Source of the DNA: Campylobacteraceae bacterium
GTDB taxonomy: Bacteria > Campylobacterota > Campylobacteria > Campylobacterales > Sulfurovaceae
DNA length: 64,000 nucleotides
Direction of reading: 5' to 3'
Assembly (NCBI GenBank): GCA_027100635.1
Contig: JAMOOQ010000001.1
Location: forward strand, 1-64,000
Shown here: in pieces, positions 1 through 64,000 of the stretch
Position numbering within the stretch: the first letter of the stretch is position 1
Layout: each line of letters starts with the position of its first letter
Position numbers and translations under genes: made by a program
Notes under the pieces: model-generated
What the model was told of the DNA's origin: nothing
What the model saw: only the letters and a program-made list of their open reading frames with translations
Databases searched by the model: none

Positions 1-90
1 CCTAGATGTCCTAACTTTTTTGTTTTTATTTTATTTATTTTTGTAAAACAGATGGTATATTCCTAATATATATATTTATTTCTTATTATA

Positions 91-525
91 TTACTTTAAG
101 TTTATAGGGGTGATGAATGTCAGTTTTAATATATATTTTTTTGAAAATGAATTATTTAAAATTTCTAATAGATATAATACAAAAATCTTTCCAGCCTGTA
201 ATTGTTTTTTATAATCACTGAGATTTGTTGATTTTAATTCAATAATTAAAACATATATTTCACTATTTTTTATATAAAATATTATTCCATCATTAACTTT
301 ATTTATACCAACTGTTGATTGATTAAAGTATGGAAATATTTTACATCTATTAGACATATCATAATCAAGTGAAAAAGCAAATATATTATTAGTTGTTGAT
401 TTAAAATTAACTTTTTTACATATTGCATCTGACTTATTTTCTGTTATAGTTATCTCTTTTGAAACAATTTTTAAATGTAAATCTGAATTAATTGTATTTG
501 ATAAATTAATTAGAATCTGTTTCAT
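91..525 (-). CDS. small PD-(D/E)XK nuclease-like protein, partner of the adjacent ATPase
   Basis: A 144-residue protein I do not recognise as a named family. Residues 75-100 show a strand-turn-strand layout with Asp79 followed by Glu96-Leu97-Lys98 inside the hydrophobic strand YVLIIELKS. That spacing resembles the D...ExK active site of PD-(D/E)XK nucleases. The start overlaps the end of the upstream ATPase gene by 20 bases, so the two are probably translationally coupled and the products likely act together. No signal peptide or membrane segment is visible. The nuclease reading is an inference from one motif in a short protein. A structural or substrate-binding partner of the ATPase is the alternative. 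Confidence 0.5.
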   Translation of the reverse strand: MKQILINLSNTINSDLHLKIVSKEITITENKSDAICKKVNFKSTTNNIFAFSLDYDMSNRCKIFPYFNQSTVGINKVNDGIIFYIKNSEIYVLIIELKSTNLSDYKKQLQAGKIFVLYLLEILNNSFSKKYILKLTFITPINLK

Positions 526-1891
526 TTTCTAAATCCGTTTGCTTTATATAATAAATATCATCACTAGCTGAATTTAAATCATTAATAACACTATCAAATG
601 TTTTAGCAATTATCCCTTCTTGTTCATCTATTTCCATTTTCTCAATACTATTTTTATAAAACAGATAAGCACTTACATCATAACTTGATATAAGCATATT
701 ATTATCATAGTTATATTTTTTCATAATATATTTTTTTGATTTAAAATCATTTTTTAACATAATTAAATTATTAATTTCTCTAATAAAATAATCACTGTGT
801 GTACTAACTATAACTTTAACACCACGATTTGCTACCATTGATAAAATTCTTGCTATTTTTCTTTGATTATTTGGATGTAAATTTAATTCAGGTTCATCAA
901 TTATTAGTGTTTCTCCAACCTTTGCTAAATGTTCCAAATAAAATACAAGTGAAAAAAATGTTTTAATAGTTGATGATGTTAAATGTAAAGAAATCTTTTC
1001 ATTATAATTTTCTTTATTGGCATCTTTTTTGTATGGAATAAAATATATACCATCTTTTTCAACTCTATATTTCCCTTTTAATATCTCTTTTTGAATAAGT
1101 AATGATAAATTTTTAAAATCAGAATTTCCTTTTTTTAAAATATTTATATTGTTTAAAAAATCAATATAATCAGCGATAGGTTGAGGATACCTTGAAACAA
1201 TTAAATCTTTAATTAATTCCATTTTATTTATTTTTGATTTACCAATATGATGAAATATTGCTGTTCTTTCACTACTAAGTTCTTGATAAAAAAGGTTTAA
1301 TCCAGTTCTTTCAGCAGGAAGTAAAAATGATTTAGAAAATAGATTATCAAAAATAAAATGACTTAATACATTTTTTAGATTATCACTAATTATATCTTTT
1401 GGAGCATCAGTATTTAATAAAACTAATTGAAGAATAGTACTATCTACTTCTTTATTTATCTCCAAAATAACATTATCTTTTTTTCCAATGGTTAATGTAC
1501 TTTTATGAAATCTTTTAAATAACTCTTCTTCTATTTTTTTAGTATCTAAATCAAATGTTATTTTAGATCTTTTAAATTTATCTTCATTGGCACTAAATAC
1601 ATAAGATAAACTTTTTGAAAAAGATACTTCTATCTCTTTTTTTATTTTTAAATAATTTTCATCAAAAAAGTTTTTTAAATTTAAATTATATAATCCATCT
1701 TTGTATAATTTATCTATTATTGGATTAATCTCTTTAAGGCTATAATCAAAATCTTTATCAAGAAGACTATATACTCCATAAGTAGCATAAGTTTTACCAG
1801 TGTTATTTTCCCCAGTAAAAATAGTTAATTTATTAAGTTCAACACTTCCCTTAGAAATATTTCCTAAATTTTCAAAATTAATTTTTGTCAT
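506..1891 (-). CDS. AAA family (OLD/SMC-like) ATPase, candidate defence ATPase
   Basis: A 461-residue ATPase of the AAA_15/AAA_21 (OLD/RecF-like) type. The Walker A motif GENNTGKT is at residues 27-34, the Walker B stretch LIIDEPELNLHP ends near residue 340, and the switch histidine lies in STHSDYF near residue 364. The middle (about 60-290) is charged and helical, as expected for an insertion between the two ATPase halves. There is no C-terminal Toprim domain, so this is not a full OLD nuclease; the nuclease activity may come from the overlapping downstream gene. It starts 12 bases after ribA behind the Shine-Dalgarno sequence AAGGTGAT, at the tail of a housekeeping operon. The layout resembles two-gene ATPase-effector immunity modules, but the function is inferred. 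Confidence 0.75.
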   Translation of the reverse strand: MTKINFENLGNISKGSVELNKLTIFTGENNTGKTYATYGVYSLLDKDFDYSLKEINPIIDKLYKDGLYNLNLKNFFDENYLKIKKEIEVSFSKSLSYVFSANEDKFKRSKITFDLDTKKIEEELFKRFHKSTLTIGKKDNVILEINKEVDSTILQLVLLNTDAPKDIISDNLKNVLSHFIFDNLFSKSFLLPAERTGLNLFYQELSSERTAIFHHIGKSKINKMELIKDLIVSRYPQPIADYIDFLNNINILKKGNSDFKNLSLLIQKEILKGKYRVEKDGIYFIPYKKDANKENYNEKISLHLTSSTIKTFFSLVFYLEHLAKVGETLIIDEPELNLHPNNQRKIARILSMVANRGVKVIVSTHSDYFIREINNLIMLKNDFKSKKYIMKKYNYDNNMLISSYDVSAYLFYKNSIEKMEIDEQEGIIAKTFDSVINDLNSASDDIYYIKQTDLENETDSN

Positions 1892-1903
1892 CTACATCAC
1901 CTT

Positions 1904-2482
1904 TTACAACAAATGTCCCATTTGGACTTTTTTCACATTAAGATAATCTTTATTAAAGCTATTCTCTTGCATCTTAATTTCAACTCTTTGAACTATTTCA
2001 ACAGATTTTAAAGACTCTATTTTTTTAGGATTATTTGTAAGAAGTTTAATTTTTTTTATTTTGTAATAATTTAAAATATATTCAATGATTTCATAAGTTC
2101 TCTCATCTGCTCTAAAGCCTAATTGATGATTTGCTTGAATAGTATCAAATCCTATATCTTGAAGAGCATAAGCATTTACTTTATTAAAAAGACCAATATT
2201 TCGTCCCTCTTGTCTATGGTAAATTACCATTCCACCATTTTTGTCTATATACTCCAAAGCATAAACTAATTGCTCTCCACAATCACACTTAAGTGAGCTC
2301 AATACATCACCAGTTAAACACTCTGAATGAACTCTAATTGCAGGAATATCGGGTAAAATCTCTGTAAAAATTGCCAAATGCTCTCTTATATCTCCATCTA
2401 AATTCTCTTTGAATGATTGAATTTTAAAAAAACCATATTTTGTTGGTAAATTAGCTATTTTTGATATATCTATATTTTGCAT
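1904..2482 (-). CDS. ribA: GTP cyclohydrolase II
   Basis: RibA opens the imidazole ring of GTP to give 2,5-diamino-6-ribosylamino-4(3H)-pyrimidinone 5'-phosphate, the first step of riboflavin synthesis. The 192-residue protein carries the zinc site Cys55, Cys66 and Cys68 in HSECLTGDVLSSLKCDCGEQ, the catalytic YHRQEGRNIGL segment (residues 88-98), and the C-terminal LLTNNPKKI motif, all at normal spacing. It starts 2 bases after ubiE. A second riboflavin gene in this window, ribBA, has a GTP cyclohydrolase half without these cysteines, so this gene is probably the active enzyme. Confidence 0.95.
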   Translation of the reverse strand: MQNIDISKIANLPTKYGFFKIQSFKENLDGDIREHLAIFTEILPDIPAIRVHSECLTGDVLSSLKCDCGEQLVYALEYIDKNGGMVIYHRQEGRNIGLFNKVNAYALQDIGFDTIQANHQLGFRADERTYEIIEYILNYYKIKKIKLLTNNPKKIESLKSVEIVQRVEIKMQENSFNKDYLNVKKVQMGHLL

Positions 2483-2484
2483 AA

Positions 2485-3207
2485 TTACTTTTTTTGTGCC
2501 ACAAGTAAAGTTGATATTCCCATAGAAAATGATTCAACATATTTCATCTCAAAACCAGCCTCAACTAATTCATCTTCAAGCATTTTTGTTGTTAAGAATT
2601 CTTCAATAGAATCAGGTAAATATTTATATGCTTCATAATTTTTAGAAACCAATCCACCAATTCTTGGAAGAACTTTTTTCATATAAAAATCTGTAATTTT
2701 TGATACGAAACCACTTTTTTCTTGCTTAGTAAACTCTAAGATAACAACTATTCCATTTGGTTTTAATACTCTATTAAATTCATTTAAAGCTTCAACTCTA
2801 TCAACAACATTTCTAATTCCATAAGAGATTGATATAATATCTGTAGTTTCATCTTTTAGTGGTAATTGCTGAGCTTTACCTTCTAAAAATTCAGCAAAAT
2901 CAACTTTCTCTTTTGCAACATTTAGCATACCAACAGATGGATCAATACCTACAAACTTATCAACAGTAATATCTTTTTTTGATGCAATATTTTTCCAATA
3001 AAGAAGCAAGTCTCCTGTTCCTGTAGCAACATCTGTAATTTGTGTAAGATGTTTTGAGCCAAGAATATCATAAGCTTTATTACAACCTTTTTTACGCCAC
3101 TGTTTATCAATTCCAAAGCTTAGAACTCTATTTGCCAAATCATAAGTTGATGCTATATCATCAAACATCTCAACTATTTTATCTTGTTTTTGAATATTAT
3201 TACTCAA
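2485..3207 (-). CDS. ubiE: demethylmenaquinone / benzoquinol C-methyltransferase
   Basis: A class I SAM-dependent methyltransferase of the UbiE/MenG family, 240 residues. It starts with the family signature FDDIASTYDLANRVLSFG (residues 15-32) followed by WRKKG, and has the SAM-binding DVATGTGDLL motif near residue 65. It methylates the naphthoquinol ring in the last step of menaquinone synthesis. The mqnP-like prenyltransferase at the right end of the window would supply the prenylated precursor if this organism uses the futalosine route. It sits inside the panD-ribA operon, 2 bases before ribA. Confidence 0.93.
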   Translation of the reverse strand: MSNNIQKQDKIVEMFDDIASTYDLANRVLSFGIDKQWRKKGCNKAYDILGSKHLTQITDVATGTGDLLLYWKNIASKKDITVDKFVGIDPSVGMLNVAKEKVDFAEFLEGKAQQLPLKDETTDIISISYGIRNVVDRVEALNEFNRVLKPNGIVVILEFTKQEKSGFVSKITDFYMKKVLPRIGGLVSKNYEAYKYLPDSIEEFLTTKMLEDELVEAGFEMKYVESFSMGISTLLVAQKK

Positions 3208-3244
3208 TTTTACTGCTCCATTTTTATATTAAACTATAACCATT

Positions 3245-3778
3245 TTAAGAATATAGATTATATTTTCCACCATTATCAGTTAAAAACTCTACCATCTTCT
3301 TTTGACCCATCTTTTTTGCATAATCTTTTGCTGTTAGACCTGAACCATCTGTACCATTAACATCTGCACCATTTTTTAATAAAATCGTAGCAATTTCAAC
3401 ATCATTAAAACAAGAAGCTAATATTAAAGGAGTTAGTCCACTTTTTCTTTTGGTTTTATTTAAATCAAAATCTTTTTCTATACAAAGTTTAACAATCTCA
3501 ACTCTTTTATATTTAATTGCAACATCAAGAGAACCTATCCCCTCACTATTCACTTCATGAATATTAACACCATAAGATAATAATAATTCAATTAATTCTC
3601 TACTTGCATACTTACAAATAGCATAAGATAAAAGACTTACTTCATCATAATCTTCTAAATCATACTCTTCACCAATTAGAATAGGCTTATTTATATCATA
3701 TCCAGCTTTTAAAATAGATTCTAATAAAAAAATTGAATCATTTTCTATTGCTTGAACAACTTTTGCATCATTTTGCAT
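3245..3778 (-). CDS. ankyrin-repeat protein
   Basis: A protein of 177 residues built of ankyrin repeats. Four units are visible, with pieces such as SLLSYAICKYASRELIELLLSYG, KSGLTPLILASCFNDVEIATILLKNGADVNGTDGSG broken into the usual helix-turn-helix-loop blocks, and a final LTAKDYAKKMGQKKMVEFL. It probably mediates protein-protein contacts in the cytoplasm; there is no signal peptide. A longer in-frame start exists at 3862, but it would lie inside ybaB and add atypical residues. The ATG at 3778, one base after the ybaB stop, is the natural start and suggests coupled translation. The partner is unknown. Confidence 0.85.
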   Translation of the reverse strand: MQNDAKVVQAIENDSIFLLESILKAGYDINKPILIGEEYDLEDYDEVSLLSYAICKYASRELIELLLSYGVNIHEVNSEGIGSLDVAIKYKRVEIVKLCIEKDFDLNKTKRKSGLTPLILASCFNDVEIATILLKNGADVNGTDGSGLTAKDYAKKMGQKKMVEFLTDNGGKYNLYS

Positions 3779-3779
3779 C

Positions 3780-4091
3780 TTATTTTCCAAACATTCCCAT
3801 ATTACCAAACATACCCATAGCTTGAGATTTTTTATTATCTTCAACCATTTTATTTGCATCATTTACCGTAGCGATTAACAAAATCTGAAGAGACTCTTTA
3901 TCATCCATCAAACTTTCATCAATAGATATATCAATAACCTCTCCACTTCCATTTGCAGTAACTTCAACCATTCCACCACCACCTTTTGCAGTAACTTCAA
4001 TTTGCTTGTTCTGTTCTTCCATATCTTTGGCCTGTTTTTGAATATCTTCCATCATCTGACCCATTTTACTCATATCTAATCCATCAAACAT
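3780..4091 (-). CDS. ybaB: YbaB/EbfC family nucleoid-associated protein
   Basis: A small (103-residue) DNA-binding protein of the YbaB/EbfC family. The N-terminal half is a long helix (MSKMGQMMEDIQKQAKDMEEQN), followed by the family core KGGGGMVEVTANGSGEVIDISIDESL and a C-terminal helix with DANKMVEDNKKSQ. The Met/Gly-rich tail GMFGNMGMFGK is typical. YbaB proteins form tweezer-like dimers and coat the nucleoid. The gene lies between panD (9-base gap) and the ankyrin gene (1-base gap). It is not next to dnaX or recR, its neighbours in many other bacteria. Confidence 0.92.
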   Translation of the reverse strand: MFDGLDMSKMGQMMEDIQKQAKDMEEQNKQIEVTAKGGGGMVEVTANGSGEVIDISIDESLMDDKESLQILLIATVNDANKMVEDNKKSQAMGMFGNMGMFGK

Positions 4092-4100
4092 ATTAATCCT

Positions 4101-4469
4101 TCATTCTAATCCGTTAAATTCTTGTGCTATTGTGTTATCATCATTTATTATAACTACTTTTGGGCTAAATTCATCAGCCTCATTTTCACTCATACTAGCA
4201 TACGCTATAATAATAATTTTATCTCCAACTTGTACTTTTCTTGCCGCCGCTCCATTAACACATATATCTTTGCTACCACGTTTTCCTGGTATTATATATG
4301 TAGAAAATCTCTCACCATTATCAATATCAACAATATCAACTCTTTGACCTACTCTCATATTAGAAGCATCTAACAGATTTCTATCAATAGTTATAGAACC
4401 TACATAATGCAAATTAGCATCACTAATAGTAGCTCTATGAATTTTACTGTAAAGCATCTCAATAGTCAT
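4101..4469 (-). CDS. panD: aspartate 1-decarboxylase proenzyme
   Basis: PanD makes beta-alanine from aspartate for pantothenate and coenzyme A synthesis. The 122-residue proenzyme has the self-cleavage site Gly24-Ser25 in HYVGSITID, where the serine becomes the pyruvoyl cofactor. Other conserved parts are [12 protein letters not shown] at the N terminus and the [21 protein letters not shown] segment with the substrate-binding arginine. It is the first gene of the operon, with a good -10 box (TATAAT on the minus strand) about 40 bases upstream. coaX elsewhere in the window acts later in the same pathway. Confidence 0.97.
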
Positions 4470-4507
4470 ATAAATAAATCCTTTTTATATATTTATTAAA
4501 GTTAGTT

Positions 4508-4513
4508 ATTATA
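4508..4513 (-). promoter_or_regulatory. -10 box of the panD-ybaB-ubiE-ribA operon
   Basis: On the minus strand this reads GGTATAATAAC, a consensus -10 with the GG(T) upstream context that also appears at secG/bioC and ribBA in this window. The upstream side is AT-rich with no clear -35, as is usual in Campylobacterota. The distance to the panD ATG at 4469 is about 39 bases. Confidence 0.6.
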
Positions 4514-4575
4514 CCTAAAATATTCTAACTAAATACATCTTTAAAAATTTTTATTTAAATTCTTAGAGATATATT

Positions 4576-4624
4576 TTGTAATTCCGTGCCACGATATAAG
4601 TCATTCCGTGCCACGACACGGAAT
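4576..4624. repeat. short intergenic palindromic repeat
   Basis: Two direct copies of ATTCCGTGCCACGA, the second followed by CACGGAAT, which can pair with ATTCCGTG. It lies in the gap between the ferredoxin-like gene and panD and codes for nothing. It belongs to a loose class of short palindromic intergenic repeats seen elsewhere in the window. Confidence 0.6.
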
Positions 4625-4628
4625 CTAG

Positions 4629-5006
4629 CTATCTAATCATTGAAGCAGGAGAGATAGGTTCACCCCACATATCATCAGATATTACAAGCTCTTCTACAAC
4701 ATTTCCACCAATAATATGTTCTTCAATAATTCTATCTATTTTCTCTTTTGTAAGATTAACATACATAGTATGACCTGGTTCAACTAACATAACTGGACCT
4801 TGCTGACAACGATTTAAACAACCTGTTTGGATTGGAGAAACTGTTCCAATAATCCCTTTTTGCATAAGTGATTGAGCTAAATGCTGAAATAATTGAGCAG
4901 ACTCTGGGTTATTTTGACTAACACAACTTGGTTTTGGCATCCCTGGAGGTGCACTTTGCTGACATTTAAAGATGTAAAAAGCTGGTTGAGGTATTCCTTG
5001 TATCAT
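4629..5006 (-). CDS. thioredoxin-fold [2Fe-2S] ferredoxin
   Basis: A 125-residue protein with four cysteines (Cys15, Cys28, Cys63, Cys67). Their spacing matches the thioredoxin-like [2Fe-2S] ferredoxin family: KCQQSAPPGMPKPSC, then GCLNRCQQGP. The segment GPVMLVEPGHTMYVNLTKEKIDRIIEEHI is the family's C-terminal strand-helix region. It is probably a soluble cytoplasmic electron carrier; the partner cannot be read from context. It stands alone on the minus strand, divergent from tsaD, with palindromic repeats between it and panD. Confidence 0.88.
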   Translation of the reverse strand: MIQGIPQPAFYIFKCQQSAPPGMPKPSCVSQNNPESAQLFQHLAQSLMQKGIIGTVSPIQTGCLNRCQQGPVMLVEPGHTMYVNLTKEKIDRIIEEHIIGGNVVEELVISDDMWGEPISPASMIR

Positions 5007-5181
5007 ATATATTCCTTTTATAGTTTAAATTAATTAGGATGAAAAAAGTCCTATTTGCGTAATTCTATCAAAAAATTCTTTTGTTTAGATTTAAAATTAT
5101 CCATAAGCCAAAATATAAAGATTATAAAATATAATTAGCTAAAAATATCTACTTAGATTTAGTTGATTAAAAAAAGGATAT

Positions 5182-6198
5182 ATTATAATATTAAGTATAG
5201 AAAGTTCATGTGATGATAGTTCAATTGCAGTAACAGAGATAAAAAGTAAGAAAGTAATATTTCATAAGAAAATATCTCAAGAAAAAGAGCATTCTTGTTA
5301 TGGTGGAGTTGTTCCTGAACTTGCTTCTAGACTTCATGCAGTTGCACTTCCAGAAATTTTACAAGATGTTAAACCCTATTTTAAAAATATTAAAGCAGTA
5401 GCTGTTACTAATCAACCTGGTCTTGGTGTAACTTTAATAGAGGGGATTGTAATGGCAAAAACTATTGCAACACTTTTAAATACTCCTCTTATTGCCGTTC
5501 ATCACCTAAAAGCTCATATATATTCATTATTTATCCAATCAGATACAATATTTCCACTTCTCGTTCTTTTAATCTCAGGGGGTCACACTCAAATTATAAA
5601 AGTTACAAATTTTGACAATATGGAAATTTTGGCAAGTAGTATGGATGATAGTATTGGAGAGAGTTTTGACAAATGCTCAAAAATGATAGGTCTTGGTTAC
5701 CCTGGTGGTCCAATTGTAGAAGAGTTGGCAAAAGATGGAGATGAAAACAGATTTAATTTACCTGTTCCTCTAAGAAATTCACCACTTATTGCATTCTCTT
5801 TATCAGGATTAAAAAATGCTGTTAGATTAAAAGTGGAAAAATTAGGTGGTGCTGAAAATTTAACATATCAAGATAAATGTGATATTTCGGCATCATTTCA
5901 AAAAGCTATCAAGCTTCACCTTATTCAAAAAACTAAAAAAATTTTTCAAAAAGAGGATATTAAAGATTTTACAATAGTTGGTGGAGCATCTGCAAATATA
6001 TATATCAGACAAGCTTATGAAAAATTGTGTGAAGAGTTTAATAAAAATATACATTTTGTGGAACTACAATACTGCTCTGATAACGCTGTAATGGTTGGAA
6101 GATATGCTATTGATGCTTATGATAAAAAAGAGTTTATAGCTAGTAAAGAGTTAGAAAACAGAAGCACCAAAAAACAAATAAGTGGTGAATTTTTATAA
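5182..6198 (+). CDS. tsaD: tRNA N6-threonylcarbamoyladenosine transferase, non-canonical start codon
   Basis: TsaD transfers the threonylcarbamoyl group to A37 of tRNAs that read ANN codons. The protein is full length (about 338 residues). It has N-terminal LSIESSCDDSSIAV, the metal-binding HHLKAH (His108, His112 counted from 5182), LISGGHTQI, GESFDKCSKMIGLGYPGG, FSLSGLKNAV, and the C-terminal CSDNAVMVGR. The first ATG in frame is at 5452, inside the fold and 90 codons too late. Between the in-frame stop at 5164 and the conserved N terminus there is no ATG, GTG or TTG. Only ATT (5182), ATA (5185) and ATA (5188) follow the Shine-Dalgarno sequence AAAGGA. Homologues beginning Met-Ile-Leu-Ser would favour 5185. 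A sequencing error is the alternative. The Sua5-like gene at 28004 would supply the substrate. Confidence 0.93.
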   Translation: MIILSIESSCDDSSIAVTEIKSKKVIFHKKISQEKEHSCYGGVVPELASRLHAVALPEILQDVKPYFKNIKAVAVTNQPGLGVTLIEGIVMAKTIATLLNTPLIAVHHLKAHIYSLFIQSDTIFPLLVLLISGGHTQIIKVTNFDNMEILASSMDDSIGESFDKCSKMIGLGYPGGPIVEELAKDGDENRFNLPVPLRNSPLIAFSLSGLKNAVRLKVEKLGGAENLTYQDKCDISASFQKAIKLHLIQKTKKIFQKEDIKDFTIVGGASANIYIRQAYEKLCEEFNKNIHFVELQYCSDNAVMVGRYAIDAYDKKEFIASKELENRSTKKQISGEFL

Positions 6199-6200
6199 GA

Positions 6201-6217
6201 GCAATCTTTTTGATTGC
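6201..6217 (+). repeat. small hairpin after tsaD
   Basis: GCAATC, a TTTTT loop, then GATTGC forms a perfect 6-bp stem just after the tsaD stop. It resembles the core of the short GGGCAA/TTGCCC intergenic hairpins seen at 16840, 34724 and 58219. It could end tsaD transcription, but no T-run follows the stem. Confidence 0.45.
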
Positions 6218-6219
6218 CC

Positions 6220-6333
6220 CAATGCCAATAAATTAAGGATTATTATGCTTTTGGACACGGTGCTTCAGCTCCGTATATTGGGGAGAGGCTAAAGCCATCT
6301 CGTCCAAAAAAAAAGCTTATTTCATTGGCATTG
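6220..6333 (+). mobile_element. MITE-like element, copy A
   Basis: A non-coding element with terminal inverted repeats: left CAATGCCAATAAATTAAG, right CTTATTTCATTGGCATTG. Its interior forms an imperfect hairpin, GGACACGGTGCTTCAGC...GGCTAAAGCC...CGTCC, ending in a run of nine A. Four more copies occur in the window. No obvious target duplication flanks this copy, so it may have recombined. It lies in the 437-base gap between tsaD and glmS. Confidence 0.8.
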
Positions 6334-6391
6334 GGCTTTAGCTCCACTTCCAAAAAAACCCTTATTTCTTGAGAATCCCCCCCTAGAAAAT

Positions 6392-6411
6392 TTGTATAAA
6401 TATTTATACAA
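6392..6411. promoter_or_regulatory. perfect 20-bp palindrome, possible operator
   Basis: The half-site TTGTATAAAT is followed directly by its exact complement ATTTATACAA. It lies about 110 bases upstream of the likely glmS -10 box. The size and symmetry fit a dimeric regulator site, but no regulator gene is next to it and no function is shown. In such AT-rich DNA, chance cannot be ruled out. Confidence 0.35.
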
Positions 6412-6519
6412 AGTGCGTAGCATCAGCTATTTTGAATATATTTACTTCTTTACACATCTCTGCCACCAAGCCTAAATACCCTAATTTTTTTATTTTATTT
6501 ATTTTTCTAAAATAGATGG

Positions 6520-6525
6520 TATACT
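6520..6525 (+). promoter_or_regulatory. probable -10 box of glmS
   Basis: TATACT in the context GATGGTATACTCC, preceded by phased T-tracts (TTTTTTATTTTATTTATTTTT) that often replace the -35 box in Campylobacterota. It lies 110 bases upstream of the glmS ATG. Confidence 0.5.
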
Positions 6526-6635
6526 CCTCATTTATATATTAATTATTTTATGATAAACTTTTAAATATGGTGCCATTTTCAACACACCATTTTAAAATCA
6601 ATATATAAAAAATAAAGAGCAGTAGGAAATAAAAT

Positions 6636-8444
6636 ATGTGTGGAATTGTAGGATATATAGGCAAAAAAGAGAAAAAAGAGATTATATTAGATGGTCTTAG
6701 TGAATTAGAATATAGAGGATATGATTCTGCTGGAATTGCTATTATTAAAGACAATAAACTTGAACAATTTAAGGCTATTGGGAAATTAGAAAACTTATCA
6801 AATAAAATAAAAGATTTTAACAGCGATGGATTTGGTGTTACAATTGGACATACTCGCTGGGCAACACATGGAAAACCAACAGAATTAAATGCTCATCCAC
6901 ATCTAGGAGAATATAGTTTTGTCGTTCACAATGGTATTATAGAAAATTATAAAGATTTAAAAGAGGAACTTGAGCTAAAAGGGATCAAATTTATAAGCCA
7001 AACAGATACAGAGTCTATAGTTCACCTTTTTGAAAATATAAATAACTCTATTGAAGATTCTTTTAAAGCTTTTAAACAGACAATTAATAAATTAGATGGT
7101 GCTTATGCCACACTTTTAATTACAAAAGCATCTCCTGATACTATATTTTTTGCAAAGAATGGTTCGCCAATGCTTATTGGATTTGATAAAGATGAGATAT
7201 ATTTTGCATCATCAGATACTCCTATTATTGGTAAAGCTACAGAGGTTTATTATTTACAAGATGGTGAATATGGATTTGTAGAAGATGGAAAGGTTAAACT
7301 ATTTGATGAAAATGGGATAAAAAAGTTTACGAAACAAAAACTCTCACTAGATAAAGTTTTGGCTCAAAAAGATGGATATAGATTTTTTATGGAAAAAGAG
7401 ATTTATGAACAAAGTCGTGTAATTACAGAAACAATTATGGGAAGAGTTGAAAATAATAAAATCAATTTTGAAGAGATAGATAAGAGTATTCTTGATGGAA
7501 TTAGTGATATTAGAATCTGTGCATGTGGGACAAGTTATCATACTGGATTAGTGGCTAGTTATCTTCTTGAAAGAATTGCAAAAATCAGATGTAGTGTAGA
7601 GATTGCAAGTGAATTTAGACATAAAGAACCTCTTTTAGAAAAAACTTCTCTATTTATCACTATCTCTCAAAGTGGGGAAACTGCTGATACTCTTGAAGCT
7701 CTTAAAATGGCAAAAAAAGCTGGTTTAAAATCTTTATCAATCTGTAATGTTGATAACTCTTCTATTGTACGCGAGAGTGATTATACAATTCTTACCCGTG
7801 CAGGGATAGAAAAAGGTGTGGCAAGTACAAAAGCATTCTCAACACAAGTTATGGTTTTATGGATGCTAACTTTATATATTGCCCAAATCAAAAAGAGTAT
7901 CTCAGATGAGCAATTAAATCAAGAAATAGAGGCAATCTTACACACTCCAAAATCTTTAATCATAGATGATAATCTTCATAATAAACTTCATCGCTTATCA
8001 AAAAGATACCTTCATGGTCATGGATTTTTCTTTATTGGTAGAGATATATTTTTCCCTTTAGCACTTGAGGGAGCATTAAAACTTAAAGAGATTAGCTATC
8101 TTCATGCAGAGGGGTACCCAGCAGGGGAGATGAAACATGGACCAATTGCTTTGGCTGATAGTGAACTTTTTACAATTGCTCTTATGCCAAAAACTATGCA
8201 ATACGAAAAGATAAAATCAAATGTGGAGGAGCTAAGTGCAAGAGATACCACAATTTTAGCAATATCTCCTGAAAATTTTGAGTTAGCTGATGATTTTATT
8301 AAGACAAAATATAGCTCTCATCCTATGATAGAATTTTTTGAAATGACAGTTATTACCCAACTTTTAGCTCTTGAAATATCGGTTAGACTTGGTAACGATG
8401 TGGATATGCCACGAAATTTAGCTAAAAGCGTAACAGTTGAGTGA
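6636..8444 (+). CDS. glmS: glutamine-fructose-6-phosphate aminotransferase (isomerizing)
   Basis: GlmS makes glucosamine-6-phosphate from fructose-6-phosphate and glutamine, the entry to peptidoglycan and LPS amino sugars. The protein is 602 residues, the normal length. It starts MCGIVGYIG with the N-terminal nucleophile Cys2 of the glutaminase domain, followed by LEYRGYDSAGIA and GHTRWATHG. Two SIS domains follow, with CGTSYHTG, SQSGETADTLEA and HAEGYPAGEMKHGPIAL; the C terminus DMPRNLAKSVTVE is the usual active-site tail. It is monocistronic. I see no glmS ribozyme upstream. Confidence 0.98.
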   Translation: MCGIVGYIGKKEKKEIILDGLSELEYRGYDSAGIAIIKDNKLEQFKAIGKLENLSNKIKDFNSDGFGVTIGHTRWATHGKPTELNAHPHLGEYSFVVHNGIIENYKDLKEELELKGIKFISQTDTESIVHLFENINNSIEDSFKAFKQTINKLDGAYATLLITKASPDTIFFAKNGSPMLIGFDKDEIYFASSDTPIIGKATEVYYLQDGEYGFVEDGKVKLFDENGIKKFTKQKLSLDKVLAQKDGYRFFMEKEIYEQSRVITETIMGRVENNKINFEEIDKSILDGISDIRICACGTSYHTGLVASYLLERIAKIRCSVEIASEFRHKEPLLEKTSLFITISQSGETADTLEALKMAKKAGLKSLSICNVDNSSIVRESDYTILTRAGIEKGVASTKAFSTQVMVLWMLTLYIAQIKKSISDEQLNQEIEAILHTPKSLIIDDNLHNKLHRLSKRYLHGHGFFFIGRDIFFPLALEGALKLKEISYLHAEGYPAGEMKHGPIALADSELFTIALMPKTMQYEKIKSNVEELSARDTTILAISPENFELADDFIKTKYSSHPMIEFFEMTVITQLLALEISVRLGNDVDMPRNLAKSVTVE

Positions 8445-8570
8445 TAATTTGGTCATTGAGTATTATCTATAAATAAGAGTTTAGAGATTCTATATCAAAA
8501 AAGAAGCATGGAATGACGGACTTTTATCACCATGAAGTTACTTTAACTTTAGGGTCTCCTAAACTGAAAA

Positions 8571-9104
8571 CTACTTATGAAGAATACCCTTTTTAATATA
8601 TTCTGAGAGTTTATCCATCGCTTCTTTATGGTTCTTTATAAAGTCTTGGTGTGCATTAGAATCACAATAGTTAGTTATAATAAAAATTCCACCAACAGGG
8701 ATATTAAAAGCTTTGGCTACTTTGATAATAGAAAAAAATTCCATATTTTCTAGTGATATATTTAAGTCTAAATATTTTTTATTAAGTGATAAATCTCTTG
8801 TGATATAGTTTGAAGAGTTTATCATCGTATCTTTTGAAATATCTAAAGCTGTTGAAACCACATTATCAACTGGCGTAAATGAGTCTGCATTAAAAAATGA
8901 ATTTTCAATATTTGTGGCACTTTTAGATTTGACTATATCAAAAACTTTATGATTGCCATAACTTCCTGCGCTTCCTACAAACAGAATAAATTCAGGTGGA
9001 TTCATAATACAAATTCTAGTAAGGTTAATAGCACTATCCACAAGCCCTATTCCAATTGGTGTTGCAAACTCAAAAGATTCTATATCTCCTGCACAAAATA
9101 TCAT
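8571..9104 (-). CDS. short nucleoside phosphorylase/hydrolase-fold protein
   Basis: A 177-residue protein related to the MTA/SAH nucleosidase and purine nucleoside phosphorylase superfamily. The recognisable parts are the glycine-rich FATPIGIGLVDSAINLTRI, the core strand FILFVGSAGSYG, and ENMEFFSIIKVAKAFNIPVGGIFIITNYCDSNAH. The last replaces the MEGAA...RAISD region of true nucleosidases. It lacks about 45 N-terminal residues of MTA/SAH nucleosidase, and the usual catalytic Asp near the C terminus is shifted (NYCDSNAH). The substrate is therefore uncertain; MqnB-like futalosine hydrolysis is possible but not shown. The start MIFCAGDIESF looks natural and follows AAAAGGATAAAA. It stands alone between repeats. 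Confidence 0.65.
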   Translation of the reverse strand: MIFCAGDIESFEFATPIGIGLVDSAINLTRICIMNPPEFILFVGSAGSYGNHKVFDIVKSKSATNIENSFFNADSFTPVDNVVSTALDISKDTMINSSNYITRDLSLNKKYLDLNISLENMEFFSIIKVAKAFNIPVGGIFIITNYCDSNAHQDFIKNHKEAMDKLSEYIKKGILHK

Positions 9105-9120
9105 TTTTATCCTTTTTTAT

Positions 9121-9279
9121 TAGATTCCCAGTCAAGCTGAGAATGACGAAATCTTTCAAGAATGACAAAATCTTTCAAGAATGACAAAATCTTTCAAGCA
9201 TGACGAAATCTTTCAAGAATGACAAAATCTTTCAAGCATGACGGTTATTTGTCATTCTGAACTTGATTCAGAATCTAGG
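9121..9279. repeat. tandem 19-bp repeats flanked by inverted palindromic repeat halves
   Basis: Five full tandem copies of a 19-bp unit, GA(or C)ATGAC(G/A)AAATCTTTCAA, run from 9141 to 9235, with a partial sixth to about 9243. On the left is TAGATTCCCAGTCAAGCTGA, on the right GTCATTCTGAACTTGATTC. These are oppositely oriented members of the GTCATTCTGAA...TTCAGAATC palindromic intergenic family found in many bacteria. The array lies between two minus-strand genes and encodes no plausible protein. Confidence 0.85.
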
Positions 9280-9281
9280 TC

Positions 9282-9953
9282 TTATAATAAACAGATAGAG
9301 GTTACACCTAAAACAGCACTTTCACTTTTTAAGATTAAACTACTATCAAATCCAACTATCTTATTTTTTTCAAATTTACCTATTTCCTCACTACTAAAAC
9401 CACCTTCACAACCAATTATAATACTATTAATATCATCTTTATTATCAATAAGAAAAGAGTCTGAAAAATTTAACATATAACTTTTAGGATAGCTTTCTAA
9501 AAATTTATCTAGTGAATCTAATATCTCAATTGTCATCATTTGGCTTCGTCCACACTGTTGAGATGAGTTTAATAAAATTTTATTTAATCTAGTTCTATCT
9601 ATCTTAAAATTTTTTTGACTTTTATTGCAATATATAAATGATATTTTTTCTACACCCATCTCATTTAAAGAAGATATATTTTTTTCTATCACTTTAGTAT
9701 CAATTACACACCAGCCAATATGTAGATTTTTATTAGATTTAATAATAAGCTCTTGTTGAGATATTAAACTAATAGTTAACTCTCTTCTTGTTATATTTTC
9801 AATTTTATAACTATATAAAATATTATCTTTTAAATTACGCAACGCAATAATATCATCAATTTTATGTCGGCGAACTTTTATGATATATCTATAGTCATCT
9901 CCTAGTAATTGTATATGATGCTCTGAGGCATTTATATTATATATATATTGCAT
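9282..9953 (-). CDS. rsmE: 16S rRNA (uracil1498-N3)-methyltransferase
   Basis: RsmE methylates N3 of U1498 in 16S rRNA in the assembled 30S subunit. The 223-residue protein has an N-terminal PUA-like region with DDYRYIIKVRRHKIDD and a C-terminal SPOUT knot with EKNISSLNEMGVEKISFIYC, SSQQCGRSQM, IIIGCEGGFSSEEI and LKSESAVLGVTSICLL, which are the family's diagnostic motifs. It starts 1 base after the upstream membrane-protein gene and ends a minus-strand run of short-gap genes. Confidence 0.93.
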   Translation of the reverse strand: MQYIYNINASEHHIQLLGDDYRYIIKVRRHKIDDIIALRNLKDNILYSYKIENITRRELTISLISQQELIIKSNKNLHIGWCVIDTKVIEKNISSLNEMGVEKISFIYCNKSQKNFKIDRTRLNKILLNSSQQCGRSQMMTIEILDSLDKFLESYPKSYMLNFSDSFLIDNKDDINSIIIGCEGGFSSEEIGKFEKNKIVGFDSSLILKSESAVLGVTSICLL

Positions 9954-9954
9954 A

Positions 9955-10356
9955 TTAAACTTGATAAATCCATATAAAACTCAATATTATAGCTATCTCT
10001 ATGATTGCGATAACAATTGCTAATTTACGATAATTATCTATCGTATCAGTTGGTGAGTGAATAAACTTTTTAAACTGGATAAATTTATAGACCTCTAATC
10101 CAATTAATACAAAAAAAGCACCTATCATCAAATTGATATTTATACTAAAATCACGTTCTGATAATATCATCGCTACCAAACCATCAAATCCTATCATTAC
10201 AAGAAGTGCATAGTATGTAAAAAAATATATCCTAGTAAGTTTAATAAATTTTGCAACATTAGCATAAAATAAAATAGAAATAGAGATACCTGCAAATATC
10301 AATATCAAAAATAGATTAATTGTTGTTGTGTGATACCATATAACATCTGCTATCAT
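9955..10356 (-). CDS. four-helix inner-membrane protein of unknown function
   Basis: A 133-residue protein with four predicted membrane helices at about 12-33, 41-64, 72-90 and 110-131, and short polar loops. I do not recognise a family or an active site. The one-base gap to rsmE and a 37-base gap from the histidine kinase gene place it in the same transcript. Confidence 0.7.
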   Translation of the reverse strand: MIADVIWYHTTTINLFLILIFAGISISILFYANVAKFIKLTRIYFFTYYALLVMIGFDGLVAMILSERDFSININLMIGAFFVLIGLEVYKFIQFKKFIHSPTDTIDNYRKLAIVIAIIEIAIILSFIWIYQV

Positions 10357-10393
10357 TAAAAGCCTTTTTTTATGCCATTATACTATTTTAAGC

Positions 10394-11569
10394 TTACCAT
10401 TGCAGTGTAATTGTAGTTCCCTCTTTTAGTTTTGATTTAACGGTTATAGATATATTATACTCATTGACTATTTTTTTAACTATATTTAAGCCAATGCCAA
10501 AACCACCTTCACTTTTATTAAATCTTTTATATCTATTAAACATATATGGTATTTTATCCTCGGCAATTCCTATCCCTGTATCTGAAATTAAAAGTAGATT
10601 AGATTTTAATTCAATAGAGATAGTTCCACCTCTTTTATTATATTTAATAGAATTTGAAATTAGATTATCAATAACTCTGATTGCTTTTTGTTTATCTATA
10701 TAAAATATAATATTCTCTAGTTTTAATATAAATAGAATCTCTTTTGACTTTGCTAAAATATCAAAATAATCAACTCTATCTTCTATCAATTCTTTAATAT
10801 TTAAATCTATATTTTGACTATATTGTTCTTGTGATAGAGTTAAATATGTTAAATCATTATATAAAATAGAAACTGTTTTTGCTGCTATATCTATACGATG
10901 GAGTTTCTTTTTATTTTTTTCTGTCATAATATCTCTATCCATCATCTCAATATTTGCTAAAATTGCACTCAATGGAGTATTTAGCTCATGAGTTGTATCT
11001 TTGATAAAGCTATCTAAGAGTATAATTGAATCACGCATAGGTTTTAAAAAGAGTTTTGATAGATATAGACCAAAGAGAATTAATACTATTAAAGTTATAG
11101 AGCTGTATATTATAATATGTTTTATTGTCTCATTTTCCCACTGTTTATTATCATCAATCTCTATAATAAGATATTTTGCTCCAAGATAGTAGTTATCTAA
11201 TATCTTTATATAATGAATAGAGTCTCCTATACGATATATATCACTCTCAAAATCTATCTTACTCTCTTTTAAAAGAGAGAAGATAAGACGATACTCCACA
11301 TCATATATTGCAGATTTAAATCTTTTATCTCGTGGGTATAGTTGAGTCTCATCAAAAAAATGGTGTAATCTTTTTAATTTTCTAATAGTATTATTAGCAT
11401 ACGCAGAAAGGTATATTTTATGATTTGATAAGCTTAACTTATCTTGACTTTGATAATAAAAAATAGATAAAAGAAGTATAACAATAACACCCATTAAGAT
11501 ATAAAGACTTAAAAATCTTAAAAGAGACTTCTCTTCACTTTTAAGAAAACTATCTCTTGAAGAAAACAA
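10394..11569 (-). CDS. sensor histidine kinase
   Basis: A 391-residue membrane histidine kinase. Helices at about 17-38 and 152-172 enclose a periplasmic sensor region of about 110 residues. The H-box KDTTHELNTPLSAI has the phospho-acceptor His194. The N-box is DNLISNSIKYN, with G-boxes DTGIGIAEDKI and GGFGIGLNIV. The signal is unknown. It starts 1 base after the ABC-F gene, and no response regulator is adjacent or elsewhere in the window, so its partner must be encoded elsewhere. Confidence 0.9.
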   Translation of the reverse strand: MFSSRDSFLKSEEKSLLRFLSLYILMGVIVILLLSIFYYQSQDKLSLSNHKIYLSAYANNTIRKLKRLHHFFDETQLYPRDKRFKSAIYDVEYRLIFSLLKESKIDFESDIYRIGDSIHYIKILDNYYLGAKYLIIEIDDNKQWENETIKHIIIYSSITLIVLILFGLYLSKLFLKPMRDSIILLDSFIKDTTHELNTPLSAILANIEMMDRDIMTEKNKKKLHRIDIAAKTVSILYNDLTYLTLSQEQYSQNIDLNIKELIEDRVDYFDILAKSKEILFILKLENIIFYIDKQKAIRVIDNLISNSIKYNKRGGTISIELKSNLLLISDTGIGIAEDKIPYMFNRYKRFNKSEGGFGIGLNIVKKIVNEYNISITVKSKLKEGTTITLQW

Positions 11570-11570
11570 G

Positions 11571-13517
11571 TTATATTGCCTCTATCTCTTCTGCTAATTC
11601 TAAAATATCAAGATATTTATCACTTTTTAATTCTAATTCATCTTCTGATTTTTGTAACTCAACGCTTAATTCTGTAAGCCCTTTTTGATTATAACAATCA
11701 GGGTCTTGTAAACATTTATTAATCTCTTCTATTTTATTTTCAAGCTTTTCAATTATATCAGGAAGCATATCTAAATCTCTTTGTTCTTTAAAAGAAAGCT
11801 TTGTTTTTACTTTAACTTTCTCTTGTTTATTAGAACTTTTGCTCTCTTTTTGAATATTATTTTCAAATTTCTGAAGCTCTTTTATCTCTTTTTCTATCAT
11901 TAGATATTCACTATAAAGTTGATAAGACTCCTCTATTAAGCCACCACGTTTAAATATAAAAAGTTTTGATGCAATTTTATCAATAAAATATCTATCATGA
12001 GATACAAAAATTACAGCACCACTAAAATTAATAAGTTTCTCTTCCAAAATATTTATTGTTGCAATATCTAAATCATTTGTTGGTTCATCAAGAATTAAAC
12101 AGTTTACATCTTTACTCATTAATAAAGCTAATGCAACTCTGTTTCTCTCCCCTCCACTTAAAACACCAACCTTTTTACTCAGATATTCCTCTGGAAATAA
12201 AAAACTTTTAAGATAACCATAAACATGTTGATTTTGCCCATTAACTTTTATAATATCTCCACCATCAGGGCAAAAAGTTTCTATTAAAGTTTTATCATCT
12301 TGCAAAACTCCTCTATGTTGGTCAAAATATCCTAATTTAAATTCACCTTTTTTAATAATTCCACTATCTGGCTTTAAATCTCCAAGCATAAGTTTCAAAA
12401 GTGTAGATTTCCCACTTCCATTATCTCCAACAATTGCGATTTTATCTTTTTGTAGAATTCGTGTTGTAAAATCTTTGATAAGAGTTCTATTTACAATATT
12501 ATATTCCAAGTCTTCCACATCAAAAAGCATCTTTTTTCTTGAAACTCCCTCATCACGATTAAAATGTTTTTTTTCTCTTTCAAGTTCTATCATCATTTTA
12601 TGAATTAAAGTTGGATTAAATTTTGCATCGTCTCTAAGTTCAAATACCCTTTTTTTTCTCCCTTGATTTCTCTTTTCTCTTGCTCTTACACCTTTTGATA
12701 GCCATTCCTCTTCCCGTTTTAGATGACGAAGCAGATTTTCATGGTCTCTTTGCATATTCTTCATTCGTTCCTCTTTTAACACAAGGTAACGATTATATCC
12801 TCCATTATAAGAGATAAGCTCACAATTATCCACCTCCACAACTCTAGTGGCAACTCTATCAATAAAATGTCTATCATGGGATATAAATAAAAGTGTAAAT
12901 TTCTCTTTTAAAATCAACTCTTCTAAAAACTCAACCATATATACATCAAGGTGATTTGTTGGTTCATCAAGTAATAAAATATCTGGTTTTTTAAGAATTA
13001 ATGAGGCAAGAGCAACTCGTCTTTGTTCACCACCAGATAGAGTTATTACAAGTCTATTTTCATACTCTTTTAGTTTAAACTCTTGAAGAACTCTTTCAAT
13101 TTTATCATCTAAATTCCAAGCATTATGATGATCTAAAAAATTTGTAACTTCTGAATGTTCTGTAAGTAATCTTTCATTTTCATATTCATCCACAAGCCTA
13201 AGAGTTAATTTATCATAAAGCTCTTTTGCCTCTTTTAATACAGTTAGTTCATTTTCAATAGCATCTCTAACATTTAGATAATCTTCAAAAATCGGTTGTT
13301 GGGATAACATCTCTATTTGAATAGATTTATTAACAACTCTTTTTCCCTCTGTAATATCCTCTTCACCTGAAGCTATCTTCATTAAAGTAGATTTACCACA
13401 CCCATTTCGTCCTAATATTGCAACTCGTTCACCCTCATCAAGATGAAAACTCACATCCTTTAGAAGTATTTTTATATCATATTGTTTATCTATATGAAAA
13501 AGATCAATTAATGCCAA
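11571..13517 (-). CDS. uup: ABC-F family ATPase (Uup-like)
   Basis: A soluble protein of 648 residues with two ABC ATPase domains and no membrane segment. Domain 1 has GRNGCGKST (36-44), LSGGEQRRVALA and LLLDEPTNHLD; domain 2 has GDNGSGKST, LSGGERNRVALA and LILDEPTNDLD. The linker is highly charged (EEEWLSKGVRAREKRNQGRKKR), and a C-terminal coiled coil follows at about 560-648. This layout is that of Uup, which acts on ribosomes or branched DNA. The subfamily call within ABC-F is less certain than the family. Confidence 0.88.
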   Translation of the reverse strand: MALIDLFHIDKQYDIKILLKDVSFHLDEGERVAILGRNGCGKSTLMKIASGEEDITEGKRVVNKSIQIEMLSQQPIFEDYLNVRDAIENELTVLKEAKELYDKLTLRLVDEYENERLLTEHSEVTNFLDHHNAWNLDDKIERVLQEFKLKEYENRLVITLSGGEQRRVALASLILKKPDILLLDEPTNHLDVYMVEFLEELILKEKFTLLFISHDRHFIDRVATRVVEVDNCELISYNGGYNRYLVLKEERMKNMQRDHENLLRHLKREEEWLSKGVRAREKRNQGRKKRVFELRDDAKFNPTLIHKMMIELEREKKHFNRDEGVSRKKMLFDVEDLEYNIVNRTLIKDFTTRILQKDKIAIVGDNGSGKSTLLKLMLGDLKPDSGIIKKGEFKLGYFDQHRGVLQDDKTLIETFCPDGGDIIKVNGQNQHVYGYLKSFLFPEEYLSKKVGVLSGGERNRVALALLMSKDVNCLILDEPTNDLDIATINILEEKLINFSGAVIFVSHDRYFIDKIASKLFIFKRGGLIEESYQLYSEYLMIEKEIKELQKFENNIQKESKSSNKQEKVKVKTKLSFKEQRDLDMLPDIIEKLENKIEEINKCLQDPDCYNQKGLTELSVELQKSEDELELKSDKYLDILELAEEIEAI

Positions 13518-13547
13518 TTTTACTACCTTTTTTATTATATTATTAAG

Positions 13548-13772
13548 TTATAAATTCTTATCTAATTGAGCTAATTTCTCTCTTAACTCTGCTCTTTCTT
13601 TAAATCCAACTACTCTATATGTTTTTACTTTATCTCTAAAATCTTCTTTAACATCTATTAAATCCATCTCTTTGCAAGTTATTTTATCAATAGTAGCATT
13701 ATATTTTAGAGCAATAATATTCATCTCTTCAAAATAGTTATTTAAAATATTATTTATCTCTTCTGGTTCCAT
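13548..13772 (-). CDS. small conserved-looking hypothetical protein
   Basis: A 74-residue acidic, helical protein with KEMDLIDVKEDFRDKVKTYRVVGFKERAELREKLAQLDKNL as its C-terminal half in two charged helices. I do not recognise it. The short gaps to its neighbours (8 bases upstream, 30 to the ABC-F gene) and codon use like its neighbours suggest it is a real gene in this operon. Confidence 0.55.
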   Translation of the reverse strand: MEPEEINNILNNYFEEMNIIALKYNATIDKITCKEMDLIDVKEDFRDKVKTYRVVGFKERAELREKLAQLDKNL

Positions 13773-13780
13773 TTTTTCAG

Positions 13781-14080
13781 TTATCTGTGTAAAATTTTTA
13801 ATATCAGATTATCTTTAGAAGTTTCATAAGATATTTTAGGATTATAAAATATAGATTTTAGTTGAGATGTTGCATCTTTATAATAAACTAGAAAGTCATC
13901 TTTATATTTATTTTCATTCCATTCTTCAGATTTATAAGAAGTAGATGTAAATACTACTTTATCGTCTTTTCTGATAAAAGAGTATACATAATCTGTTACC
14001 ATCTCATCATTATATCTACTAATTTTATTCATTATTTTGAAATAGTTCTTTTTGTCAATAGTATTTAAGAATTTATTCAT
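13781..14080 (-). CDS. hypothetical protein
   Basis: A 99-residue protein with no recognised domain. It is rich in Lys, Asp and Tyr, with a central DYVYSFIRKDDKVVFTSTS strand region. A start at 14104 is possible, but the ATG at 14080 follows AAGGAAATTT, a good Shine-Dalgarno sequence, and is preferred. It is the first gene of the minus-strand run that ends with rsmE. Confidence 0.5.
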   Translation of the reverse strand: MNKFLNTIDKKNYFKIMNKISRYNDEMVTDYVYSFIRKDDKVVFTSTSYKSEEWNENKYKDDFLVYYKDATSQLKSIFYNPKISYETSKDNLILKILHR

Positions 14081-14119
14081 AAATTTCCTTAAAAATCTAA
14101 CCAATAAATAAAAGCGATA

Positions 14120-14165
14120 ATTTTAGGGTACCTACAAGAAGAGGCACCCCTACGGAATAATACCA
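14120..14165. repeat. short GGGTACC-type intergenic repeat
   Basis: TTTTAGGGTACCTACAAGAAG followed by GGCACCCCTACG. It is nearly the same as the repeat at 16797, where the spacing differs by a few bases. It can fold weakly (GGGTACC with a GGCACCC partner) and lies between a hypothetical gene and pyrE. Confidence 0.6.
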
Positions 14166-14213
14166 TGTATAATGACAAGAATCACTTGTGCTTGCCATTT
14201 AGAAGCTAATTCC

Positions 14214-14822
14214 TTATGCTCTACTTCCTGGTTTAATAGCTTTACTTCCATCTTTACACATTGGACATTCATCAGGAGAATACATCTCAAATTCAAAATC
14301 ATCTAATGCAAATAATGGTTTATCCGAGGGAAGTTTACACTCAGATTTTGCCTTTGAATCAGAACCAACTCTTTGACAAAAACCTCTATTAGCAAGTGAT
14401 GCAAATCCAACAACTTTACCACCAAGAGCCTCTATAGCTTTTGATGCTTCCATTGCAGAACCACCTGTTGTGATAATATCTTCACAGATTAAAACTTTTT
14501 CACCTTTTTTAATCTCAAAACCACGACGAAGCTCCATCACTCCCTCTTTTCTCTCAACAAAAATACTTCTGATAGATAATGCTCTTGCTAACTCATAACC
14601 TGCCAAAATTCCACCTAAAGCAGGAGCACAAATAGTATCAACTTTAATTTTACTATCTATTATCTCTTTAGCTAATGCTTTTGCCAAAATTTCAGCTCTT
14701 GATGTATCTTCAAGCACTTTTGCACTTTGCAAATATCTATTTGAGTGATTACCACTACTTAATATAAAATGCCCCTCTAATAACGCTCCAGCTTCTTTAT
14801 AAATATTTTCTACATTCATCAT
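14214..14822 (-). CDS. pyrE: orotate phosphoribosyltransferase
   Basis: PyrE joins orotate to PRPP to give orotidine 5'-phosphate in pyrimidine synthesis. The 202-residue protein has [19 protein letters not shown], the PRPP loop [17 protein letters not shown], and [23 protein letters not shown]. The C-terminal tail has cysteine-rich PDECPMC. The start overlaps the frr stop (TAATG), so translation is probably coupled; a second ATG follows at once at 14819. Confidence 0.96.
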
Positions 14823-15379
14823 TATACTTTTAAAATATCTTTCTCTTTAGAGGCAAATATACTATCACACTCAGCAACACTCTTATCAGTTATCTTTTGA
14901 ATTTCATCAAATGCTCTTTTCGCATCATCTTCACTAATATCTTTATCTTTTTCTAATGCTTTAATATCATCATTAGCATTTTTTCTAATACCTCTTAATG
15001 CAATTTTTGCATTATCAGTCATACTTTTTGCACTTTTTACAATCTCTTTTCTTTGATCCGCTGTCATAGGTGGAAAAAATAATTTAATAAAGTCACCATC
15101 ATTATTAGGATTTACACCAATATTTGCATTTTGAATAGCTTTTTCAATAGGTTGTAACATAGTTTTTTCCCATGGTGTGATAGATATTGTTGTTGCATCA
15201 CTGGCAATTACATTTCCAACTTGATTTAGTGCTGTTGGAGTTCCATAATAATCTACTTTAATATGGTCTACAATTGTTGTTGTTACACTTCCTGTTCTTA
15301 AAGTACTGTAATCTCTTTTTAGTGAAGTTATACTTTTTTGCATAGTCTCTTTAGTATCATCATATATCTCGTTTAACAT
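14822..15379 (-). CDS. frr: ribosome recycling factor
   Basis: Frr splits post-termination ribosomes together with EF-G. It is 185 residues, the family length, with [31 protein letters not shown], the [16 protein letters not shown] segment, and [16 protein letters not shown] followed by a long C-terminal helix. It begins an frr-pyrE pair, a common arrangement in Campylobacterota. Confidence 0.97.
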
Positions 15380-15473
15380 TGAATATCCTTGTATATATTT
15401 TGTATTATTTTACCTTTTTTTTGCTTATGGCTTATGTATAATAAAAATATTTACAGAAGTAAAGGTAATCCTC

Positions 15474-15594
15474 CATGCCAATGGATTAAGCTTTTTTTTG
15501 GACGAGATGGCTTTAGCCTCTCCCTAATATACGAGGGGGGGGAACTGAAGTACTGTGTCCAAAAGCATAATAATTCTTATTTCATTGACATTAG
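15474..15594 (-). mobile_element. MITE-like element, copy B
   Basis: The same element as copy A in inverted orientation. The terminal repeats are CATGCCAATGGATTAAGC on the left and CTTATTTCATTGACATTAG on the right, with GGACGAGATGGCTTTAGCC inside. The 10 bases before it (GGTAATCCTC, 15464-15473) and after it (GATAATCCTC, 15595-15604) match at 9 of 10, consistent with a target duplication. The site lies within a GGTAATCC...GGATACC short palindrome between secG and frr. Confidence 0.8.
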
Positions 15595-15667
15595 GATAAT
15601 CCTCTATGGATACCTTGTATATAAGTATAAGCAACCCTTTTATGGTTGCCCTGTTATGTATATAAAA

Positions 15668-16006
15668 TTATTTTGTTGGTGCAACTGGTGCTGCTGATGG
15701 TGCAGGAGTTGAAGGCGTTGTTGTAGCTACAGGAGATGCTGGAACATTAGTTGTAATTGAATCTGCTACGGATTTACTATTCTCTTTTGTATATAAGAAA
15801 CCTAAAGTAAGTGTATTAACTATAAACAGTATAGCAACTGTAAATGTAAACTTTGTTAAAAATCCTGCTGGACCTTTTGCTCCAAACATTGTTTCATTAC
15901 TTCCACTATATGCGCCTAAGCCTATACTAGAACTTTTTTGTAATAATACTGCTATAGTAATTACCAATGCTAAAATAATTTGTACAATTAAAAGTGTTGA
16001 TGTCAT
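15668..16006 (-). CDS. secG: preprotein translocase subunit SecG
   Basis: A small (112-residue) inner-membrane protein of the SecYEG channel. Two helices at about 4-22 and 52-71 flank the conserved KSSSIGLGAYSGSNETMFGAKGPAGFLTKFT loop. The C terminus is a low-complexity Pro/Ala/Thr tail (PASPVATTTPSTPAPSAAP), as in many Campylobacterota SecG proteins. It is transcribed divergently from bioC, with facing -10 boxes in the gap. Confidence 0.93.
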   Translation of the reverse strand: MTSTLLIVQIILALVITIAVLLQKSSSIGLGAYSGSNETMFGAKGPAGFLTKFTFTVAILFIVNTLTLGFLYTKENSKSVADSITTNVPASPVATTTPSTPAPSAAPVAPTK

Positions 16007-16049
16007 TTATTCCTCTTTTTATAAAACTTAGGGTTTAAAACCTAATTTG

Positions 16050-16073
16050 GGTATAATTTTGCTAATTATACCT
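16050..16073. promoter_or_regulatory. symmetrical divergent promoters of secG and bioC
   Basis: The forward strand has GGTATAAT at 16050-16057 and the reverse strand has GGTATAAT ending at 16072, around TTTGCTA. The two -10 boxes are thus inverted copies about 7 bases apart. Forward transcription would serve bioC and reverse transcription secG. Polymerase could hardly occupy both at once. Confidence 0.55.
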
Positions 16074-16095
16074 AAAATTAATGAAATTGAGATAA

Positions 16096-16785
16096 ATGAA
16101 TATAGCAAAAGAGTTTTCAAGATTTGCAACAAGCTATAATGAGATAAATATTATACAAAAAGAAGTTGCATATAAGTTAGTAAAGTATCTTAAGTTTAGT
16201 CACTATAATAGTGTTTTAGATTTGGGATGTGGTGGTGGAGAGGTTTATAAAAATCTTATAAAAGAGAAAATATCTATTGATAAATTTGTAGGGGTAGATA
16301 TATCTAATGAGATGCTTAAAATCCACCCAAAGTCCCAAAATATAGAGCTTATCTGTAGTAATTTTGAGAATATTAAAATTTTTAATAAATATGATATAGT
16401 AGTCTCCTCTTCTGCTCTTCAATGGAGTAAAGATTTAAATAGTACACTTCTAAAAATTACTAAACTCTCTGATAATTTTATTTTTGCAATATTTACATCT
16501 AATACATTTAAAACATTACACCAAGTAGCAAATATAAAATCTCCAATCTACTCTAAAGATTATCTAATAAAAAATATAAATAAGTATTTTAACGCTAAAT
16601 ATGAGACTATAAGCTATAAATTAGAATTTGAAAACACATATAAAATGCTTGAGTATATAAAGAAAAGTGGAGTAAGTAGTGGAGAAAAAAAGTTATCATT
16701 TAAAGAGATAAAAAATCTTATTAAATCATATCCTTTGAATTACCTAGAATTTGAAGTTCTTTTTGTTAAATGTAGTTTAAAATAA
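16096..16785 (+). CDS. bioC: malonyl-ACP O-methyltransferase BioC
   Basis: A class I methyltransferase of 229 residues. It has FSRFATSYNEINIIQKEVA at the start, the SAM motif VLDLGCGGGEV (residues 40-50), and the BioC-specific SSSALQWSKDLN. The C-terminal YKMLEYIKKSGVSSGEKKLSFKE helix pair is also typical. BioC methylates malonyl-ACP to start pimelate synthesis for biotin. No other biotin gene is near. A different methyltransferase role is possible, but the ALQW motif is a strong pointer. Confidence 0.8.
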   Translation: MNIAKEFSRFATSYNEINIIQKEVAYKLVKYLKFSHYNSVLDLGCGGGEVYKNLIKEKISIDKFVGVDISNEMLKIHPKSQNIELICSNFENIKIFNKYDIVVSSSALQWSKDLNSTLLKITKLSDNFIFAIFTSNTFKTLHQVANIKSPIYSKDYLIKNINKYFNAKYETISYKLEFENTYKMLEYIKKSGVSSGEKKLSFKEIKNLIKSYPLNYLEFEVLFVKCSLK

Positions 16786-16796
16786 AATCATAAATT

Positions 16797-16890
16797 TTAG
16801 GGTACCTACAAGAAGTACCCCTACGAAATAATCGTGTGTAGGGGCAATCCTTTATGGTTGCCCTTGTTATGATTAATATGGTTACCCTTA
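16797..16890. repeat. composite short intergenic repeats
   Basis: Adjoining units GGGTACCTACAAGAAGTACCCCTACG and AGGGGCAATCC...GGTTGCCC, then GGTTACCC. Each can form a stem of about 6-8 bp. Similar units stand at 14120, 15600, 34722 and 58219. They lie between convergent bioC and the porin gene. Confidence 0.65.
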
Positions 16891-16896
16891 TTGTGA

Positions 16897-18327
16897 TTAA
16901 TAAGTATATCTAATAAAGAATCTTAAATTATCTGCTTCAATATCAACCTCTTGTGGTTTTACCCAACCAGCACATCTAACATTTGGAGTATAATCATGCT
17001 GAACATGAGTATATCTAATTTGAGAAGATAAGTTTTTAATTCCAAACAAATCAACATTCCAATACGCCTCAACCGCTGTACCTCTTACTGCTATTTTTGA
17101 ACCAATTATTGTATCTTCTGCCCAAGTCATTGGTGTCCAATATTCTGAACCATAGTTAAATTCAACACCAATCTTACCATTATCTGTAATCATATCAGGA
17201 ATCATAAATCCTAACCAATAGGAATAACCAGTTTCTGAATCTGTTGAGCCTAATAGTTGATGACCATTATCGGGACTATATGTACTTGATGCGATTGATG
17301 CAAAAAGAATTGTATTCTCCAAAAAGTCACTATCTTCACTTAAACCATCAACTTGAAGAGATAAAGCATTTAAATAAGCTGTTCCTGCATCAAGAGATTT
17401 ATTAAATCCACCCTCTGGAAACTCTTTACCTACTCCTGTATCACCTGTTCTTGCACCTTTTGTATTAAAGATAGAAGAATGTTGAAACATTAAATTATAT
17501 TGACCATCATTATATAGACTTCCTAAAAGCATAAAGAAATCTACATTCTCTTTAATATCACCCTCCTCTTGAGCATAAGGCTTAAATCCACCATTATCAT
17601 AAAGTGTTTCAATTCCACCAGTATGTGCTCTACCATAAATAAATTTAACAAATGAACCAGTTGCTAAATACTTTTCAAGCCCCAATTTCACCATTACTGC
17701 ATCAACTTCCATATTTGTAATATGTGCTAATGGTGAATTAGGTGTATCATTACCCTCTCTCATATTTGCTAAAAATCCATCAGAAGATGGTCGTCTCCCA
17801 ACACTGAATGAATATGGTGTTTCATCCTCACCAAAACTATCAGAATATACAAAATATGCTTGTCTAAGTCTGAAGACTGTATCTGTTGCTTTTGAAGATT
17901 CTGACCACTCTTTTAAAGTTGCATCGTGACTTAAGTGACTTCCTCCCCAAGTACCATACATTGCAAGTTGCCCTGTAAATGTTAATTTTGGCATAGGTGA
18001 TGATTTCATATTAAGATATAGTTTACTGCTAAAAACAGAATCATTAGATGCTTCTGTTCCAGAATAATCTACACCTTTAAATTGATAGTTATTATAAGTA
18101 TAATTGATTACATCAACACTATTTCTTGCATCAATGCTAAATTTAATATTATCAAAAGCATCATGAGCTTTAACTTTATTAAGTTTTTTGCTAACTTTCT
18201 TAAGCTTTTTCTCTAGCTTTATTATCTTCTGCGTAAGTTCTTGATTTGATAACTCCTCTGCTGTTTGAGCAGATAAAGTTGAGACTAATAATGCAGAAAT
18301 TAGTGATAAAGTGACTTTTTTATTCAT
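16897..18327 (-). CDS. outer-membrane porin, DUF3373-type
   Basis: A 476-residue outer-membrane protein. A signal peptide (MNKKVTLSLISALLVSTLSA) is followed by a short lysine-rich coiled coil (about 27-55) ending in VKAHDAFDN. An amphipathic beta-barrel with VGRRPSSDGFLANMREG and MIGSK-like segments fills the rest. The last residue of ...LRFFIRYTY is aromatic, as needed for assembly by BAM. It is transcribed divergently from the homologous 18540 gene across a 212-base gap. The family is known from Campylobacterota; the substrate is unknown. Confidence 0.85.
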   Translation of the reverse strand: MNKKVTLSLISALLVSTLSAQTAEELSNQELTQKIIKLEKKLKKVSKKLNKVKAHDAFDNIKFSIDARNSVDVINYTYNNYQFKGVDYSGTEASNDSVFSSKLYLNMKSSPMPKLTFTGQLAMYGTWGGSHLSHDATLKEWSESSKATDTVFRLRQAYFVYSDSFGEDETPYSFSVGRRPSSDGFLANMREGNDTPNSPLAHITNMEVDAVMVKLGLEKYLATGSFVKFIYGRAHTGGIETLYDNGGFKPYAQEEGDIKENVDFFMLLGSLYNDGQYNLMFQHSSIFNTKGARTGDTGVGKEFPEGGFNKSLDAGTAYLNALSLQVDGLSEDSDFLENTILFASIASSTYSPDNGHQLLGSTDSETGYSYWLGFMIPDMITDNGKIGVEFNYGSEYWTPMTWAEDTIIGSKIAVRGTAVEAYWNVDLFGIKNLSSQIRYTHVQHDYTPNVRCAGWVKPQEVDIEADNLRFFIRYTY

Positions 18328-18539
18328 CTTTAATACCTTTTTCTTATAATGATATTAAAATCAGATAAATAATACTTGAATATCTACTCAAAAGAATATT
18401 TTATAGAGTAATTAATTAATGATGTGTAGTTATGTAATAATTAATTTTATATCATAACTAATATTTATTCTTTAAAATTATTTAAGATTAATATAATATA
18501 TATTGTATTATTATAATAAAAATTTGAGGATATAATAAT
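18328..18539. promoter_or_regulatory. divergent intergenic region between two porin genes
   Basis: A 212-base, extremely AT-rich gap carrying the promoters of both porin genes, with several TAATTAATTA-like stretches. I cannot assign one -10 with confidence. Joint regulation is plausible from the arrangement. Confidence 0.35.
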
Positions 18540-20081
18540 ATGAGAAAAATAATAACTCTATCATTAGTTGCTTCTACAACTTTGCTATTTAGTTCTACAG
18601 CTAGTGATTTAAAATTTATGAAAACAGAGATTGCTAATTTAAAGTCAGAAGTTGCAGAATTAAAAAAGGATAAACAAAAGTCACAAAAGAAGATTGCTAA
18701 AATCAGTAAAAAACTTAATAAAGTGAAAGCTCATGATGCTAATGATAATATTAAATGGAATGTAGATTTACGAACATCTGTTAATAGTATTAATTATGAT
18801 TTAGCTGATGGAAGCTCTAAGAGTAATGACGCTTTATTGGGTATGAGACTTTGGTTAAATATGGCATATGCTGTGGATACTAATAATATATTTAAAGCTA
18901 GATTATCTATGAATAAAGCATTTGGTGCTGATTTTGGATCAGAAGGGGGTCGTTCTCATGGTTTAGGAGAGATGTTTGACTGGACTGGAAATACATCATT
19001 ATCAGATAGTCACCTAAAAGTAAGTGAAGCATATTGGCTATATCTTGGAGAAGAAGCTTTTGGTGCTAATATACCTTGGACATTTTCTATTGGTAGAAGA
19101 CCATCTACAACTGGATTTTTGGCAAATTTAAGAGAAGATGATCCTGCTTCATCACCACTAGGACATATTATTAATGTTGAATTTGATGGTTTTAGTTCAA
19201 AATTAGACCTTTCAAATATTACTAATATTCCAGGAATGAGTTTTAAAGTATGTATGGGACGAGGTTCTTCAAGTGCTACACCATTATTTGAAACTGCAAC
19301 TACCTATGCTGATGATGCTCTTGAAAATGTTGATCTGACAGGGTTTATTTTTGAGCCATATAATGATGGACAATATATAGTTAAATCAACTTGGTTTAAA
19401 GCATTTAATATGCCAGGTATGGATATGAATCCTGATGGAACACCAACACAATTTAAACAGTTTGGTGATATACAAGGTGCTTCAATTTCTGTATTAATAG
19501 ATGGTTTGACTGAAGATGGCTATTTATCAGAGGCAAAATTATTTGGTTCTTTTGCATGGACTCAAACAGAGCCAGAAGCAGGTAAATCTATGTTAGGTTC
19601 TTTTGATAAAGAGAGTGGTACATCATATTGGGTTGGAGCTGAATTTCCTTTAACAGATAATGGTAAATTTGGACTTGAATATAATCATGGTTCTGAGTAT
19701 TGGAGACCATTTACTTATGCAGAAGACACAATGATTGGCTCTAAACTTGCTGTTCGTGGTGATGCTATAGAGGCATATTTTACTTATAAATTAACAGATG
19801 CTCTTTCAGCTCAAATAAGATATACAAAAATTGATTATGATTATACAGGAAGTAATGGATTCTTTGGTAACTACTCTGGAAATTCTATGAAAATAGATGA
19901 TATTAAAAGTGCTGTAAGTGCTGTAAATAATATGGGTGGCATGGAAAATGTTATGTCTGCTGTTGAAAATGGAGATATGAGTATGGAACAAGCTACACAA
20001 CTAGGTATGGCAAATGAGATGGCTCCAAATATAATTGAGTCTGCACAAGATATTAGATTCTATATTAGATATAGATTTTAA
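18540..20081 (+). CDS. outer-membrane porin, DUF3373-type, second paralogue
   Basis: A 513-residue paralogue of the porin at 16897. A signal peptide (residues 1-19) precedes a longer coiled coil (about 24-60, with SEVAELKKDKQKSQKKIAKISKKLNKVKAHDANDN). The barrel then has FSIGRRPSTTGFLANLRED and EYNHGSEYWRPFTYAEDTMIGSKLAVRGDAIEAY. It ends DIRFYIRYRF. A distinctive insertion near 435-490 is rich in Met, Asn and Gly (NNMGGMENVMSAVENGDMSMEQ) and is absent from its neighbour. The strict sharing of VKAHDAxDNIK and GRRPS places both in one family. Confidence 0.85.
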   Translation: MRKIITLSLVASTTLLFSSTASDLKFMKTEIANLKSEVAELKKDKQKSQKKIAKISKKLNKVKAHDANDNIKWNVDLRTSVNSINYDLADGSSKSNDALLGMRLWLNMAYAVDTNNIFKARLSMNKAFGADFGSEGGRSHGLGEMFDWTGNTSLSDSHLKVSEAYWLYLGEEAFGANIPWTFSIGRRPSTTGFLANLREDDPASSPLGHIINVEFDGFSSKLDLSNITNIPGMSFKVCMGRGSSSATPLFETATTYADDALENVDLTGFIFEPYNDGQYIVKSTWFKAFNMPGMDMNPDGTPTQFKQFGDIQGASISVLIDGLTEDGYLSEAKLFGSFAWTQTEPEAGKSMLGSFDKESGTSYWVGAEFPLTDNGKFGLEYNHGSEYWRPFTYAEDTMIGSKLAVRGDAIEAYFTYKLTDALSAQIRYTKIDYDYTGSNGFFGNYSGNSMKIDDIKSAVSAVNNMGGMENVMSAVENGDMSMEQATQLGMANEMAPNIIESAQDIRFYIRYRF

Positions 20082-20120
20082 TTATAAAACAATACCTTAG
20101 TCAAAAAATTTCTTAAAAAG

Positions 20121-20162
20121 CATGGAATAACAATATAATTTTAAACAAAAAGTTATTCCATG
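20121..20162. terminator. perfect 11-bp inverted repeat downstream of the porin gene
   Basis: CATGGAATAAC at 20121-20131 and its exact complement GTTATTCCATG at 20152-20162, separated by 20 AT-rich bases. It lies 40 bases after the porin stop and between convergent genes. It may end or stabilise the porin transcript. There is no T-run directly after the stem, so it is not a classical intrinsic terminator. Confidence 0.45.
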
Positions 20163-20268
20163 AAAGAGATCATAACATTACTAAACTGTATAGCATATAA
20201 TAGTCTCAATATTCTTTTTTTTAACTTCTAAACCTTTTTAATATCTCTCTTGTTGTGATATTTTTTAT

Positions 20269-21093
20269 TTACCATTCAATATTTAAAAATCTTTTATTTG
20301 CCCATCCTGAAATACCATCATTATTTTTCACAAATACCCAATTATTTCTTTCTGAATAAGCTATTAAATCATTAGCATTATATTTTAAAACTCCTACTTT
20401 CTTTGAATTACTTCTTGGAAATTGTCTAAGAGATAAAGTATCATTTCCTTTTACATTCTGTACGGAACATTTATTACTACTATATTGATTATAAAAAATT
20501 GGAGTAGTATGTCCTTTTAGAAATTTTTTATTAACCCATCCCGAGAAATCACCTTCATATTGACCAGCTAAACACCAATTTGTATTAGGTTTACATTTAA
20601 AAACATCAATATTATCATCCCATGGATTAAATGTACCTATTACTTTAGATTTTGAGGATGCACTCTTTCTCACATTTAAAATATCATCACTTGCAACTTT
20701 AATAACGCTATAACTTGCATAGTAATAATCACCATCTACACCAACATTCATACCAAATCCACAATCCTGATTATTATTTAATGTTCTAATCTCTAATTCT
20801 ACTTGCTTAAATATTAATTGAAATTCACATAAACTATTTTCACCCTCAACTTGCTTAATATATCTTCCTATACCATTATTAATTCTAATTTTTCCACTAA
20901 GCTCTCCAGTAAATAGAGTATCCATCCTACCCGAAGTATTACTTACACTCATATCAAAGCTATACATATTTCCTTTTATTTTCTTTAAGGTAATTGTATT
21001 TCCTGTTTCTTTATCGTCTGTAAAACTATATGTACCACTAATTGAATACAGACAACTTAAACTTAATAATAGACCAGTAATAATTTTCTTCAT
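20269..21093 (-). CDS. secreted protein with two bacterial SH3 domains
   Basis: A 274-residue exported protein with an N-terminal signal peptide (MKKIITGLLLSLSCLYSISG). A beta-rich region without a recognised fold (about 20-130) is followed by two SH3b domains. The first (about 135-195) contains DDILNVRKSASSKSKVIGTF and WCLAGQYEGDFSGWVNKKFL; the second (about 210-274) contains DTLSLRQFPRSNSKKVGVL and NDGISGWANKRFLNI. SH3b domains often bind peptidoglycan, so a periplasmic wall-binding role is likely. It is not clearly in an operon. Confidence 0.75.
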   Translation of the reverse strand: MKKIITGLLLSLSCLYSISGTYSFTDDKETGNTITLKKIKGNMYSFDMSVSNTSGRMDTLFTGELSGKIRINNGIGRYIKQVEGENSLCEFQLIFKQVELEIRTLNNNQDCGFGMNVGVDGDYYYASYSVIKVASDDILNVRKSASSKSKVIGTFNPWDDNIDVFKCKPNTNWCLAGQYEGDFSGWVNKKFLKGHTTPIFYNQYSSNKCSVQNVKGNDTLSLRQFPRSNSKKVGVLKYNANDLIAYSERNNWVFVKNNDGISGWANKRFLNIEW

Positions 21094-21145
21094 AATTTTC
21101 CTTTTATAAATATTATTTTAATTAATGGTGCGTTAAAAACACACC

Positions 21146-23584
21146 CTACTTCACCACCAAATTTACCAATTTATTAGGAACAACAATCTCTTTTACAATC
21201 TTCTTATCCTCCAGCCATTTTGGTACACTTGCTTTTGCCATCTCTAAAATCTCATCTTTAGAAGCACCTGCATCTACTTCAATTTCACCTCTTCTTTTAC
21301 CATTAATACTAACTGCTAAAACTATACTATCTTTTACAAATACTTCATCCAAAACTTTAATACTATTTTTTAGATTAGCTCGTCCAAACAGCTCTTGACT
21401 AAGTTCTGTTGTAATATGAGGTATAATTGGTTCTAATAGATGAAGAATTATATAAATTCCCTCACTCCAAACATCGCCATTATCTTGCTTGTCAAGGGCA
21501 TTTAAAGCTTCCATACATGATGCAATTAAGGTATTAAATGCAAAGCTATTTTGATAAACCACTTCTGATTTTTTAAGGGCATCATAGACTTTTGCTCTTG
21601 CTTCTTTTGCATTTTTATCTAGTGATTTATGCTCTATTATTGGAAGAGTATTTGATGTTACTTTATTTTTTCTATCATAAAGTTTTTTGATAAATCTAAA
21701 TGAACCCTCCACGGCACTATCATTCCACTCTAGTTCTTTTGTAGGAGGCGCTGCAAAAAGTGTAAATAATCTTGCTGTATCTGCTCCATATTTTGCTATT
21801 AGCTTATCAGGGTCAACTGTATTTCCAATAGATTTACTCATCTTTTTACCATCTTTTAGTACCATTCCTTGTGTTAAAAGTTTTTCAAATGGTTCGTCAA
21901 TATTGATATAATCTAAATCTCTTAGAACTTTTGTAAAAAATCTTGCATACAAAAGGTGTAAAATTGCATGTTCTATTCCACCAATATATTGATCAACTCC
22001 TAGCCAATAATTTACATCTTCTTTATCAATCCCACAACTTTCCCATTTTTTAGGATTTGTTGCATATCTAAATTGATACCAACTTGATTGTACAAAAGTA
22101 TCAAGAGTATCAGTTTCACGAATTGCATCTTTCCCACAATTTGGACAGCTACAATGTTTCCAAGTTGGATGATTATCAAGAGGGTTTCCTTCTCCTGTAA
22201 TCTCTACATCATCAGGTAGAGTAATTGGAAGATTTTCTGTTTTTTCTGCAACTAATCCACAATCATCACAATGAACAAATGGGATTGGAGCACCCCAATA
22301 TCTTTGACGACTTATTCCCCAATTTCGTAGTTTAAAGTTAGTAGTTCCTTTTCCAAGTTTTTTTTCTTCCATAAGTTTGATAACTTCTATTTTGGCTTTA
22401 ATATTAGAAATTCCATTTAATTTACTTGAATTTATAAGGTTACCCTCATTTGTGTAAGCTATATTTTCATCTCCACCCTCAATAACTCTTTTGATAGGTA
22501 AATTATATTTTGTAGCAAACTCAAAATCTCTCTCATCGTGAGCAGGAACACTCATTACAGCACCTCCACCGTAGGAAGCTAATACAAAGTTTGCAACCCA
22601 AACAGGAATACTTTCACCAGTTAAAGGATGAGTTACATCAATTCCAAGGTAATAACCCTCTTTATCTGCTTTTGCTCTCTCTATTTCGCTCATATTAGAA
22701 ATTTCTGTGATTTTTTGAGCCACATCTTCATCTAATAGAGAATTTTTAATTAAAGATTTTACAATTGGGTGTTCTGGTGCTAAGGCAGTGTAAGTTACTC
22801 CATAAATTGTATCAGGGCGAGTTGTAAATACTTCAAAACCATCAAATTTATTTTCTAATTTCTCTTTTGACTCATTAGTTAATTTAAATCCAAACTCTAA
22901 TCCTTGAGATTTTCCAATCCAATTTTTTTGCATTGTAAGAACTTGTGATGGCCATTTATCTTCTAAAAGTTTAAGGTCATCAAGCAATTCATCTGAATAT
23001 TTGATAATATTTAGATAATAACCATCCATCTCTTTTTGTTCCACTTCATTATCGCATCTCCAACAACAACCCTCTTCAACCTGCTCATTTGCCAAAACTG
23101 TATGACAATCTTCACACCAGTTTACAATTGTAGATTCACGAAATAGTAACTTCTCTTTAAACATTTTGATAATAAATTCTTGTTCCCATTTTGTATAAAG
23201 TGGGTCACAAGTGGCAAATTCACGAGTTTTTGAAAAAGATAATCCAAGAGAGTTTAACTCTTTTCTCATATAATCAATATTAGAATATGTCCACTCTTTT
23301 GGGTCACGATTATGTTTTATTGCTGCATTTTCTGCTGGCATTCCAAAAGCATCCCAACCAATAGGATGAAGCACATTATAATCTTGTTTTCTATAATATC
23401 TAGCCATCGCATCACCAATACTATAATTTCGCACATGCCCCATATGTAACCGTCCACTAGGAAATGGAAACATACTTAAAATATATTTTTTCTTTTTACT
23501 GTAATCATCAAGAGGTTCAAAAGCCCCCTCATCTTCCCAAATTTTTTGCCACTTATTTTCTATCTCACTAGGATTATAACTCAT
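21146..23584 (-). CDS. leuS: leucyl-tRNA synthetase
   Basis: A class I aminoacyl-tRNA synthetase of 812 residues. The HIGH-type motif is [16 protein letters not shown] (about 41-56). The CP1 editing region includes [12 protein letters not shown] and the KMSKS loop is [16 protein letters not shown] zinc-binding insertion is seen in [22 protein letters not shown]. The C terminus has the anticodon-binding helices and the small terminal domain. Length and motifs are complete. Confidence 0.98.
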
Positions 23585-23807
23585 AAAATCTCCAAATTTT
23601 TAATTAAGGGATTATATCTAATTTATATATAATGTTTTAAATATTATTTTAATGATAGTTCTAGTCATCAATATACTGAGTGATTCTCTTCAATATGAAA
23701 CCTTAAAAATATATCCTAGTAAATTTAAAATTTAGAAGTGTGAGGTTATCTGATTCGTATTGATTCCATAGTTTATACGGAATCTTTTAGATATAGATAA
23801 GGTAGAT
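23585..23807. other. non-coding gap upstream of leuS
   Basis: A 223-base AT-rich gap holding the leuS promoter region. ATTCCATAGTTTATACGGAAT near 23764 is an imperfect palindrome of the short intergenic type. No reading frame of note. Confidence 0.4.
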
Positions 23808-24140
23808 TTATCGCTTTATCATCCATTTTTTAAATGGTTGTAATGATGAGATATACTCTGCTACATCATTTATCTCTTTTTTAGTTAATACTATTTTAGG
23901 CATAGCATTTGCACTATATCCAAACTCTTTATATAGGCTAACTGGATCTTTTACATATTGTTTTATTTTTGATATTTTTCTTGTATAAGATACAAGATTA
24001 AAATCTGGACCCATTGCTGAACCACCATTAACTGTATGACAAATTGCACAATTTATATTATATACTTGCTCTCCTGATTTAACATCTGCTATTAAATTTG
24101 TTCCTATTAAAAGTGCTATTAAAATTGTAATTTTTTTCAT
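23808..24140 (-). CDS. periplasmic c-type cytochrome (c553-like)
   Basis: A 110-residue class I cytochrome c. A signal peptide covers about 1-18, the haem-binding CAICH is at Cys31-His35, GPDFNLV follows, and the likely distal ligand is Met80 in SANAMPKIVLTKKEINDVAEYISSL. A soluble electron carrier in the periplasm, probably feeding a terminal oxidase or reductase. No redox partner gene is next to it. Confidence 0.88.
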   Translation of the reverse strand: MKKITILIALLIGTNLIADVKSGEQVYNINCAICHTVNGGSAMGPDFNLVSYTRKISKIKQYVKDPVSLYKEFGYSANAMPKIVLTKKEINDVAEYISSLQPFKKWMIKR

Positions 24141-24247
24141 ATAAAACTCCTTATAATATATATTATAATTGATAATATCTTAAATAAGATAAAATTACTC
24201 TTAATTAACTTTTAAATTTTAATTTATCAATTTTATATCTAAAAAAT

Positions 24248-26059
24248 TTAATCTTTATTAATGTATAGGCTCATAGATGGATATGCAAATTCTAAGTTAT
24301 TATCTTTTAAGATTTTAGCAATTTTAAACATTACATCCTCTTTTACATCAAGATATTTTGTCCATTTAACACTTCTTGAAAAACAATAAATCATTATATT
24401 TACACTTGAGTCTCCAAAACTATCAAGGTTTACTAAAAGTGTTCGCTTAACTCCACGAAAATCCTCTTTTGATAATAGTTTAATACTTTTTTGTGAATCA
24501 ATATACTTTGTATGCTTTGTTGCAATATTTGGATGAGTTAATAACATCTCTTTAATATCAGCAATTGCCTTTTTTATATCATCAAAATTTGATTCATAAG
24601 TAACACCTATATACATCTTTATTCGTCTTCCAATCAGTCTTTTATTCCAATTTTTAACGCTATTATTTGCAATTTGAAGATTTGGAATTGTAATCATTGC
24701 GTTATCAAATGTACGGATAGTTGTACTTCTTAGACCTATTTCAATAACTATACCTTCACCCAAATTACCAACACTTATCCAGTCCCCTTGTGAAAACGGA
24801 TCATCTAACAAAATTGAAACTGAACCAAAGAAATTTGAAAGGGTATCTTTTAGAGCAAAAGCAACAGCAAGAGAACCGATACCAAGACCAGATAATATTG
24901 TAGATAAATCGATACCATATAGTTTAAGAATAACTAGAAATCCTATTAAAAGAACGATAAAGTTTACTATTTTTACAATAAGATTAATAACCTCACTTCT
25001 ATATCCACTTTTTTTGCTTCTAATAGTTTTAATTTTAAGACTTGCAATACTATTTAATATCCCATATATTAGATATGTAAAAAGTGCAACAAAACCCATA
25101 TCAAAGAATTTACTGCTCTCATCTACCATTGCACCAACGCCGAGATATGTATCAATAATCATATCAAGACCAAATAATATAATAATAAACCTTACCACTC
25201 GTTGCATTCTTTTTACGATATAAAGAGATTCTGTAGTTTGATAATGAGTATATTTTAAAATTATACTAATTAGCCAATAATAGCTACTACTCAATATAAA
25301 TGTCCATAAAATAATTAAGATAATTATTGTTAATTTGGTGCTATTTAATTTTAAAGGCTCAATAAGAGGGTCTAGTTCTCTAGCAAAGTTTGATTTTCCA
25401 ATTATATTGCTAATATTATTAAGTCCAAATGTTGAATATATTTTACTTTTAAATATAGTATCCTGATAACTAATTATATATTTTCTTAAATCATTATTAA
25501 TTTTAATTATTGTATCTAACTTTGTAATTGCATTATCAATATCCACCATTATATTTTCATCTATATTTTCAAGAGTTTTTTTATCATTCTTAATTGACTC
25601 TATTTTTTTTATACTATCTATATTTTTAGATATTAGCTTATCCATATCTTTTTCAAAATCATCTTTTGAATCACTATATGTAGCATTTAAAACACCAAAA
25701 CATAATTCATAAAATGTATCAATTGCAAGATAATAATTTATTTTTATCTTATCTAAAAGTACAGAAGCATCTTTCTTTAAAATTATATTTACTTTTATTT
25801 TCCTAGAAAGAGTTGCTTTTTCCTCTATATTTGGCATTAAAATAGATAAAGTTTTTTCTCTATTATTTGTAACTTTATTAAAGAAGTTTATCTCTTGGGA
25901 CTCTTTTTGGGTTAGTAACTCTTCAACTTTATCTGCTGTTGTATTTAACTCTGTAATTTTAGAGTATAATAAAGATTGTGATGATATATATTCGTTAATA
26001 AAATCATTTGCATATATAATATTTATAGTTAAAAGTAATATTATAAATATTTTTTTCAT
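24248..26059 (-). CDS. MscS-family mechanosensitive channel with periplasmic N-terminal region
   Basis: A 603-residue channel. A signal-like N terminus (MKKIFIILLLTINIIYA) is followed by a helical, coiled-coil periplasmic region (about 20-240). Several membrane helices follow, and then the MscS pore helix with GLGIGSLAVAFALKDTLSNFFGSVSILLDDPFSQGDWISV. The beta domain contains GEGIVIEIGLRSTTIRTFDNAMITIPN and the C-terminal part matches the MscS cytoplasmic vestibule. It protects against osmotic downshock. It is the last gene of the carB-hisG run. Confidence 0.9.
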   Translation of the reverse strand: MKKIFIILLLTINIIYANDFINEYISSQSLLYSKITELNTTADKVEELLTQKESQEINFFNKVTNNREKTLSILMPNIEEKATLSRKIKVNIILKKDASVLLDKIKINYYLAIDTFYELCFGVLNATYSDSKDDFEKDMDKLISKNIDSIKKIESIKNDKKTLENIDENIMVDIDNAITKLDTIIKINNDLRKYIISYQDTIFKSKIYSTFGLNNISNIIGKSNFARELDPLIEPLKLNSTKLTIIILIILWTFILSSSYYWLISIILKYTHYQTTESLYIVKRMQRVVRFIIILFGLDMIIDTYLGVGAMVDESSKFFDMGFVALFTYLIYGILNSIASLKIKTIRSKKSGYRSEVINLIVKIVNFIVLLIGFLVILKLYGIDLSTILSGLGIGSLAVAFALKDTLSNFFGSVSILLDDPFSQGDWISVGNLGEGIVIEIGLRSTTIRTFDNAMITIPNLQIANNSVKNWNKRLIGRRIKMYIGVTYESNFDDIKKAIADIKEMLLTHPNIATKHTKYIDSQKSIKLLSKEDFRGVKRTLLVNLDSFGDSSVNIMIYCFSRSVKWTKYLDVKEDVMFKIAKILKDNNLEFAYPSMSLYINKD

Positions 26060-26073
26060 ATTAAGTCCTAAAA

Positions 26074-26772
26074 TTATTTTTTAAAGATTAAGAATATCTT
26101 ATCATCTACCTCTTGATAAAGTGATATATTTTTTGCCTCTATAAGTTTTAATGAAGTGTGAGATTCTATCTCTTTTATAGTGTAAAAATATTGATTTATA
26201 ACCTCTTGCTCTTTTTTATATAGAGTATTCTCTTTTGTAAAAAGTGTAAAATCAGAATAGTAAATCTCATCTGTAAAATAGCTATCAATTGTTAAAAATC
26301 TCTTATCATCATCTACAATATATGACCCAACTGCTACACTTTCAAAGCCATCTAATGAATTAATATCTAACATAAAAATGCCATCATCAGATAAAATATT
26401 CTCAACTGATTGCAAAAATTCTATTAAAGAAGGACGATTAAGATAATTTAACATATCAAATACAGCAGTTATAACTTCAAATTTTTCATCTAAATTAGAT
26501 ATATTAATAGCCTTTGCATTAACACCTTTATCTTTAGCCTTTTGAATCATAATATTACTTAAATCAACACCCAAAATATTTTTAGGATTAAATTCTCTTT
26601 CAATAGCCAATAAAAACTCTCCAGAACCACATCCAATATCTAAAATAGAATTAAATTCTATAGTTTTAAGATAATCACTATAGTATTTATATAGACTAGG
26701 AGCAACCTCTTCAACTCCTAATAAATCTTCAACTTTAGCATATAAATCAAGATTATTATGCACGGCTATCAA
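26074..26772 (-). CDS. class I SAM-dependent methyltransferase, substrate unknown
   Basis: A 232-residue methyltransferase with the SAM motif ILDIGCGSGEFLLAIE (about 40-55) and ILGVDLSNIMIQKAKDKGV, then VITAVFDMLNYL. No motif identifies the substrate. The reading frame starts with GTG inside the hisG 3' end (17-base overlap); a second GTG four codons on is also possible. The overlap suggests coupling to hisG. Confidence 0.75.
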   Translation of the reverse strand: MIAVHNNLDLYAKVEDLLGVEEVAPSLYKYYSDYLKTIEFNSILDIGCGSGEFLLAIEREFNPKNILGVDLSNIMIQKAKDKGVNAKAINISNLDEKFEVITAVFDMLNYLNRPSLIEFLQSVENILSDDGIFMLDINSLDGFESVAVGSYIVDDDKRFLTIDSYFTDEIYYSDFTLFTKENTLYKKEQEVINQYFYTIKEIESHTSLKLIEAKNISLYQEVDDKIFLIFKK

Positions 26773-27376
26773 CCACCTGCTTAATACTTTTATATAACTC
26801 TAAGATTTCATCTTTTTTAGCATAATAACTATTTTTATTTGCAATTAAATATGCTGAAGAATCCATAATATCTTCTGCCACTTTTAAACCATTCTCTTTC
26901 ATTGTTGCACCAGTTTCAACAATATCAACAATCGCGTCACAAAGCCCAACAAGTGGAGCTAATTCTATTGAACCATAAAGTTTAATAACCTCAACACCTA
27001 CAGCTTTTGAAGCAAAATATTTATTTGTAATATTTACCATTTTTGTAGCTACTTTAATATTTGGTTTACTCCAATCAAGCTCATCTTCATTTTTAATCCC
27101 AATAGATACTTTACATTTTCCTAAATTCATATCTAACAGTTCAATTATGTCAAGCTCTTTTTCTGTAATTACATCAAGCCCAACAACTCCAATATCAGCA
27201 GAACCATGCTCTACATAAGTTGGAACATCTTGGTTTCTAACATTTAAAAATCTAAAGTCACCAACCTCTAAAATAAGTTTTCTATTGTCAAATTTAAACT
27301 CTCTGTCAAATATTTGAGCAAAAATTTCAAGTGTCTCTTCGGCTATTCTACCTTTTGGAAGTGCTATTGTTATCAT
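26756..27376 (-). CDS. hisG: ATP phosphoribosyltransferase, short form
   Basis: HisG joins ATP and PRPP in the first step of histidine synthesis. The 206-residue protein is the short form that lacks the C-terminal regulatory domain and normally needs HisZ, which is not in this window. Motifs: ALPKGRIAEET at the start, EHGSADIGVVGLDV, and the PRPP site CDAIVDIVETGATMKENGL. It overlaps coaX by 29 bases. Confidence 0.95.
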   Translation of the reverse strand: MITIALPKGRIAEETLEIFAQIFDREFKFDNRKLILEVGDFRFLNVRNQDVPTYVEHGSADIGVVGLDVITEKELDIIELLDMNLGKCKVSIGIKNEDELDWSKPNIKVATKMVNITNKYFASKAVGVEVIKLYGSIELAPLVGLCDAIVDIVETGATMKENGLKVAEDIMDSSAYLIANKNSYYAKKDEILELYKSIKQVVDSRA

Positions 27377-28001
27377 ATTTATCCCTATTTTTAATTCTTA
27401 AGCTTTTTATAATCCCCTTAAAAAGCAACTCTTCATCATATACAGACTTTTTAAAAAATCTTGATAAAAATTTGCCATCTCCACCACTAAAATATATTCT
27501 ATTTTCTTTTTGATGTAAAGATATAACTGCTTTTATTGATGATATTATACCATAGCTAATTGCATCTTTTGTTGTTTTTGGTAGCTTATTTAAAGATAAA
27601 TTTTTATTTAATTGAATATCTAAGACAGCTGAAATATCTTTATATGCTTTTAAATATTGCCTTAGTCCCAAAAGTATAAATCCACCTTGATATGTTCCAT
27701 TTCTCATAATATCAACTGTAATTGCAGACCCAGCATCAATAAATATCCCATTTTTTTTAGATAAACAAAGTGCCTTTCTATCAACTCCCATTGTTGAATA
27801 TTCACCATTTAATCTAATTTTATCAGAAATATTCCTCCATTTTTTAATACCTTTAATCTTCTTATTTATCTTTTTATTTACAGATATATATAATAACTTT
27901 TTATTTTTATATTTTTTTATAGCCTTTTTGTGACTAAGATGAACTATAGAAGTTCCATTATATATATGAAAATTTGTATTTCCAATATCAACAATTAACA
28001 T
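27348..28001 (-). CDS. coaX: type III pantothenate kinase
   Basis: CoaX phosphorylates pantothenate in coenzyme A synthesis. The 217-residue protein has the phosphate-binding MLIVDIGNTNFHIYNG, the substrate motif GVDRKALCL, IDAGSAITVDIM, GGFILLGL, and FSGGDGKFLSRFF. These are the family's four blocks. The 3' end runs 29 bases into hisG. The pantothenate precursor gene panD lies elsewhere in the window. Confidence 0.9.
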   Translation of the reverse strand: MLIVDIGNTNFHIYNGTSIVHLSHKKAIKKYKNKKLLYISVNKKINKKIKGIKKWRNISDKIRLNGEYSTMGVDRKALCLSKKNGIFIDAGSAITVDIMRNGTYQGGFILLGLRQYLKAYKDISAVLDIQLNKNLSLNKLPKTTKDAISYGIISSIKAVISLHQKENRIYFSGGDGKFLSRFFKKSVYDEELLFKGIIKSLRIKNRDKYDNNSTSKR

Positions 28002-28003
28002 TT

Positions 28004-28441
28004 TTATCTTATCCTACTAATTCTTAAATTATTTAACTTATATATTTTAGAAGCACTACTATTACTAGAAGACTTAAAAGATATTTCTACATCACAACTA
28101 TTTTTTGCAAACTCTTTATCATACTCTTTACCACTAAGATTTGCAGATGTTGTATATGCCCATTTTAATCTATCTAAAAGTAATAGGTGGTTTTTATTTT
28201 TAACAATTCTATAAGATTTTGATTTAATTATAAATGTTGTTTTTTTTGCTCTTCGTACTCTATTTTTATGAATATTTGAAACTCGTGTGCTTTTTTTTAA
28301 CTCTTTTAAAGATGAGATAGCTTTTATATAATGTTTATTTGGAAGTCTATTTTTTATTATGGAAAGTTGTTGATAGTTTTGGCTAACAAAACCAATTGTT
28401 GTATCGGTATTTGTTAGAAAAACTAAATCTTTAAAACCCAT
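28004..28441 (-). CDS. Sua5/YrdC/TsaC-family protein, short form
   Basis: A 145-residue protein with the YrdC pattern NTDTTIGFVSQ (normally TDTVYGL), a basic central region, and YTTSANLSGKEYD (normally PSANPSG). The family makes threonylcarbamoyl-AMP for the t6A modification completed by TsaD. It is about 40-50 residues shorter than E. coli TsaC, as I believe is common in Campylobacterota, so it is probably functional, though a variant active site is possible. It lies 2 bases from coaX and 2 bases from carB. Confidence 0.8.
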   Translation of the reverse strand: MGFKDLVFLTNTDTTIGFVSQNYQQLSIIKNRLPNKHYIKAISSLKELKKSTRVSNIHKNRVRRAKKTTFIIKSKSYRIVKNKNHLLLLDRLKWAYTTSANLSGKEYDKEFAKNSCDVEISFKSSSNSSASKIYKLNNLRISRIR

Positions 28442-28443
28442 AA

Positions 28444-31400
28444 CTACTCTGTTAAGTAATCTTGAAGTGCTTTTGGCTCAACAGAACCATTATTATCTTT
28501 TAGCTCTTTAATCGCCAAAGCAGCCACTTTTGCGGCTGATATTGTGGTAAAATAAGCAACATTATTAGCTAGAACACTTTGTCTAATTGTTGTGGCATCA
28601 CTCTTACTTGATAGCGAATTATCAGATGTGTTAATTGCTAATGCAATCTCACCATTTTTAATCATATCATCAATATTTGGTCGCCCTTCTGATATTTTAA
28701 GTACTCTTGTTGATTTTATTCCTGCTTCTTGAAGTGCTTTATTAGTTCCACCTGTTGCATAAATCTCAAATCCTAACTCTTCAAAAGCTTTACCTATCTC
28801 TTGAGCATATTCTTTATCTTGCAATGATATAAATAGTTTTCCCTCAGTTGGAATATTATTTTTACTAGCAAATTGACTTTTTGCAAAACTCATACCAAAG
28901 CTATTAGATATTCCCATAACCTCACCAGTTGATTTCATCTCAGGTCCTAGAATTAAATCAGACCCAGGTAATTTATTAAATGGGAAAACAGCCTCTTTAA
29001 CAGCGATATGACCTTTTAAATTTGGCTCAAGAATCTCTTTATCAAAGTTTACCATATTAAATTTATCATAATATTTTAGAGACTCTCTTAAATCTCCTTG
29101 AATCATAACTCTTGTTGCTACTTTTGCCAAAGGAACACCTGTTGCTTTTGATACAAATGGAACCGTTCTACTTGCACGAGGATTTACTTCTATTAGATAA
29201 ATCTCATCTTTATGAATTGCATATTGAATATTTAATAATCCAACCACACCAAGCCCTAACGCAATTTTGGCAGTATCAATTTTAATTTGCTCTTGAAGTT
29301 CATCAGATATTGATATTGGAGGCAAAGAACATGCAGAATCACCTGAGTGAATTCCAGCCTCTTCAATATGTTGCATAATTGAGCCAATATAAACCTCTTT
29401 ACCATCACAAATTGCATCAACATCAAGCTCTATTGCATTATCCAAAAATTTATCAATAAGCACAGGAGCATCATTACTTACACTCACAGCCTCTTGAATA
29501 TACTCATTTAATTCACTATCATTAAATACGGTTTTCATACCTCTACCACCAAGAACAAACGATGGACGAACAAGCACAGGATAACCAATACGATTTGCAA
29601 TTGGAATCGCTTCATCTCTTGCAAAAGCTAAACCATTATTAGGCTGTTTTAACCCCAAATCTTCTATAAAATTAGAGAACTTCTCTCTATCTTCTGCTAA
29701 GTCAATTACTTTTGCAGTTGTACCTGATATATTTGCTCCGATTTTTGTAAGACTTTTAGCAAGTTTTAAAGGAGTTTGCCCACCAAAATGTACAATAATT
29801 CCATCTGGTTCTTCTAGTTCTATAACACTTCTTACTCTCTCAAAATCAATTGGTTCAAAATATAGAATATCACTTGTATCATAATCTGTACTTACAGTTT
29901 CAGGGTTACAATTATACATAATAGATTCCATACCCATATCTGAAATAGCATAAGAAGCATGAACACAACAGTAATCAAATTCTATCCCTTGACCAATTCT
30001 ATTAGGTCCTCCACCAATTACCAATACTCTCTTTTTATCTCTCTTAGCTCGTTTTGATTGTGGAATTTTTGTAATATTTGTTGTAGAATACAGATAAGGA
30101 GTAAGAGCTTTAAACTCAGCTCCACAAGTATCAACTTCATTATATTCTAATGATATATTCATCTCTTTTCTAGCATTATATATATCACTAGCACTTATAT
30201 CTAATCCATCATTTTTGCTAATACTACTAGCAATTATTATATCACTAAAACCCTCTGATTTATATAATCTCATTCTCTTTTCATCTTTAAGAAGTTTTAA
30301 ATCCATACTTTTTTGAGAAGTTGCCATCTCTTGAAATTGATATAAAAACCACTTGTCAATTTTACAAAGTTCATAAACCTCATCTATAGTCATCTCTCTC
30401 ATAAATGCTTCATACACATATAACATTCGCTCACTATGAGGTCGTCTAATCTCGCTTTGAAGCTTTTCCTCATCACAGTTGATTGGCTCAAATCCATCAA
30501 GTCCAGTTTCTAATGAACATAATGCTTTTTGAAATGATTCCTTAAATGTTCGCCCCATAGCCATAACTTCACCAACACTCTTCATTGCAGTTGTAAGAGT
30601 TGAATCTGCCATTGGAAACTTTTCAAATGTAAATCGTGGAACTTTTGTAACAATATAATCAATAACTGGTTCAAACGATGCAGGAGTCCCTGTAATATCA
30701 TTTGTAATCTCATCAAGTGTATATCCCACAGCTAATAAAGTTGCCACTTTTGCAATAGGATAACCAGTAGCTTTAGATGCCAATGCAGAACTTCTACTTA
30801 CTCGTGGATTCATCTCAATTACAATCATTCTACCAGTTTCTGGACAAATTGAGAATTGAACATTAGACCCACCAGTATCAACACCAACTTCTCTTAAAAT
30901 TGCAAAAGATGCATCTCTCATTCTTTGATATTCTTTATCTGTAAGCGTTAAAGCAGGGGCAACGGTAATACTATCTCCAGTATGCACACCCATTGGGTCA
31001 AAGTTTTCAATAGAACATACAATAATACAATTATCAGCACGATCACGAATAACTTCCATCTCATACTCTTTCCAACCAAGCATAGATTCCATAATCTCTA
31101 TCTCATTTACAGGAGAAGCAGAGATACCCTCATAAGCTAATTTCTTGAACTCTTCCATATTATAAGCAACACCACTACCACCACCTGCTAATGTAAAAGA
31201 TGCTCTACTAATTACTGGGAAACCAATATCTTTAGCAACTTCAATAGCCTCTTCAACACTATAAGCATTAGCACTTTTTGGTAAATCCATACCAATTTTA
31301 ATCATAGCTTCATTAAAAGCCGAACGATCTTCACCTTTATGAATAGCTTCAGGAGTTGCACCCAAAAATTCTATACCATCAAGCATACCTTTTTCATTCA

Positions 31401-31704
31401 TCTTCATAGCCACATTAAGTGCAGTTTGTCCACCCATTGTTGGTAAAATAGCATCAACATTTTCAATTTTAATAATTTTTTCTATCACATCTTCAGTAAT
31501 AGGTTCAATATAAGTTCTATCTGCAAATTCTGGATCAGTCATAATTGTAGCAGGATTTGAATTGATAAGAACTACTCGATAACCTAACTCTTTTAAAGTT
31601 TTGGCAGCTTGTGTACCAGAATAATCAAACTCACACGCTTGACCAATAACAATAGGACCAGAACCTATAAGTAAAATTGTTTTTATATCATCTCGTTTTG
31701 GCAT
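28444..31704 (-). CDS. carB: carbamoyl-phosphate synthase large chain
   Basis: CarB makes carbamoyl phosphate for arginine and pyrimidine synthesis, using ammonia delivered by CarA. It is 1086 residues, full length. Both ATP-grasp halves are visible: half 1 with [20 protein letters not shown] and [21 protein letters not shown], half 2 with [20 protein letters not shown] and [21 protein letters not shown]. The C terminus carries an MGS-like domain ([17 protein letters not shown]) that binds allosteric effectors. carA is not adjacent. Confidence 0.98.
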
Positions 31705-32048
31705 ATAAAGAACCCTTATTTTTTATCTTGGATTATACTCAAAAGAGACTTAATAGGTGTTAAATTAAATATTGTTATTAATTAGACTTCTTTCAAAAGA
31801 TAGAATATTTATTTTTTCTTGCTTCCCACAATATTTTGTGGGAATACGATAATTAACCTCTAAAACTAGGGTGTAGAAAAGAGTGTTTTTTCATTATTCT
31901 ATATTTCTAGTTTTTGGATGTGATGGCTTCAGCCTCACCTTTTAACGAGGCTAAAGCCGTCGTGTCCGAAGAGATTTGTAGCAATAAATTGTATTCAAAA
32001 AAAGGGAATAAAAAGAGATGCTAAATTCCTCTTTTTCTATAGCCTACT
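31705..32048. repeat. non-coding gap with a strong stem-loop repeat
   Basis: A 344-base gap. Its main feature, at 31916-31968, is a long hairpin: GGATGTGATGGCTTCAGCCTC, a CCTTTTAA loop region, and GAGGCTAAAGCCGTCGTGTCC. The arms pair over about 20 bases with few mismatches. It is the same family as the partial copy at 34649 and shares the GGCTTTAGCC core with the mobile elements. It probably also ends the TonB receptor transcript. The rest holds the carB promoter region. Confidence 0.6.
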
Positions 32049-33875
32049 CTAAAATCCAATCTTCACACCCAAATAAATAGAACGAGGATTTGATGAATAT
32101 CCATATACACTTTGATACTCTTTATCTAAAATATTATCAGCTTTTAAATAGAGTGTTTTTTTATCATCTATCTCATAATTTATAATTGCATCCACTGTTG
32201 TATATTTTCCATTATCTATAATCTCACTAGAAAAATCAGGATTAAACTTTATATCTTTTTTATCCCCAATATATTTAGCATAAATTCCAATATGGGTATC
32301 AGTAATTCCATAATAATCTAGTGATATTTTAATAGAATCATCTGCTACTCTTAAAAGTTTTTCATCATCTGAATCTCTAGCATCAGTAACACCATAGGCT
32401 ATAGTTAGTAATGTATTTTCTAATATATTTTTTCTAAATGAGATTTCATATCCTTTGATTGTTGAAGTGCCATCTAAGTTTTCAAATCCATCAATAAATC
32501 CTATCATATTCTCTATCTCATTGTGAAAATAGGTAAATCCAAATCCAGCCCAATTTATAGATATATCAAAGCTTGTAATATCTTCAGGTTCAAGATTTAT
32601 ATTTCCCACTTTCCCCCAATCAGAAGCAGGAGCATAAAGATGATAGATTGTAGGTACAGTATAAGCTGTTCCATAGTTTGCACTAATATTAAAATATGAT
32701 GTAACTTGATGTTTGATTCCTATTTTTCCTGTTGTTTTACTCTTAAATATATCATCATAATCGTCAAATCTAAGTGATTGTGTAAAGAGTGTTTTATTAT
32801 CATTAAATCTATTGCTATTTGTAATAAAAAATGCTTTATTTTCGTAGCTTTGATTAAAACTATTTTCGTGTTCAAACTTTTTATAATCTGCTCCAAGTAC
32901 TACAAATGAACTATTATCAAGATAATTTATTATAGATTTTAGCCCTATTTGAGAGGTTGAAGCATCATAATTTTTTTCTCCAAATGTCTCATCAGGGTAT
33001 TCTCTCTCAAATTTTGTTTTATTTGCAAAGAGTTCAATCTCTCCCCAAGAGTCACTATAAGTATAAGAGATATTTGATAAAGTATTAAGAGCCAAACTAT
33101 TATAAACTCCATCAGGATTTCCAAAAGAGTCTCCATCGCTCTCTACATCTATGATTTTATGAGAAAAATCTATTTTATGATTATCATTTAATTTCACCCC
33201 TGCCATAACTGAAATAGTAAGATTCTTATATCCATCATCCTCATAATTATCTAAATCTCCACCTTTAGGAAGTTGTGCAGAATAACCATCTGTATCTATT
33301 TTGGAAACTGCTAATTTTGCATAATATTTTAAATTTTTATAAGAGAGTCCAAATCCTGCCTCTTTGTATCCATAGCTTCCATAAACAGCATTTAAAGATG
33401 CACTAAATCCATCTTTGGCTTTTTTGGTGATGATATTAATTACTCCAGCACTTGCATCTGCTCCCCAAACTCCACTTTGAGCCCCTTTGAGTATTTCAAT
33501 TGACTCTACATCGTTTAAATTTATATGTTCAATTGATGCTCCTGATAAATTAGATGGGTCGTTATATCTTATCCCATCTACAAGGATTAAAATATTTTTA
33601 TTATTCATCCCTTGTAAAACAATTGATAACTGTGTTCCAAATCCACCACTACGGTTTATCTCAACTCCAACTACTGAATTTAACGCTTGTGATAAAGTGC
33701 TAAATCCTCGCTCTTCTATATCTTCATTTGTAATTACTGATATATTAGATGTGGTATCTTGAAGTTTTTGAGTAGTATTATATGGAGTGGTTACAGTAAT
33801 TGTTCCAATATCTGGTATTTGTGATGCACTCAAAGAGGCTATTGCTACTAAGCTTGTTGTGATTATTTTTTTCAT
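32049..33875 (-). CDS. TonB-dependent outer-membrane receptor (BtuB/CirA-like)
   Basis: A 608-residue TonB-dependent receptor. A signal peptide covers about 1-18 and a TonB-box-like GTITVTTP follows near 24. The plug domain has SQALNSVVGVEINRSGGFG, NILILVDGIRYND and GAQSGVWGADASAGVINIITK. A 22-strand-type barrel ends in aromatic Phe (RSIYLGVKIGF). The plug resembles BtuB more than siderophore receptors. The cargo (corrinoid, iron chelate or other) cannot be decided. I see no cobalamin riboswitch upstream. Confidence 0.88.
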   Translation of the reverse strand: MKKIITTSLVAIASLSASQIPDIGTITVTTPYNTTQKLQDTTSNISVITNEDIEERGFSTLSQALNSVVGVEINRSGGFGTQLSIVLQGMNNKNILILVDGIRYNDPSNLSGASIEHINLNDVESIEILKGAQSGVWGADASAGVINIITKKAKDGFSASLNAVYGSYGYKEAGFGLSYKNLKYYAKLAVSKIDTDGYSAQLPKGGDLDNYEDDGYKNLTISVMAGVKLNDNHKIDFSHKIIDVESDGDSFGNPDGVYNSLALNTLSNISYTYSDSWGEIELFANKTKFEREYPDETFGEKNYDASTSQIGLKSIINYLDNSSFVVLGADYKKFEHENSFNQSYENKAFFITNSNRFNDNKTLFTQSLRFDDYDDIFKSKTTGKIGIKHQVTSYFNISANYGTAYTVPTIYHLYAPASDWGKVGNINLEPEDITSFDISINWAGFGFTYFHNEIENMIGFIDGFENLDGTSTIKGYEISFRKNILENTLLTIAYGVTDARDSDDEKLLRVADDSIKISLDYYGITDTHIGIYAKYIGDKKDIKFNPDFSSEIIDNGKYTTVDAIINYEIDDKKTLYLKADNILDKEYQSVYGYSSNPRSIYLGVKIGF

Positions 33876-33893
33876 TTTTTCCCTTTTAGTTAA

Positions 33894-34076
33894 TTATATA
33901 TTTTTGTATCGCGATTGATAGAATGGCTGTAGTTTACTAGAAATTAATACTATTTTGATAGTTTGATTTCTCTCTTTGATTAGATGTAAAATAGAATTTT
34001 TAAATGATTCTAAAGTATTACTAGCACTATATGCCATCATTGCAAAAAAACTAAAATATTGTTTTGGTTTGTACAT
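33894..34076 (-). CDS. small protein upstream of the TonB receptor
   Basis: A 60-residue basic protein with a very strong Shine-Dalgarno sequence, AAAGGAGGAAATAATA, before its ATG, which is the main reason to believe it. It has an aromatic N terminus (YKPKQYFSFFAMMAYSASNTLESFKNSIL) and a polar C terminus. I do not recognise it. The TonB receptor follows 18 bases later. It may act as a leader or partner peptide. Confidence 0.5.
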   Translation of the reverse strand: MYKPKQYFSFFAMMAYSASNTLESFKNSILHLIKERNQTIKIVLISSKLQPFYQSRYKNI

Positions 34077-34145
34077 TATTATTTCCTCCTTTATAATTTA
34101 AGATGGAATCTTAGCATAGTTTTGTTTAATACATTGAGTAAAAAA

Positions 34146-34286
34146 ATGATAGGTACAATAGCAGGAGATATACAAATGATACGGTTATGAGTATAGCTAT
34201 ATTAAAGTCAATTTTAAAATATACAGAAAAAAAAAGTTTATGAACTATTGGCTCAAGAGTTTATTGATATATTAAATCAAAGATAA
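34146..34286 (+). pseudogene. decayed ADP-ribosylglycohydrolase remnant
   Basis: The forward strand encodes MIGTIAGDI, the start typical of ADP-ribosylglycohydrolases. It jumps in another frame to DTVMSIAILKSILKYT, matching the family's (D)DTxMTIAxAxAIL metal site, then to KVYELLAQEFIDILNQR in a third position with a stop. Most of a gene of about 270 codons is therefore missing by internal deletion. The identification rests on two short peptides and is moderate. Confidence 0.5.
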
Positions 34287-34300
34287 AATATATTTTAAGC

Positions 34301-34423
34301 TTATTCTTGAACTATTCTTGCACCTTGTGTCGTTTGAGCTGTAATGTCTTTCATCCCTATTACCATAAAATAAACGCCTATAGCAAACATTGCTAATACT
34401 ATTAGTGGTGCATATTTTTTCAT
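34301..34423 (-). CDS. 40-residue single-helix membrane peptide
   Basis: This reads MKKYAPLIVLAMFAIGVYFM followed by VIGMKDITAQTTQGARIVQE. One membrane helix spans about residues 5-24, with a short polar tail. The start follows GGGAATATA, a weak Shine-Dalgarno sequence. Charge and hydrophobicity are those of a real small membrane protein. The role is unknown. Confidence 0.55.
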   Translation of the reverse strand: MKKYAPLIVLAMFAIGVYFMVIGMKDITAQTTQGARIVQE

Positions 34424-34496
34424 TATATTCCCATTATTTAAAATTTTTGTAATATTATCTTATTTTGAAATAATAGAACTTAAATAAAGAGATTTT

Positions 34497-34688
34497 TTGA
34501 TAGAAAAACAAGAAAAACAAGTACCGTGTATTGAATTTACACTTATTACCTTGAATTTAAAAGTAAAAGTTCAACATAACGAGCAAGGGGATAGGCGTTG
34601 GATTTGCAATTTTAAGCTAAAAAACCATCAAAATATAGAATTAATCTTGGACACGACGGCTTTAGCCTCGTTAAGAGTTAAATACTGA
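34497..34688 (+). CDS. doubtful small reading frame ending in a repeat
   Basis: A 63-codon frame starting with TTG. The first 50 residues look coding-like (CIEFTLITLNLKVKVQHNEQGDRRWICNFKLKN in pieces). The last 14 are encoded by an intergenic repeat (GGACACGACGGCTTTAGCC). It may be a gene whose 3' end was replaced by the repeat, or not a gene. Confidence 0.3.
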   Translation: MIEKQEKQVPCIEFTLITLNLKVKVQHNEQGDRRWICNFKLKNHQNIELILDTTALASLRVKY

Positions 34689-34782
34689 TGTTACGCATAT
34701 TTAAATTATTTTCAAAATTCAAGGGCAACCACAAGGGATTGCCCCTACAAAAGGTTGATTGTCCGTAGGGGTTATCCCCTAC
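34649..34782. repeat. cluster of short intergenic repeats
   Basis: GGACACGACGGCTTTAGCCTCG at 34649 is half of the long hairpin seen at 31916. From 34722, GGGCAACC...GGATTGCCCCTAC and GTAGGGG...CCCCTAC form two stem-loops. Then the mobile element copy C starts. The gap 34424-34908 is thus made almost wholly of repeats, apart from one doubtful frame. Confidence 0.6.
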
Positions 34783-34893
34783 CTAATGCCAATGAAATAA
34801 GCTTTTTTTTGGACGAGATGGCTTTAGCCTCTCCCTAATATACGGAGCTAAAGCACCGTGTCCAAAAGTATAAAAATCATTAATGACGATGGA
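34783..34893 (-). mobile_element. MITE-like element, copy C, degenerate right end
   Basis: The left terminal repeat TAATGCCAATGAAATAAGC and the internal GGACGAGATGGCTTTAGCC...GGAGCTAAAGCACCGTGTCC are intact. The right terminal repeat is damaged (AATCATTAATGACGATGG in place of TTATTTCATTGGCATTG). It ends only about 15 bases before the first CRISPR repeat, so the old end of array 1 may have been cut off here. Confidence 0.7.
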
Positions 34894-34908
34894 AACAAAA
34901 AATAGCCC

Positions 34909-37489
34909 ATTTCAATACAACACTTGTTTCGGTTCAATCTCCACAATCACACTCGCAGTATGAACCCAAATTAATTTCAATACAACACTTGTTTCGGTTC
35001 AATAAGAGCAACAACCATAATTCCAGCCATCTCCTCAACATTTCAATACAACACTTGTTTCGGTTCAATGTTTTGTAAATTTAAGCGAAGGAGCTGGAGT
35101 TCCATTTCAATACAACACTTGTTTCGGTTCAATTAGCTGTTATACTAAGTATGATATTCAAGGGTGTACATTTCAATACAACACTTGTTTCGGTTCAATA
35201 CTAATTTTTCTACTTTTAAAGAGAATTTTTCTAAATTTCAATACAACACTTGTTTCGGTTCAATTCGCATTCATAACTGGAGCTAGTGTCGTAGTAATAG
35301 ATTTCAATACAACACTTGTTTCGGTTCAATCATAAAATTTTGCTAGACATAAGGGACTTTCCCTTAATTTCAATACAACACTTGTTTCGGTTCAATTAAC
35401 ATTATTTCTCCTTTTAGCGTAAGTCCAAAAAAATTTCAATACAACACTTGTTTCGGTTCAATCAAAGATAAACTGTTCACTTAATTTTACTAAATCTATT
35501 TCAATACAACACTTGTTTCGGTTCAATATCTTATAAGTTAATACATTTAAATTACAGACCCTATTTCAATACAACACTTGTTTCGGTTCAATACTGCCTA
35601 TGCAATAAAAGAATTTAATGATTTGATATTTCAATACAACACTTGTTTCGGTTCAATACTTTATTGTCACTCTGTTGATATTGAAAAGTTTAGATTTCAA
35701 TACAACACTTGTTTCGGTTCAATCTAATAGTTATAGTAATTTTAATATATTGATAGAGGATTTCAATACAACACTTGTTTCGGTTCAATATTTTTAGTGA
35801 TGACGAAATGGGGCAATTTCTATAATTTCAATACAACACTTGTTTCGGTTCAATAAAGAGATTGAAGCTGAAATTCTACAAGGGTTTAGATTTCAATACA
35901 ACACTTGTTTCGGTTCAATTGGATATTCGGAAGGATTTGTAAACCGTGGAAGTATATTTCAATACAACACTTGTTTCGGTTCAATTCTGGTAATAGTAAA
36001 AAAAATAATAGCTTAAGTTAATTTCAATACAACACTTGTTTCGGTTCAATTCTCTTCATATTTAATGTCGTAATTATTATCTCTATTTCAATACAACACT
36101 TGTTTCGGTTCAATCTGTTCACGCCAACGATATTGGGATGACAACTTGATTTCAATACAACACTTGTTTCGGTTCAATCTATTAAATTCCAAATTCAGGG
36201 TTTTTAAACTAGCCATTTCAATACAACACTTGTTTCGGTTCAATTTAAAATATTTTAGTAGTGGTGGTGGATCGGTATTAATTTCAATACAACACTTGTT
36301 TCGGTTCAATTTTTGCTTCTTTACCAAATGGTACAACATTACAAAACATTTCAATACAACACTTGTTTCGGTTCAATGGTTCTGTTATGGCAGATGAATG
36401 GAACGCTGTTGAATTTCAATACAACACTTGTTTCGGTTCAATTAAGATTTTGCTAGACATAAGGGACTTTCTCCCTTAATTTCAATACAACACTTGTTTC
36501 GGTTCAATTAAAGACAATATTAAACAGGCTAGTTTAAAAACCCATTTCAATACAACACTTGTTTCGGTTCAATAAGAGGCTTGCGAAACTTTAGACCTAA
36601 ATGATTGGAATTTCAATACAACACTTGTTTCGGTTCAATTATTCAATTTCTAAAATATTCTCTAAATTTTGAATATTTCAATACAACACTTGTTTCGGTT
36701 CAATTTGGAATATTGTGGGTTATTGAAAAAATATTAGGAAATTTCAATACAACACTTGTTTCGGTTCAATAAGCTGTGTTGTATACGATTACATTAATTG
36801 ATTAATTTCAATACAACACTTGTTTCGGTTCAATACGCAACTGGATTTCTAAAAGAGGCTTGCGAAACTTATTTCAATACAACACTTGTTTCGGTTCAAT
36901 TCAAATAGATTTTTGTTTGTTCTATAAAGTAGCTCTATTTCAATACAACACTTGTTTCGGTTCAATTTGCTTAAATAGTTCAACATCCCACTCGTGTTTT
37001 TTTATTTCAATACAACACTTGTTTCGGTTCAATTATTAAGCCCCACAAGGACAATAATAAATCTTTTAAATTTCAATACAACACTTGTTTCGGTTCAATA
37101 ACTATAGAAATATTAAGAGAAAAAAACGCATGTAAATTTCAATACAACACTTGTTTCGGTTCAATAAGTTACAAAAGCTTCTATCGAGTTAGATGTTAGA
37201 TTTCAATACAACACTTGTTTCGGTTCAATTAAGTACCCAGTAAACAAGGCCAAAGCTTACGAGCATTTCAATACAACACTTGTTTCGGTTCAATTTGGAA
37301 TATTGTGGGTTATTGAAAAAATATTATCAAATTTCAATACAACACTTGTTTCGGTTCAATCTTCAACTTTTCTTTTCTCAATGTTTTTTCCATGATTTCA
37401 ATACAACACTTGTTTCGGTTCAATAAATGGTAGAATCTCATATTGGAGAAATAATCAAGATTTCAATACAACACTTGTTTCGGTTCAAT
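34909..37489 (-). CRISPR. CRISPR array 1, 40 repeats and 39 spacers
   Basis: Forty copies of a 30-bp repeat that on the forward strand begins ATTTCAATACAACACTTG and ends TTTCGGTTCAAT, without visible variation. Spacers are 34-37 bases. On the minus strand the repeat starts ATTGAACCGAAAC and ends GTATTGAAAT, giving the ATTGAAAN 3' handle typical of type I-B. This sets the transcription direction as minus, with the leader at the high-coordinate end next to cas2. Newest spacers should therefore be those near 37460. Two pairs of near-duplicate spacers and one pair of overlapping spacers lie within the array. Confidence 0.98.
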
Positions 37490-37638
37490 GAAAGGATTAT
37501 CGGCATCTTATAAAACACCTCACCTCTCTAACGCCCTAAATAGGGACTTTGGCTGATTTTTTCCAGCCATTTTAACAACTCAACAATAAATAGTCAAATA
37601 TCATCTATAAGTACCATTATATCGCAGTTTAACTTACC
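37490..37638 (-). promoter_or_regulatory. CRISPR leader of array 1
   Basis: About 149 bases between array 1 and cas2, nearly identical to the leader of array 2 (four substitutions and a one-base indel by eye). On the minus strand it holds TATAAT in GCGATATAATGG at 37616-37621, about 127 bases before the first repeat. Inverted repeats TGGCTG/CAGCCA (37550-37569) and CCCTA/TAGGG (37534-37545) are further features. These are likely transcription and adaptation signals. Confidence 0.88.
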
Positions 37639-37663
37639 TTTTCCTAAATTATAGGTTGGAAAA

Positions 37664-38970
<1,307 letters not shown>

Positions 38971-38982
38971 AATTATCTCCTT

Positions 38983-39480
38983 TTATATAAAACAGTACTC
39001 ATAATAAGCACACTTTTTACATTTTTTTTCTAGGATAGGTTTTGGTGAATATTTTTTAGCTATTAACTCTTCTATATTTTCTAAAACCTCTAAAAGCTCT
39101 TTCTCATTGACCTCATCAAGCTCAATATAATCAATCTTTTTCCCTTTTCCTCTTTTTTCTATATATTCAATTTTACCTTTTTTGATTACACCTTTTTGTT
39201 TGAGTTTATAAAGATAAAGTAAGACCTGCCATTTTACAGCTTCTCTATCACTATCAGACTTTTTAACCTCTACAAGATAATCTCGTGTAATCTTATCTAT
39301 TTTGATATTATCAATGCTAATCTCTGTCTTTTTACCTTTTTTTTCACTAATTTCATGTAAGACTTTTCCTATTCGTACATCTTCACTATTATCTTCTAGG
39401 TTTATACGATTAGCGTGTAGCCAACATTGGGTTTTACAATGAAAATAATAGTTTATTATTGTCCCTGTGATATTTTTCAT
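38983..39480 (-). CDS. cas4: CRISPR-associated exonuclease Cas4
   Basis: A RecB-like nuclease of 165 residues that trims prespacers and helps choose PAM-bearing ones. It carries Cys15 and Cys19 near the N terminus, His42 in GKVLHEI, the Glu71-Val-Lys73 motif in LVEVKKS, the QVLLYLYKL helix, and the C-terminal Fe-S cysteines Cys154, Cys157 and Cys163 (CKKCAYYEYC). It is followed by cas1 after 12 bases and overlaps the MntA-like gene by 4 bases. Confidence 0.95.
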   Translation of the reverse strand: MKNITGTIINYYFHCKTQCWLHANRINLEDNSEDVRIGKVLHEISEKKGKKTEISIDNIKIDKITRDYLVEVKKSDSDREAVKWQVLLYLYKLKQKGVIKKGKIEYIEKRGKGKKIDYIELDEVNEKELLEVLENIEELIAKKYSPKPILEKKCKKCAYYEYCFI

Positions 39481-39770
39481 AATTTTATCCCCTTATCCAT
39501 CTCTTTTTTTAGTAAATCATTTGCTAAATCATAATGTACTAAGTCTATAGGCAAATCTAAATCTCTCAAAATAAGATATTTAAAAAAACGAACCTTTGCC
39601 TTAGTAAATGCTTCTCTATTTATAGTTGAACGCACGGCTATATCAAAATCTCCACCTTTTTTAGTATCATCAATACGACTACTACCAAAAAGAATAAGCT
39701 TTGACTCACCAAAAGCCTCTGTTGAGGCTTCTATAAACTGTTTTCTAAGATAAGGAGAGAGTCGCATCAT
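39477..39770 (-). CDS. MntA-type nucleotidyltransferase antitoxin
   Basis: A minimal nucleotidyltransferase of about 97 residues. It has the full GSx10DxD motif (GSSRIDDTKKGGDFDIAV) and the helper LPIDLVHYD, as in MntA antitoxins that AMPylate the HepT toxin. The start at 39770 follows AAAGAGAT and is preferred to an upstream ATG at 39803; the second ATG at 39767 is equally possible. It overlaps both the HEPN gene (26 bases) and cas4 (4 bases), so it is fixed in the cas operon. No inactivating change is seen. Confidence 0.88.
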   Translation of the reverse strand: MMRLSPYLRKQFIEASTEAFGESKLILFGSSRIDDTKKGGDFDIAVRSTINREAFTKAKVRFFKYLILRDLDLPIDLVHYDLANDLLKKEMDKGIKL

Positions 39771-40215
39771 ATCTCTTTGCAAATGCAAATACTTTATGCA
39801 CAATCGCTTCTAATTCATCAAAACTATCTACGCAATATTTTAAATCATTAAGTGCTTCTTGAAGTTTATCAGGATAGTCATGCTCCAAATCATTTCTGAT
39901 ATTTCTAAACTCTATCCATTTATCAAGACTTACAATCTCTTCTTTTTCAATGAGGGTCAAAACTTCACTCATCTTAGTATAAGAAATCCCCGAAATATCA
40001 AGCAAACCTTTAAAAACTTTTGCTCCAAGATAATCTTGCAAAGATGAAAAGCGTTTAAGATAAGCTTCTAAAACAGCTTTACCTTCTATATTTAATATTT
40101 CAAATTCATCAATAGAAAAATCAAAATTTGAGCTATCAATATACTCATGATACTCTTTTAATGCACGATAATGTGATTGTACTTTTTTCAGTTGTTTTTG
40201 TAGTATTTGTTTCAA
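39745..40215 (-). CDS. HEPN ribonuclease toxin, HepT-like
   Basis: A helical 156-residue HEPN protein. The RNase motif is Arg107-x4-His112 in RNDLEHDY, with Tyr114 at the position that MntA modifies in known RX4HXY HepT toxins. The upstream NIEGKAVLEAYLKRFSSLQDYLGAKVF matches the family helix. HepT cleaves RNA or tRNA when not held by its antitoxin. It lies 14 bases after cas3 and overlaps the antitoxin gene. Its position between the interference and adaptation genes is unusual; an addiction or back-up role is inferred. Confidence 0.88.
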   Translation of the reverse strand: MKQILQKQLKKVQSHYRALKEYHEYIDSSNFDFSIDEFEILNIEGKAVLEAYLKRFSSLQDYLGAKVFKGLLDISGISYTKMSEVLTLIEKEEIVSLDKWIEFRNIRNDLEHDYPDKLQEALNDLKYCVDSFDELEAIVHKVFAFAKRYDATLSLS

Positions 40216-40229
40216 ATTATTTTCCTTTT

Positions 40230-42401
40230 TTATAAATATCCATTCCTATCCTCAATATTTTCAACTTCATCATTAGTTAAACCAATATCACTATGATATT
40301 TTAAAGCAATCATAGGAAAAACTCTTTTATATCCATCATATTCAAAAAAAGTTATCTTATCTTTATTTGCCATATATTTTTTCTTACTAATAGATACAAA
40401 TAGTTTTTCAGCTTCTAAATACCTTTTATTTTCTATAAATTTCATAAACTCATCTCTTAACTCAATAGGTAAAACTTCAATACCATCAAATTGAGAAAAA
40501 AACTCCTCTTCATTCTCTTCATATACATTAAATGGATATAAGTTATCTAAATATCCTCTAAACTGTTCTCGTAAATTATCCTCATTGAGTTTAAAAGGTT
40601 CATATATTTTATCTAATAGACTTTGCACAATATTTTCATTGATGACTATATCTTGAATACAGTTTAATTCCTCTAATGTATTTTCAAGAAGTGTTTTATC
40701 ATAAATAATTTTATGCACATCTTCAATTACACTTGTCACAAAACAATTAGCTTCATCACTCTGCTTTAAAACTCTTTTTTGTTCCCTATAAACTCGTCCA
40801 AATCGTTGGAGTAAAGCATCAAGTGGAGCAGGTTCGGTCACTATCAAATCATAATCAATATCTAAACTAACTTCAATAGCTTGTGTTCCAACCAATAGTT
40901 GAGGCTTGTTTTTTGACTGTACAGATTTCTCTTTTTCAGTCCTATCTCTTCCATTAAATCCACTATGAAGTAGTGTTTTATCTAAACACTCTATAGACTC
41001 ATAGATCTCTTGTGCTTTGGCAACGGTATTACATACAACTAAAACTGTTTTACCATCATCTATTTTTGACTGAATAAAACTTTTCTGTTCATCTATAGTT
41101 GAATCAAGTAGTTTTATCTTATGTCTTTGAATAGTATATATCAACTCTTGATTGGGTCTAATCTCTTTTTCTATTTTTAGAGTAATTTTGATATACTCTT
41201 GCATAAATGTTGGCATAGTAGCCGTCATAATAAATACTTTAACTTCTAGCTTATTCATAAGCCACTCTATAAAAAAGAGTATTCGCCTAAAAAGTTCTCT
41301 ATCATAGATATGAATCTCATCAAAAATTAGATAAGCCCCTGCTAATTCTGTAAAACCTTTTTCAAACCCTTTCACTCCAAAAGCCCATTTTAAAATTTGA
41401 AAAGGGGTAACTATTTTAAAAGGTTTGATAATCTTTTTGTTAATATCTATCAATTCTTTTAGGCTTTGTCCATCTTTTCTTTCATAATACTCATCTATAA
41501 AAAACTTAGCTTTTCCATGTAAAAGTCCAACCAAAGACTCATCTCCAAAACCTTTGTCTTGACTTGATACTCTTTTAGTCATTGCATTAATAGAAGCTGT
41601 AAAAGGAAGAATATAAAAAGCTCTTCCTTGTCTTATATTAAGCTGTGTTTGTAACCAACCTAAACTACTCTCTGTTTTGCCTTGTCCTGTTGGAGCAATC
41701 AACAGAGTATTACCTTTTGTTTCCCAAGAGGCTTTTTGATGATAGTATGGTTCATCTTTTGTATTGTATAAAAAACTAAAATTTTCTTGTTCAATGATAG
41801 GAATATTTTTGATACCTGCTGAAGCATTATGGTCACAGATAGAGAGTGTTGCTGATAAGAAAATATTTTGGAATTTTTCTAGTTCAGAGATTTTTTTCTT
41901 GGCTCTTTTTGAAGTCCATTTCTTAATTATTTTATTCAAATCATTAAGTTTAAACTCTTTTAATTCAATATTATGTTTTGATAAAAAATTCTCTATCCAC
42001 ACAAAATCTAAAGCTTCAAATTCTTTGTCTATCCACCTATCTTGATTATATTTTTTGTTATTATCATATTCATTCAATAACTCTTTTAATTTTTCAAAAT
42101 TTTTATGATGTGCCAAAACAGCATTTATGATTAACTCATTATCTGTATAATTTTGAGCTACAACTGCACTCAAAACTTCATGACGAAATCTATATTTTTT
42201 GCCTGTTGTCATTAAATTTTGAAAGCCTTTTGTGCTTTTACCTATATCATGAAACAAAATAGAGATTTTGAGATAGTTCCAAAACGCATCATCTCCAAAA
42301 AGTTCTTTTAATACAGGAAAAGCTATTTGAAAAGCTTTAGAGACATCCAATAAATCTTGAATATGTTCCTCTAAACTCAATCCATCAGATTTGGCTAACA
42401 T
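40230..42401 (-). CDS. cas3: CRISPR-associated helicase-nuclease Cas3 (HD fused)
   Basis: The effector of type I interference, 723 residues. The N-terminal HD nuclease has His13, His51-Asp52 (LFHDIGKSTKGF), His74 and His98-His99. The SF2 helicase has Walker A APTGQGKT (236-243), DEIH (361-364), TAT (393-395) and QRFGRVYRE. It degrades target DNA after Cascade binding. The start overlaps cas5 by 7 bases. All catalytic residues appear intact. Confidence 0.96.
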   Translation of the reverse strand: MLAKSDGLSLEEHIQDLLDVSKAFQIAFPVLKELFGDDAFWNYLKISILFHDIGKSTKGFQNLMTTGKKYRFRHEVLSAVVAQNYTDNELIINAVLAHHKNFEKLKELLNEYDNNKKYNQDRWIDKEFEALDFVWIENFLSKHNIELKEFKLNDLNKIIKKWTSKRAKKKISELEKFQNIFLSATLSICDHNASAGIKNIPIIEQENFSFLYNTKDEPYYHQKASWETKGNTLLIAPTGQGKTESSLGWLQTQLNIRQGRAFYILPFTASINAMTKRVSSQDKGFGDESLVGLLHGKAKFFIDEYYERKDGQSLKELIDINKKIIKPFKIVTPFQILKWAFGVKGFEKGFTELAGAYLIFDEIHIYDRELFRRILFFIEWLMNKLEVKVFIMTATMPTFMQEYIKITLKIEKEIRPNQELIYTIQRHKIKLLDSTIDEQKSFIQSKIDDGKTVLVVCNTVAKAQEIYESIECLDKTLLHSGFNGRDRTEKEKSVQSKNKPQLLVGTQAIEVSLDIDYDLIVTEPAPLDALLQRFGRVYREQKRVLKQSDEANCFVTSVIEDVHKIIYDKTLLENTLEELNCIQDIVINENIVQSLLDKIYEPFKLNEDNLREQFRGYLDNLYPFNVYEENEEEFFSQFDGIEVLPIELRDEFMKFIENKRYLEAEKLFVSISKKKYMANKDKITFFEYDGYKRVFPMIALKYHSDIGLTNDEVENIEDRNGYL

Positions 42402-43117
42402 AGACTTCTCAATAGTACAGAACTGTGTAACTCCTCATCAAAATAGGCATCTGCTGATACTTCATTTTCAAATTTATTAAACTTCCAGTTTTTCATATCA
42501 AATTGTTCTATCTTATTTCTTGGCTCATATAAAAAACCACCTAATCCATCATTGATTAAAAACGGTTGAACACCTCTTGGCTCTCTTACGATATTACTAT
42601 TATCAAAATATTTAGGCATTGCATAAATTTCACCTGAAGATTTAAACTCATTAAAAGGCACTATCGTACCATTTAAAACAGCTTTATCACTCTTGATTAC
42701 TTCAATCTCTTTCACCTCAACAACTCTTGCTAAATCTCCACTTCGCCCCATAAGAAGTTGAAAGATAGGAGATTTAAAAGCATTAGCTATCTTCTCATTT
42801 TCAAAATAGAGTGTTAAATAACAATCAAAAAGTATCTCTCTTTTAAAAGTTGGGTCTTGAATTACCCTTTTATTATTTACAGAATTTCCCTTTTTTTCAA
42901 ACTTATAAATCGTTTCTAAATCTACATAAGAAGATTGGTATCTAAAAATATAAGAAAATTTAAAATCAACCAGTTTATCATCTCCTGAGGCAGAAGCAAC
43001 CATTCCTGCTATAGTTGTATAGGAAATCGCCTTGATACTAAGTTGATTTGAACTTATAAAATTTGGATACCTAAAACTAGCTGTTTGAGCTGTGATAAGT
43101 ACACGATATAGCTTCAT
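42395..43117 (-). CDS. cas5: Cascade subunit Cas5 (type I-B)
   Basis: A RAMP-fold protein of 240 residues with the Cas5 start MKLYRVLITAQTASFRYPNF, the QLSIKAISYTTIAGMVASASGDD segment, and LMGRSGDLARV, which matches the LGR(S/R)E block. Cas5 binds the 5' handle of the crRNA. It follows cas7 by 1 base and overlaps cas3. Its relatedness looks closest to the Cas5t (TNEAP) branch, which fits the neighbouring Cst1- and Cst2-like genes. Confidence 0.93.
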   Translation of the reverse strand: MKLYRVLITAQTASFRYPNFISSNQLSIKAISYTTIAGMVASASGDDKLVDFKFSYIFRYQSSYVDLETIYKFEKKGNSVNNKRVIQDPTFKREILFDCYLTLYFENEKIANAFKSPIFQLLMGRSGDLARVVEVKEIEVIKSDKAVLNGTIVPFNEFKSSGEIYAMPKYFDNSNIVREPRGVQPFLINDGLGGFLYEPRNKIEQFDMKNWKFNKFENEVSADAYFDEELHSSVLLRSLC

Positions 43118-43118
43118 T

Positions 43119-44243
43119 TTAGACTATAACCGTATCTAAAGTTTGAATAAATTCATCAATCGTTTTATTGATACTTTCTGTATGAATTTCTATACCATCT
43201 ATTTCACTTTTTAAAATATTCAAACTTACATCATCCATAAAACCACTTGCTTTACCAATATAAACATCACTTCTAAGATACTCTTTATTATCTAGAATCG
43301 CCTCTTTTAAAGCTTCAATAGACAAAGTAGCTCTTCCATTCTCTTCTACAGCAATATTATCAAAAATATTATTACCACCTTTAAATACAGCCAATATAAT
43401 AAAATCAGGTTTTACACTCACATAATTAGTACTTCTTTTAGCTCCACCTGCAATTGTTTTAAGTGCTATTATCGTATCTTTTGCTCTTTGCATTCTTATA
43501 CTATTTTCTAATCTTGCTCTTTGAACATTTGGATTAATTAAATCATCTACCTCTGTACCAGTTTCTAAAACTTTGTTATAAGTAATATCTGTAACATTTT
43601 TAAATCCCGAACGATTTATTTTTGTAAATGTTCCTACTTGGTCTAAATCAAGAGAAAACATACCTTTTAAAACTGTAGAATAAGATTGCTTTTCATAAGG
43701 TACTGCATCTCCATCTTGTCTAGCCATAGTTGAAAATTCATTCAAAACTTTTTTATCAATTGAAGTGACAGATGTTAAAATAGAGTTTTTAAGTGGACTA
43801 ATTCTTGTAACCGTTACATCTTCCATTTTAGGATTATCTCTGTTTTTACCTCTTCCTCCAATTAAAACAGTATTACCATCTTCGTCTTTGACCTCATCTT
43901 TACTAGCTCTCATATATCCAAAGAGATCATCATCAGCATAGTTTAAAGGGTTAGCATCTGTAAAAGCTATTTTTTTATCTCTTGTAATTGGGCTTAAACT
44001 CCAACCATTTAATCCTAGTGATTCTCTCCACCAGTATCTCCATGCTTGACCTGCTACAACAGCATACATCCTTCCATTTTTAAATACTTTTTTAACAGCA
44101 GATGTATTATCCATACCTTGTGTATTAGTGGCATCACTACCCCAATTGTTTAAACTTGCACCATCAACATCAATCAAAATTGAACTATGTACAAAATAGT
44201 TTTTAACCTCATCATCTTTAATTATCTTTTCAAAATTACTCAT
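43119..44243 (-). CDS. cas7: Cascade backbone subunit Cas7 (Cst2/DevR-like)
   Basis: A protein of about 374 residues forming the crRNA-covering backbone. Recognisable parts are VHSSILIDVDGASLNNWGSD, AGQAWRYWWRESL, PLKNSILTSVTS and SYSTVLKGMFSLDLDQVGTFTK, all typical of Cst2/DevR Cas7. The ATG at 44243 has AAGGAG six bases before it and is preferred to the ATG at 44258. It overlaps the cas8 stop by 8 bases. Confidence 0.93.
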   Translation of the reverse strand: MSNFEKIIKDDEVKNYFVHSSILIDVDGASLNNWGSDATNTQGMDNTSAVKKVFKNGRMYAVVAGQAWRYWWRESLGLNGWSLSPITRDKKIAFTDANPLNYADDDLFGYMRASKDEVKDEDGNTVLIGGRGKNRDNPKMEDVTVTRISPLKNSILTSVTSIDKKVLNEFSTMARQDGDAVPYEKQSYSTVLKGMFSLDLDQVGTFTKINRSGFKNVTDITYNKVLETGTEVDDLINPNVQRARLENSIRMQRAKDTIIALKTIAGGAKRSTNYVSVKPDFIILAVFKGGNNIFDNIAVEENGRATLSIEALKEAILDNKEYLRSDVYIGKASGFMDDVSLNILKSEIDGIEIHTESINKTIDEFIQTLDTVIV

Positions 44244-45630
44244 CTTCATCTCCTTCATTTAAATTTTCTATTGTTTCTTCTTCTAAATTCATTTTTTCAT
44301 ATAAGGCAATCAATAAAATATCTTTTGTCTCATACCAACTTTCACCACTTGGTAAAATATATAAAACCATCTCATCTACAGTAAATAGTGGCTTTTCTGA
44401 TTTAGACAAAAACTTTCTCATCAAAATTCTCAAATTCTCTCTAAACTCTGTTTGTGATTTTGTCATCTCTATAGGACGAACAATCTTTTTATAAAATGTT
44501 TTATCATCTTCATTGAAAAGTTGTAAATTATCAGCAACTTTTTTGATTATATTTAGTCTCTCTTCTCTCATACCTTTTATCTCCTTTAAGTATATTGTAG
44601 TTAATTTCCAACTACAAAGATTTTTTTTGAAATAGTATAATATTGATTTCCCTTGAATAAAGTTAATAATCAAGGGATTAAAATATTTTATTGTAGATTT
44701 ATAATACTTATTCTCAATAACATCTTCTTGAAATTTAATCGTTTTAGCTTTGCCATCAATACTCTCTTTTCGTGTCCTAAATTTTCCACTATTATCTTTT
44801 GAAGAGTATTTAAAAATAAGATAATTCCACTCATCTTTTTGTTTTGTTGGAAGCTCATTTTTAAAAAACTTTGGAGCAACATTATGTAAAAATTTCATCT
44901 GATTTTCAGAAATATGAACTACATTTATCTCACTACCTTTATCTACATTAGAAATCAAATAAAATGTTATATCTCCAAATAATCCTTCTTCTTGAAGCTC
45001 CTCAATCATATTATAAATAAAATTTTCAAAGATATTAATTTTAGAATCTACAAGAGAATCTATATTTTTTACAATATTTGCATTAAACTCATCACTATTT
45101 TCTTCACTCCAAAACTTATTTATCTCTTCATTATTACTAATCATAAAGCCCATACGACCCGTTGTCTTTTGCATATTAATAGGTGCAAAAAAGAGTGAAG
45201 TCATACAAACTTTACACATTAAAAACTTATTAGAAAAATTTGATGTAAAATTTGCATTGCTATTTCCTGTGGTTAAAGGGAAAATAGTTTTACTCACGCT
45301 ACACAAATTATCTTTTTTACCACAAGAGAGACAATATCCATCAAAAGATTCTTTTATCAATCCATTATATAATTCCAAAGCTTGTTTTAATCGTTCATTT
45401 AAATTTTTACCAGTTGAGTTATGCGTAAATTTTGAATTTGAAGAAAACACTTGTCCAAGTCGTCCACTTGTTTTAAAAGTATAGATATTAAAAAGTTTTT
45501 TTACTTCTTCATTTAGCTCATCTAAACTGCTAAACTTATTTTTCTTAGAAAATTCAATCAAGCCAAGCCGTCCAATCTCCACCATAGGGTCGCCCACTTG
45601 TTTTGAAAAGTCTAATATCTCTTTTTCCAT
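44236..45630 (-). CDS. cas8: Cascade large subunit Cas8 (Cst1-like, CxxC..CxxC)
   Basis: A 464-residue protein with a zinc-ribbon pair Cys100-x2-Cys103 and Cys139-x2-Cys142, the hallmark of the Cst1/Cas8 CXXC-CXXC type. The ends are GRLGLIEFSK and LLIALYEKMNL. Cas8 recognises the PAM and recruits Cas3. In many I-B systems an internal start in the 3' part gives a small subunit (Cas11); several in-frame Met codons occur there, but I cannot assign one. The ATG lies inside the end of the preceding gene. Confidence 0.9.
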   Translation of the reverse strand: MEKEILDFSKQVGDPMVEIGRLGLIEFSKKNKFSSLDELNEEVKKLFNIYTFKTSGRLGQVFSSNSKFTHNSTGKNLNERLKQALELYNGLIKESFDGYCLSCGKKDNLCSVSKTIFPLTTGNSNANFTSNFSNKFLMCKVCMTSLFFAPINMQKTTGRMGFMISNNEEINKFWSEENSDEFNANIVKNIDSLVDSKINIFENFIYNMIEELQEEGLFGDITFYLISNVDKGSEINVVHISENQMKFLHNVAPKFFKNELPTKQKDEWNYLIFKYSSKDNSGKFRTRKESIDGKAKTIKFQEDVIENKYYKSTIKYFNPLIINFIQGKSILYYFKKNLCSWKLTTIYLKEIKGMREERLNIIKKVADNLQLFNEDDKTFYKKIVRPIEMTKSQTEFRENLRILMRKFLSKSEKPLFTVDEMVLYILPSGESWYETKDILLIALYEKMNLEEETIENLNEGDEDE

Positions 45631-46127
45631 TTTTCATACCTCACATTATAAACTTTATCTTCGTTATAACATTCCAAAGAGTTTGGAAATGTCCAAATCA
45701 TATATTTTTTACTTAATTTTTTAAAATCTATCTCCATTTTATCCAAAATATCTATCAAAAACAATACTTGTTTATCCATTCCATTAAAGAGAGATAAATT
45801 CATTGAACCCTCATCTTCTATATCTATTATCGCATTAAATGGATTTCTTTTTTTGGTTGGAAATAGATTATTATAGATATAATTTAGTAGATAAATATTG
45901 GCATTCTCACCGTAAAAAAATATATCTTTAGCTGATAGTTTTAGTTTAACAGTTTTCTTATTCAAAAATTTTCTCACATACTCTTTGAAAATCTTATCTA
46001 AAAAGTCATCATCACTAGGGTCAATATATATCCCTTTTTGTTTTAATACAATTGTTGTAATATCGTATTTTGATAAAAAATTATCTTCATTTTTTGTTTT
46101 CCAACTAGCCCATTTAACTTTTATCAT
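45612..46127 (-). CDS. unknown gene of the cas operon, upstream of cas8
   Basis: A 171-residue protein I do not recognise. It is basic at both ends with a central FFYGENANIYLLNYIYNNLFPTK and IIDIEDEGSMNLSLFNGMD, suggesting alternating strands and helices. It starts after AAAGGAGTAAAT and its last 19 bases overlap cas8. It is too small for a RAMP and lacks zinc cysteines. It could be a small Cascade subunit, an anti-toxin-like factor, or an accessory protein; nothing decides this. Confidence 0.7.
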   Translation of the reverse strand: MIKVKWASWKTKNEDNFLSKYDITTIVLKQKGIYIDPSDDDFLDKIFKEYVRKFLNKKTVKLKLSAKDIFFYGENANIYLLNYIYNNLFPTKKRNPFNAIIDIEDEGSMNLSLFNGMDKQVLFLIDILDKMEIDFKKLSKKYMIWTFPNSLECYNEDKVYNVRYEKWKKRY

Positions 46128-46179
46128 ATTTACTCCTTTATTAGTTACTTAAACAGATTTTTTCACATTAAGTTCAAAA

Positions 46180-46824
46180 CTAATTGCTTTCATCTATTTC
46201 CCTTTTTACAACTTGTAAGTTTTTATAGATTTGTTCTAAATCCTCTCTCTCTGTAGCATCATATTTTTTAGATATATGATACTTATATTTTTTATCTTCT
46301 ATCTTCTCTAAAAAAACAAATGTCCATACATATCCCATAATATAAGCACCTTTTATATCTTTAGAATTATTAATATATGTAGCAACTATCATCTCTGCTA
46401 AAAGTTGCTCTTCAGGGAAAGATGCAGAAGCTTGTTTAAATTCTTGAATGAAAAAATATGGTTTTACTGGGCTTGAATATCCTTTAGCTACCACATAATC
46501 ACATCTACCATTAAATGTAATATCTTCAATTTTATATTTTAAAGGTGTCTTATAAAAATCTCTAATATGTTTATCTTCTAATTCAAAATCAATTCTATTT
46601 AAAATAGGAGCAATAAATTTAGAAATTAATTCTAATTCCGTATAATTGACAATTTTATTGATATGTCTTTTAATCAAAGCCTCTAAAAATATCTTATCCT
46701 CTTTTAAAATTTTATCTTCTGCAAAAAACCATTTATCAAATATTTGTCTATCATAATTTTTCTCTATATCAAATATTTCTTCTAGTTTATTAAGTGTAAT
46801 AGTTGAGTACTTTAAAGTTCTCAT
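46180..46824 (-). CDS. PD-(D/E)XK-like nuclease embedded in the cas operon
   Basis: A 214-residue protein. The core is FNGRCDYVVAKGYSS, a strand, then YFFIQEFKQASASFPEEQLLAEM, which gives the Asp...Glu-x-Lys pattern plus the following helix with a Gln-Leu pair expected of restriction-like nucleases. Before it is a helical region; after it comes GAYIMGYVWTFVFLEK, the last core strands. It overlaps the cas6 stop by 4 bases (ATGA) and is followed by a 52-base gap. It is not a standard type I-B gene. A host type I restriction R-like fragment is less likely because it is intact and in-operon. Confidence 0.65.
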   Translation of the reverse strand: MRTLKYSTITLNKLEEIFDIEKNYDRQIFDKWFFAEDKILKEDKIFLEALIKRHINKIVNYTELELISKFIAPILNRIDFELEDKHIRDFYKTPLKYKIEDITFNGRCDYVVAKGYSSPVKPYFFIQEFKQASASFPEEQLLAEMIVATYINNSKDIKGAYIMGYVWTFVFLEKIEDKKYKYHISKKYDATEREDLEQIYKNLQVVKREIDESN

Positions 46825-47555
46825 ACTTTTATCCCCCTACCCAAACAAAATCCTCCACCAAAGCTATTTTTTTCTCCAAGTCCACAAGCCAAAGCAATAA
46901 ATGCCAGTTTTTGAGAATTTTCATCTTCATTTGGAACAATCCTAAACTTATTGCCATAAAATTTAAAGGATGTTACTTTTTTAGTTTGTTTATCTGTTTT
47001 ACTTGTTTTTATAGTTTGTAATCTATTGTTTTTAAGTTCAAAGAGTTGTATAAAGTTTTGGGATGATTTTATATCCTCATCATAAAAGTCTTGATATTTT
47101 TTTTCTAGGTTATTTTGTAGTTGTTTGTATAGGAGCATCAAATCATCCTCTTTTGTCCAAAATCTTCTATTTGCTAAAGATATTATAACAGGAGTAGCTG
47201 AATAAAGTTGAGTTATAAAGAATTGTTTGATGGTTTTTTTGTTAGTTTGTACTATAAGTAGATTTGGATTATTTATATTTTCTCTAAGAGTTTTAGATAG
47301 AGTATCTATTAATTCTTCATTTAATGAGCGAATATTAAAAGAATATGTATTGCCTTGTTTATATGTCTTAGTTTTTTCTATTGGATAAAAAATATCAAAA
47401 GTATAATGTTTAAATTTATTTTTGTTATGTAACTCTTTTAGAGTGCTAGTTTGAGCCATTGAGTAGCTTATATATTTACTAATAGTTTCAAAACTATCTT
47501 GGAAGTTAATATCTTTTTTGAGGTATGCCGTGCATTTTAGTTCATAATATTTCAT
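46821..47555 (-). CDS. cas6: CRISPR RNA endoribonuclease Cas6
   Basis: The pre-crRNA processing RAMP, 244 residues. The first ferredoxin-like domain starts MKYYELKCTAYLKKDINF. The C terminus has the glycine-rich loop GLGEKNSFGGGFCLGRG that binds the repeat. The likely general base is a histidine in KELHNKNKFKHYTF. It cuts the transcribed repeats to leave the ATTGAAAT 5' handle. It is the first gene of the operon, with TATAAT about 21 bases upstream on the minus strand. Confidence 0.93.
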   Translation of the reverse strand: MKYYELKCTAYLKKDINFQDSFETISKYISYSMAQTSTLKELHNKNKFKHYTFDIFYPIEKTKTYKQGNTYSFNIRSLNEELIDTLSKTLRENINNPNLLIVQTNKKTIKQFFITQLYSATPVIISLANRRFWTKEDDLMLLYKQLQNNLEKKYQDFYDEDIKSSQNFIQLFELKNNRLQTIKTSKTDKQTKKVTSFKFYGNKFRIVPNEDENSQKLAFIALACGLGEKNSFGGGFCLGRGIKV

Positions 47556-47575
47556 TTTTCATCTCTCTTTTTTAA

Positions 47576-47581
47576 ATTATA
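47576..47581 (-). promoter_or_regulatory. probable -10 box of the cas operon
   Basis: On the minus strand CTGTTATAATTTAAAAAAGAG precedes cas6, giving TATAAT 21 bases before the ATG. A TTGACT stands further upstream but at a spacing of about 21 bases, too long for a good -35. The promoter lies beside the distal end of array 2. Confidence 0.45.
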
Positions 47582-47662
47582 ACAGATTATATTATAATTA
47601 AAAGTCAAAAGGCGTCTATTTAGTATGATTTTTAGATTTTTTAATGATAAAACTAATAGTTT

Positions 47663-50600
47663 ATTTTAATATAACACTTATTTTGGTTCAATTAGAGGTA
47701 TTAAATTTGTATTGGAATGGGTTAAAGTATTTCAATACAACACTTGTTTCGGTTCAATCATATTTTTGAGTAATGAAGATGTACCGTTACCCCTATTTCA
47801 ATACAACACTTGTTTCGGTTCAATACTCTAAAGGCTCTGCTTCTAAAAAAACTTTACCTTCATTTCAATACAACACTTGTTTCGGTTCAATTGTAGTTTA
47901 TAAAGAAAAAAAGAGAAAACAAAGAAATTTCAATACAACACTTGTTTCGGTTCAATAAAATAAAAAATTACTAAATATTTATTAAAAATACTATTTCAAT
48001 ACAACACTTGTTTCGGTTCAATCTAAAGAGTTTGGAAAAATAATTAAGCCTTTAGTATTTCAATACAACACTTGTTTCGGTTCAATTGTACACGGAACAT
48101 AAGAGGCAGATATAAAGGGTTATTTCAATACAACACTTGTTTCGGTTCAATTTTTAATATATTTTAATACCAAAAGAATCTCCTCCTATTTCAATACAAC
48201 ACTTGTTTCGGTTCAATTACCACCTAAGAGAGAATGGGTAGACCCAATCAAATTTCAATACAACACTTGTTTCGGTTCAATGTTAGGGCAAGGACAAAAA
48301 GGGGGAATTGGGGCTTATTTCAATACAACACTTGTTTCGGTTCAATGTTAAAGTGTAATTACTTGCCATTTTTATCTCCTTTATTTCAATACAACACTTG
48401 TTTCGGTTCAATATTTTTCCAATTTCTGTTAAAAAAATACATCCAAAATTTCAATACAACACTTGTTTCGGTTCAATAGAGATATAGAAAATGAGATTTT
48501 ACAAGGATTTAGATTTCAATACAACACTTGTTTCGGTTCAATCTTTTTAGGGTATAAAAGGTTTAAGAGAAGTGAATAATTTCAATACAACACTTGTTTC
48601 GGTTCAATGCTTAAATAGTTCAACATCCCACTCGTGTTTTTTTATTTCAATACAACACTTGTTTCGGTTCAATAATGGTTTAAATAAATTTAAAAAAATT
48701 AATTGGGAATTTCAATACAACACTTGTTTCGGTTCAATTTACCCAAAGAATCTCAAGAGAAGAGGAGGTGGACGAATTTCAATACAACACTTGTTTCGGT
48801 TCAATCAGTTGGACTATGTATTCAAAAAGATGTCGGATATTATTTCAATACAACACTTGTTTCGGTTCAATATGATTGCCCCACTATTCATTTTGCACCC
48901 TGCACCCATTTCAATACAACACTTGTTTCGGTTCAATATATATAGAAGATGCAAATGTTAAAACGCCAACAATATTTCAATACAACACTTGTTTCGGTTC
49001 AATACTGTCCACAATTGGAGATAGAAAATTCTGGAAAATTTCAATACAACACTTGTTTCGGTTCAATTCTTCAACTGTTGCTAAAGCAGGTAACGTAAGT
49101 AAATTTCAATACAACACTTGTTTCGGTTCAATAAAGTGGATATGATGAAAAATCATTTTTAAATATATTTCAATACAACACTTGTTTCGGTTCAATCTCT
49201 TTCCATCTCTTCTTTGCCTTATATCTCCCAAATTTCAATACAACACTTGTTTCGGTTCAATTCTTTCCATCTCTTCTTTGCCTTATATCTCCCAGATTTC
49301 AATACAACACTTGTTTCGGTTCAATAAGTGATAGTTTTGAAGGAGTTTCTACTTATCAGTTATTTCAATACAACACTTGTTTCGGTTCAATAATGTCATT
49401 TCTTCAAATGTGATTGAAAATGACTAATTTCAATACAACACTTGTTTCGGTTCAATTCTATAACGTTGAGGTGGAATTTCGAAGAAGTCACCATTTCAAT
49501 ACAACACTTGTTTCGGTTCAATGAACCAAATTTAATTAAAATGCTATCTAAAATTTGATTTCAATACAACACTTGTTTCGGTTCAATCTTTGTCTATCCT
49601 CAACCGAGATTTGGTTAAATTGAGATTTCAATACAACACTTGTTTCGGTTCAATCTAGTGATATATCAACAAGTTATTTAAAAAGAGTATTTCAATACAA
49701 CACTTGTTTCGGTTCAATTTTAGGCGAATTTGAAGATTCTTTTATTGAGGATTATTTCAATACAACACTTGTTTCGGTTCAATAACTATAGATTTTTTAG
49801 ATATTCAAAACAAAAATGGATTTCAATACAACACTTGTTTCGGTTCAATGGTATTAATGCAATCAATTATGATAGTGCGACGATATTTCAATACAACACT
49901 TGTTTCGGTTCAATATTAATAATCCCAAAAATGCATAAGGTAAAGTCTCCATTTCAATACAACACTTGTTTCGGTTCAATTTTGAGGCTCTTAAAACAAA
50001 TATAAAAGGTTGTCTATTTCAATACAACACTTGTTTCGGTTCAATAGCCTCCTCTTGGGGGTTTGAAAGAAAAAAAATGAAATTTCAATACAACACTTGT
50101 TTCGGTTCAATCTATACATCAGAGTACTTTACTGTACAAAATCAAGAATTTCAATACAACACTTGTTTCGGTTCAATCCCATTGTTTTAGATTGTGTTTA
50201 TTTTGCTTAATTATTTCAATACAACACTTGTTTCGGTTCAATCTTTTGCACATTTGCTAACGAACCCACAAATACAAATTTCAATACAACACTTGTTTCG
50301 GTTCAATTAGTAGTATTAAAAGTCCACCAATTGGTGTAGAGGTATTTCAATACAACACTTGTTTCGGTTCAATGGCAGATAAAGTTGAAAAATTGGGTGG
50401 AAATGTTGAATTTCAATACAACACTTGTTTCGGTTCAATCAATCAAGATTTAAGCAACTGGAATGTTTCTAGTGATTTCAATACAACACTTGTTTCGGTT
50501 CAATGAAATTTGGAGCAGATAGAGTATCTATCACCAATGGATTTCAATACAACACTTGTTTCGGTTCAATTTCAAGAATTAGCTGAGCGATTCCTAAAAG

Positions 50601-50765
50601 AGGGATTTCAATACAACACTTGTTTCGGTTCAATGCAAAAGTAAAGATTACTACATATTCTCTAGGTTAATTTCAATACAACACTTGTTTCGGTTCAATC
50701 ATCTTTACCAGTTCTTAAGTTTTTTAAATATTTTAATTTCAATACAACACTTGTTTCGGTTCAAT
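47663..50765 (-). CRISPR. CRISPR array 2, 47 perfect repeats plus one degenerate terminal repeat
   Basis: The same 30-bp repeat as array 1: 47 intact copies and a degenerate one at 47663-47692 with four changes, all transitions. The degenerate copy marks the old end, so the leader is again at the high-coordinate side and transcription is on the minus strand. There are 47 spacers of about 34-37 bases. One spacer is shared with array 1 (48609-48643), two adjacent spacers are near-duplicates (49197 and 49262), and one resembles a diverged spacer in array 1 (48478). Confidence 0.98.
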
Positions 50766-50913
50766 GAAAGGATTATCGGCATCTTATAAAATACCTCACC
50801 TCTCTAACGCCCTAAATAGGGACTTTGGCTGATTTTTTCCAGCCATTTAATAACTCAACAATAAATAGTCAAATATCATCTATAAGTGCCATTATATCGC
50901 ACTTTAACTTACT
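50766..50913 (-). promoter_or_regulatory. CRISPR leader of array 2
   Basis: A near copy of the array 1 leader, with the minus-strand TATAAT at 50891-50896 and the same TGGCTG/CAGCCA and CCCTA/TAGGG inverted repeats. Homology fades after about 50913, close to the initiator tRNA gene at 51009. One Cas1-Cas2 could thus add spacers to both arrays. Confidence 0.88.
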
Positions 50914-51008
50914 TTTATATAAATCGGAGGTTGGAAAAATATAAATTTACTATTTTATCATTTCTTTTTGGTAAAAAAAATATCTTAATTTTTTATGAAA
51001 TTTGATTT

Positions 51009-51085
<77 letters not shown>

Positions 51086-51115
51086 ACATTTAGAAAGTTT
51101 CTTAACTATTACAGC

Positions 51116-51190
51116 TGGATGGGGTGAAGGGATTCGAACCCCTGAATACCAGTACCAAAAACTGGTGCCTTACCGCTTGGCCACACCCCA
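51116..51190 (-). tRNA. tRNA-Gln (TTG)
   Basis: A 75-base cloverleaf with CCA encoded. It starts TGGGGTGTGGCCAAGCGG, has the anticodon loop TTTTGGT (anticodon TTG) on a CCAGT/ACTGG stem, and GGGTTCGAATCCC as T-arm. The acceptor stem is TGGGGTG/CACCCCA. It is probably co-transcribed with the initiator tRNA. Confidence 0.95.
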
Positions 51191-51297
51191 GCTTGTGATG
51201 ATTGTTAAGTGAGCAGAATTATAACCGAATTTTTCTTTATTGTCAAGTGTTTTTGTAAAAAAAGATAAAAAAGTTTTTTTTCTTACAAAATAAAGGG

Positions 51298-51303
51298 TAT
51301 AAT
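51298..51303 (+). promoter_or_regulatory. -10 box of ribBA
   Basis: AAAGGGTATAATAAC carries a consensus TATAAT 38 bases before the ribBA ATG. T-rich sequence lies upstream in place of a -35. It has the same GGTATAATA context as the panD promoter. Confidence 0.6.
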
Positions 51304-51341
51304 AACTAAAAATTAACAAAAAAAATAAAAAGGAATAATAT

Positions 51342-52376
51342 ATGTCAGTAGAAGCGATTAAGAGAGTAGAAGTAGCCATTAACGAGATTAAACGAGGTAA
51401 AATGGTAATCATGATGGATGACGAAGATAGAGAGAATGAGGGTGATTTAGTTTATGCTTCAACATTCTCTACTCCAAAGATGGTAAACTTTATGGCAATG
51501 GAGGCAAGAGGATTAATATGTACACCTATTACAAAAGAGACTGCAAATAGATTAGAGCTTAATCCAATGGTAACTAATAATGATGCTAATCATGAAACTG
51601 CTTTTACAATCTCTGTTGATGCGGCAGGTGCTACAACTGGAATATCAGCAGGTGAAAGAAATATGGCAATTGAGCTTTTAGCATCTCCAATTAGTTCAAA
51701 AGGTGATTTATTGCGTCCAGGACATATCTTTCCATTAATTGCAAAAGATGGAGGAGTGTTGGTTAGAACTGGTCATACAGAAGGGTCTGTTGATTTATGT
51801 AAACTTTCTGGAATCTCTCCTTGTGCTGTAATATGTGAAATTATTAAACCTGATGGAGATATGGCAAGAAAAGATGATTTGGAGATTTTCTCTAAAAAAC
51901 ATAATATGCCAATTGTATATATATCTGATATCGTAGAATATAGATTATTAAATGAAAAACTTATAGAAAAGATTAATACCAAAGAGATTGAATTTTTTGG
52001 AGCAAAAGTTCAGGAGATTACATATAAAGATCATATTGAACGGGAGCATAAAGTGATACAATTTTATAAAACTCATCATACAGAAAATGTAAAATTTCAT
52101 AATATTGGATTAGATGTGGATTTGATTTTAAATTCTCAAAGATTTAATAATCTTACTAATTCAATAGATTATCTTAAACTTAATGGTGGAATCTTAATAT
52201 TTCTTGATACAAAAGTTATCTCAAAAGAACAGGCAAGAGAGTTTGGAATTGGGGCTCAGATATTAAAAGATTTGGGAGTTACAGATATTAAATTATTGAC
52301 ATCAAATAAAGATACTGAATTTGTTGGTATTGGTGGATTTGGATTAAATGTGGTTGATAAAATTGTAATTGAGTAA
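51342..52376 (+). CDS. ribBA: 3,4-dihydroxy-2-butanone 4-phosphate synthase with degenerate GTP cyclohydrolase II-like domain
   Basis: A 344-residue fusion. The N-terminal DHBP synthase domain (about 1-200) is complete: MDDEDRENEGDLV, SAGERNMAIELL, LRPGHIFPLIAKDGGVLVRTGHTEGSVDL. It turns ribulose 5-phosphate into the four-carbon riboflavin precursor. The C-terminal domain (about 225-344) keeps the fold (GILIFLD, FGIGAQILKDLGVTDIKLLTSN) but has none of the three zinc cysteines or the HRQEGR motif. It probably has no cyclohydrolase activity, which the separate ribA gene would supply. Confidence 0.93.
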   Translation: MSVEAIKRVEVAINEIKRGKMVIMMDDEDRENEGDLVYASTFSTPKMVNFMAMEARGLICTPITKETANRLELNPMVTNNDANHETAFTISVDAAGATTGISAGERNMAIELLASPISSKGDLLRPGHIFPLIAKDGGVLVRTGHTEGSVDLCKLSGISPCAVICEIIKPDGDMARKDDLEIFSKKHNMPIVYISDIVEYRLLNEKLIEKINTKEIEFFGAKVQEITYKDHIEREHKVIQFYKTHHTENVKFHNIGLDVDLILNSQRFNNLTNSIDYLKLNGGILIFLDTKVISKEQAREFGIGAQILKDLGVTDIKLLTSNKDTEFVGIGGFGLNVVDKIVIE

Positions 52377-52456
52377 AATTCATATCTCATTAATAAGAAC
52401 TATATATAATTAGACATATAGATTTTTTAAAGTTATCAGAAGTGATGGCTTTAGTC

Positions 52457-52572
52457 CAATGCCAATGAAATAAGGATTATTATACTTTTGGACACGGTGC
52501 TTCAGCTCCGTATATTAGGGAGAGGCTAAAGCCATCTCGTCCAAAAAAAAAGCTTGATTCATTGACACATGG
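52457..52572 (+). mobile_element. MITE-like element, copy D, with target duplication
   Basis: It starts CAATGCCAATGAAATAAGG and ends in GATTCATTGACACATGG, with the GGACACGGTGCTTCAGC...GGCTAAAGCC...CGTCC interior. The 10 bases before (GGCTTTAGTC, 52447-52456) and after (52573-52582) are identical, a target-site duplication. The restored target is a short hairpin of the GTGATGGCTTTAG...CTAAAGCACCAG type. It lies in the ribBA-RND pump gap, which holds no gene. Confidence 0.85.
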
Positions 52573-52652
52573 GGCTTTAGTCTCACAAAAAGCTGGAGCT
52601 AAAGCACCAGTTCCAAATTTTTAAAGAATTCCAATTAATTAAAGGTTATTAT

Positions 52653-55600
52653 ATGTCTAAAATTATCCGTTTTTTTGTAGAGAATAGCAGAATGAACTAT
52701 CTTCTTTTCTTCCTTATCTTCTTTGTAGGAATTGTATCTTATATTAAAACTCCAAAAGAGATATTTCCCACATTTGAGCTTGAACAGATAATTGTAAGAG
52801 GTGCCTATCCAGGAGCATCTCTTGATACAATGGACAAGATGGCTGTTAATCCTCTTGAAAATGAGCTAAAAAATCTTGATGATGTAGAGGATATAACAAG
52901 TGTAATCACTTCTGGAAAATATTCCATTATTTTAGAACTTAAAACTGGGACAAATCCCTATAACGCATTAGATAAGATAAAAGATGCTTTATCTATCGCG
53001 TCAAGAACTCTTCCTACTGATATGGATGAACCAACTGTATCTGTTTTAACAATCAAAAAAGACCTTTTAAATATCGCATTTTCATCCGATAAAATGGATA
53101 TATCTCTGTTAAAAGATAGAGCTAATGCTTTAAAAGATGAGATTGTAAATATTGACAATATATCTGATGTGATAATATATGGAGACTCTGATATATATTT
53201 TGATATAAAAATTGATCCCAAAAAGGTAAATGCTTTTGGATTAGATTTTAATCAAGTGGTTCTTGCTATCTCAAAATTATCATATATCTATCCTATAGGA
53301 TTGATTGAGGATAAAAAAGGTGGATTTTTTTATATCTCTACAGCTAATAGTAAAAAGGATAATAAATCTTTTGAAAATAGTATGATTAAATTGGGGAAAA
53401 CTAATATTTATCTAAAAGATATTGCAACAATTAATAAAAGATATGAAGACTCTGAAACTCTATTTATGATAAATAAAAAGAATGCTCTTAATATTTTGGT
53501 AAGACAAGGTGGAAATGGTAACGCAATTGAGATTGCAAAAAATGTACAAAAAAAGATTACTGAATTTCAATCTAAAAATCTAAACTTAAAAACTTTTGTA
53601 TTTGACGATAGCTCAGAAAAAATTTTAGATAGACTAAATATTGTAATCTCTAATATTCTTTTAGGAATCATTATCATCTTTATGTTAGTTGCATTTCTAA
53701 TTAATATCAGAATGGCAATTATTATAGCAATTGGTATTCCTACATCTTTTGTTATTGGAGCATTTTATTTTTATTTAGCTGGATATAGCATTAATATGAT
53801 TTCTCTTATTGGTGTTCTTATAGCATTAGGAATCATTGTTGATGATGCAATTGTGGTAAGCGAAAATATTCAACAATATCTTGAAAAGGGTTATGATATA
53901 AAAGAGGCAACTATAAAAGGGGCTTCAGAGATGGCAGAACCTGTTATTATTGCATCTCTTACTACACTATTTGCTTTTATCCCTGCATTAATGATAAGTG
54001 GAACAATGGGTGAATTTATCAAACTTATCCCAATAGCCGTTGGTGCATTGGTCATTGCATCTCTTGCAGAATCATTTATATTTTTACCAATTCACGCATC
54101 TCATACTCTTAAAGCTAATAGCAAAACTCTCTCATGGGATAAAGTTAATAGAGTATATTCATATATAATTCACATTTTAATTAAATATAAAAAAACATTT
54201 TTAACCATCTTTATTATAATTGTGCCATTATTAACAATTATGGGAATAAAAGCAAGTAAGTTTCAGATGTTTCCTAGATTTGACTCTAAAACTATACATA
54301 TATCATTTAAATCTGATGTTAATAATACTGTAGAGGATTCAAATAAAATACTAAGGATTATTCAAAAAGATTTATATGAAAAAAGGGAAGAGTTATATAT
54401 TAAACATATAGGTTCAATTGCTGGATTTAGACGAGATAGTGCATCTAATAGTGAAAACTTTCCTTATGTTGGAGACATTACAGTGGAACTTCATAAATTT
54501 GAGGCTCAAAATTTTGTGGATAAATATATAACTCCTTATCTTAGTTTTTATTATGATTCTAAAGGACGAATAAGAGAACAAGATTCAGGTATCATATCAA
54601 AAAGGCTTCAAAAGTTTTTGATAAAACAAAATTACAAAGAGAGATTTAATTTAATTGATATATTAGTTGTTCAAAAAAAGGCAGGACCAATTAAAAGTGA
54701 TATTAAGATTGGATTAGCTTGTGATGATAATCAAAAGATGATTCAAGCAATAGACCAATTAACTAAAAAGCTATCAAACATTAATGGTGTAATTAGTGTA
54801 ACTGATAATATCAGATATGGTATAGATGAGATAAAGTTAGAGATTAACTCTTATGGAGAATACTTAGGATTAAATGAAGCGATGATTGGCTCTGCTTTAA
54901 GCAATTTTTATCTATCTAAGCTTATATCTAATACTTTTGATAATAGTGGAATTTTAGAGATTAAAATAGAGAGAATGGATAAAAATGATTTTGATGCTTT
55001 ACAAAATTTTCAATTAATTTTGGATGATAAAAGAGTTGTATCTCTTAAAGAGGTTGTAATATTTAATCATGTTAAATCATTCGAAAAACTTACAAAAGAT
55101 AACGGAGAAAAAAACTTTTATCTTTTTGCAAATATAGACCCAAATATTATAACTGCGGAAGAAGCATTAATGATAATAGATAATGATTTGGATATTATAA
55201 AAAAGAATGGAATCAAAATTTCACAAAAGGGTGAACAAGAGAAAAAAGCAGAACTTAAAAGAGATATGATGATGGCTTCTTCACTTGCATTTATATTAAT
55301 AATGTTATCAATGATGTATCTTTTTAACTCATTTAGAGAAACATTTATGATGCTTTCAGTTATCCCTTTTTCTATCCTTGGAGTTATAATAGGTCATATG
55401 ATATTAGGATTAAATCTTAGTATGCCCTCTTTTATTGGAATATTAGGTCTTGCAGGAGTTGTAATAAATGATGGAATTATTATGATGATAACTCTAAAAA
55501 AAGCTACAAATATGCAAGAGTTTTATAAATCTGCTATATCAAGATTACGCCCAATTGTACTTACAACTATTACTACACTTGTTGGACTTTCTACTATTAT

Positions 55601-55739
55601 ATTCTTTCCAACAGGACAAGCTGTGATATTTCAACCTTTAGCCGTTGCTCTTGGTTTTGGACTTGCTTGGGGAACTGTGCTAAACTTACTTTATCTTCCA
55701 GTTTTATTTGTGGTAGTAAATTCAAATAGATTTAAATAA
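52653..55739 (+). CDS. RND-type inner-membrane efflux transporter
   Basis: A 1028-residue transporter of the HAE/HME group. Twelve membrane helices in two repeats of six surround two large periplasmic loops. The N terminus is SRMNYLLFFLIFFVGIVSYI followed by PTFELEQIIVRGAYPGAS. The proton-relay region reads LGIIVDDAIVVSENIQQYLEKG in TM4. The C-terminal half has SFIGILGLAGVVINDGIIMMI. It should work with a membrane-fusion protein and an outer-membrane channel, but neither gene is nearby, so substrate and partners are unknown. Confidence 0.9.
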   Translation: MSKIIRFFVENSRMNYLLFFLIFFVGIVSYIKTPKEIFPTFELEQIIVRGAYPGASLDTMDKMAVNPLENELKNLDDVEDITSVITSGKYSIILELKTGTNPYNALDKIKDALSIASRTLPTDMDEPTVSVLTIKKDLLNIAFSSDKMDISLLKDRANALKDEIVNIDNISDVIIYGDSDIYFDIKIDPKKVNAFGLDFNQVVLAISKLSYIYPIGLIEDKKGGFFYISTANSKKDNKSFENSMIKLGKTNIYLKDIATINKRYEDSETLFMINKKNALNILVRQGGNGNAIEIAKNVQKKITEFQSKNLNLKTFVFDDSSEKILDRLNIVISNILLGIIIIFMLVAFLINIRMAIIIAIGIPTSFVIGAFYFYLAGYSINMISLIGVLIALGIIVDDAIVVSENIQQYLEKGYDIKEATIKGASEMAEPVIIASLTTLFAFIPALMISGTMGEFIKLIPIAVGALVIASLAESFIFLPIHASHTLKANSKTLSWDKVNRVYSYIIHILIKYKKTFLTIFIIIVPLLTIMGIKASKFQMFPRFDSKTIHISFKSDVNNTVEDSNKILRIIQKDLYEKREELYIKHIGSIAGFRRDSASNSENFPYVGDITVELHKFEAQNFVDKYITPYLSFYYDSKGRIREQDSGIISKRLQKFLIKQNYKERFNLIDILVVQKKAGPIKSDIKIGLACDDNQKMIQAIDQLTKKLSNINGVISVTDNIRYGIDEIKLEINSYGEYLGLNEAMIGSALSNFYLSKLISNTFDNSGILEIKIERMDKNDFDALQNFQLILDDKRVVSLKEVVIFNHVKSFEKLTKDNGEKNFYLFANIDPNIITAEEALMIIDNDLDIIKKNGIKISQKGEQEKKAELKRDMMMASSLAFILIMLSMMYLFNSFRETFMMLSVIPFSILGVIIGHMILGLNLSMPSFIGILGLAGVVINDGIIMMITLKKATNMQEFYKSAISRLRPIVLTTITTLVGLSTIIFFPTGQAVIFQPLAVALGFGLAWGTVLNLLYLPVLFVVVNSNRFK

Positions 55740-55745
55740 CGGGTT

Positions 55746-56020
55746 TTGATTTCGTTTTTAAATGCAGTTTTAGACTTCAAAGGCGAAAAGGCAATTAAAG
55801 ATGTAGATATTTTGAACTCTTATCAGTTGCCAAAAAATTAGAAATGATTCCAGAAGATTTTAAAGATATTGCAGAATTTGATGAAGCTTTTAAAATTGCA
55901 AATCAATATAATTGGACAAAAGATGAGATGGAAGAGCTAAATGCAATTAAAATAGCTAAAAATTTACTTGATATTTTAGATATAAAGGAGATTAAAAGAT
56001 TAAAGATAAATGATGTATAA
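55746..56020 (+). pseudogene. remnant of an Rpn/PD-(D/E)XK transposase-like nuclease gene
   Basis: Two pieces remain. The first reads LISFLNAVLDFKGEKAIKDVDIL, the N-terminal Rpn signature (FLNAIL...I.D..IL). After a frameshift near 55831 comes VAKKLEMIPEDFKDIAEF...YNWTKDEMEELNAIK, the C-terminal part. About 200 central codons, with the nuclease motif, are missing. Rpn proteins promote recombination and defend against phages; this copy is dead. Confidence 0.75.
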
Positions 56021-56041
56021 TACTAAAATTAGGAGAGAATT

Positions 56042-56965
56042 ATGGAAGAGAGTGTTTTAAATATGGAGATAATTAGTATTGCAGTTATTATTGCTATTGG
56101 AATTATTATTATTAAAGGTATTGTTATTGTCCCACAAGCTCATGCTTATGTAATTGAGCGATTAGGTAAATATAATCAGACTTTAGAGGGTGGTTTTCAT
56201 ATCATTATCCCTATTTTGGATAATATAAGAATAAAACTTACAAAACAAGAGCAAATGATAGATATTCCATCTCAAAGTGTAATTACAAAAGATAATGTAA
56301 ATATTAGCGTTGATGGAATTATCTTTATTCAAGTAGAAGATGCAAAAAAAGCAACTTATGGAATAGTAAACTTTAAGAATGCTCTTGCAAATTTATCAAC
56401 CACAACTCTAAGAGCAGAGATTGGACAACTTGCACTTGATGAGACACTTTCATCAAGAGATACGCTAAACCGTAAAATCTTAACAGCTATTGATGAAGCA
56501 TCTTCAAAGTGGGGTGTAAAGACGATGAGAGTTGAACTTCGTGATATTTCTGTACCACTTGAGATTGAAGAGGCGATGAATTTAGAGATGAAAGCTGAAC
56601 GAGAGAAAAGGGCAATTGAACTTACTGCAAAAGCAAATAAAGAGGCTGTAATTCGTGAAGCAGAAGGAGAAAAAGCAAAAACATTCCTAGAAGCAGAAGC
56701 GATTGAAAGAATGGCAGATGCAAGTAAATATGAGCAAGAAAAAGTAGCAGAAGGGCAACAAAATGCGATGCTTATGATTAATTCTGCTATGGCAAATAAT
56801 CCTCAAGCAGCAGAATTTTTATTAGCAAAAGATAGAGTAAGTGCATTTAATGAATTAGCAAAAAATCCAGCTAAAGATAAAATTATTGTACCTTATGAGA
56901 CAACAGAACTTATCGGTTCATTATCAATTTTAAAAGAGTTTATAACTACAAGAGATAAAGGGTAG
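56042..56965 (+). CDS. qmcA: SPFH/band-7 membrane protein (QmcA/stomatin-like)
   Basis: A 307-residue protein with one N-terminal membrane helix (about 9-27) and an SPFH domain (GIVIVPQAHAYVIERLGKYNQTLEGGFHIIIPILD). A long Ala/Glu-rich coiled coil follows (EREKRAIELTAKANKEAVIREAEGEKAK). It forms membrane microdomains and is the usual partner of the NfeD protein encoded 2 bases downstream. Confidence 0.92.
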   Translation: MEESVLNMEIISIAVIIAIGIIIIKGIVIVPQAHAYVIERLGKYNQTLEGGFHIIIPILDNIRIKLTKQEQMIDIPSQSVITKDNVNISVDGIIFIQVEDAKKATYGIVNFKNALANLSTTTLRAEIGQLALDETLSSRDTLNRKILTAIDEASSKWGVKTMRVELRDISVPLEIEEAMNLEMKAEREKRAIELTAKANKEAVIREAEGEKAKTFLEAEAIERMADASKYEQEKVAEGQQNAMLMINSAMANNPQAAEFLLAKDRVSAFNELAKNPAKDKIIVPYETTELIGSLSILKEFITTRDKG

Positions 56966-56967
56966 TT

Positions 56968-57378
56968 ATGGATACAATCTCACCATCATACTTATTAGCA
57001 ATAGGAATATTGCTTATAGGTTTAGAGGCTATTATATTCTCCTTTGTTATATCATTTTTAGGTTTTGCACTTATTATTGTAGCTATAATTTCATATTTTT
57101 ATACATTTGATAATGCTATTATTCAACTTGCTTTAGCATCTGTTATTGCTCTTTTAAGTGCATTCTTTTTGCGTAATTACATATTAAATAAATTATCAAA
57201 ACCGAGTGAAGAACCAGAAGAGAGAACACATATCTCAGGAGTTGGATATATAGATGAAGATATGATAAAGTTTGATGGGACATATTGGAGATGTGATGAT
57301 GACTTAAGCCAATATAATAATGGAGACAAAGTTCAGATAGTTAATGTAATTGATAATAAAGTTGTACTTAAAGGATAA
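56968..57378 (+). CDS. NfeD-like membrane protein
   Basis: A 136-residue short NfeD protein with membrane helices at about 8-26, 28-45 and 52-72. A C-terminal OB-fold domain contains GVGYIDEDMIKFDGTYWRC and GDKVQIVNVIDNKVVLKG. It lacks the N-terminal ClpP-like protease domain of long NfeD proteins. The SPFH gene is directly upstream, the standard pair. Confidence 0.9.
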   Translation: MDTISPSYLLAIGILLIGLEAIIFSFVISFLGFALIIVAIISYFYTFDNAIIQLALASVIALLSAFFLRNYILNKLSKPSEEPEERTHISGVGYIDEDMIKFDGTYWRCDDDLSQYNNGDKVQIVNVIDNKVVLKG

Positions 57379-57425
57379 ATAAGTAATTTTGTGTTATAAA
57401 TCAATCAAAAAAATTGGAGATAATG

Positions 57426-58202
57426 ATGAGTAATATTTTAAAAATAGGTAAATATGAACTAAATAGTAGATTAATAGTAGGAAGTGGTAAATATGATAGC
57501 TTTCAAACAACACTAGATGCAACTTTGACAAGTGGAAGTGAACTAATTACAGTAGCAGTAAGAAGAGTAAATATCACAGACCCAGCTCAAGAAAATTTGA
57601 TGAGCTATTTTGAAAATACAAATGTAAAATTTTTACCAAACTCGGCAGGATGTACAACAGCAGAAGATGCAATTACACTTTTTAGATTAACTCGTGAGGC
57701 AACAGGGATTGATTTAATTAAACTAGAGGTTATTGGTGATACGGCTAAGACTCTTTATCCTGATGTGATTGAGACTATCAAGGCTTGTGAAGTGTTGGCA
57801 AAAGATGGATTTACAATTATGGCTTATACTAATGATGACCCAATCATTGCTAAGAGATTAGAAGATGCTGGAGCTCACGCAATTATGCCTTTGGCTTCTC
57901 CTATTGGAAGTGGTCTTGGTATTCAAAATAAATTTAATGTTCACTTTATTAGAGAGGCTGTAAGTGTACCTGTAATTGTAGATGCTGGAATTGGTTGTGC
58001 TAGTGATGCTAGTGTGGCTATGGAATTAGGTGCTGATGGTGTTCTTACAAATACTGCAATTGCACAGGCTAAAAATCCTATATTAATGGCTGAGGCTATG
58101 AAATATGCAGTTCAAGCAGGAAGAATGAGTTATGAAGCAGGTAGAATTCCTAAAAGACCTTTTGCAACAGCTTCTTCTCCTGTTGATGGAATGATATTTT
58201 AA
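57426..58202 (+). CDS. thiG: thiazole synthase
   Basis: ThiG builds the thiazole phosphate of thiamine from DXP, dehydroglycine and ThiS thiocarboxylate. The protein has about 258 residues: [27 protein letters not shown], the Schiff-base Lys in LIKLEVIGD, and [16 protein letters not shown]. An upstream TTG at 57414 is in frame, but ATG 57426 lies six bases after GGAGA and is preferred. No other thi gene is near. Confidence 0.95.
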
Positions 58203-58218
58203 TTTAAGAAACACAAAA

Positions 58219-58240
58219 GGGCAACCATAAAGGATTGCCC
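58219..58240 (+). terminator. stem-loop after thiG, possible terminator
   Basis: GGGCAACC, an ATAAA loop, and GGATTGCCC form a stem with one bulge, 17 bases after the thiG stop, followed by CTACTTATTTTTTCTTTC. It belongs to the GGGCAA/TTGCCC hairpin repeats in this window, so it may serve as both. Confidence 0.5.
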
Positions 58241-58340
58241 CTACTTATTTTTTCTTTCTTCTATTTAATTCTATACAATAAGTTAATTAAAAACAATCTA
58301 AGATATAATCATAAAAATATTTAAATACAAAGGGTTTGAT

Positions 58341-60098
58341 TTGAGAACGCATTATTGTGCCCAAGTTAATGAAGAGAATATAGGACAAAGTGTTACTGTG
58401 AGTGGATGGGTTAATAGCCGTCGTGACCATGGTGGATTAATTTTTATAGATTTAAAAGATAAAGATGAAGTGGTACAACTTGTTTGTGACCCAGCTGATA
58501 ATAAAGATATACATAAAATAGCAGAGACAATTAGAGATAATTTTGTTTTAATTGCTACAGGTAAAGTCCGTGCAAGAGGTGAAGGGTTAGAAAATCCAAA
58601 ACTAAAAACTGGTAAAGTTGAGATAGTTGTAGATGAGCTTATCGTTGAAAACCGTTCTAAGCCAATGCCATTTGATATTGATGATGAGAAAGTAAACGAA
58701 GAGATTAAATTAAAATATAGATACTTAGAACTTAGAAGTAAAAAATCTTATGATATATTTAAACTTCGTTCAAAAGTAACAATGGCAACAAGAACCTCTC
58801 TTGATGAGATGGACTTTTTAGAAGTTGAAACACCAATTATTACAAAATCAACTCCAGAGGGTGCTAGAGATTATCTTGTGCCTTCGCGAGTTCATGGTGG
58901 AGAATTTTATGCACTTCCACAATCGCCTCAGCTATTTAAACAGCTTTTAATGGTTGGTGGATTTGATAGATATTTTCAGATTGCAAAATGTTTTAGAGAT
59001 GAAGACTTAAGAGCAGATAGACAACCTGAATTTACTCAAATAGATGTTGAGATGAGCTTTTGTGACCAAGAGGATGTAATTAAAGTAGCAGAGAAATTAA
59101 TCTCTGATATATTTAATAAGAATGGATTTACTATTCCAACATCATTTAATAGAATGCCATATCATGAAGCTATGGAAAAATATGGAACAGATAAACCAGA
59201 TATGAGATATGATTTATCTATGGTTGATGTAATTGATATTTTTGAGAGATGTGATAATGAGATATTTTCATCAATTGCTTCTACTCCAAAGAAAAATAGA
59301 ATTAAAGCCCTTAAAGTACCAAATGGGGATAAGATTTTCTCAAAAAGAGAGATGAAAAGATTTGAAGAGTATGTACGAAAATTTGGAGCATCAGGACTTG
59401 GATATTTTCAAATGAAAGAAGATGGACTAAAAGGTCCACTTACAAAGTTCTTTAAAGAAGAGGATTTACAAGCTATTATTGAAAGATGTGAACTTGAAAT
59501 TGGTGATGCTGTATTCTTTGGTGCTGGTGAGAAAAAACGAGTATTAGATTATATGGGTAGATTTAGAATTTTTCTAGCAGAACATGAAAAATTAGATTTA
59601 ATTGATAAAACTAAATTTGAATTTTTATGGGTAATGGATTTTCCTATGTTTGAAATGGAAGAGGGAAAAGTAAAAGCTCTTCATCACCCATTTACAATGC
59701 CAAAAACATTAGATTATGAAGATATTGAAGATATAGAATCAATTGCTTATGACATAGTTTTAAATGGTACAGAACTTGGTGGTGGTTCAATTCGTATCCA
59801 TAAAGAGGATATTCAAGAAGAGGTATTTAAACTTTTAGGAATTAGTGAAGAGGAACAAAATGAGAAATTTGGTTTCTTGCTTGATGCTCTTAAATTTGGA
59901 GCTCCTCCCCATGGTGGATTTGCATTAGGACTTGATAGATTAATAATGTTGATGACAGGAAGCAGTTCAATTAGAGATGTAATTGCATTCCCTAAAACTC
60001 AAAAAGCACAATGTTTATTAACTAAAGCACCAAGTGTTGTTGATGATGAGCAGTTAAAAGATTTGAGTCTTAGAATAAGAGCTACACCAACAGCATAA
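58341..60098 (+). CDS. aspS: aspartyl-tRNA synthetase
   Basis: A class IIb synthetase of 585 residues. The OB-fold anticodon domain has [22 protein letters not shown]. Class II motifs follow in [52 protein letters not shown] and [16 protein letters not shown]. The start is TTG behind AAAGGGTTTGAT. In Campylobacterota this enzyme is often non-discriminating and pairs with GatCAB, but that cannot be read here. Confidence 0.97.
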
Positions 60099-60108
60099 TA
60101 AGTAAAAT

Positions 60109-60128
60109 GGTGGGTTAGGAAACCCACC
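60109..60128. repeat. perfect 8-bp stem-loop between aspS and adk
   Basis: GGTGGGTT, an AGGA loop, then AACCCACC. It lies 11 bases after the aspS stop and 36 bases before the adk start. No T-run follows on the plus strand. It is of the GTGGGTT/AACCCAC intergenic type and may set relative expression of the two genes. Confidence 0.5.
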
Positions 60129-60164
60129 CTACCAAAAAATATAATGTATAAAAAAGGGAAAATA

Positions 60165-60749
60165 ATGAAAAAACTATTTTTAATAATTGGAGCTCCAGGA
60201 AGTGGAAAAACAACAGATGCAGAATTAATTGCAAAAGCAAATGATAATATTACTCATTATTCAACAGGTGATATGTTTAGAGCAGAAGTTGCAAGTGGAA
60301 GTGAACGAGGAGAGATGATTAAATCGTTTATTGAAAAAGGTGATTTAGTTCCAATTGAAATAGTAATTGAAACAATTGTAGGAGCTATCAAAAAAGCACC
60401 AACTGATGTTGTTGTAATTGATGGTTATCCAAGAAGTACAGAGCAAATGACTGAACTTGATAAATATTTGGCAAATGAAGATAGTGTTAAATTAGAAAGT
60501 GTTATTGAAGTTGAAGTGAGCCAAGAGACTGCTAAAAATAGAATTATTGGAAGAGCAGAGGAGGCAGAAGTTGCTAGAGATGATGATAGTGTAGAGGTAT
60601 TTTATAATAGAATGAAAGTTTATACAGAACCATTAGGTGCTATTCAAGATTTTTATAATGCTAAAAATTTATATAAAGTGATTAGTGGTGAGGGTACTAT
60701 TGAAGAGATTGTTGCTATGATGAATGAGTTTGTGAGTAGTAAGATATAA
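60165..60749 (+). CDS. adk: adenylate kinase
   Basis: Adk interconverts AMP, ADP and ATP. The protein has 194 residues: the P-loop GAPGSGKTT (9-17), THYSTGDMFRAEVASGSERG, VVIDGYPRSTEQM, and a short LID (NRIIGRAEEAEVARDDD) without a zinc motif. An upstream ATG at 60144 is in frame, but ATG 60165 follows AAAAAAGGGAAAATA and gives the normal N terminus MKKLFLIIGAPGSG. Confidence 0.96.
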   Translation: MKKLFLIIGAPGSGKTTDAELIAKANDNITHYSTGDMFRAEVASGSERGEMIKSFIEKGDLVPIEIVIETIVGAIKKAPTDVVVIDGYPRSTEQMTELDKYLANEDSVKLESVIEVEVSQETAKNRIIGRAEEAEVARDDDSVEVFYNRMKVYTEPLGAIQDFYNAKNLYKVISGEGTIEEIVAMMNEFVSSKI

Positions 60750-60774
60750 ATTGGTAAATTGGGGTGGTCAGGAT

Positions 60775-60887
60775 CAATGCCAATGAAATAAGGATTATTA
60801 TACTTTTGGACACGGTGCTTTAGCTCCGTATATTAGGGAGAGGCTAAAGCCATCTCGTCCAAAAAAAAGCTTAATTTATTGGCATTG
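60775..60887 (+). mobile_element. MITE-like element, copy E, with exact target duplication
   Basis: 113 bases bounded by CAATGCCAATGAAATAAG and CTTAATTTATTGGCATTG, with the GGACACGGTGCTTTAGC...GGCTAAAGCC...CGTCC hairpin inside. TGGTCAGGAT stands directly on both sides (60765-60774 and 60888-60897), a perfect 10-bp target duplication. Removing the element and one duplicate restores a GGGGTGGTCAGGATAACCCC palindrome. It codes for nothing. Confidence 0.9.
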
Positions 60888-60928
60888 TGGTCAGGATAAC
60901 CCCGACCTACTAAAAAATATAATAAACT

Positions 60929-61504
60929 ATGAATCTAATATTAATAAGACATGGAGAAACAAAATGGAATTTAGAGATGCGTTATCAAGGGCTTTTAGAT
61001 TCTGATTTGACAACAAAAGGGAAGCAACAAGTAAGAGATAATGCGTTAAAACTAGCCAAAAAATTTAAGACTTTTGATAATATTAAAATCTTTTCATCAC
61101 CCTTAGGAAGAGCAAAAAAGTCAGCTTATATTATATGTGATAACTTAAATATTGATAGAAAAAAAATTATATTTGAAGATAGATTAAAAGAATTTAATTA
61201 TGGTATTTTTGAGGGTAAAACCAGAGATGAGATAGATTCTAATAAACTAAAAGAGAGAGAGGCTAATAAGTGGTCATATGAGATAGAAGATGGTGATTCT
61301 TATATCAAAGTTTCTGATAGATTAAAATCTTGGCTTGATGAGATTAAAGATGAAGATGTGGTTATTATTATAGCTCATGAGATGATTAATCGTGTATTAA
61401 GAGGAGTATATTTAAATCTTTTAAGTGATGAGATTGTTTTATTGCGACAAAGAAATGATATTATAATACATCTTGATAATGGTATTGAAAAAGAGTTAAA
61501 ATAA
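60929..61504 (+). CDS. histidine phosphatase family protein (phosphoglycerate mutase-like)
   Basis: A 191-residue protein with the phospho-histidine RHG motif (LIRHGETKWN, His8), QGLLDSDLTTKG, FSSPLGRAKKSA, FNYGIFEGKTRDEI and a second catalytic His in IIIAHEMINRV. The family includes phosphoglycerate mutases, phosphoserine phosphatases and adenosylcobalamin phosphatases; the substrate is not fixed by sequence. Its 3' end overlaps the miaA 3' end by 9 bases (convergent). Confidence 0.88.
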   Translation: MNLILIRHGETKWNLEMRYQGLLDSDLTTKGKQQVRDNALKLAKKFKTFDNIKIFSSPLGRAKKSAYIICDNLNIDRKKIIFEDRLKEFNYGIFEGKTRDEIDSNKLKEREANKWSYEIEDGDSYIKVSDRLKSWLDEIKDEDVVIIIAHEMINRVLRGVYLNLLSDEIVLLRQRNDIIIHLDNGIEKELK

Positions 61505-62395
61505 CTCTCTTAACTTTTTAACCTCTATTAGAGTTTTATTTGCAAACTGAGAGCTATTAAATGTTTTTTGTCGTTTTGCAAGTCTTGCAGTATTTATAAT
61601 AATTTTCTCTTTCATCATATCTTTATTGTAAATTCCATCAAGATAATTAAGAGTCTCTTTTATCCCTATTGATTTCATTGAATTAGGTTTTCTGCCATAC
61701 TTTTTTTCTAAATATGCTATCTCATTAATCAATCCATCATCAATCATATTTTGAGTCCTTTGGGCTATCTTTTTTCTTAAATCATCTTTCTCGGTTATAA
61801 TCTCATATATTGGCAAATCTGCTTTGATTATTGGTTTTGGAGGATTTTGTTTAAAATATTCTGATGGTATCATTTGTGTTTGAATATATATCTCAAGAGC
61901 TTTTTGAATTCTATATCTATCTGATATTTCTATATTTTGCATAAAATCTTTATCTATTTTAGTTAATTCTTGATATGTTTTTGAAAGATTAATCAGTTTT
62001 TTCTCTACCTCTAAAGTAGTTTTATTGGATATAACGGGAATTTGACTAATACCATCAATAAGCATTTTAAGATAAAAACTTGTTCCCCCAACTATCACAA
62101 TGGGTCTTGCAGTATTTTGCGACTTTTTGTATAACTCTTGATATAATTTAATAAAATAATTTACATTAAAATTTTCATTTGGGCTTATAATATCTATACC
62201 AAAATGCTCAATTCCTGCTCTTTCATTTAGCGTAGGTTTTGCAGAAACTATATCAATCTCTTTATATATTGCTAAAGAATCTAAAGATAATATGTAAGCA
62301 TTGTTGTTTTGTGCTATCTCAATAGCTACTCCTGTTTTTCCAGAAGCAGTTGCACCTATAATAGCAATCTGTTTAATTTGATTTAAATTTAAAAT
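61496..62395 (-). CDS. miaA: tRNA dimethylallyltransferase, non-canonical ATT start
   Basis: MiaA prenylates A37 of tRNAs that read UNN codons. The full protein has about 299 residues, with IAIIGATASGKTGVAIEIA, ILSLDSLAIYKEIDI, VIVGGTSFYLKML, and SMKSIGIKETLNYL...RLAKRQKTFN. A GTG at 62098 is the first usual start, but the P-loop lies upstream of it. Between the in-frame stop near 62409 and the P-loop no ATG, GTG or TTG occurs. ATT at 62395 has GGAGAG five bases before it. A later ATT (MKQIAIIG-like) is possible but lacks a Shine-Dalgarno sequence. It may be the second such gene in the window after tsaD. Confidence 0.92.
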   Translation of the reverse strand: MLNLNQIKQIAIIGATASGKTGVAIEIAQNNNAYILSLDSLAIYKEIDIVSAKPTLNERAGIEHFGIDIISPNENFNVNYFIKLYQELYKKSQNTARPIVIVGGTSFYLKMLIDGISQIPVISNKTTLEVEKKLINLSKTYQELTKIDKDFMQNIEISDRYRIQKALEIYIQTQMIPSEYFKQNPPKPIIKADLPIYEIITEKDDLRKKIAQRTQNMIDDGLINEIAYLEKKYGRKPNSMKSIGIKETLNYLDGIYNKDMMKEKIIINTARLAKRQKTFNSSQFANKTLIEVKKLRELF

Positions 62396-62531
62396 TTTAT
62401 CTCTCCATTAATATAATGATTTTGTTAAATATTATACATAATTTATCTACTATTTGTCAAATTTTAATTATATAATGATACCATAAAGACAAAACTGATA
62501 TTATATTAACACTAAACTAGAGGAATTAAAT

Positions 62532-63083
62532 ATGAGACTTTTTGATAAACACGACCATTTTAATCTAGCAAACATCATAACATTTACGAATATTGCTTGT
62601 GGTGTAAGTGCTATATATTTTATTGTAAAGGGTGATTTTTTTACAGCAATAATTTTAGCTTGGATTGCTGGGGGATTAGATATTGCTGATGGTAAAGTAG
62701 CAAGAAAATATAATTTGTCCACAGAGTTTGGTGTTCAACTTGATAGTTTTGGTGATTTTTTATCTTTTGTTGTTATGCCATCATTTCTACTATTTTATGC
62801 ATTAGAAAAATCATCCACAACACAAGAGATTATTATAGGTATAATATTTATCTTTTATATAATTAGTGGGCTTAGACGATTGATAGATTTTAATCTTAAA
62901 TCAGAAGCTGGTGGAGTGGCAAAGTTTTTTGATGGTGTACCAACTCCATTAGGTGCGATTTTACTTTGGATTCTTTATCTAATTTATAGTTATGGTCTTA
63001 TTGATAATACTTATATTATTAGTGCGTTTGTAATTGCTATTGCTTATTCACTTAATAGTAATATTAAAATACCTCATCCTTAA
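62532..63083 (+). CDS. pssA: CDP-diacylglycerol-serine O-phosphatidyltransferase
   Basis: A CDP-alcohol phosphotransferase of 183 residues with several membrane helices. The catalytic motif DGKVARKYNLSTEFGVQLDSFGD matches DGx2ARx8Gx3Dx3D exactly. It makes phosphatidylserine, the precursor of phosphatidylethanolamine. At 183 residues it is shorter than typical PssA (about 240), mostly at the C terminus. It precedes the mqnP-like gene by 9 bases. Confidence 0.9.
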   Translation: MRLFDKHDHFNLANIITFTNIACGVSAIYFIVKGDFFTAIILAWIAGGLDIADGKVARKYNLSTEFGVQLDSFGDFLSFVVMPSFLLFYALEKSSTTQEIIIGIIFIFYIISGLRRLIDFNLKSEAGGVAKFFDGVPTPLGAILLWILYLIYSYGLIDNTYIISAFVIAIAYSLNSNIKIPHP

Positions 63084-63092
63084 GATTAGATT

Positions 63093-63953
63093 GTGCAAAA
63101 ATTAATGAATTCTATCAATAAATTTAGTGAATTAGTGATGTTTAAACATTCAGTGTTCTCTTTACCATTTATATTTATTGCAATGGTTGTAGCAAAAGAT
63201 GGCTGGTTTGGATGGGAACTATTTATTTTTGGATTAATAGCTGCTGTAAGTGCAAGAAATTTTGCAATGGGTCTTAATAGATATTTAGATAAAGATATTG
63301 ATATCTTAAATCCACGAACCAAAAATCGTCCATCTGTAGATGGTAGAGTAAGTGATTTAGAAATGCTATCTTTTATAACAATAAATGCTATTATATTTAT
63401 AACTATTGCATATTTTATTAACAACCTTGCATTTGCTTTATCTGTACCAATTTTATTAATCTTGGGTACATATACTTTATTTAAACGATTTTCATCATTG
63501 GCTCATTTAATCTTAGGTGTAAGTTTGGGGCTAGCACCAATTGCTGGTGTTGTTGCTGTATCAGGTGAAATTACAATATGGTCACTTTTTTTGGCAGGTG
63601 GTGTGATGTTTTGGGTTGCAGGATTTGATTTGTTGTATTCTCTTCAAGATATAGAGTTTGATAAAAAACATAATTTACACTCAATACCATCAAAATTTGG
63701 GGCAGAAAATACAATGATTATTGCAAAAGTTTTTCATATCTTTACAATTTTATTATGGATATTTTTTGTAACTAAAGCCTCTCTTGGAATATATGCTTGG
63801 ATTGCTATTTTATTAAGTGCCATTATGTTAGGATATGAACATTATTTAATAAAAAAAGATTTTACAAAAATAGATAAAGCTTTTTTTATAGTTAATGGTT
63901 ATTTAGGATTTATGTTCTTATTTATGATTATATTAGATATAATTTTAAACTAA
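63093..63953 (+). CDS. mqnP: UbiA-family prenyltransferase of menaquinone synthesis (MqnP-like)
   Basis: A membrane prenyltransferase of 286 residues with about eight helices. The first Asp-rich motif is NRYLDKDIDILNPRTKNRPSVDG and the second is DLLYSLQDIEFDKKHNLHSIPSKFG. It attaches the isoprenoid tail to the naphthoate ring. The close match to MqnP-type proteins and the absence of ubiquinone genes favour menaquinone. The reading frame begins with GTG. It works before ubiE in the same pathway. Confidence 0.88.
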   Translation: MQKLMNSINKFSELVMFKHSVFSLPFIFIAMVVAKDGWFGWELFIFGLIAAVSARNFAMGLNRYLDKDIDILNPRTKNRPSVDGRVSDLEMLSFITINAIIFITIAYFINNLAFALSVPILLILGTYTLFKRFSSLAHLILGVSLGLAPIAGVVAVSGEITIWSLFLAGGVMFWVAGFDLLYSLQDIEFDKKHNLHSIPSKFGAENTMIIAKVFHIFTILLWIFFVTKASLGIYAWIAILLSAIMLGYEHYLIKKDFTKIDKAFFIVNGYLGFMFLFMIILDIILN

Positions 63954-63978
63954 CCAAATTAAAACAAAAGGGGATAAA

Positions 63979-64000
63979 ATGGCGAAAGATCATTATTTTG
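63979..64000 (+). CDS. 5' end of a further gene, cut by the window
   Basis: ATG GCG AAA GAT CAT TAT TTT follows AAAAGGGGATAAA, a strong Shine-Dalgarno sequence, 25 bases after mqnP. MAKDHYF resembles the start of YajQ-family nucleotide-binding proteins (MAKEHSFD...), but seven residues cannot prove this. Confidence 0.45.

Follow-up and report, generated by a model that had tools for sequence, protein, structure and literature searches.

Probable repeated, independent capture of one invader site by a two-array type I-B CRISPR-Cas system in a Campylobacteraceae bacterium

Background

Two spacers in one CRISPR array of a Campylobacteraceae bacterium are identical except for two adjacent bases. 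The question is whether the host captured the same invader site twice and, if so, whether the second capture was an answer to a phage that had escaped the first. The stretch of DNA analysed here, hereafter called the window, comprises 64,000 nucleotides at the start of contig JAMOOQ010000001.1 (assembly GCA_027100635.1). An initial annotation, made from the sequence of the window, had proposed that the host re-armed itself against a seed escape mutant. In this work, we examine the two spacers in the context of their arrays and of the arrays of related genomes.

Methods

Spacers are numbered from the leader, separately for each array (A1.x and A2.x). For the survey of relatives, we collected arrays located near Cas1b-like genes. 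In total, 112 genomes or named loci were fetched; one locus (L020) was removed because another (L120) contains it, and those that gave no array do not contribute, so that the sample consists of 89 genomes including the window, with 109 arrays and 4,397 spacers. The survey takes in a few dozen Cas1 genes that score under the curated Cas1b cut-off and are accompanied by other repeat types. Arrays were identified by a custom script, which misses arrays of fewer than four repeats and very irregular ones.

The type I-B locus and its two arrays

The locus is a type I-B CRISPR-Cas system, in which the cas genes lie on the minus strand between two arrays with a common 30-nt repeat (Table 1). Judging from profile matches, the type I-B gene set is complete here: it contains Cas8b, Cas7b (Cst2), Cas5b, Cas6 and Cas3, together with the adaptation genes cas1b, cas2 and cas4. 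For Cas8b, the Pfam score is merely at the cut-off (21.0 bits), and the match to the PADLOC model is clear (E 1.4e-16). The nearest relatives of the Cas1 protein are found in Campylobacteraceae or Campylobacterota MAGs. All of the 87 repeats counted in the two arrays are letter-perfect.

The operon also contains genes outside this set. The region between cas4 and cas3 (39477-40215) encodes a PF01909 nucleotidyltransferase-domain protein and, in an overlapping gene, a protein with an RNDLEH motif, which has no Pfam match and which we take to be HEPN-like. This gene couple resembles a toxin-antitoxin pair embedded in the cas operon; at E 1e-3, neither gene had relatives among the remaining fetched loci, which in many cases do not span that part of the operon. 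Between cas8b and cas6 there are a 171-aa protein without a family match (45612-46127) and a PD-(D/E)XK-like Cas-associated protein identified by PADLOC (46180-46824).

Table 1. Positions of the cas genes, arrays, leaders and related spacers in the window
Feature	Position	Strand	Remarks
cas2	37664-37972	-	TIGR01573 above cut-off
cas1b	37966-38970	-	TIGR03641 above cut-off
cas4	38983..39480	-	TIGR00372
cas3 (HD plus helicase)	40230..42401	-	TIGR01587 and TIGR01596
cas5b	42395-43117	-	profile matches
cas7b/Cst2	43119-44258	-	profile matches
cas8b	44236-45630	-	Pfam and PADLOC models
cas6	46821..47555	-	TIGR01877
CRISPR array A1	34909..37489	-	40 identical 30-nt repeats, 39 spacers; crRNA from minus strand
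Leader of A1	37490..37663	-	first repeat to cas2; repeat-proximal part near-identical to A2 leader (alignment)
CRISPR array A2	47729..50765	-	47 identical repeats, 46 spacers; same repeat as A1
Degenerate distal repeat of A2	47663-47692	-	4 substitutions
Leader of A2	50766..50960	-	alignment with A1 leader
Spacer A1.3, newer allele	37295..37330	-	36 nt; crRNA sense starts TTGATAATATT
Spacer A1.12, older allele	36705..36740	-	36 nt; crRNA sense starts TTCCTAATATT
Spacer A1.8	36967..37003	-	37 nt; site of A2.33, 0 differences over 35 nt
Spacer A2.33	48609..48643	-	35 nt; site of A1.8
Spacer A2.24	49197-49231	-	35 nt; adjoins A2.23 (both in 49197..49295), same site
Spacer A2.23	49262-49295	-	34 nt; differs from A2.24 at position 1 (C/T) and in length
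Spacer A1.16	36443..36478	-	site of A1.33; 2-nt indel near positions 6-7, one substitution near position 33
Spacer A1.33	35331..35366	-	partner of A1.16
Spacer A1.25	35855..35889	-	site homologous to A2.35; 8 differences in 35, scattered
Spacer A2.35	48478..48512	-	partner of A1.25
Spacer A1.14	36574..36609	-	18-nt same-strand overlap with A1.10 (36835-36870); yields 5' flank CTA for A1.10
Spacer A1.15	36509..36543	-	17-nt opposite-strand overlap with A1.20 (36179-36214); 5' flanks TCA (A1.15) and ACA (A1.20)

Orientation of the arrays and the PAM side

Any statement about a seed depends on the direction in which the arrays are read. The two arrays have near-identical leaders, each at the right-hand end, and the repeat ends, on the minus strand, with TATTGAAAT, which we take to be a type I-B style 5' tag. 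In addition, the spacers that share a site have a fixed 5' end, and their 3' ends vary by 1-2 nt (37 nt in A1.8 and 35 nt in A2.33; 34 nt in A2.23 and 35 nt in A2.24). The same anchoring is seen in the wider set, in which 131 related same-strand spacer pairs lie at offset 0 versus 8 at all other tested offsets.

A putative PAM can be read without protospacers wherever the 5' end of one spacer falls within another spacer, since the latter then supplies the upstream bases. This procedure gave 21 5' flanks from six genomes, with T at position -3 in 17, C at -2 in 15 and A at -1 in 18. The full TCA is present in 12 of the 21, of which L120 alone contributes 11 flanks (8 with TCA), leaving 4 of 10 outside it; the three flanks from the window itself are TCA, ACA and CTA. 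The 3' flanks, used as a control, contain no such motif, although T is frequent at +1 (14 of 22). Table 1 of PMC8482600 lists TCA as an I-B PAM for Campylobacter repeat clusters, which is the same motif on the same side; that PAM was derived from mapped protospacers, whereas our motif comes from overlapping spacers. A functional I-B PAM, TTTCA, is described for Clostridium pasteurianum in the cited part of PMC4860712. With no protospacer mapped, overlapping spacers yielded a PAM-like motif that agrees with the published one.

Taken together, the shared leaders, the fixed 5' ends and the TCA-like 5' motif indicate that spacer positions 3-4 lie on the PAM side. On the same three grounds a wrong orientation of the array, which the initial annotation had named as a flaw that would undo its reading, was rejected.

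The twin spacers A1.3 and A1.12

The two spacers have the coordinates and lengths that the initial annotation had given, and the alignment reproduces its count of 34 equal bases in 36 as well as its placement of the two differences, GG versus TC, at positions 3-4 from the leader-side end. On the plus strand A1.12 ends in TTAGGAA and A1.3 in TTATCAA, so that the crRNA-sense spacers begin with TTCC and TTGA, respectively. Within the spacer, the differences are thus confined to the seed. When all 85 spacers were compared with each other on both strands (7,140 spacer-spacer comparisons), this pair obtained an alignment score of 32, the maximum over 20 shuffled sets being 15.0; seven pairs exceeded that maximum. 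Two reading frames are open in both versions, and in one of them both changes fall into a single codon (Gly versus Ser).

A1.3 is third and A1.12 twelfth from the leader, with eight spacers between them. Because A1.3, the version with TC on the plus strand, is nearer the leader, it is the newer of the two, and the order of acquisition claimed at the outset is borne out together with the leader side. The neighbours of A1.3 are unrelated to those of A1.12 (scores of 4.0 and 4.0). These unrelated neighbours and the perfect repeats make it unlikely that an array block was copied and later mutated, and block duplication was rejected as the origin of the pair. Given a correct draft assembly, the common 5' end, the 34 equal bases and the unrelated neighbours amount to two independent acquisitions at one protospacer.

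That positions 3-4 belong to the 5' seed of the crRNA, as the initial annotation had it, agrees with binding data for the Thermotoga maritima I-B system: in the cited part of PMC13199841, mismatches at positions 1-5 or 7 each leave little or no binding. By analogy with these data, the older guide should fail on the newer allele, whatever the history of that allele.

Other re-used sites in the window

Besides the twin spacers, four more sites are re-used in the same arrays (Table 1). The eight differences between A1.25 and A2.35 leave an open frame intact (KEIEAEILQGF versus RDIENEILQGF), which marks the two targets as diverged homologous genes. The difference at position 1 between A2.23 and A2.24 is silent in every open frame examined. 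A1.16 and A1.33 both contain the inverted repeat TAAGGGA...TCCCTTA with loops of 5 and 3 nt, respectively; with a loop that differs in length, their target is probably a hairpin.

Searches for protospacers

The initial annotation had suggested searching phage and metagenome sequences for both versions of the twin protospacer; neither was found. No convincing protospacer was found in the source genome itself (a pattern search, then searches with 39 and with all 85 of the spacers), in five genomes of the genus and 175 of the family (all 85 spacers), or in 397 genomes of the phylum, where 78 of the 85 were used, A2.5, A2.15, A2.25, A2.32, A2.36, A2.43 and A2.44 being left out on account of low complexity or earlier weak matches. 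Against the INPHARED phages, the best E value for the 39 A1 spacers was 6, and the 46 A2 spacers had no match at E 1; a plasmid search with the 39 A1 spacers gave no convincing protospacer (best E 0.4). In IMG/VR, each of six related sites had 0 matches to exact or back-translated patterns, the latter of which presuppose a frame and could overlook the source; for A1.3/A1.12, the patterns were a 28-base core and the protein in one of the two open frames.

Two candidates were rejected as sources. A2.5 (50440-50474) has weak matches with 5 mismatches at three places in two family genomes (G168 and G173); its NWNVS motif suggests a BspA/DUF285-like sequence. The sole match in the phylum, in L133, is gapped and lies inside an ORF.

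Probable capture from two alleles of one site

The evidence probably means that a single PAM-anchored site was captured twice, independently, by this two-array type I-B system, from two alleles of one invader. An identity far above that of shuffled spacers, unrelated neighbours, perfect repeats, the shared leaders, the PAM-like 5' flanks, the conserved frame of A1.25/A2.35 and the anchoring at the same start all argue for it, and re-use of sites is general in this system and its relatives. Against it are the failure of the searches to find a protospacer of either allele, the presence of TCA in only one of the three flanks of the window, the origin of 11 of the 21 flanks in L120, and the draft state of the genome, whose array may have been assembled from mixed strains. 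In such a course of events, the system would have taken A1.12 from an older allele and later captured the same site anew, as A1.3, from a second one. From published I-B biochemistry, poor binding of the newer allele is expected for the crRNA of the older spacer, in which case the newer spacer would restore immunity. A plausible route is primed or interference-driven capture, to which the older guide, matching in part, would have contributed.

Standing variation or seed escape

The remaining problem is where the second allele came from. Somewhat better than even, in our judgement, is the chance that it was already circulating: the site would be favoured by the adaptation machinery, or hit again by chance, and the donors would be related phages that differed there beforehand. 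The other re-used sites fit such a course, as A1.8/A2.33 was re-captured unchanged over 35 nt, A1.25/A2.35 with eight changes in a conserved frame, and A2.23/A2.24 with a change that is silent in the frames examined. Nor does re-use need escape to occur at an appreciable rate: a simulation on random sequence, which serves as a yardstick only, predicts about 2.5 same-site pairs when 85 spacers sample the TCA sites (approximately 1,435) of a 40-kb target evenly, and the window has 5. In the genomes as a whole we counted 21 overlap events and, tandem and block copies aside, 52 identical pairs, although with even sampling overlaps should be 1.4 times as frequent as same-site pairs; this shortage of overlaps indicates that some sites are favoured. 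The point that standing variation explains less readily is the position of the two differences, since only about 4% of two-difference pairs (probability 0.044) would have both in positions 1-8 of 36.

The same figure speaks for seed escape, according to which a phage with a change at positions 3-4 was selected by the older spacer and then gave the host a new spacer from its altered site. We regard this as a real possibility, but one with rather less than an even chance. The other two near-identical variant pairs of the window also differ near the 5' end, at position 1 and by the indel near positions 6-7, and there is a close precedent in Legionella (see below). However, a single step of escape needs fewer than two adjacent changes, and identical sites are re-captured as well.

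The survey allows the position of the differences to be examined more widely. The 89 genomes contain 127 same-start families: 46 are tandem or block duplicates, 38 are variant, 25 are identical and isolated, and 18 are identical with different lengths. For the seed count we used the closest pair of each family in the 88 other genomes, excluding the window and L020 and removing block duplicates; the position counts leave out three gapped pairs, A1.16/A1.33 among them. Pairs with at most two differences (17 pairs, 23 mismatches) show no concentration in the seed, since positions 1-8 hold 6 mismatches versus 5.2 expected (P 0.43, generous like all P values of this test because mismatches within one pair are not independent) and 5 of the 17 pairs have any mismatch there versus 4.9 expected. 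With up to five differences (26 pairs, 58 mismatches), 19 mismatches fall in positions 1-8 and 8 in the last eight positions, 13.3 being expected in each case (generous P 0.05 for the former), and 12 of the 26 pairs have any mismatch in 1-8 versus 10.8 expected (P 0.37). With up to ten differences, the count is 37 of 113 versus 25.8 (P 0.006), in pairs too diverged to be single escapes. The mismatches thus lean weakly to the seed, which favours escape to that extent and could reflect it in a minority of the pairs. A repeat of the seed test, set beforehand for six further genomes, had no power: only two of them had an array and, even with extensions around eight known arrays, no pair with five or fewer differences was added.

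Two loci of the survey deserve separate mention. In L120, a Sulfurospirillum MAG on the same contig as L020, arrays of 217 and 27 repeats lie within 20 kb and contain many same-site, overlapping and opposite-strand spacers, which makes them a good place for studying re-capture. In L132, a same-start pair differs mostly at steps of three (positions 1, 4, 7, 10, 13, 19, 20, 21 and 30), a spacing that synonymous divergence of homologous phage genes would produce.

Of the re-arming proposal, then, the orientation, the order of acquisition and the location in the seed hold. What does not follow is that selection for escape favoured the second allele, given the unchanged and the eight-difference re-captures in the window and the lack of seed concentration in the 88 other genomes. 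Since same-site re-capture is common among the relatives, usually without a change in the seed, the seed difference in this one pair is suggestive of escape and re-arming, but neither diagnostic nor proof.

Finally, it is very improbable that the pair arose by duplication of an array unit and later mutation, or as an assembly artefact: the many duplicates in the wider set and the state of the genome (a draft of 57 contigs, 77% complete, which could contain a mixed-strain array) lend this some support, but the neighbours, the 87 perfect repeats and the eight intervening spacers speak against it.

Relation to known cases

The pair A1.3/A1.12 adds a further example to a phenomenon already described for Legionella and Sulfolobus. 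In the type I-C system of Legionella pneumophila Toronto-2005, as described in the cited part of PMC5071653, pairs of spacers target overlapping regions of the element LME-1, the newer matching perfectly and the older being impaired in PAM or seed, for which the authors put forward escape with subsequent primed acquisition. As in our case, one strain holds an older and a newer spacer for target regions that overlap; unlike in our case, the targeted element has been identified and is matched perfectly by the newer one, whereas here both spacers start at the same base. The cited part of PMC6452263, on Sulfolobus islandicus, also tests mismatch positions against random placement and reports that mismatches are in excess in the five bases closest to the PAM for SIRVs, but not for SSVs; that study compares spacer with protospacer in a far larger sample, whereas we compare spacer with spacer. 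For the type I-F system of Pectobacterium, the cited part of PMC5059440 describes interference-driven and primed acquisition, i.e., a route from a fully or partly matching older spacer to a new capture from the same invader. This work is experimental and concerns a subtype other than the I-B system considered here.

Conclusion

The two-array system of this bacterium thus seems to have returned to one site of an invader that existed in two alleles. It may be, though we think it less likely than not, that the array is an ordered record of an arms race, with the pre-escape guide at rank 12 and the post-escape guide at rank 3, that the variant pairs differing at position 1 and near positions 6-7 are further rounds, and that some same-site variant pairs of type I-B systems are fossil escapes readable without a phage genome. 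If escape is the true explanation, arrays alone would record both sides of the coevolution between host and phage, even for phages that are unknown.

Follow-up and report, generated by a model that had tools for sequence, protein, structure and literature searches.

Songailiene et al. 2020 (Mol Cell) are said to have described a HEPN-MNT pair in the vicinity of a type I-D CRISPR-Cas system of Aphanizomenon flos-aquae. The pair characterized here is likewise found with type I CRISPR, but lies inside a type I-B operon, where it separates cas3 from cas4 and overlaps the latter gene. Class I HEPN/MNT toxin-antitoxin (TA) pairs are defined by the motifs RX4HXY and GSX10DXD, PF08780/PF01909 pairs being among them; in characterized systems, HEPN cleaves cellular RNA and MNT places AMP on the RX4HXY tyrosine (Yao et al., PMC7641770). 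A Legionella HEPN-MNT pair is toxic and AMPylated, with the catalytic site being disputed (PMC11586414), and in Thermus one strain of two has an MNT-HEPN insertion in a lysine operon (PMC2701414). Among TA modules linked to CRISPR, CreTA guards type I CRISPR-Cas (PMC12737573). In CreTA the toxin is an RNA and the antitoxin, which is crRNA-like, depends on Cascade, whereas both members of our pair are proteins and no ectopic repeat was found; the likeness is that CRISPR loss is penalized (PMC8501985, PMC9458426), which for our pair is a proposal. In Clostridioides difficile, type I TA modules are also co-located with CRISPR and a stabilizing role has been proposed, but these modules adjoin arrays (PMC6079278), whereas the protein TA pairs reported below lie between cas genes.

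The type I-B locus in the window (the whole 64,000-nt stretch analyzed) is complete and encoded on the minus strand, with the gene order cas6, PD-(D/E)XK accessory, orf171, cas8b, cas7, cas5, cas3, HEPN, MNT, cas4, cas1 and cas2 (Table 1). Pfam, NCBIfam and PADLOC confirmed the Cas identities.

Table 1. Features of the type I-B locus in the window, cargo at junctions of homologous I-B loci, and I-B positions of close relatives of the HEPN-MNT pair
Feature	Locus	Position	Strand	Remark
CRISPR array 1	window	34909..37489	-	orientation inferred
cas2	window	37664..37972	-	by position and match to same gene in homologous loci
cas1 (type I-B)	window	37966..38970	-	
cas4	window	38983..39480	-	start shares ATGA with MNT stop
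MNT gene, predicted AMP-transferase antitoxin	window	39477..39770	-	
HEPN gene, predicted RNase toxin, HI0074-like	window	39745..40215	-	
cas3 (HD + helicase)	window	40230..42401	-	
cas5 (Cas5b, Tneap type)	window	42395..43117	-	
cas7	window	43119..44258	-	by sequence and position in homologous loci
cas8b	window	44236..45630	-	
orf171, accessory without family match	window	45612..46127	-	
PD-(D/E)XK CRISPR-associated accessory	window	46180..46824	-	
cas6	window	46821..47555	-	
CRISPR array 2	window	47663..50765	-	repeat as array 1
HEPN-MNT	window			cas3-cas4 cargo
PIN/VapC + Phd-like	L089	2621-3227		cas3-cas4 cargo
HipA + HipB-like HTH	L087	1884-3321		cas3-cas4 cargo
GNAT acetyltransferase + small partner	L104	4872-5643		cas3-cas4 cargo; partner's RelB-like match only weak
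Bro-N protein	L097			cas3-cas4 cargo
ParE/RelE-like + small partner	L096			cas3-cas5 cargo
Septu-like PtuA/PtuB	L094	4291-6416		cas8-cas7; PADLOC
Septu-like PtuA/PtuB	L096	6218-8375		cas8-cas7; by eye
Septu-like PtuA/PtuB	L100	6807-8956		cas8-cas7; by eye
Septu-like PtuA/PtuB	L103	6956-9159		cas8-cas7; by eye
UG13-type defense reverse transcriptase	L089	5603-7402		cas5/cas3 junction
Fic	L100			other junction; L107 alike
YhcG nuclease	L035			other junction; L088, L089 by homology
SIR2-STAND	L092			other junction
RhuM-Fic	L083			other junction
PD-T4-5-like protein	L098			other junction
Close relative of pair	window			cas3-cas4
Close relative of pair	L033			cas6-cas8b
Close relative of pair	L034			cas8-cas7
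Close relative of pair	L035			cas6-cas8
Close relative of pair	L039			after cas8, contig end

Coordinates, strand and position of the pair between cas3 and cas4 agree with the original prediction, and mapped gene ends bear out its description of genes on one strand separated by 14 bases or overlapping. The toxin gene comes first, 14 nt from cas3, and overlaps MNT by 26-59 nt. HEPN has a TTG start codon preceded by AAGGAA; MNT starts with ATG at 39770 and has an alternative TTG, the start of the listed open reading frame, at 39803. The best promoter site found for the pair scored 9/12, which is no better than chance. Overlap with cas4 had been read as linkage tighter than mere proximity. Same-strand packing this tight does not count as specific evidence, since it is matched by that of wider relatives in housekeeping operons, at carA/purA, mobB/fbp and gltB.

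The RX4HXY motif predicted for HEPN is present as RNDLEHDY (residues 107-114), with R, H and Y unchanged across the alignment of 14 HEPNs. HI0074 (TIGR01987) was the sole family model matched by the window sequence, at 20.3 bits and below the cut-off of 55.8; the same weak match was seen in 14/14 HEPN members, six of which also touched PF08780. Structural modeling gave a confident HEPN helical fold (pLDDT 92). When the PDB was searched with this model in Foldseek, the best-ranked matches included solved toxins from HEPN-MNT complexes, with a probability of 1.00 and TM of 0.59-0.72; the E value of only about 0.15 is expected of a small helical bundle.

Residues of the GS...DXD signature were found in 13/13 aligned MNTs. 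The window protein does have the exact GSX10DXD originally claimed, but owes it to a duplicated Ser: its loop reads FGSSRIDD, whereas 12 aligned relatives have FGSR or YGSR, and an AGT-AGT codon duplication (window 39660-39700) present in no aligned relative turns GSX9DXD into GSX10DXD. This active-site loop, one residue longer than in all relatives, is the least confident region of the MNT model. A third Asp lies within LPIDLVHYD. The protein passes PF01909 (29.2 bits, cut-off 21) and falls below the cut-off of the MntA model (21.4 bits, cut-off 60), which was matched by all 13 MNT members; solved relatives by sequence include MntA (5yep) and HI0073 (1no5). The name HepT/MntA is consequently a loose one, favored by motifs, fold and PF01909 but not by scores, which lie below curated HepT, HI0074 and MntA cut-offs. 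Judged by sequence, the pair is HI0074/HI0073-like and a remote member of the HepT/MntA class, and motif and fold fit Class I HEPN/MNT. It shares with type VII HepT/MntA (Shewanella SO_3166/SO_3165; Legionella pneumophila) two small adjacent genes, RX4HXY, GS..DXD and the fold. It differs in scoring far below cut-offs, in having the toxin first, in residing within a cas operon, and in an MNT loop whose length is unusual among the relatives of the window pair.

Using two Cas7 types, we recovered and mapped 27 I-B loci from 399 genomes of the order. The pair was found in two of these, the window and L034, at different junctions. The gene order that the original prediction proposed to look for in other I-B loci is not conserved, most of the 27 lacking the pair, and a conserved (core) cas accessory is ruled out. 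In the closest homologous loci (L083 and L084) the junction is empty, with cas4 directly after cas3. In some empty loci, such as L092, the ends of cas3 and cas4 share 4 nt, so that by overlapping cas4 MNT re-establishes an arrangement that is older. The cas3-cas4 junction could be resolved in 18 loci and held cargo in five, four of them with unrelated protein TA pairs in operon orientation (Table 1). This reuse of the slot by unrelated TA pairs is more interesting than the HEPN-MNT pair itself. PIN, ParE, HipA and HI0074-like HEPN genes were observed five times in cas operons (227 kb) versus 0.69 expected (P = 7.5e-4), a value biased outside HEPN-MNT since the families were chosen after being sighted in cas operons. 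For HEPN alone, the one family that the finding itself had set, 2 versus 0.07 expected were observed (P = 0.003), one of the two being the window pair itself.

Close relatives of the pair, collected from Campylobacterota genomes, form one clade (support 99/97). Half of the 10 placeable members are inside I-B operons at several junctions (P about 8e-10 for a target size of 0.5% of the genome, for members that are kin); L048 was left out as unplaceable, stopping 112 nt upstream of HEPN. In L033, only the last ~45 codons of orf171 are left just upstream of HEPN. Outside cas operons are L036, L037, L038, L044 and the broken copy L049. Of these, L036 is ~2.5 kb from Cas10-like genes with an opposite-strand gene between, L044 (5995-6619) has lost the active-site segment of HEPN while retaining intact MNT, and the HEPN frame of L049 is broken. 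By parsimony, the tree of the close clade needs four switches between cas and non-cas positions, and junctions differ. None of the wider clade (50-58% identity) was seen in cas operons; these relatives occupy other same-strand clusters, adjoining carA (L050), between mobB and fbp (L068), after gltB (L069, L070) or after pgi (L040). Because the wider clade is also packed into same-strand non-cas clusters, embedding in operons is a habit of the module, and preference for I-B operons is a trait of the close clade. No phage or plasmid carriers of the pair were found in IMG/VR, plasmid or phage searches. The link to CRISPR put forward originally is thus upheld as recurrent (5/10) and beyond chance, although position is not conserved and HEPN-specific coupling to Cascade is unsupported: I-B loci of relatives mostly lack the pair, which also occurs at unrelated sites, but half of the placeable close relatives are still in I-B operons. 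The refutation named in the original prediction is thereby partly borne out. Elsewhere in the same genome lie two HEPN relatives that are more distant, and one of them has an internal stop (G000:C43:19851-20126 and 37352-37672; L003 and L002).

In our view the pair is probably a mobile HEPN-MNT module, present as cargo that is co-expressed with a cas operon into which TA pairs are repeatedly taken up; addiction is the likely benefit. The module would have entered between cas3 and cas4 with both flanking genes left undamaged. The ATGA overlap that joins cas3 to cas4 in some empty loci would have passed to MNT, and the pair may be read within the cas transcript. By analogy with characterized HEPN-MNT systems, HEPN is predicted to be an RNase cutting cellular RNA and MNT to silence it via AMP transfer to the RX4HXY tyrosine. 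Deletion or silencing of the segment would remove MNT while unmodified HEPN is still made or persists, and loss of the cas segment would be penalized. I-B cas operons of the order take such modules repeatedly, and unrelated TA pairs can occupy the same cas3-cas4 slot. That TA types without kinship can replace one another at a single junction points to a generic effect, either addiction or tolerated selfish cargo, and speaks against HEPN-specific contact with Cascade. Addiction that stabilizes the locus is a prediction, and the likeliest and most economical benefit of the pair. Collectively, the data suggest that the operon repeatedly picks up TA modules, perhaps because the immune system then becomes hard to lose, and defense-island clustering without benefit to CRISPR could give a similar pattern.

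Neutral or selfish hitch-hiking, with insertion of the module into any operon that tolerates it and no gain for CRISPR, is a possible but rather doubtful account. Cas operons would be suitable hosts, being permissive, non-essential and horizontally moving, and the relatives embedded in other same-strand clusters and the damaged HEPNs of close relatives outside CRISPR fit such behavior. Septu, Fic, YhcG nuclease, SIR2 and reverse transcriptase genes also occupy cas junctions, and no strong TAS-CRISPR link emerged in Makarova 2009 (PMC2701414). The close clade is, however, strongly skewed to I-B operons, and cargo of the cas3-cas4 slot is mainly TA pairs. The older reading of HI0073/HI0074, under which the pair would be no TA system but an inactive or metabolic nucleotidyltransferase with its binding subunit, is in our judgment highly improbable. 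Although sub-cut-off scores against HepT/MntA models, the family name 'nucleotidyltransferase substrate-binding' and the GSX9DXD of aligned relatives are compatible with that reading, neither the RNase motif nor the acceptor tyrosine varies, and PF08780/PF01909 pairs count as Class I TA (PMC7641770). Furthermore, Foldseek ranks the Legionella HEPN-MNT toxin high, and this pair is toxic and AMPylated (PMC11586414).

The original prediction also proposed a back-up response to Cascade damage. As a dedicated effector, HEPN would be freed by loss or inhibition of Cascade, or by infection, in a CreTA-like or abortive manner. TA guards of type I-B Cascade provide a precedent (CreTA; PMC8501985, PMC9458426), and a spacer at window 47825 matches the HEPN gene (40064-40086) at 26/37 positions, slightly above the 95% level of shuffled sequences; this borderline, AT-rich match is probably due to chance. 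The antitoxin is nevertheless a protein encoded within the pair, junctions vary, and some genomes or contigs have the pair but no cas genes linked to it. With as many as 11/30 mismatches allowed, no CRISPR-repeat-like sequence turned up around the pair, and there is no sign of a CreTA-like guard, whose crRNA-like antitoxin has degenerate repeats. With no ectopic repeats nearby and unrelated TA types in the same slot elsewhere, a Cascade-specific back-up is unsupported, and we judge a dedicated effector quite improbable. A bolder and, in our estimation, unlikely proposal is that interchangeable TA pairs at the cas3-cas4 boundary between interference and adaptation in type I-B operons were selected as controllers of adaptation, the TA promoter and/or cas4 overlap tying Cas4-Cas1-Cas2 to TA activation. 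Dormancy and spacer acquisition would then rise together during infection. Near-consensus promoters (11/12) directly before the VapBC-like (L089) and GNAT (L104) pairs, together with the ATGA that VapC of L089 and MNT of the window each share with cas4, are hints of such control; the window pair is without such a promoter.

A 2012 hypothesis paper described immunity loci as carrying toxins, apparently without antitoxins of typical TA systems (PMC3506569). The I-B loci, in contrast, carry whole protein TA pairs, and at one junction these belong to at least four unrelated kinds. No paper on interchangeable protein TA pairs at cas3-cas4 of type I-B was found in the literature collection searched, which covers few subscription journals. 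Empty, HEPN-MNT, VapBC-like, HipBA-like and GNAT versions of the junction constitute a ready comparison set, a natural locus series in which two old ideas are testable: protection of CRISPR from loss by TA pairs, and a coupling between dormancy and spacer acquisition.

CRISPR arrays with one repeat type flank the cas operon on both sides. Orientation of array 1 was deduced from the repeat end, ATTGAAAT, and a repeated flank at 37.46-37.67 kb. The flanks of the two arrays are 99% identical. Near-identical spacers were observed within array 1 (window 36705 and 37295) and across both arrays (window 36968 and 48608). A search of the locus for structured RNA yielded two tRNAs only. These tRNA genes (51012-51190) adjoin the array 2 flank and may be a landmark for integration of the CRISPR locus.
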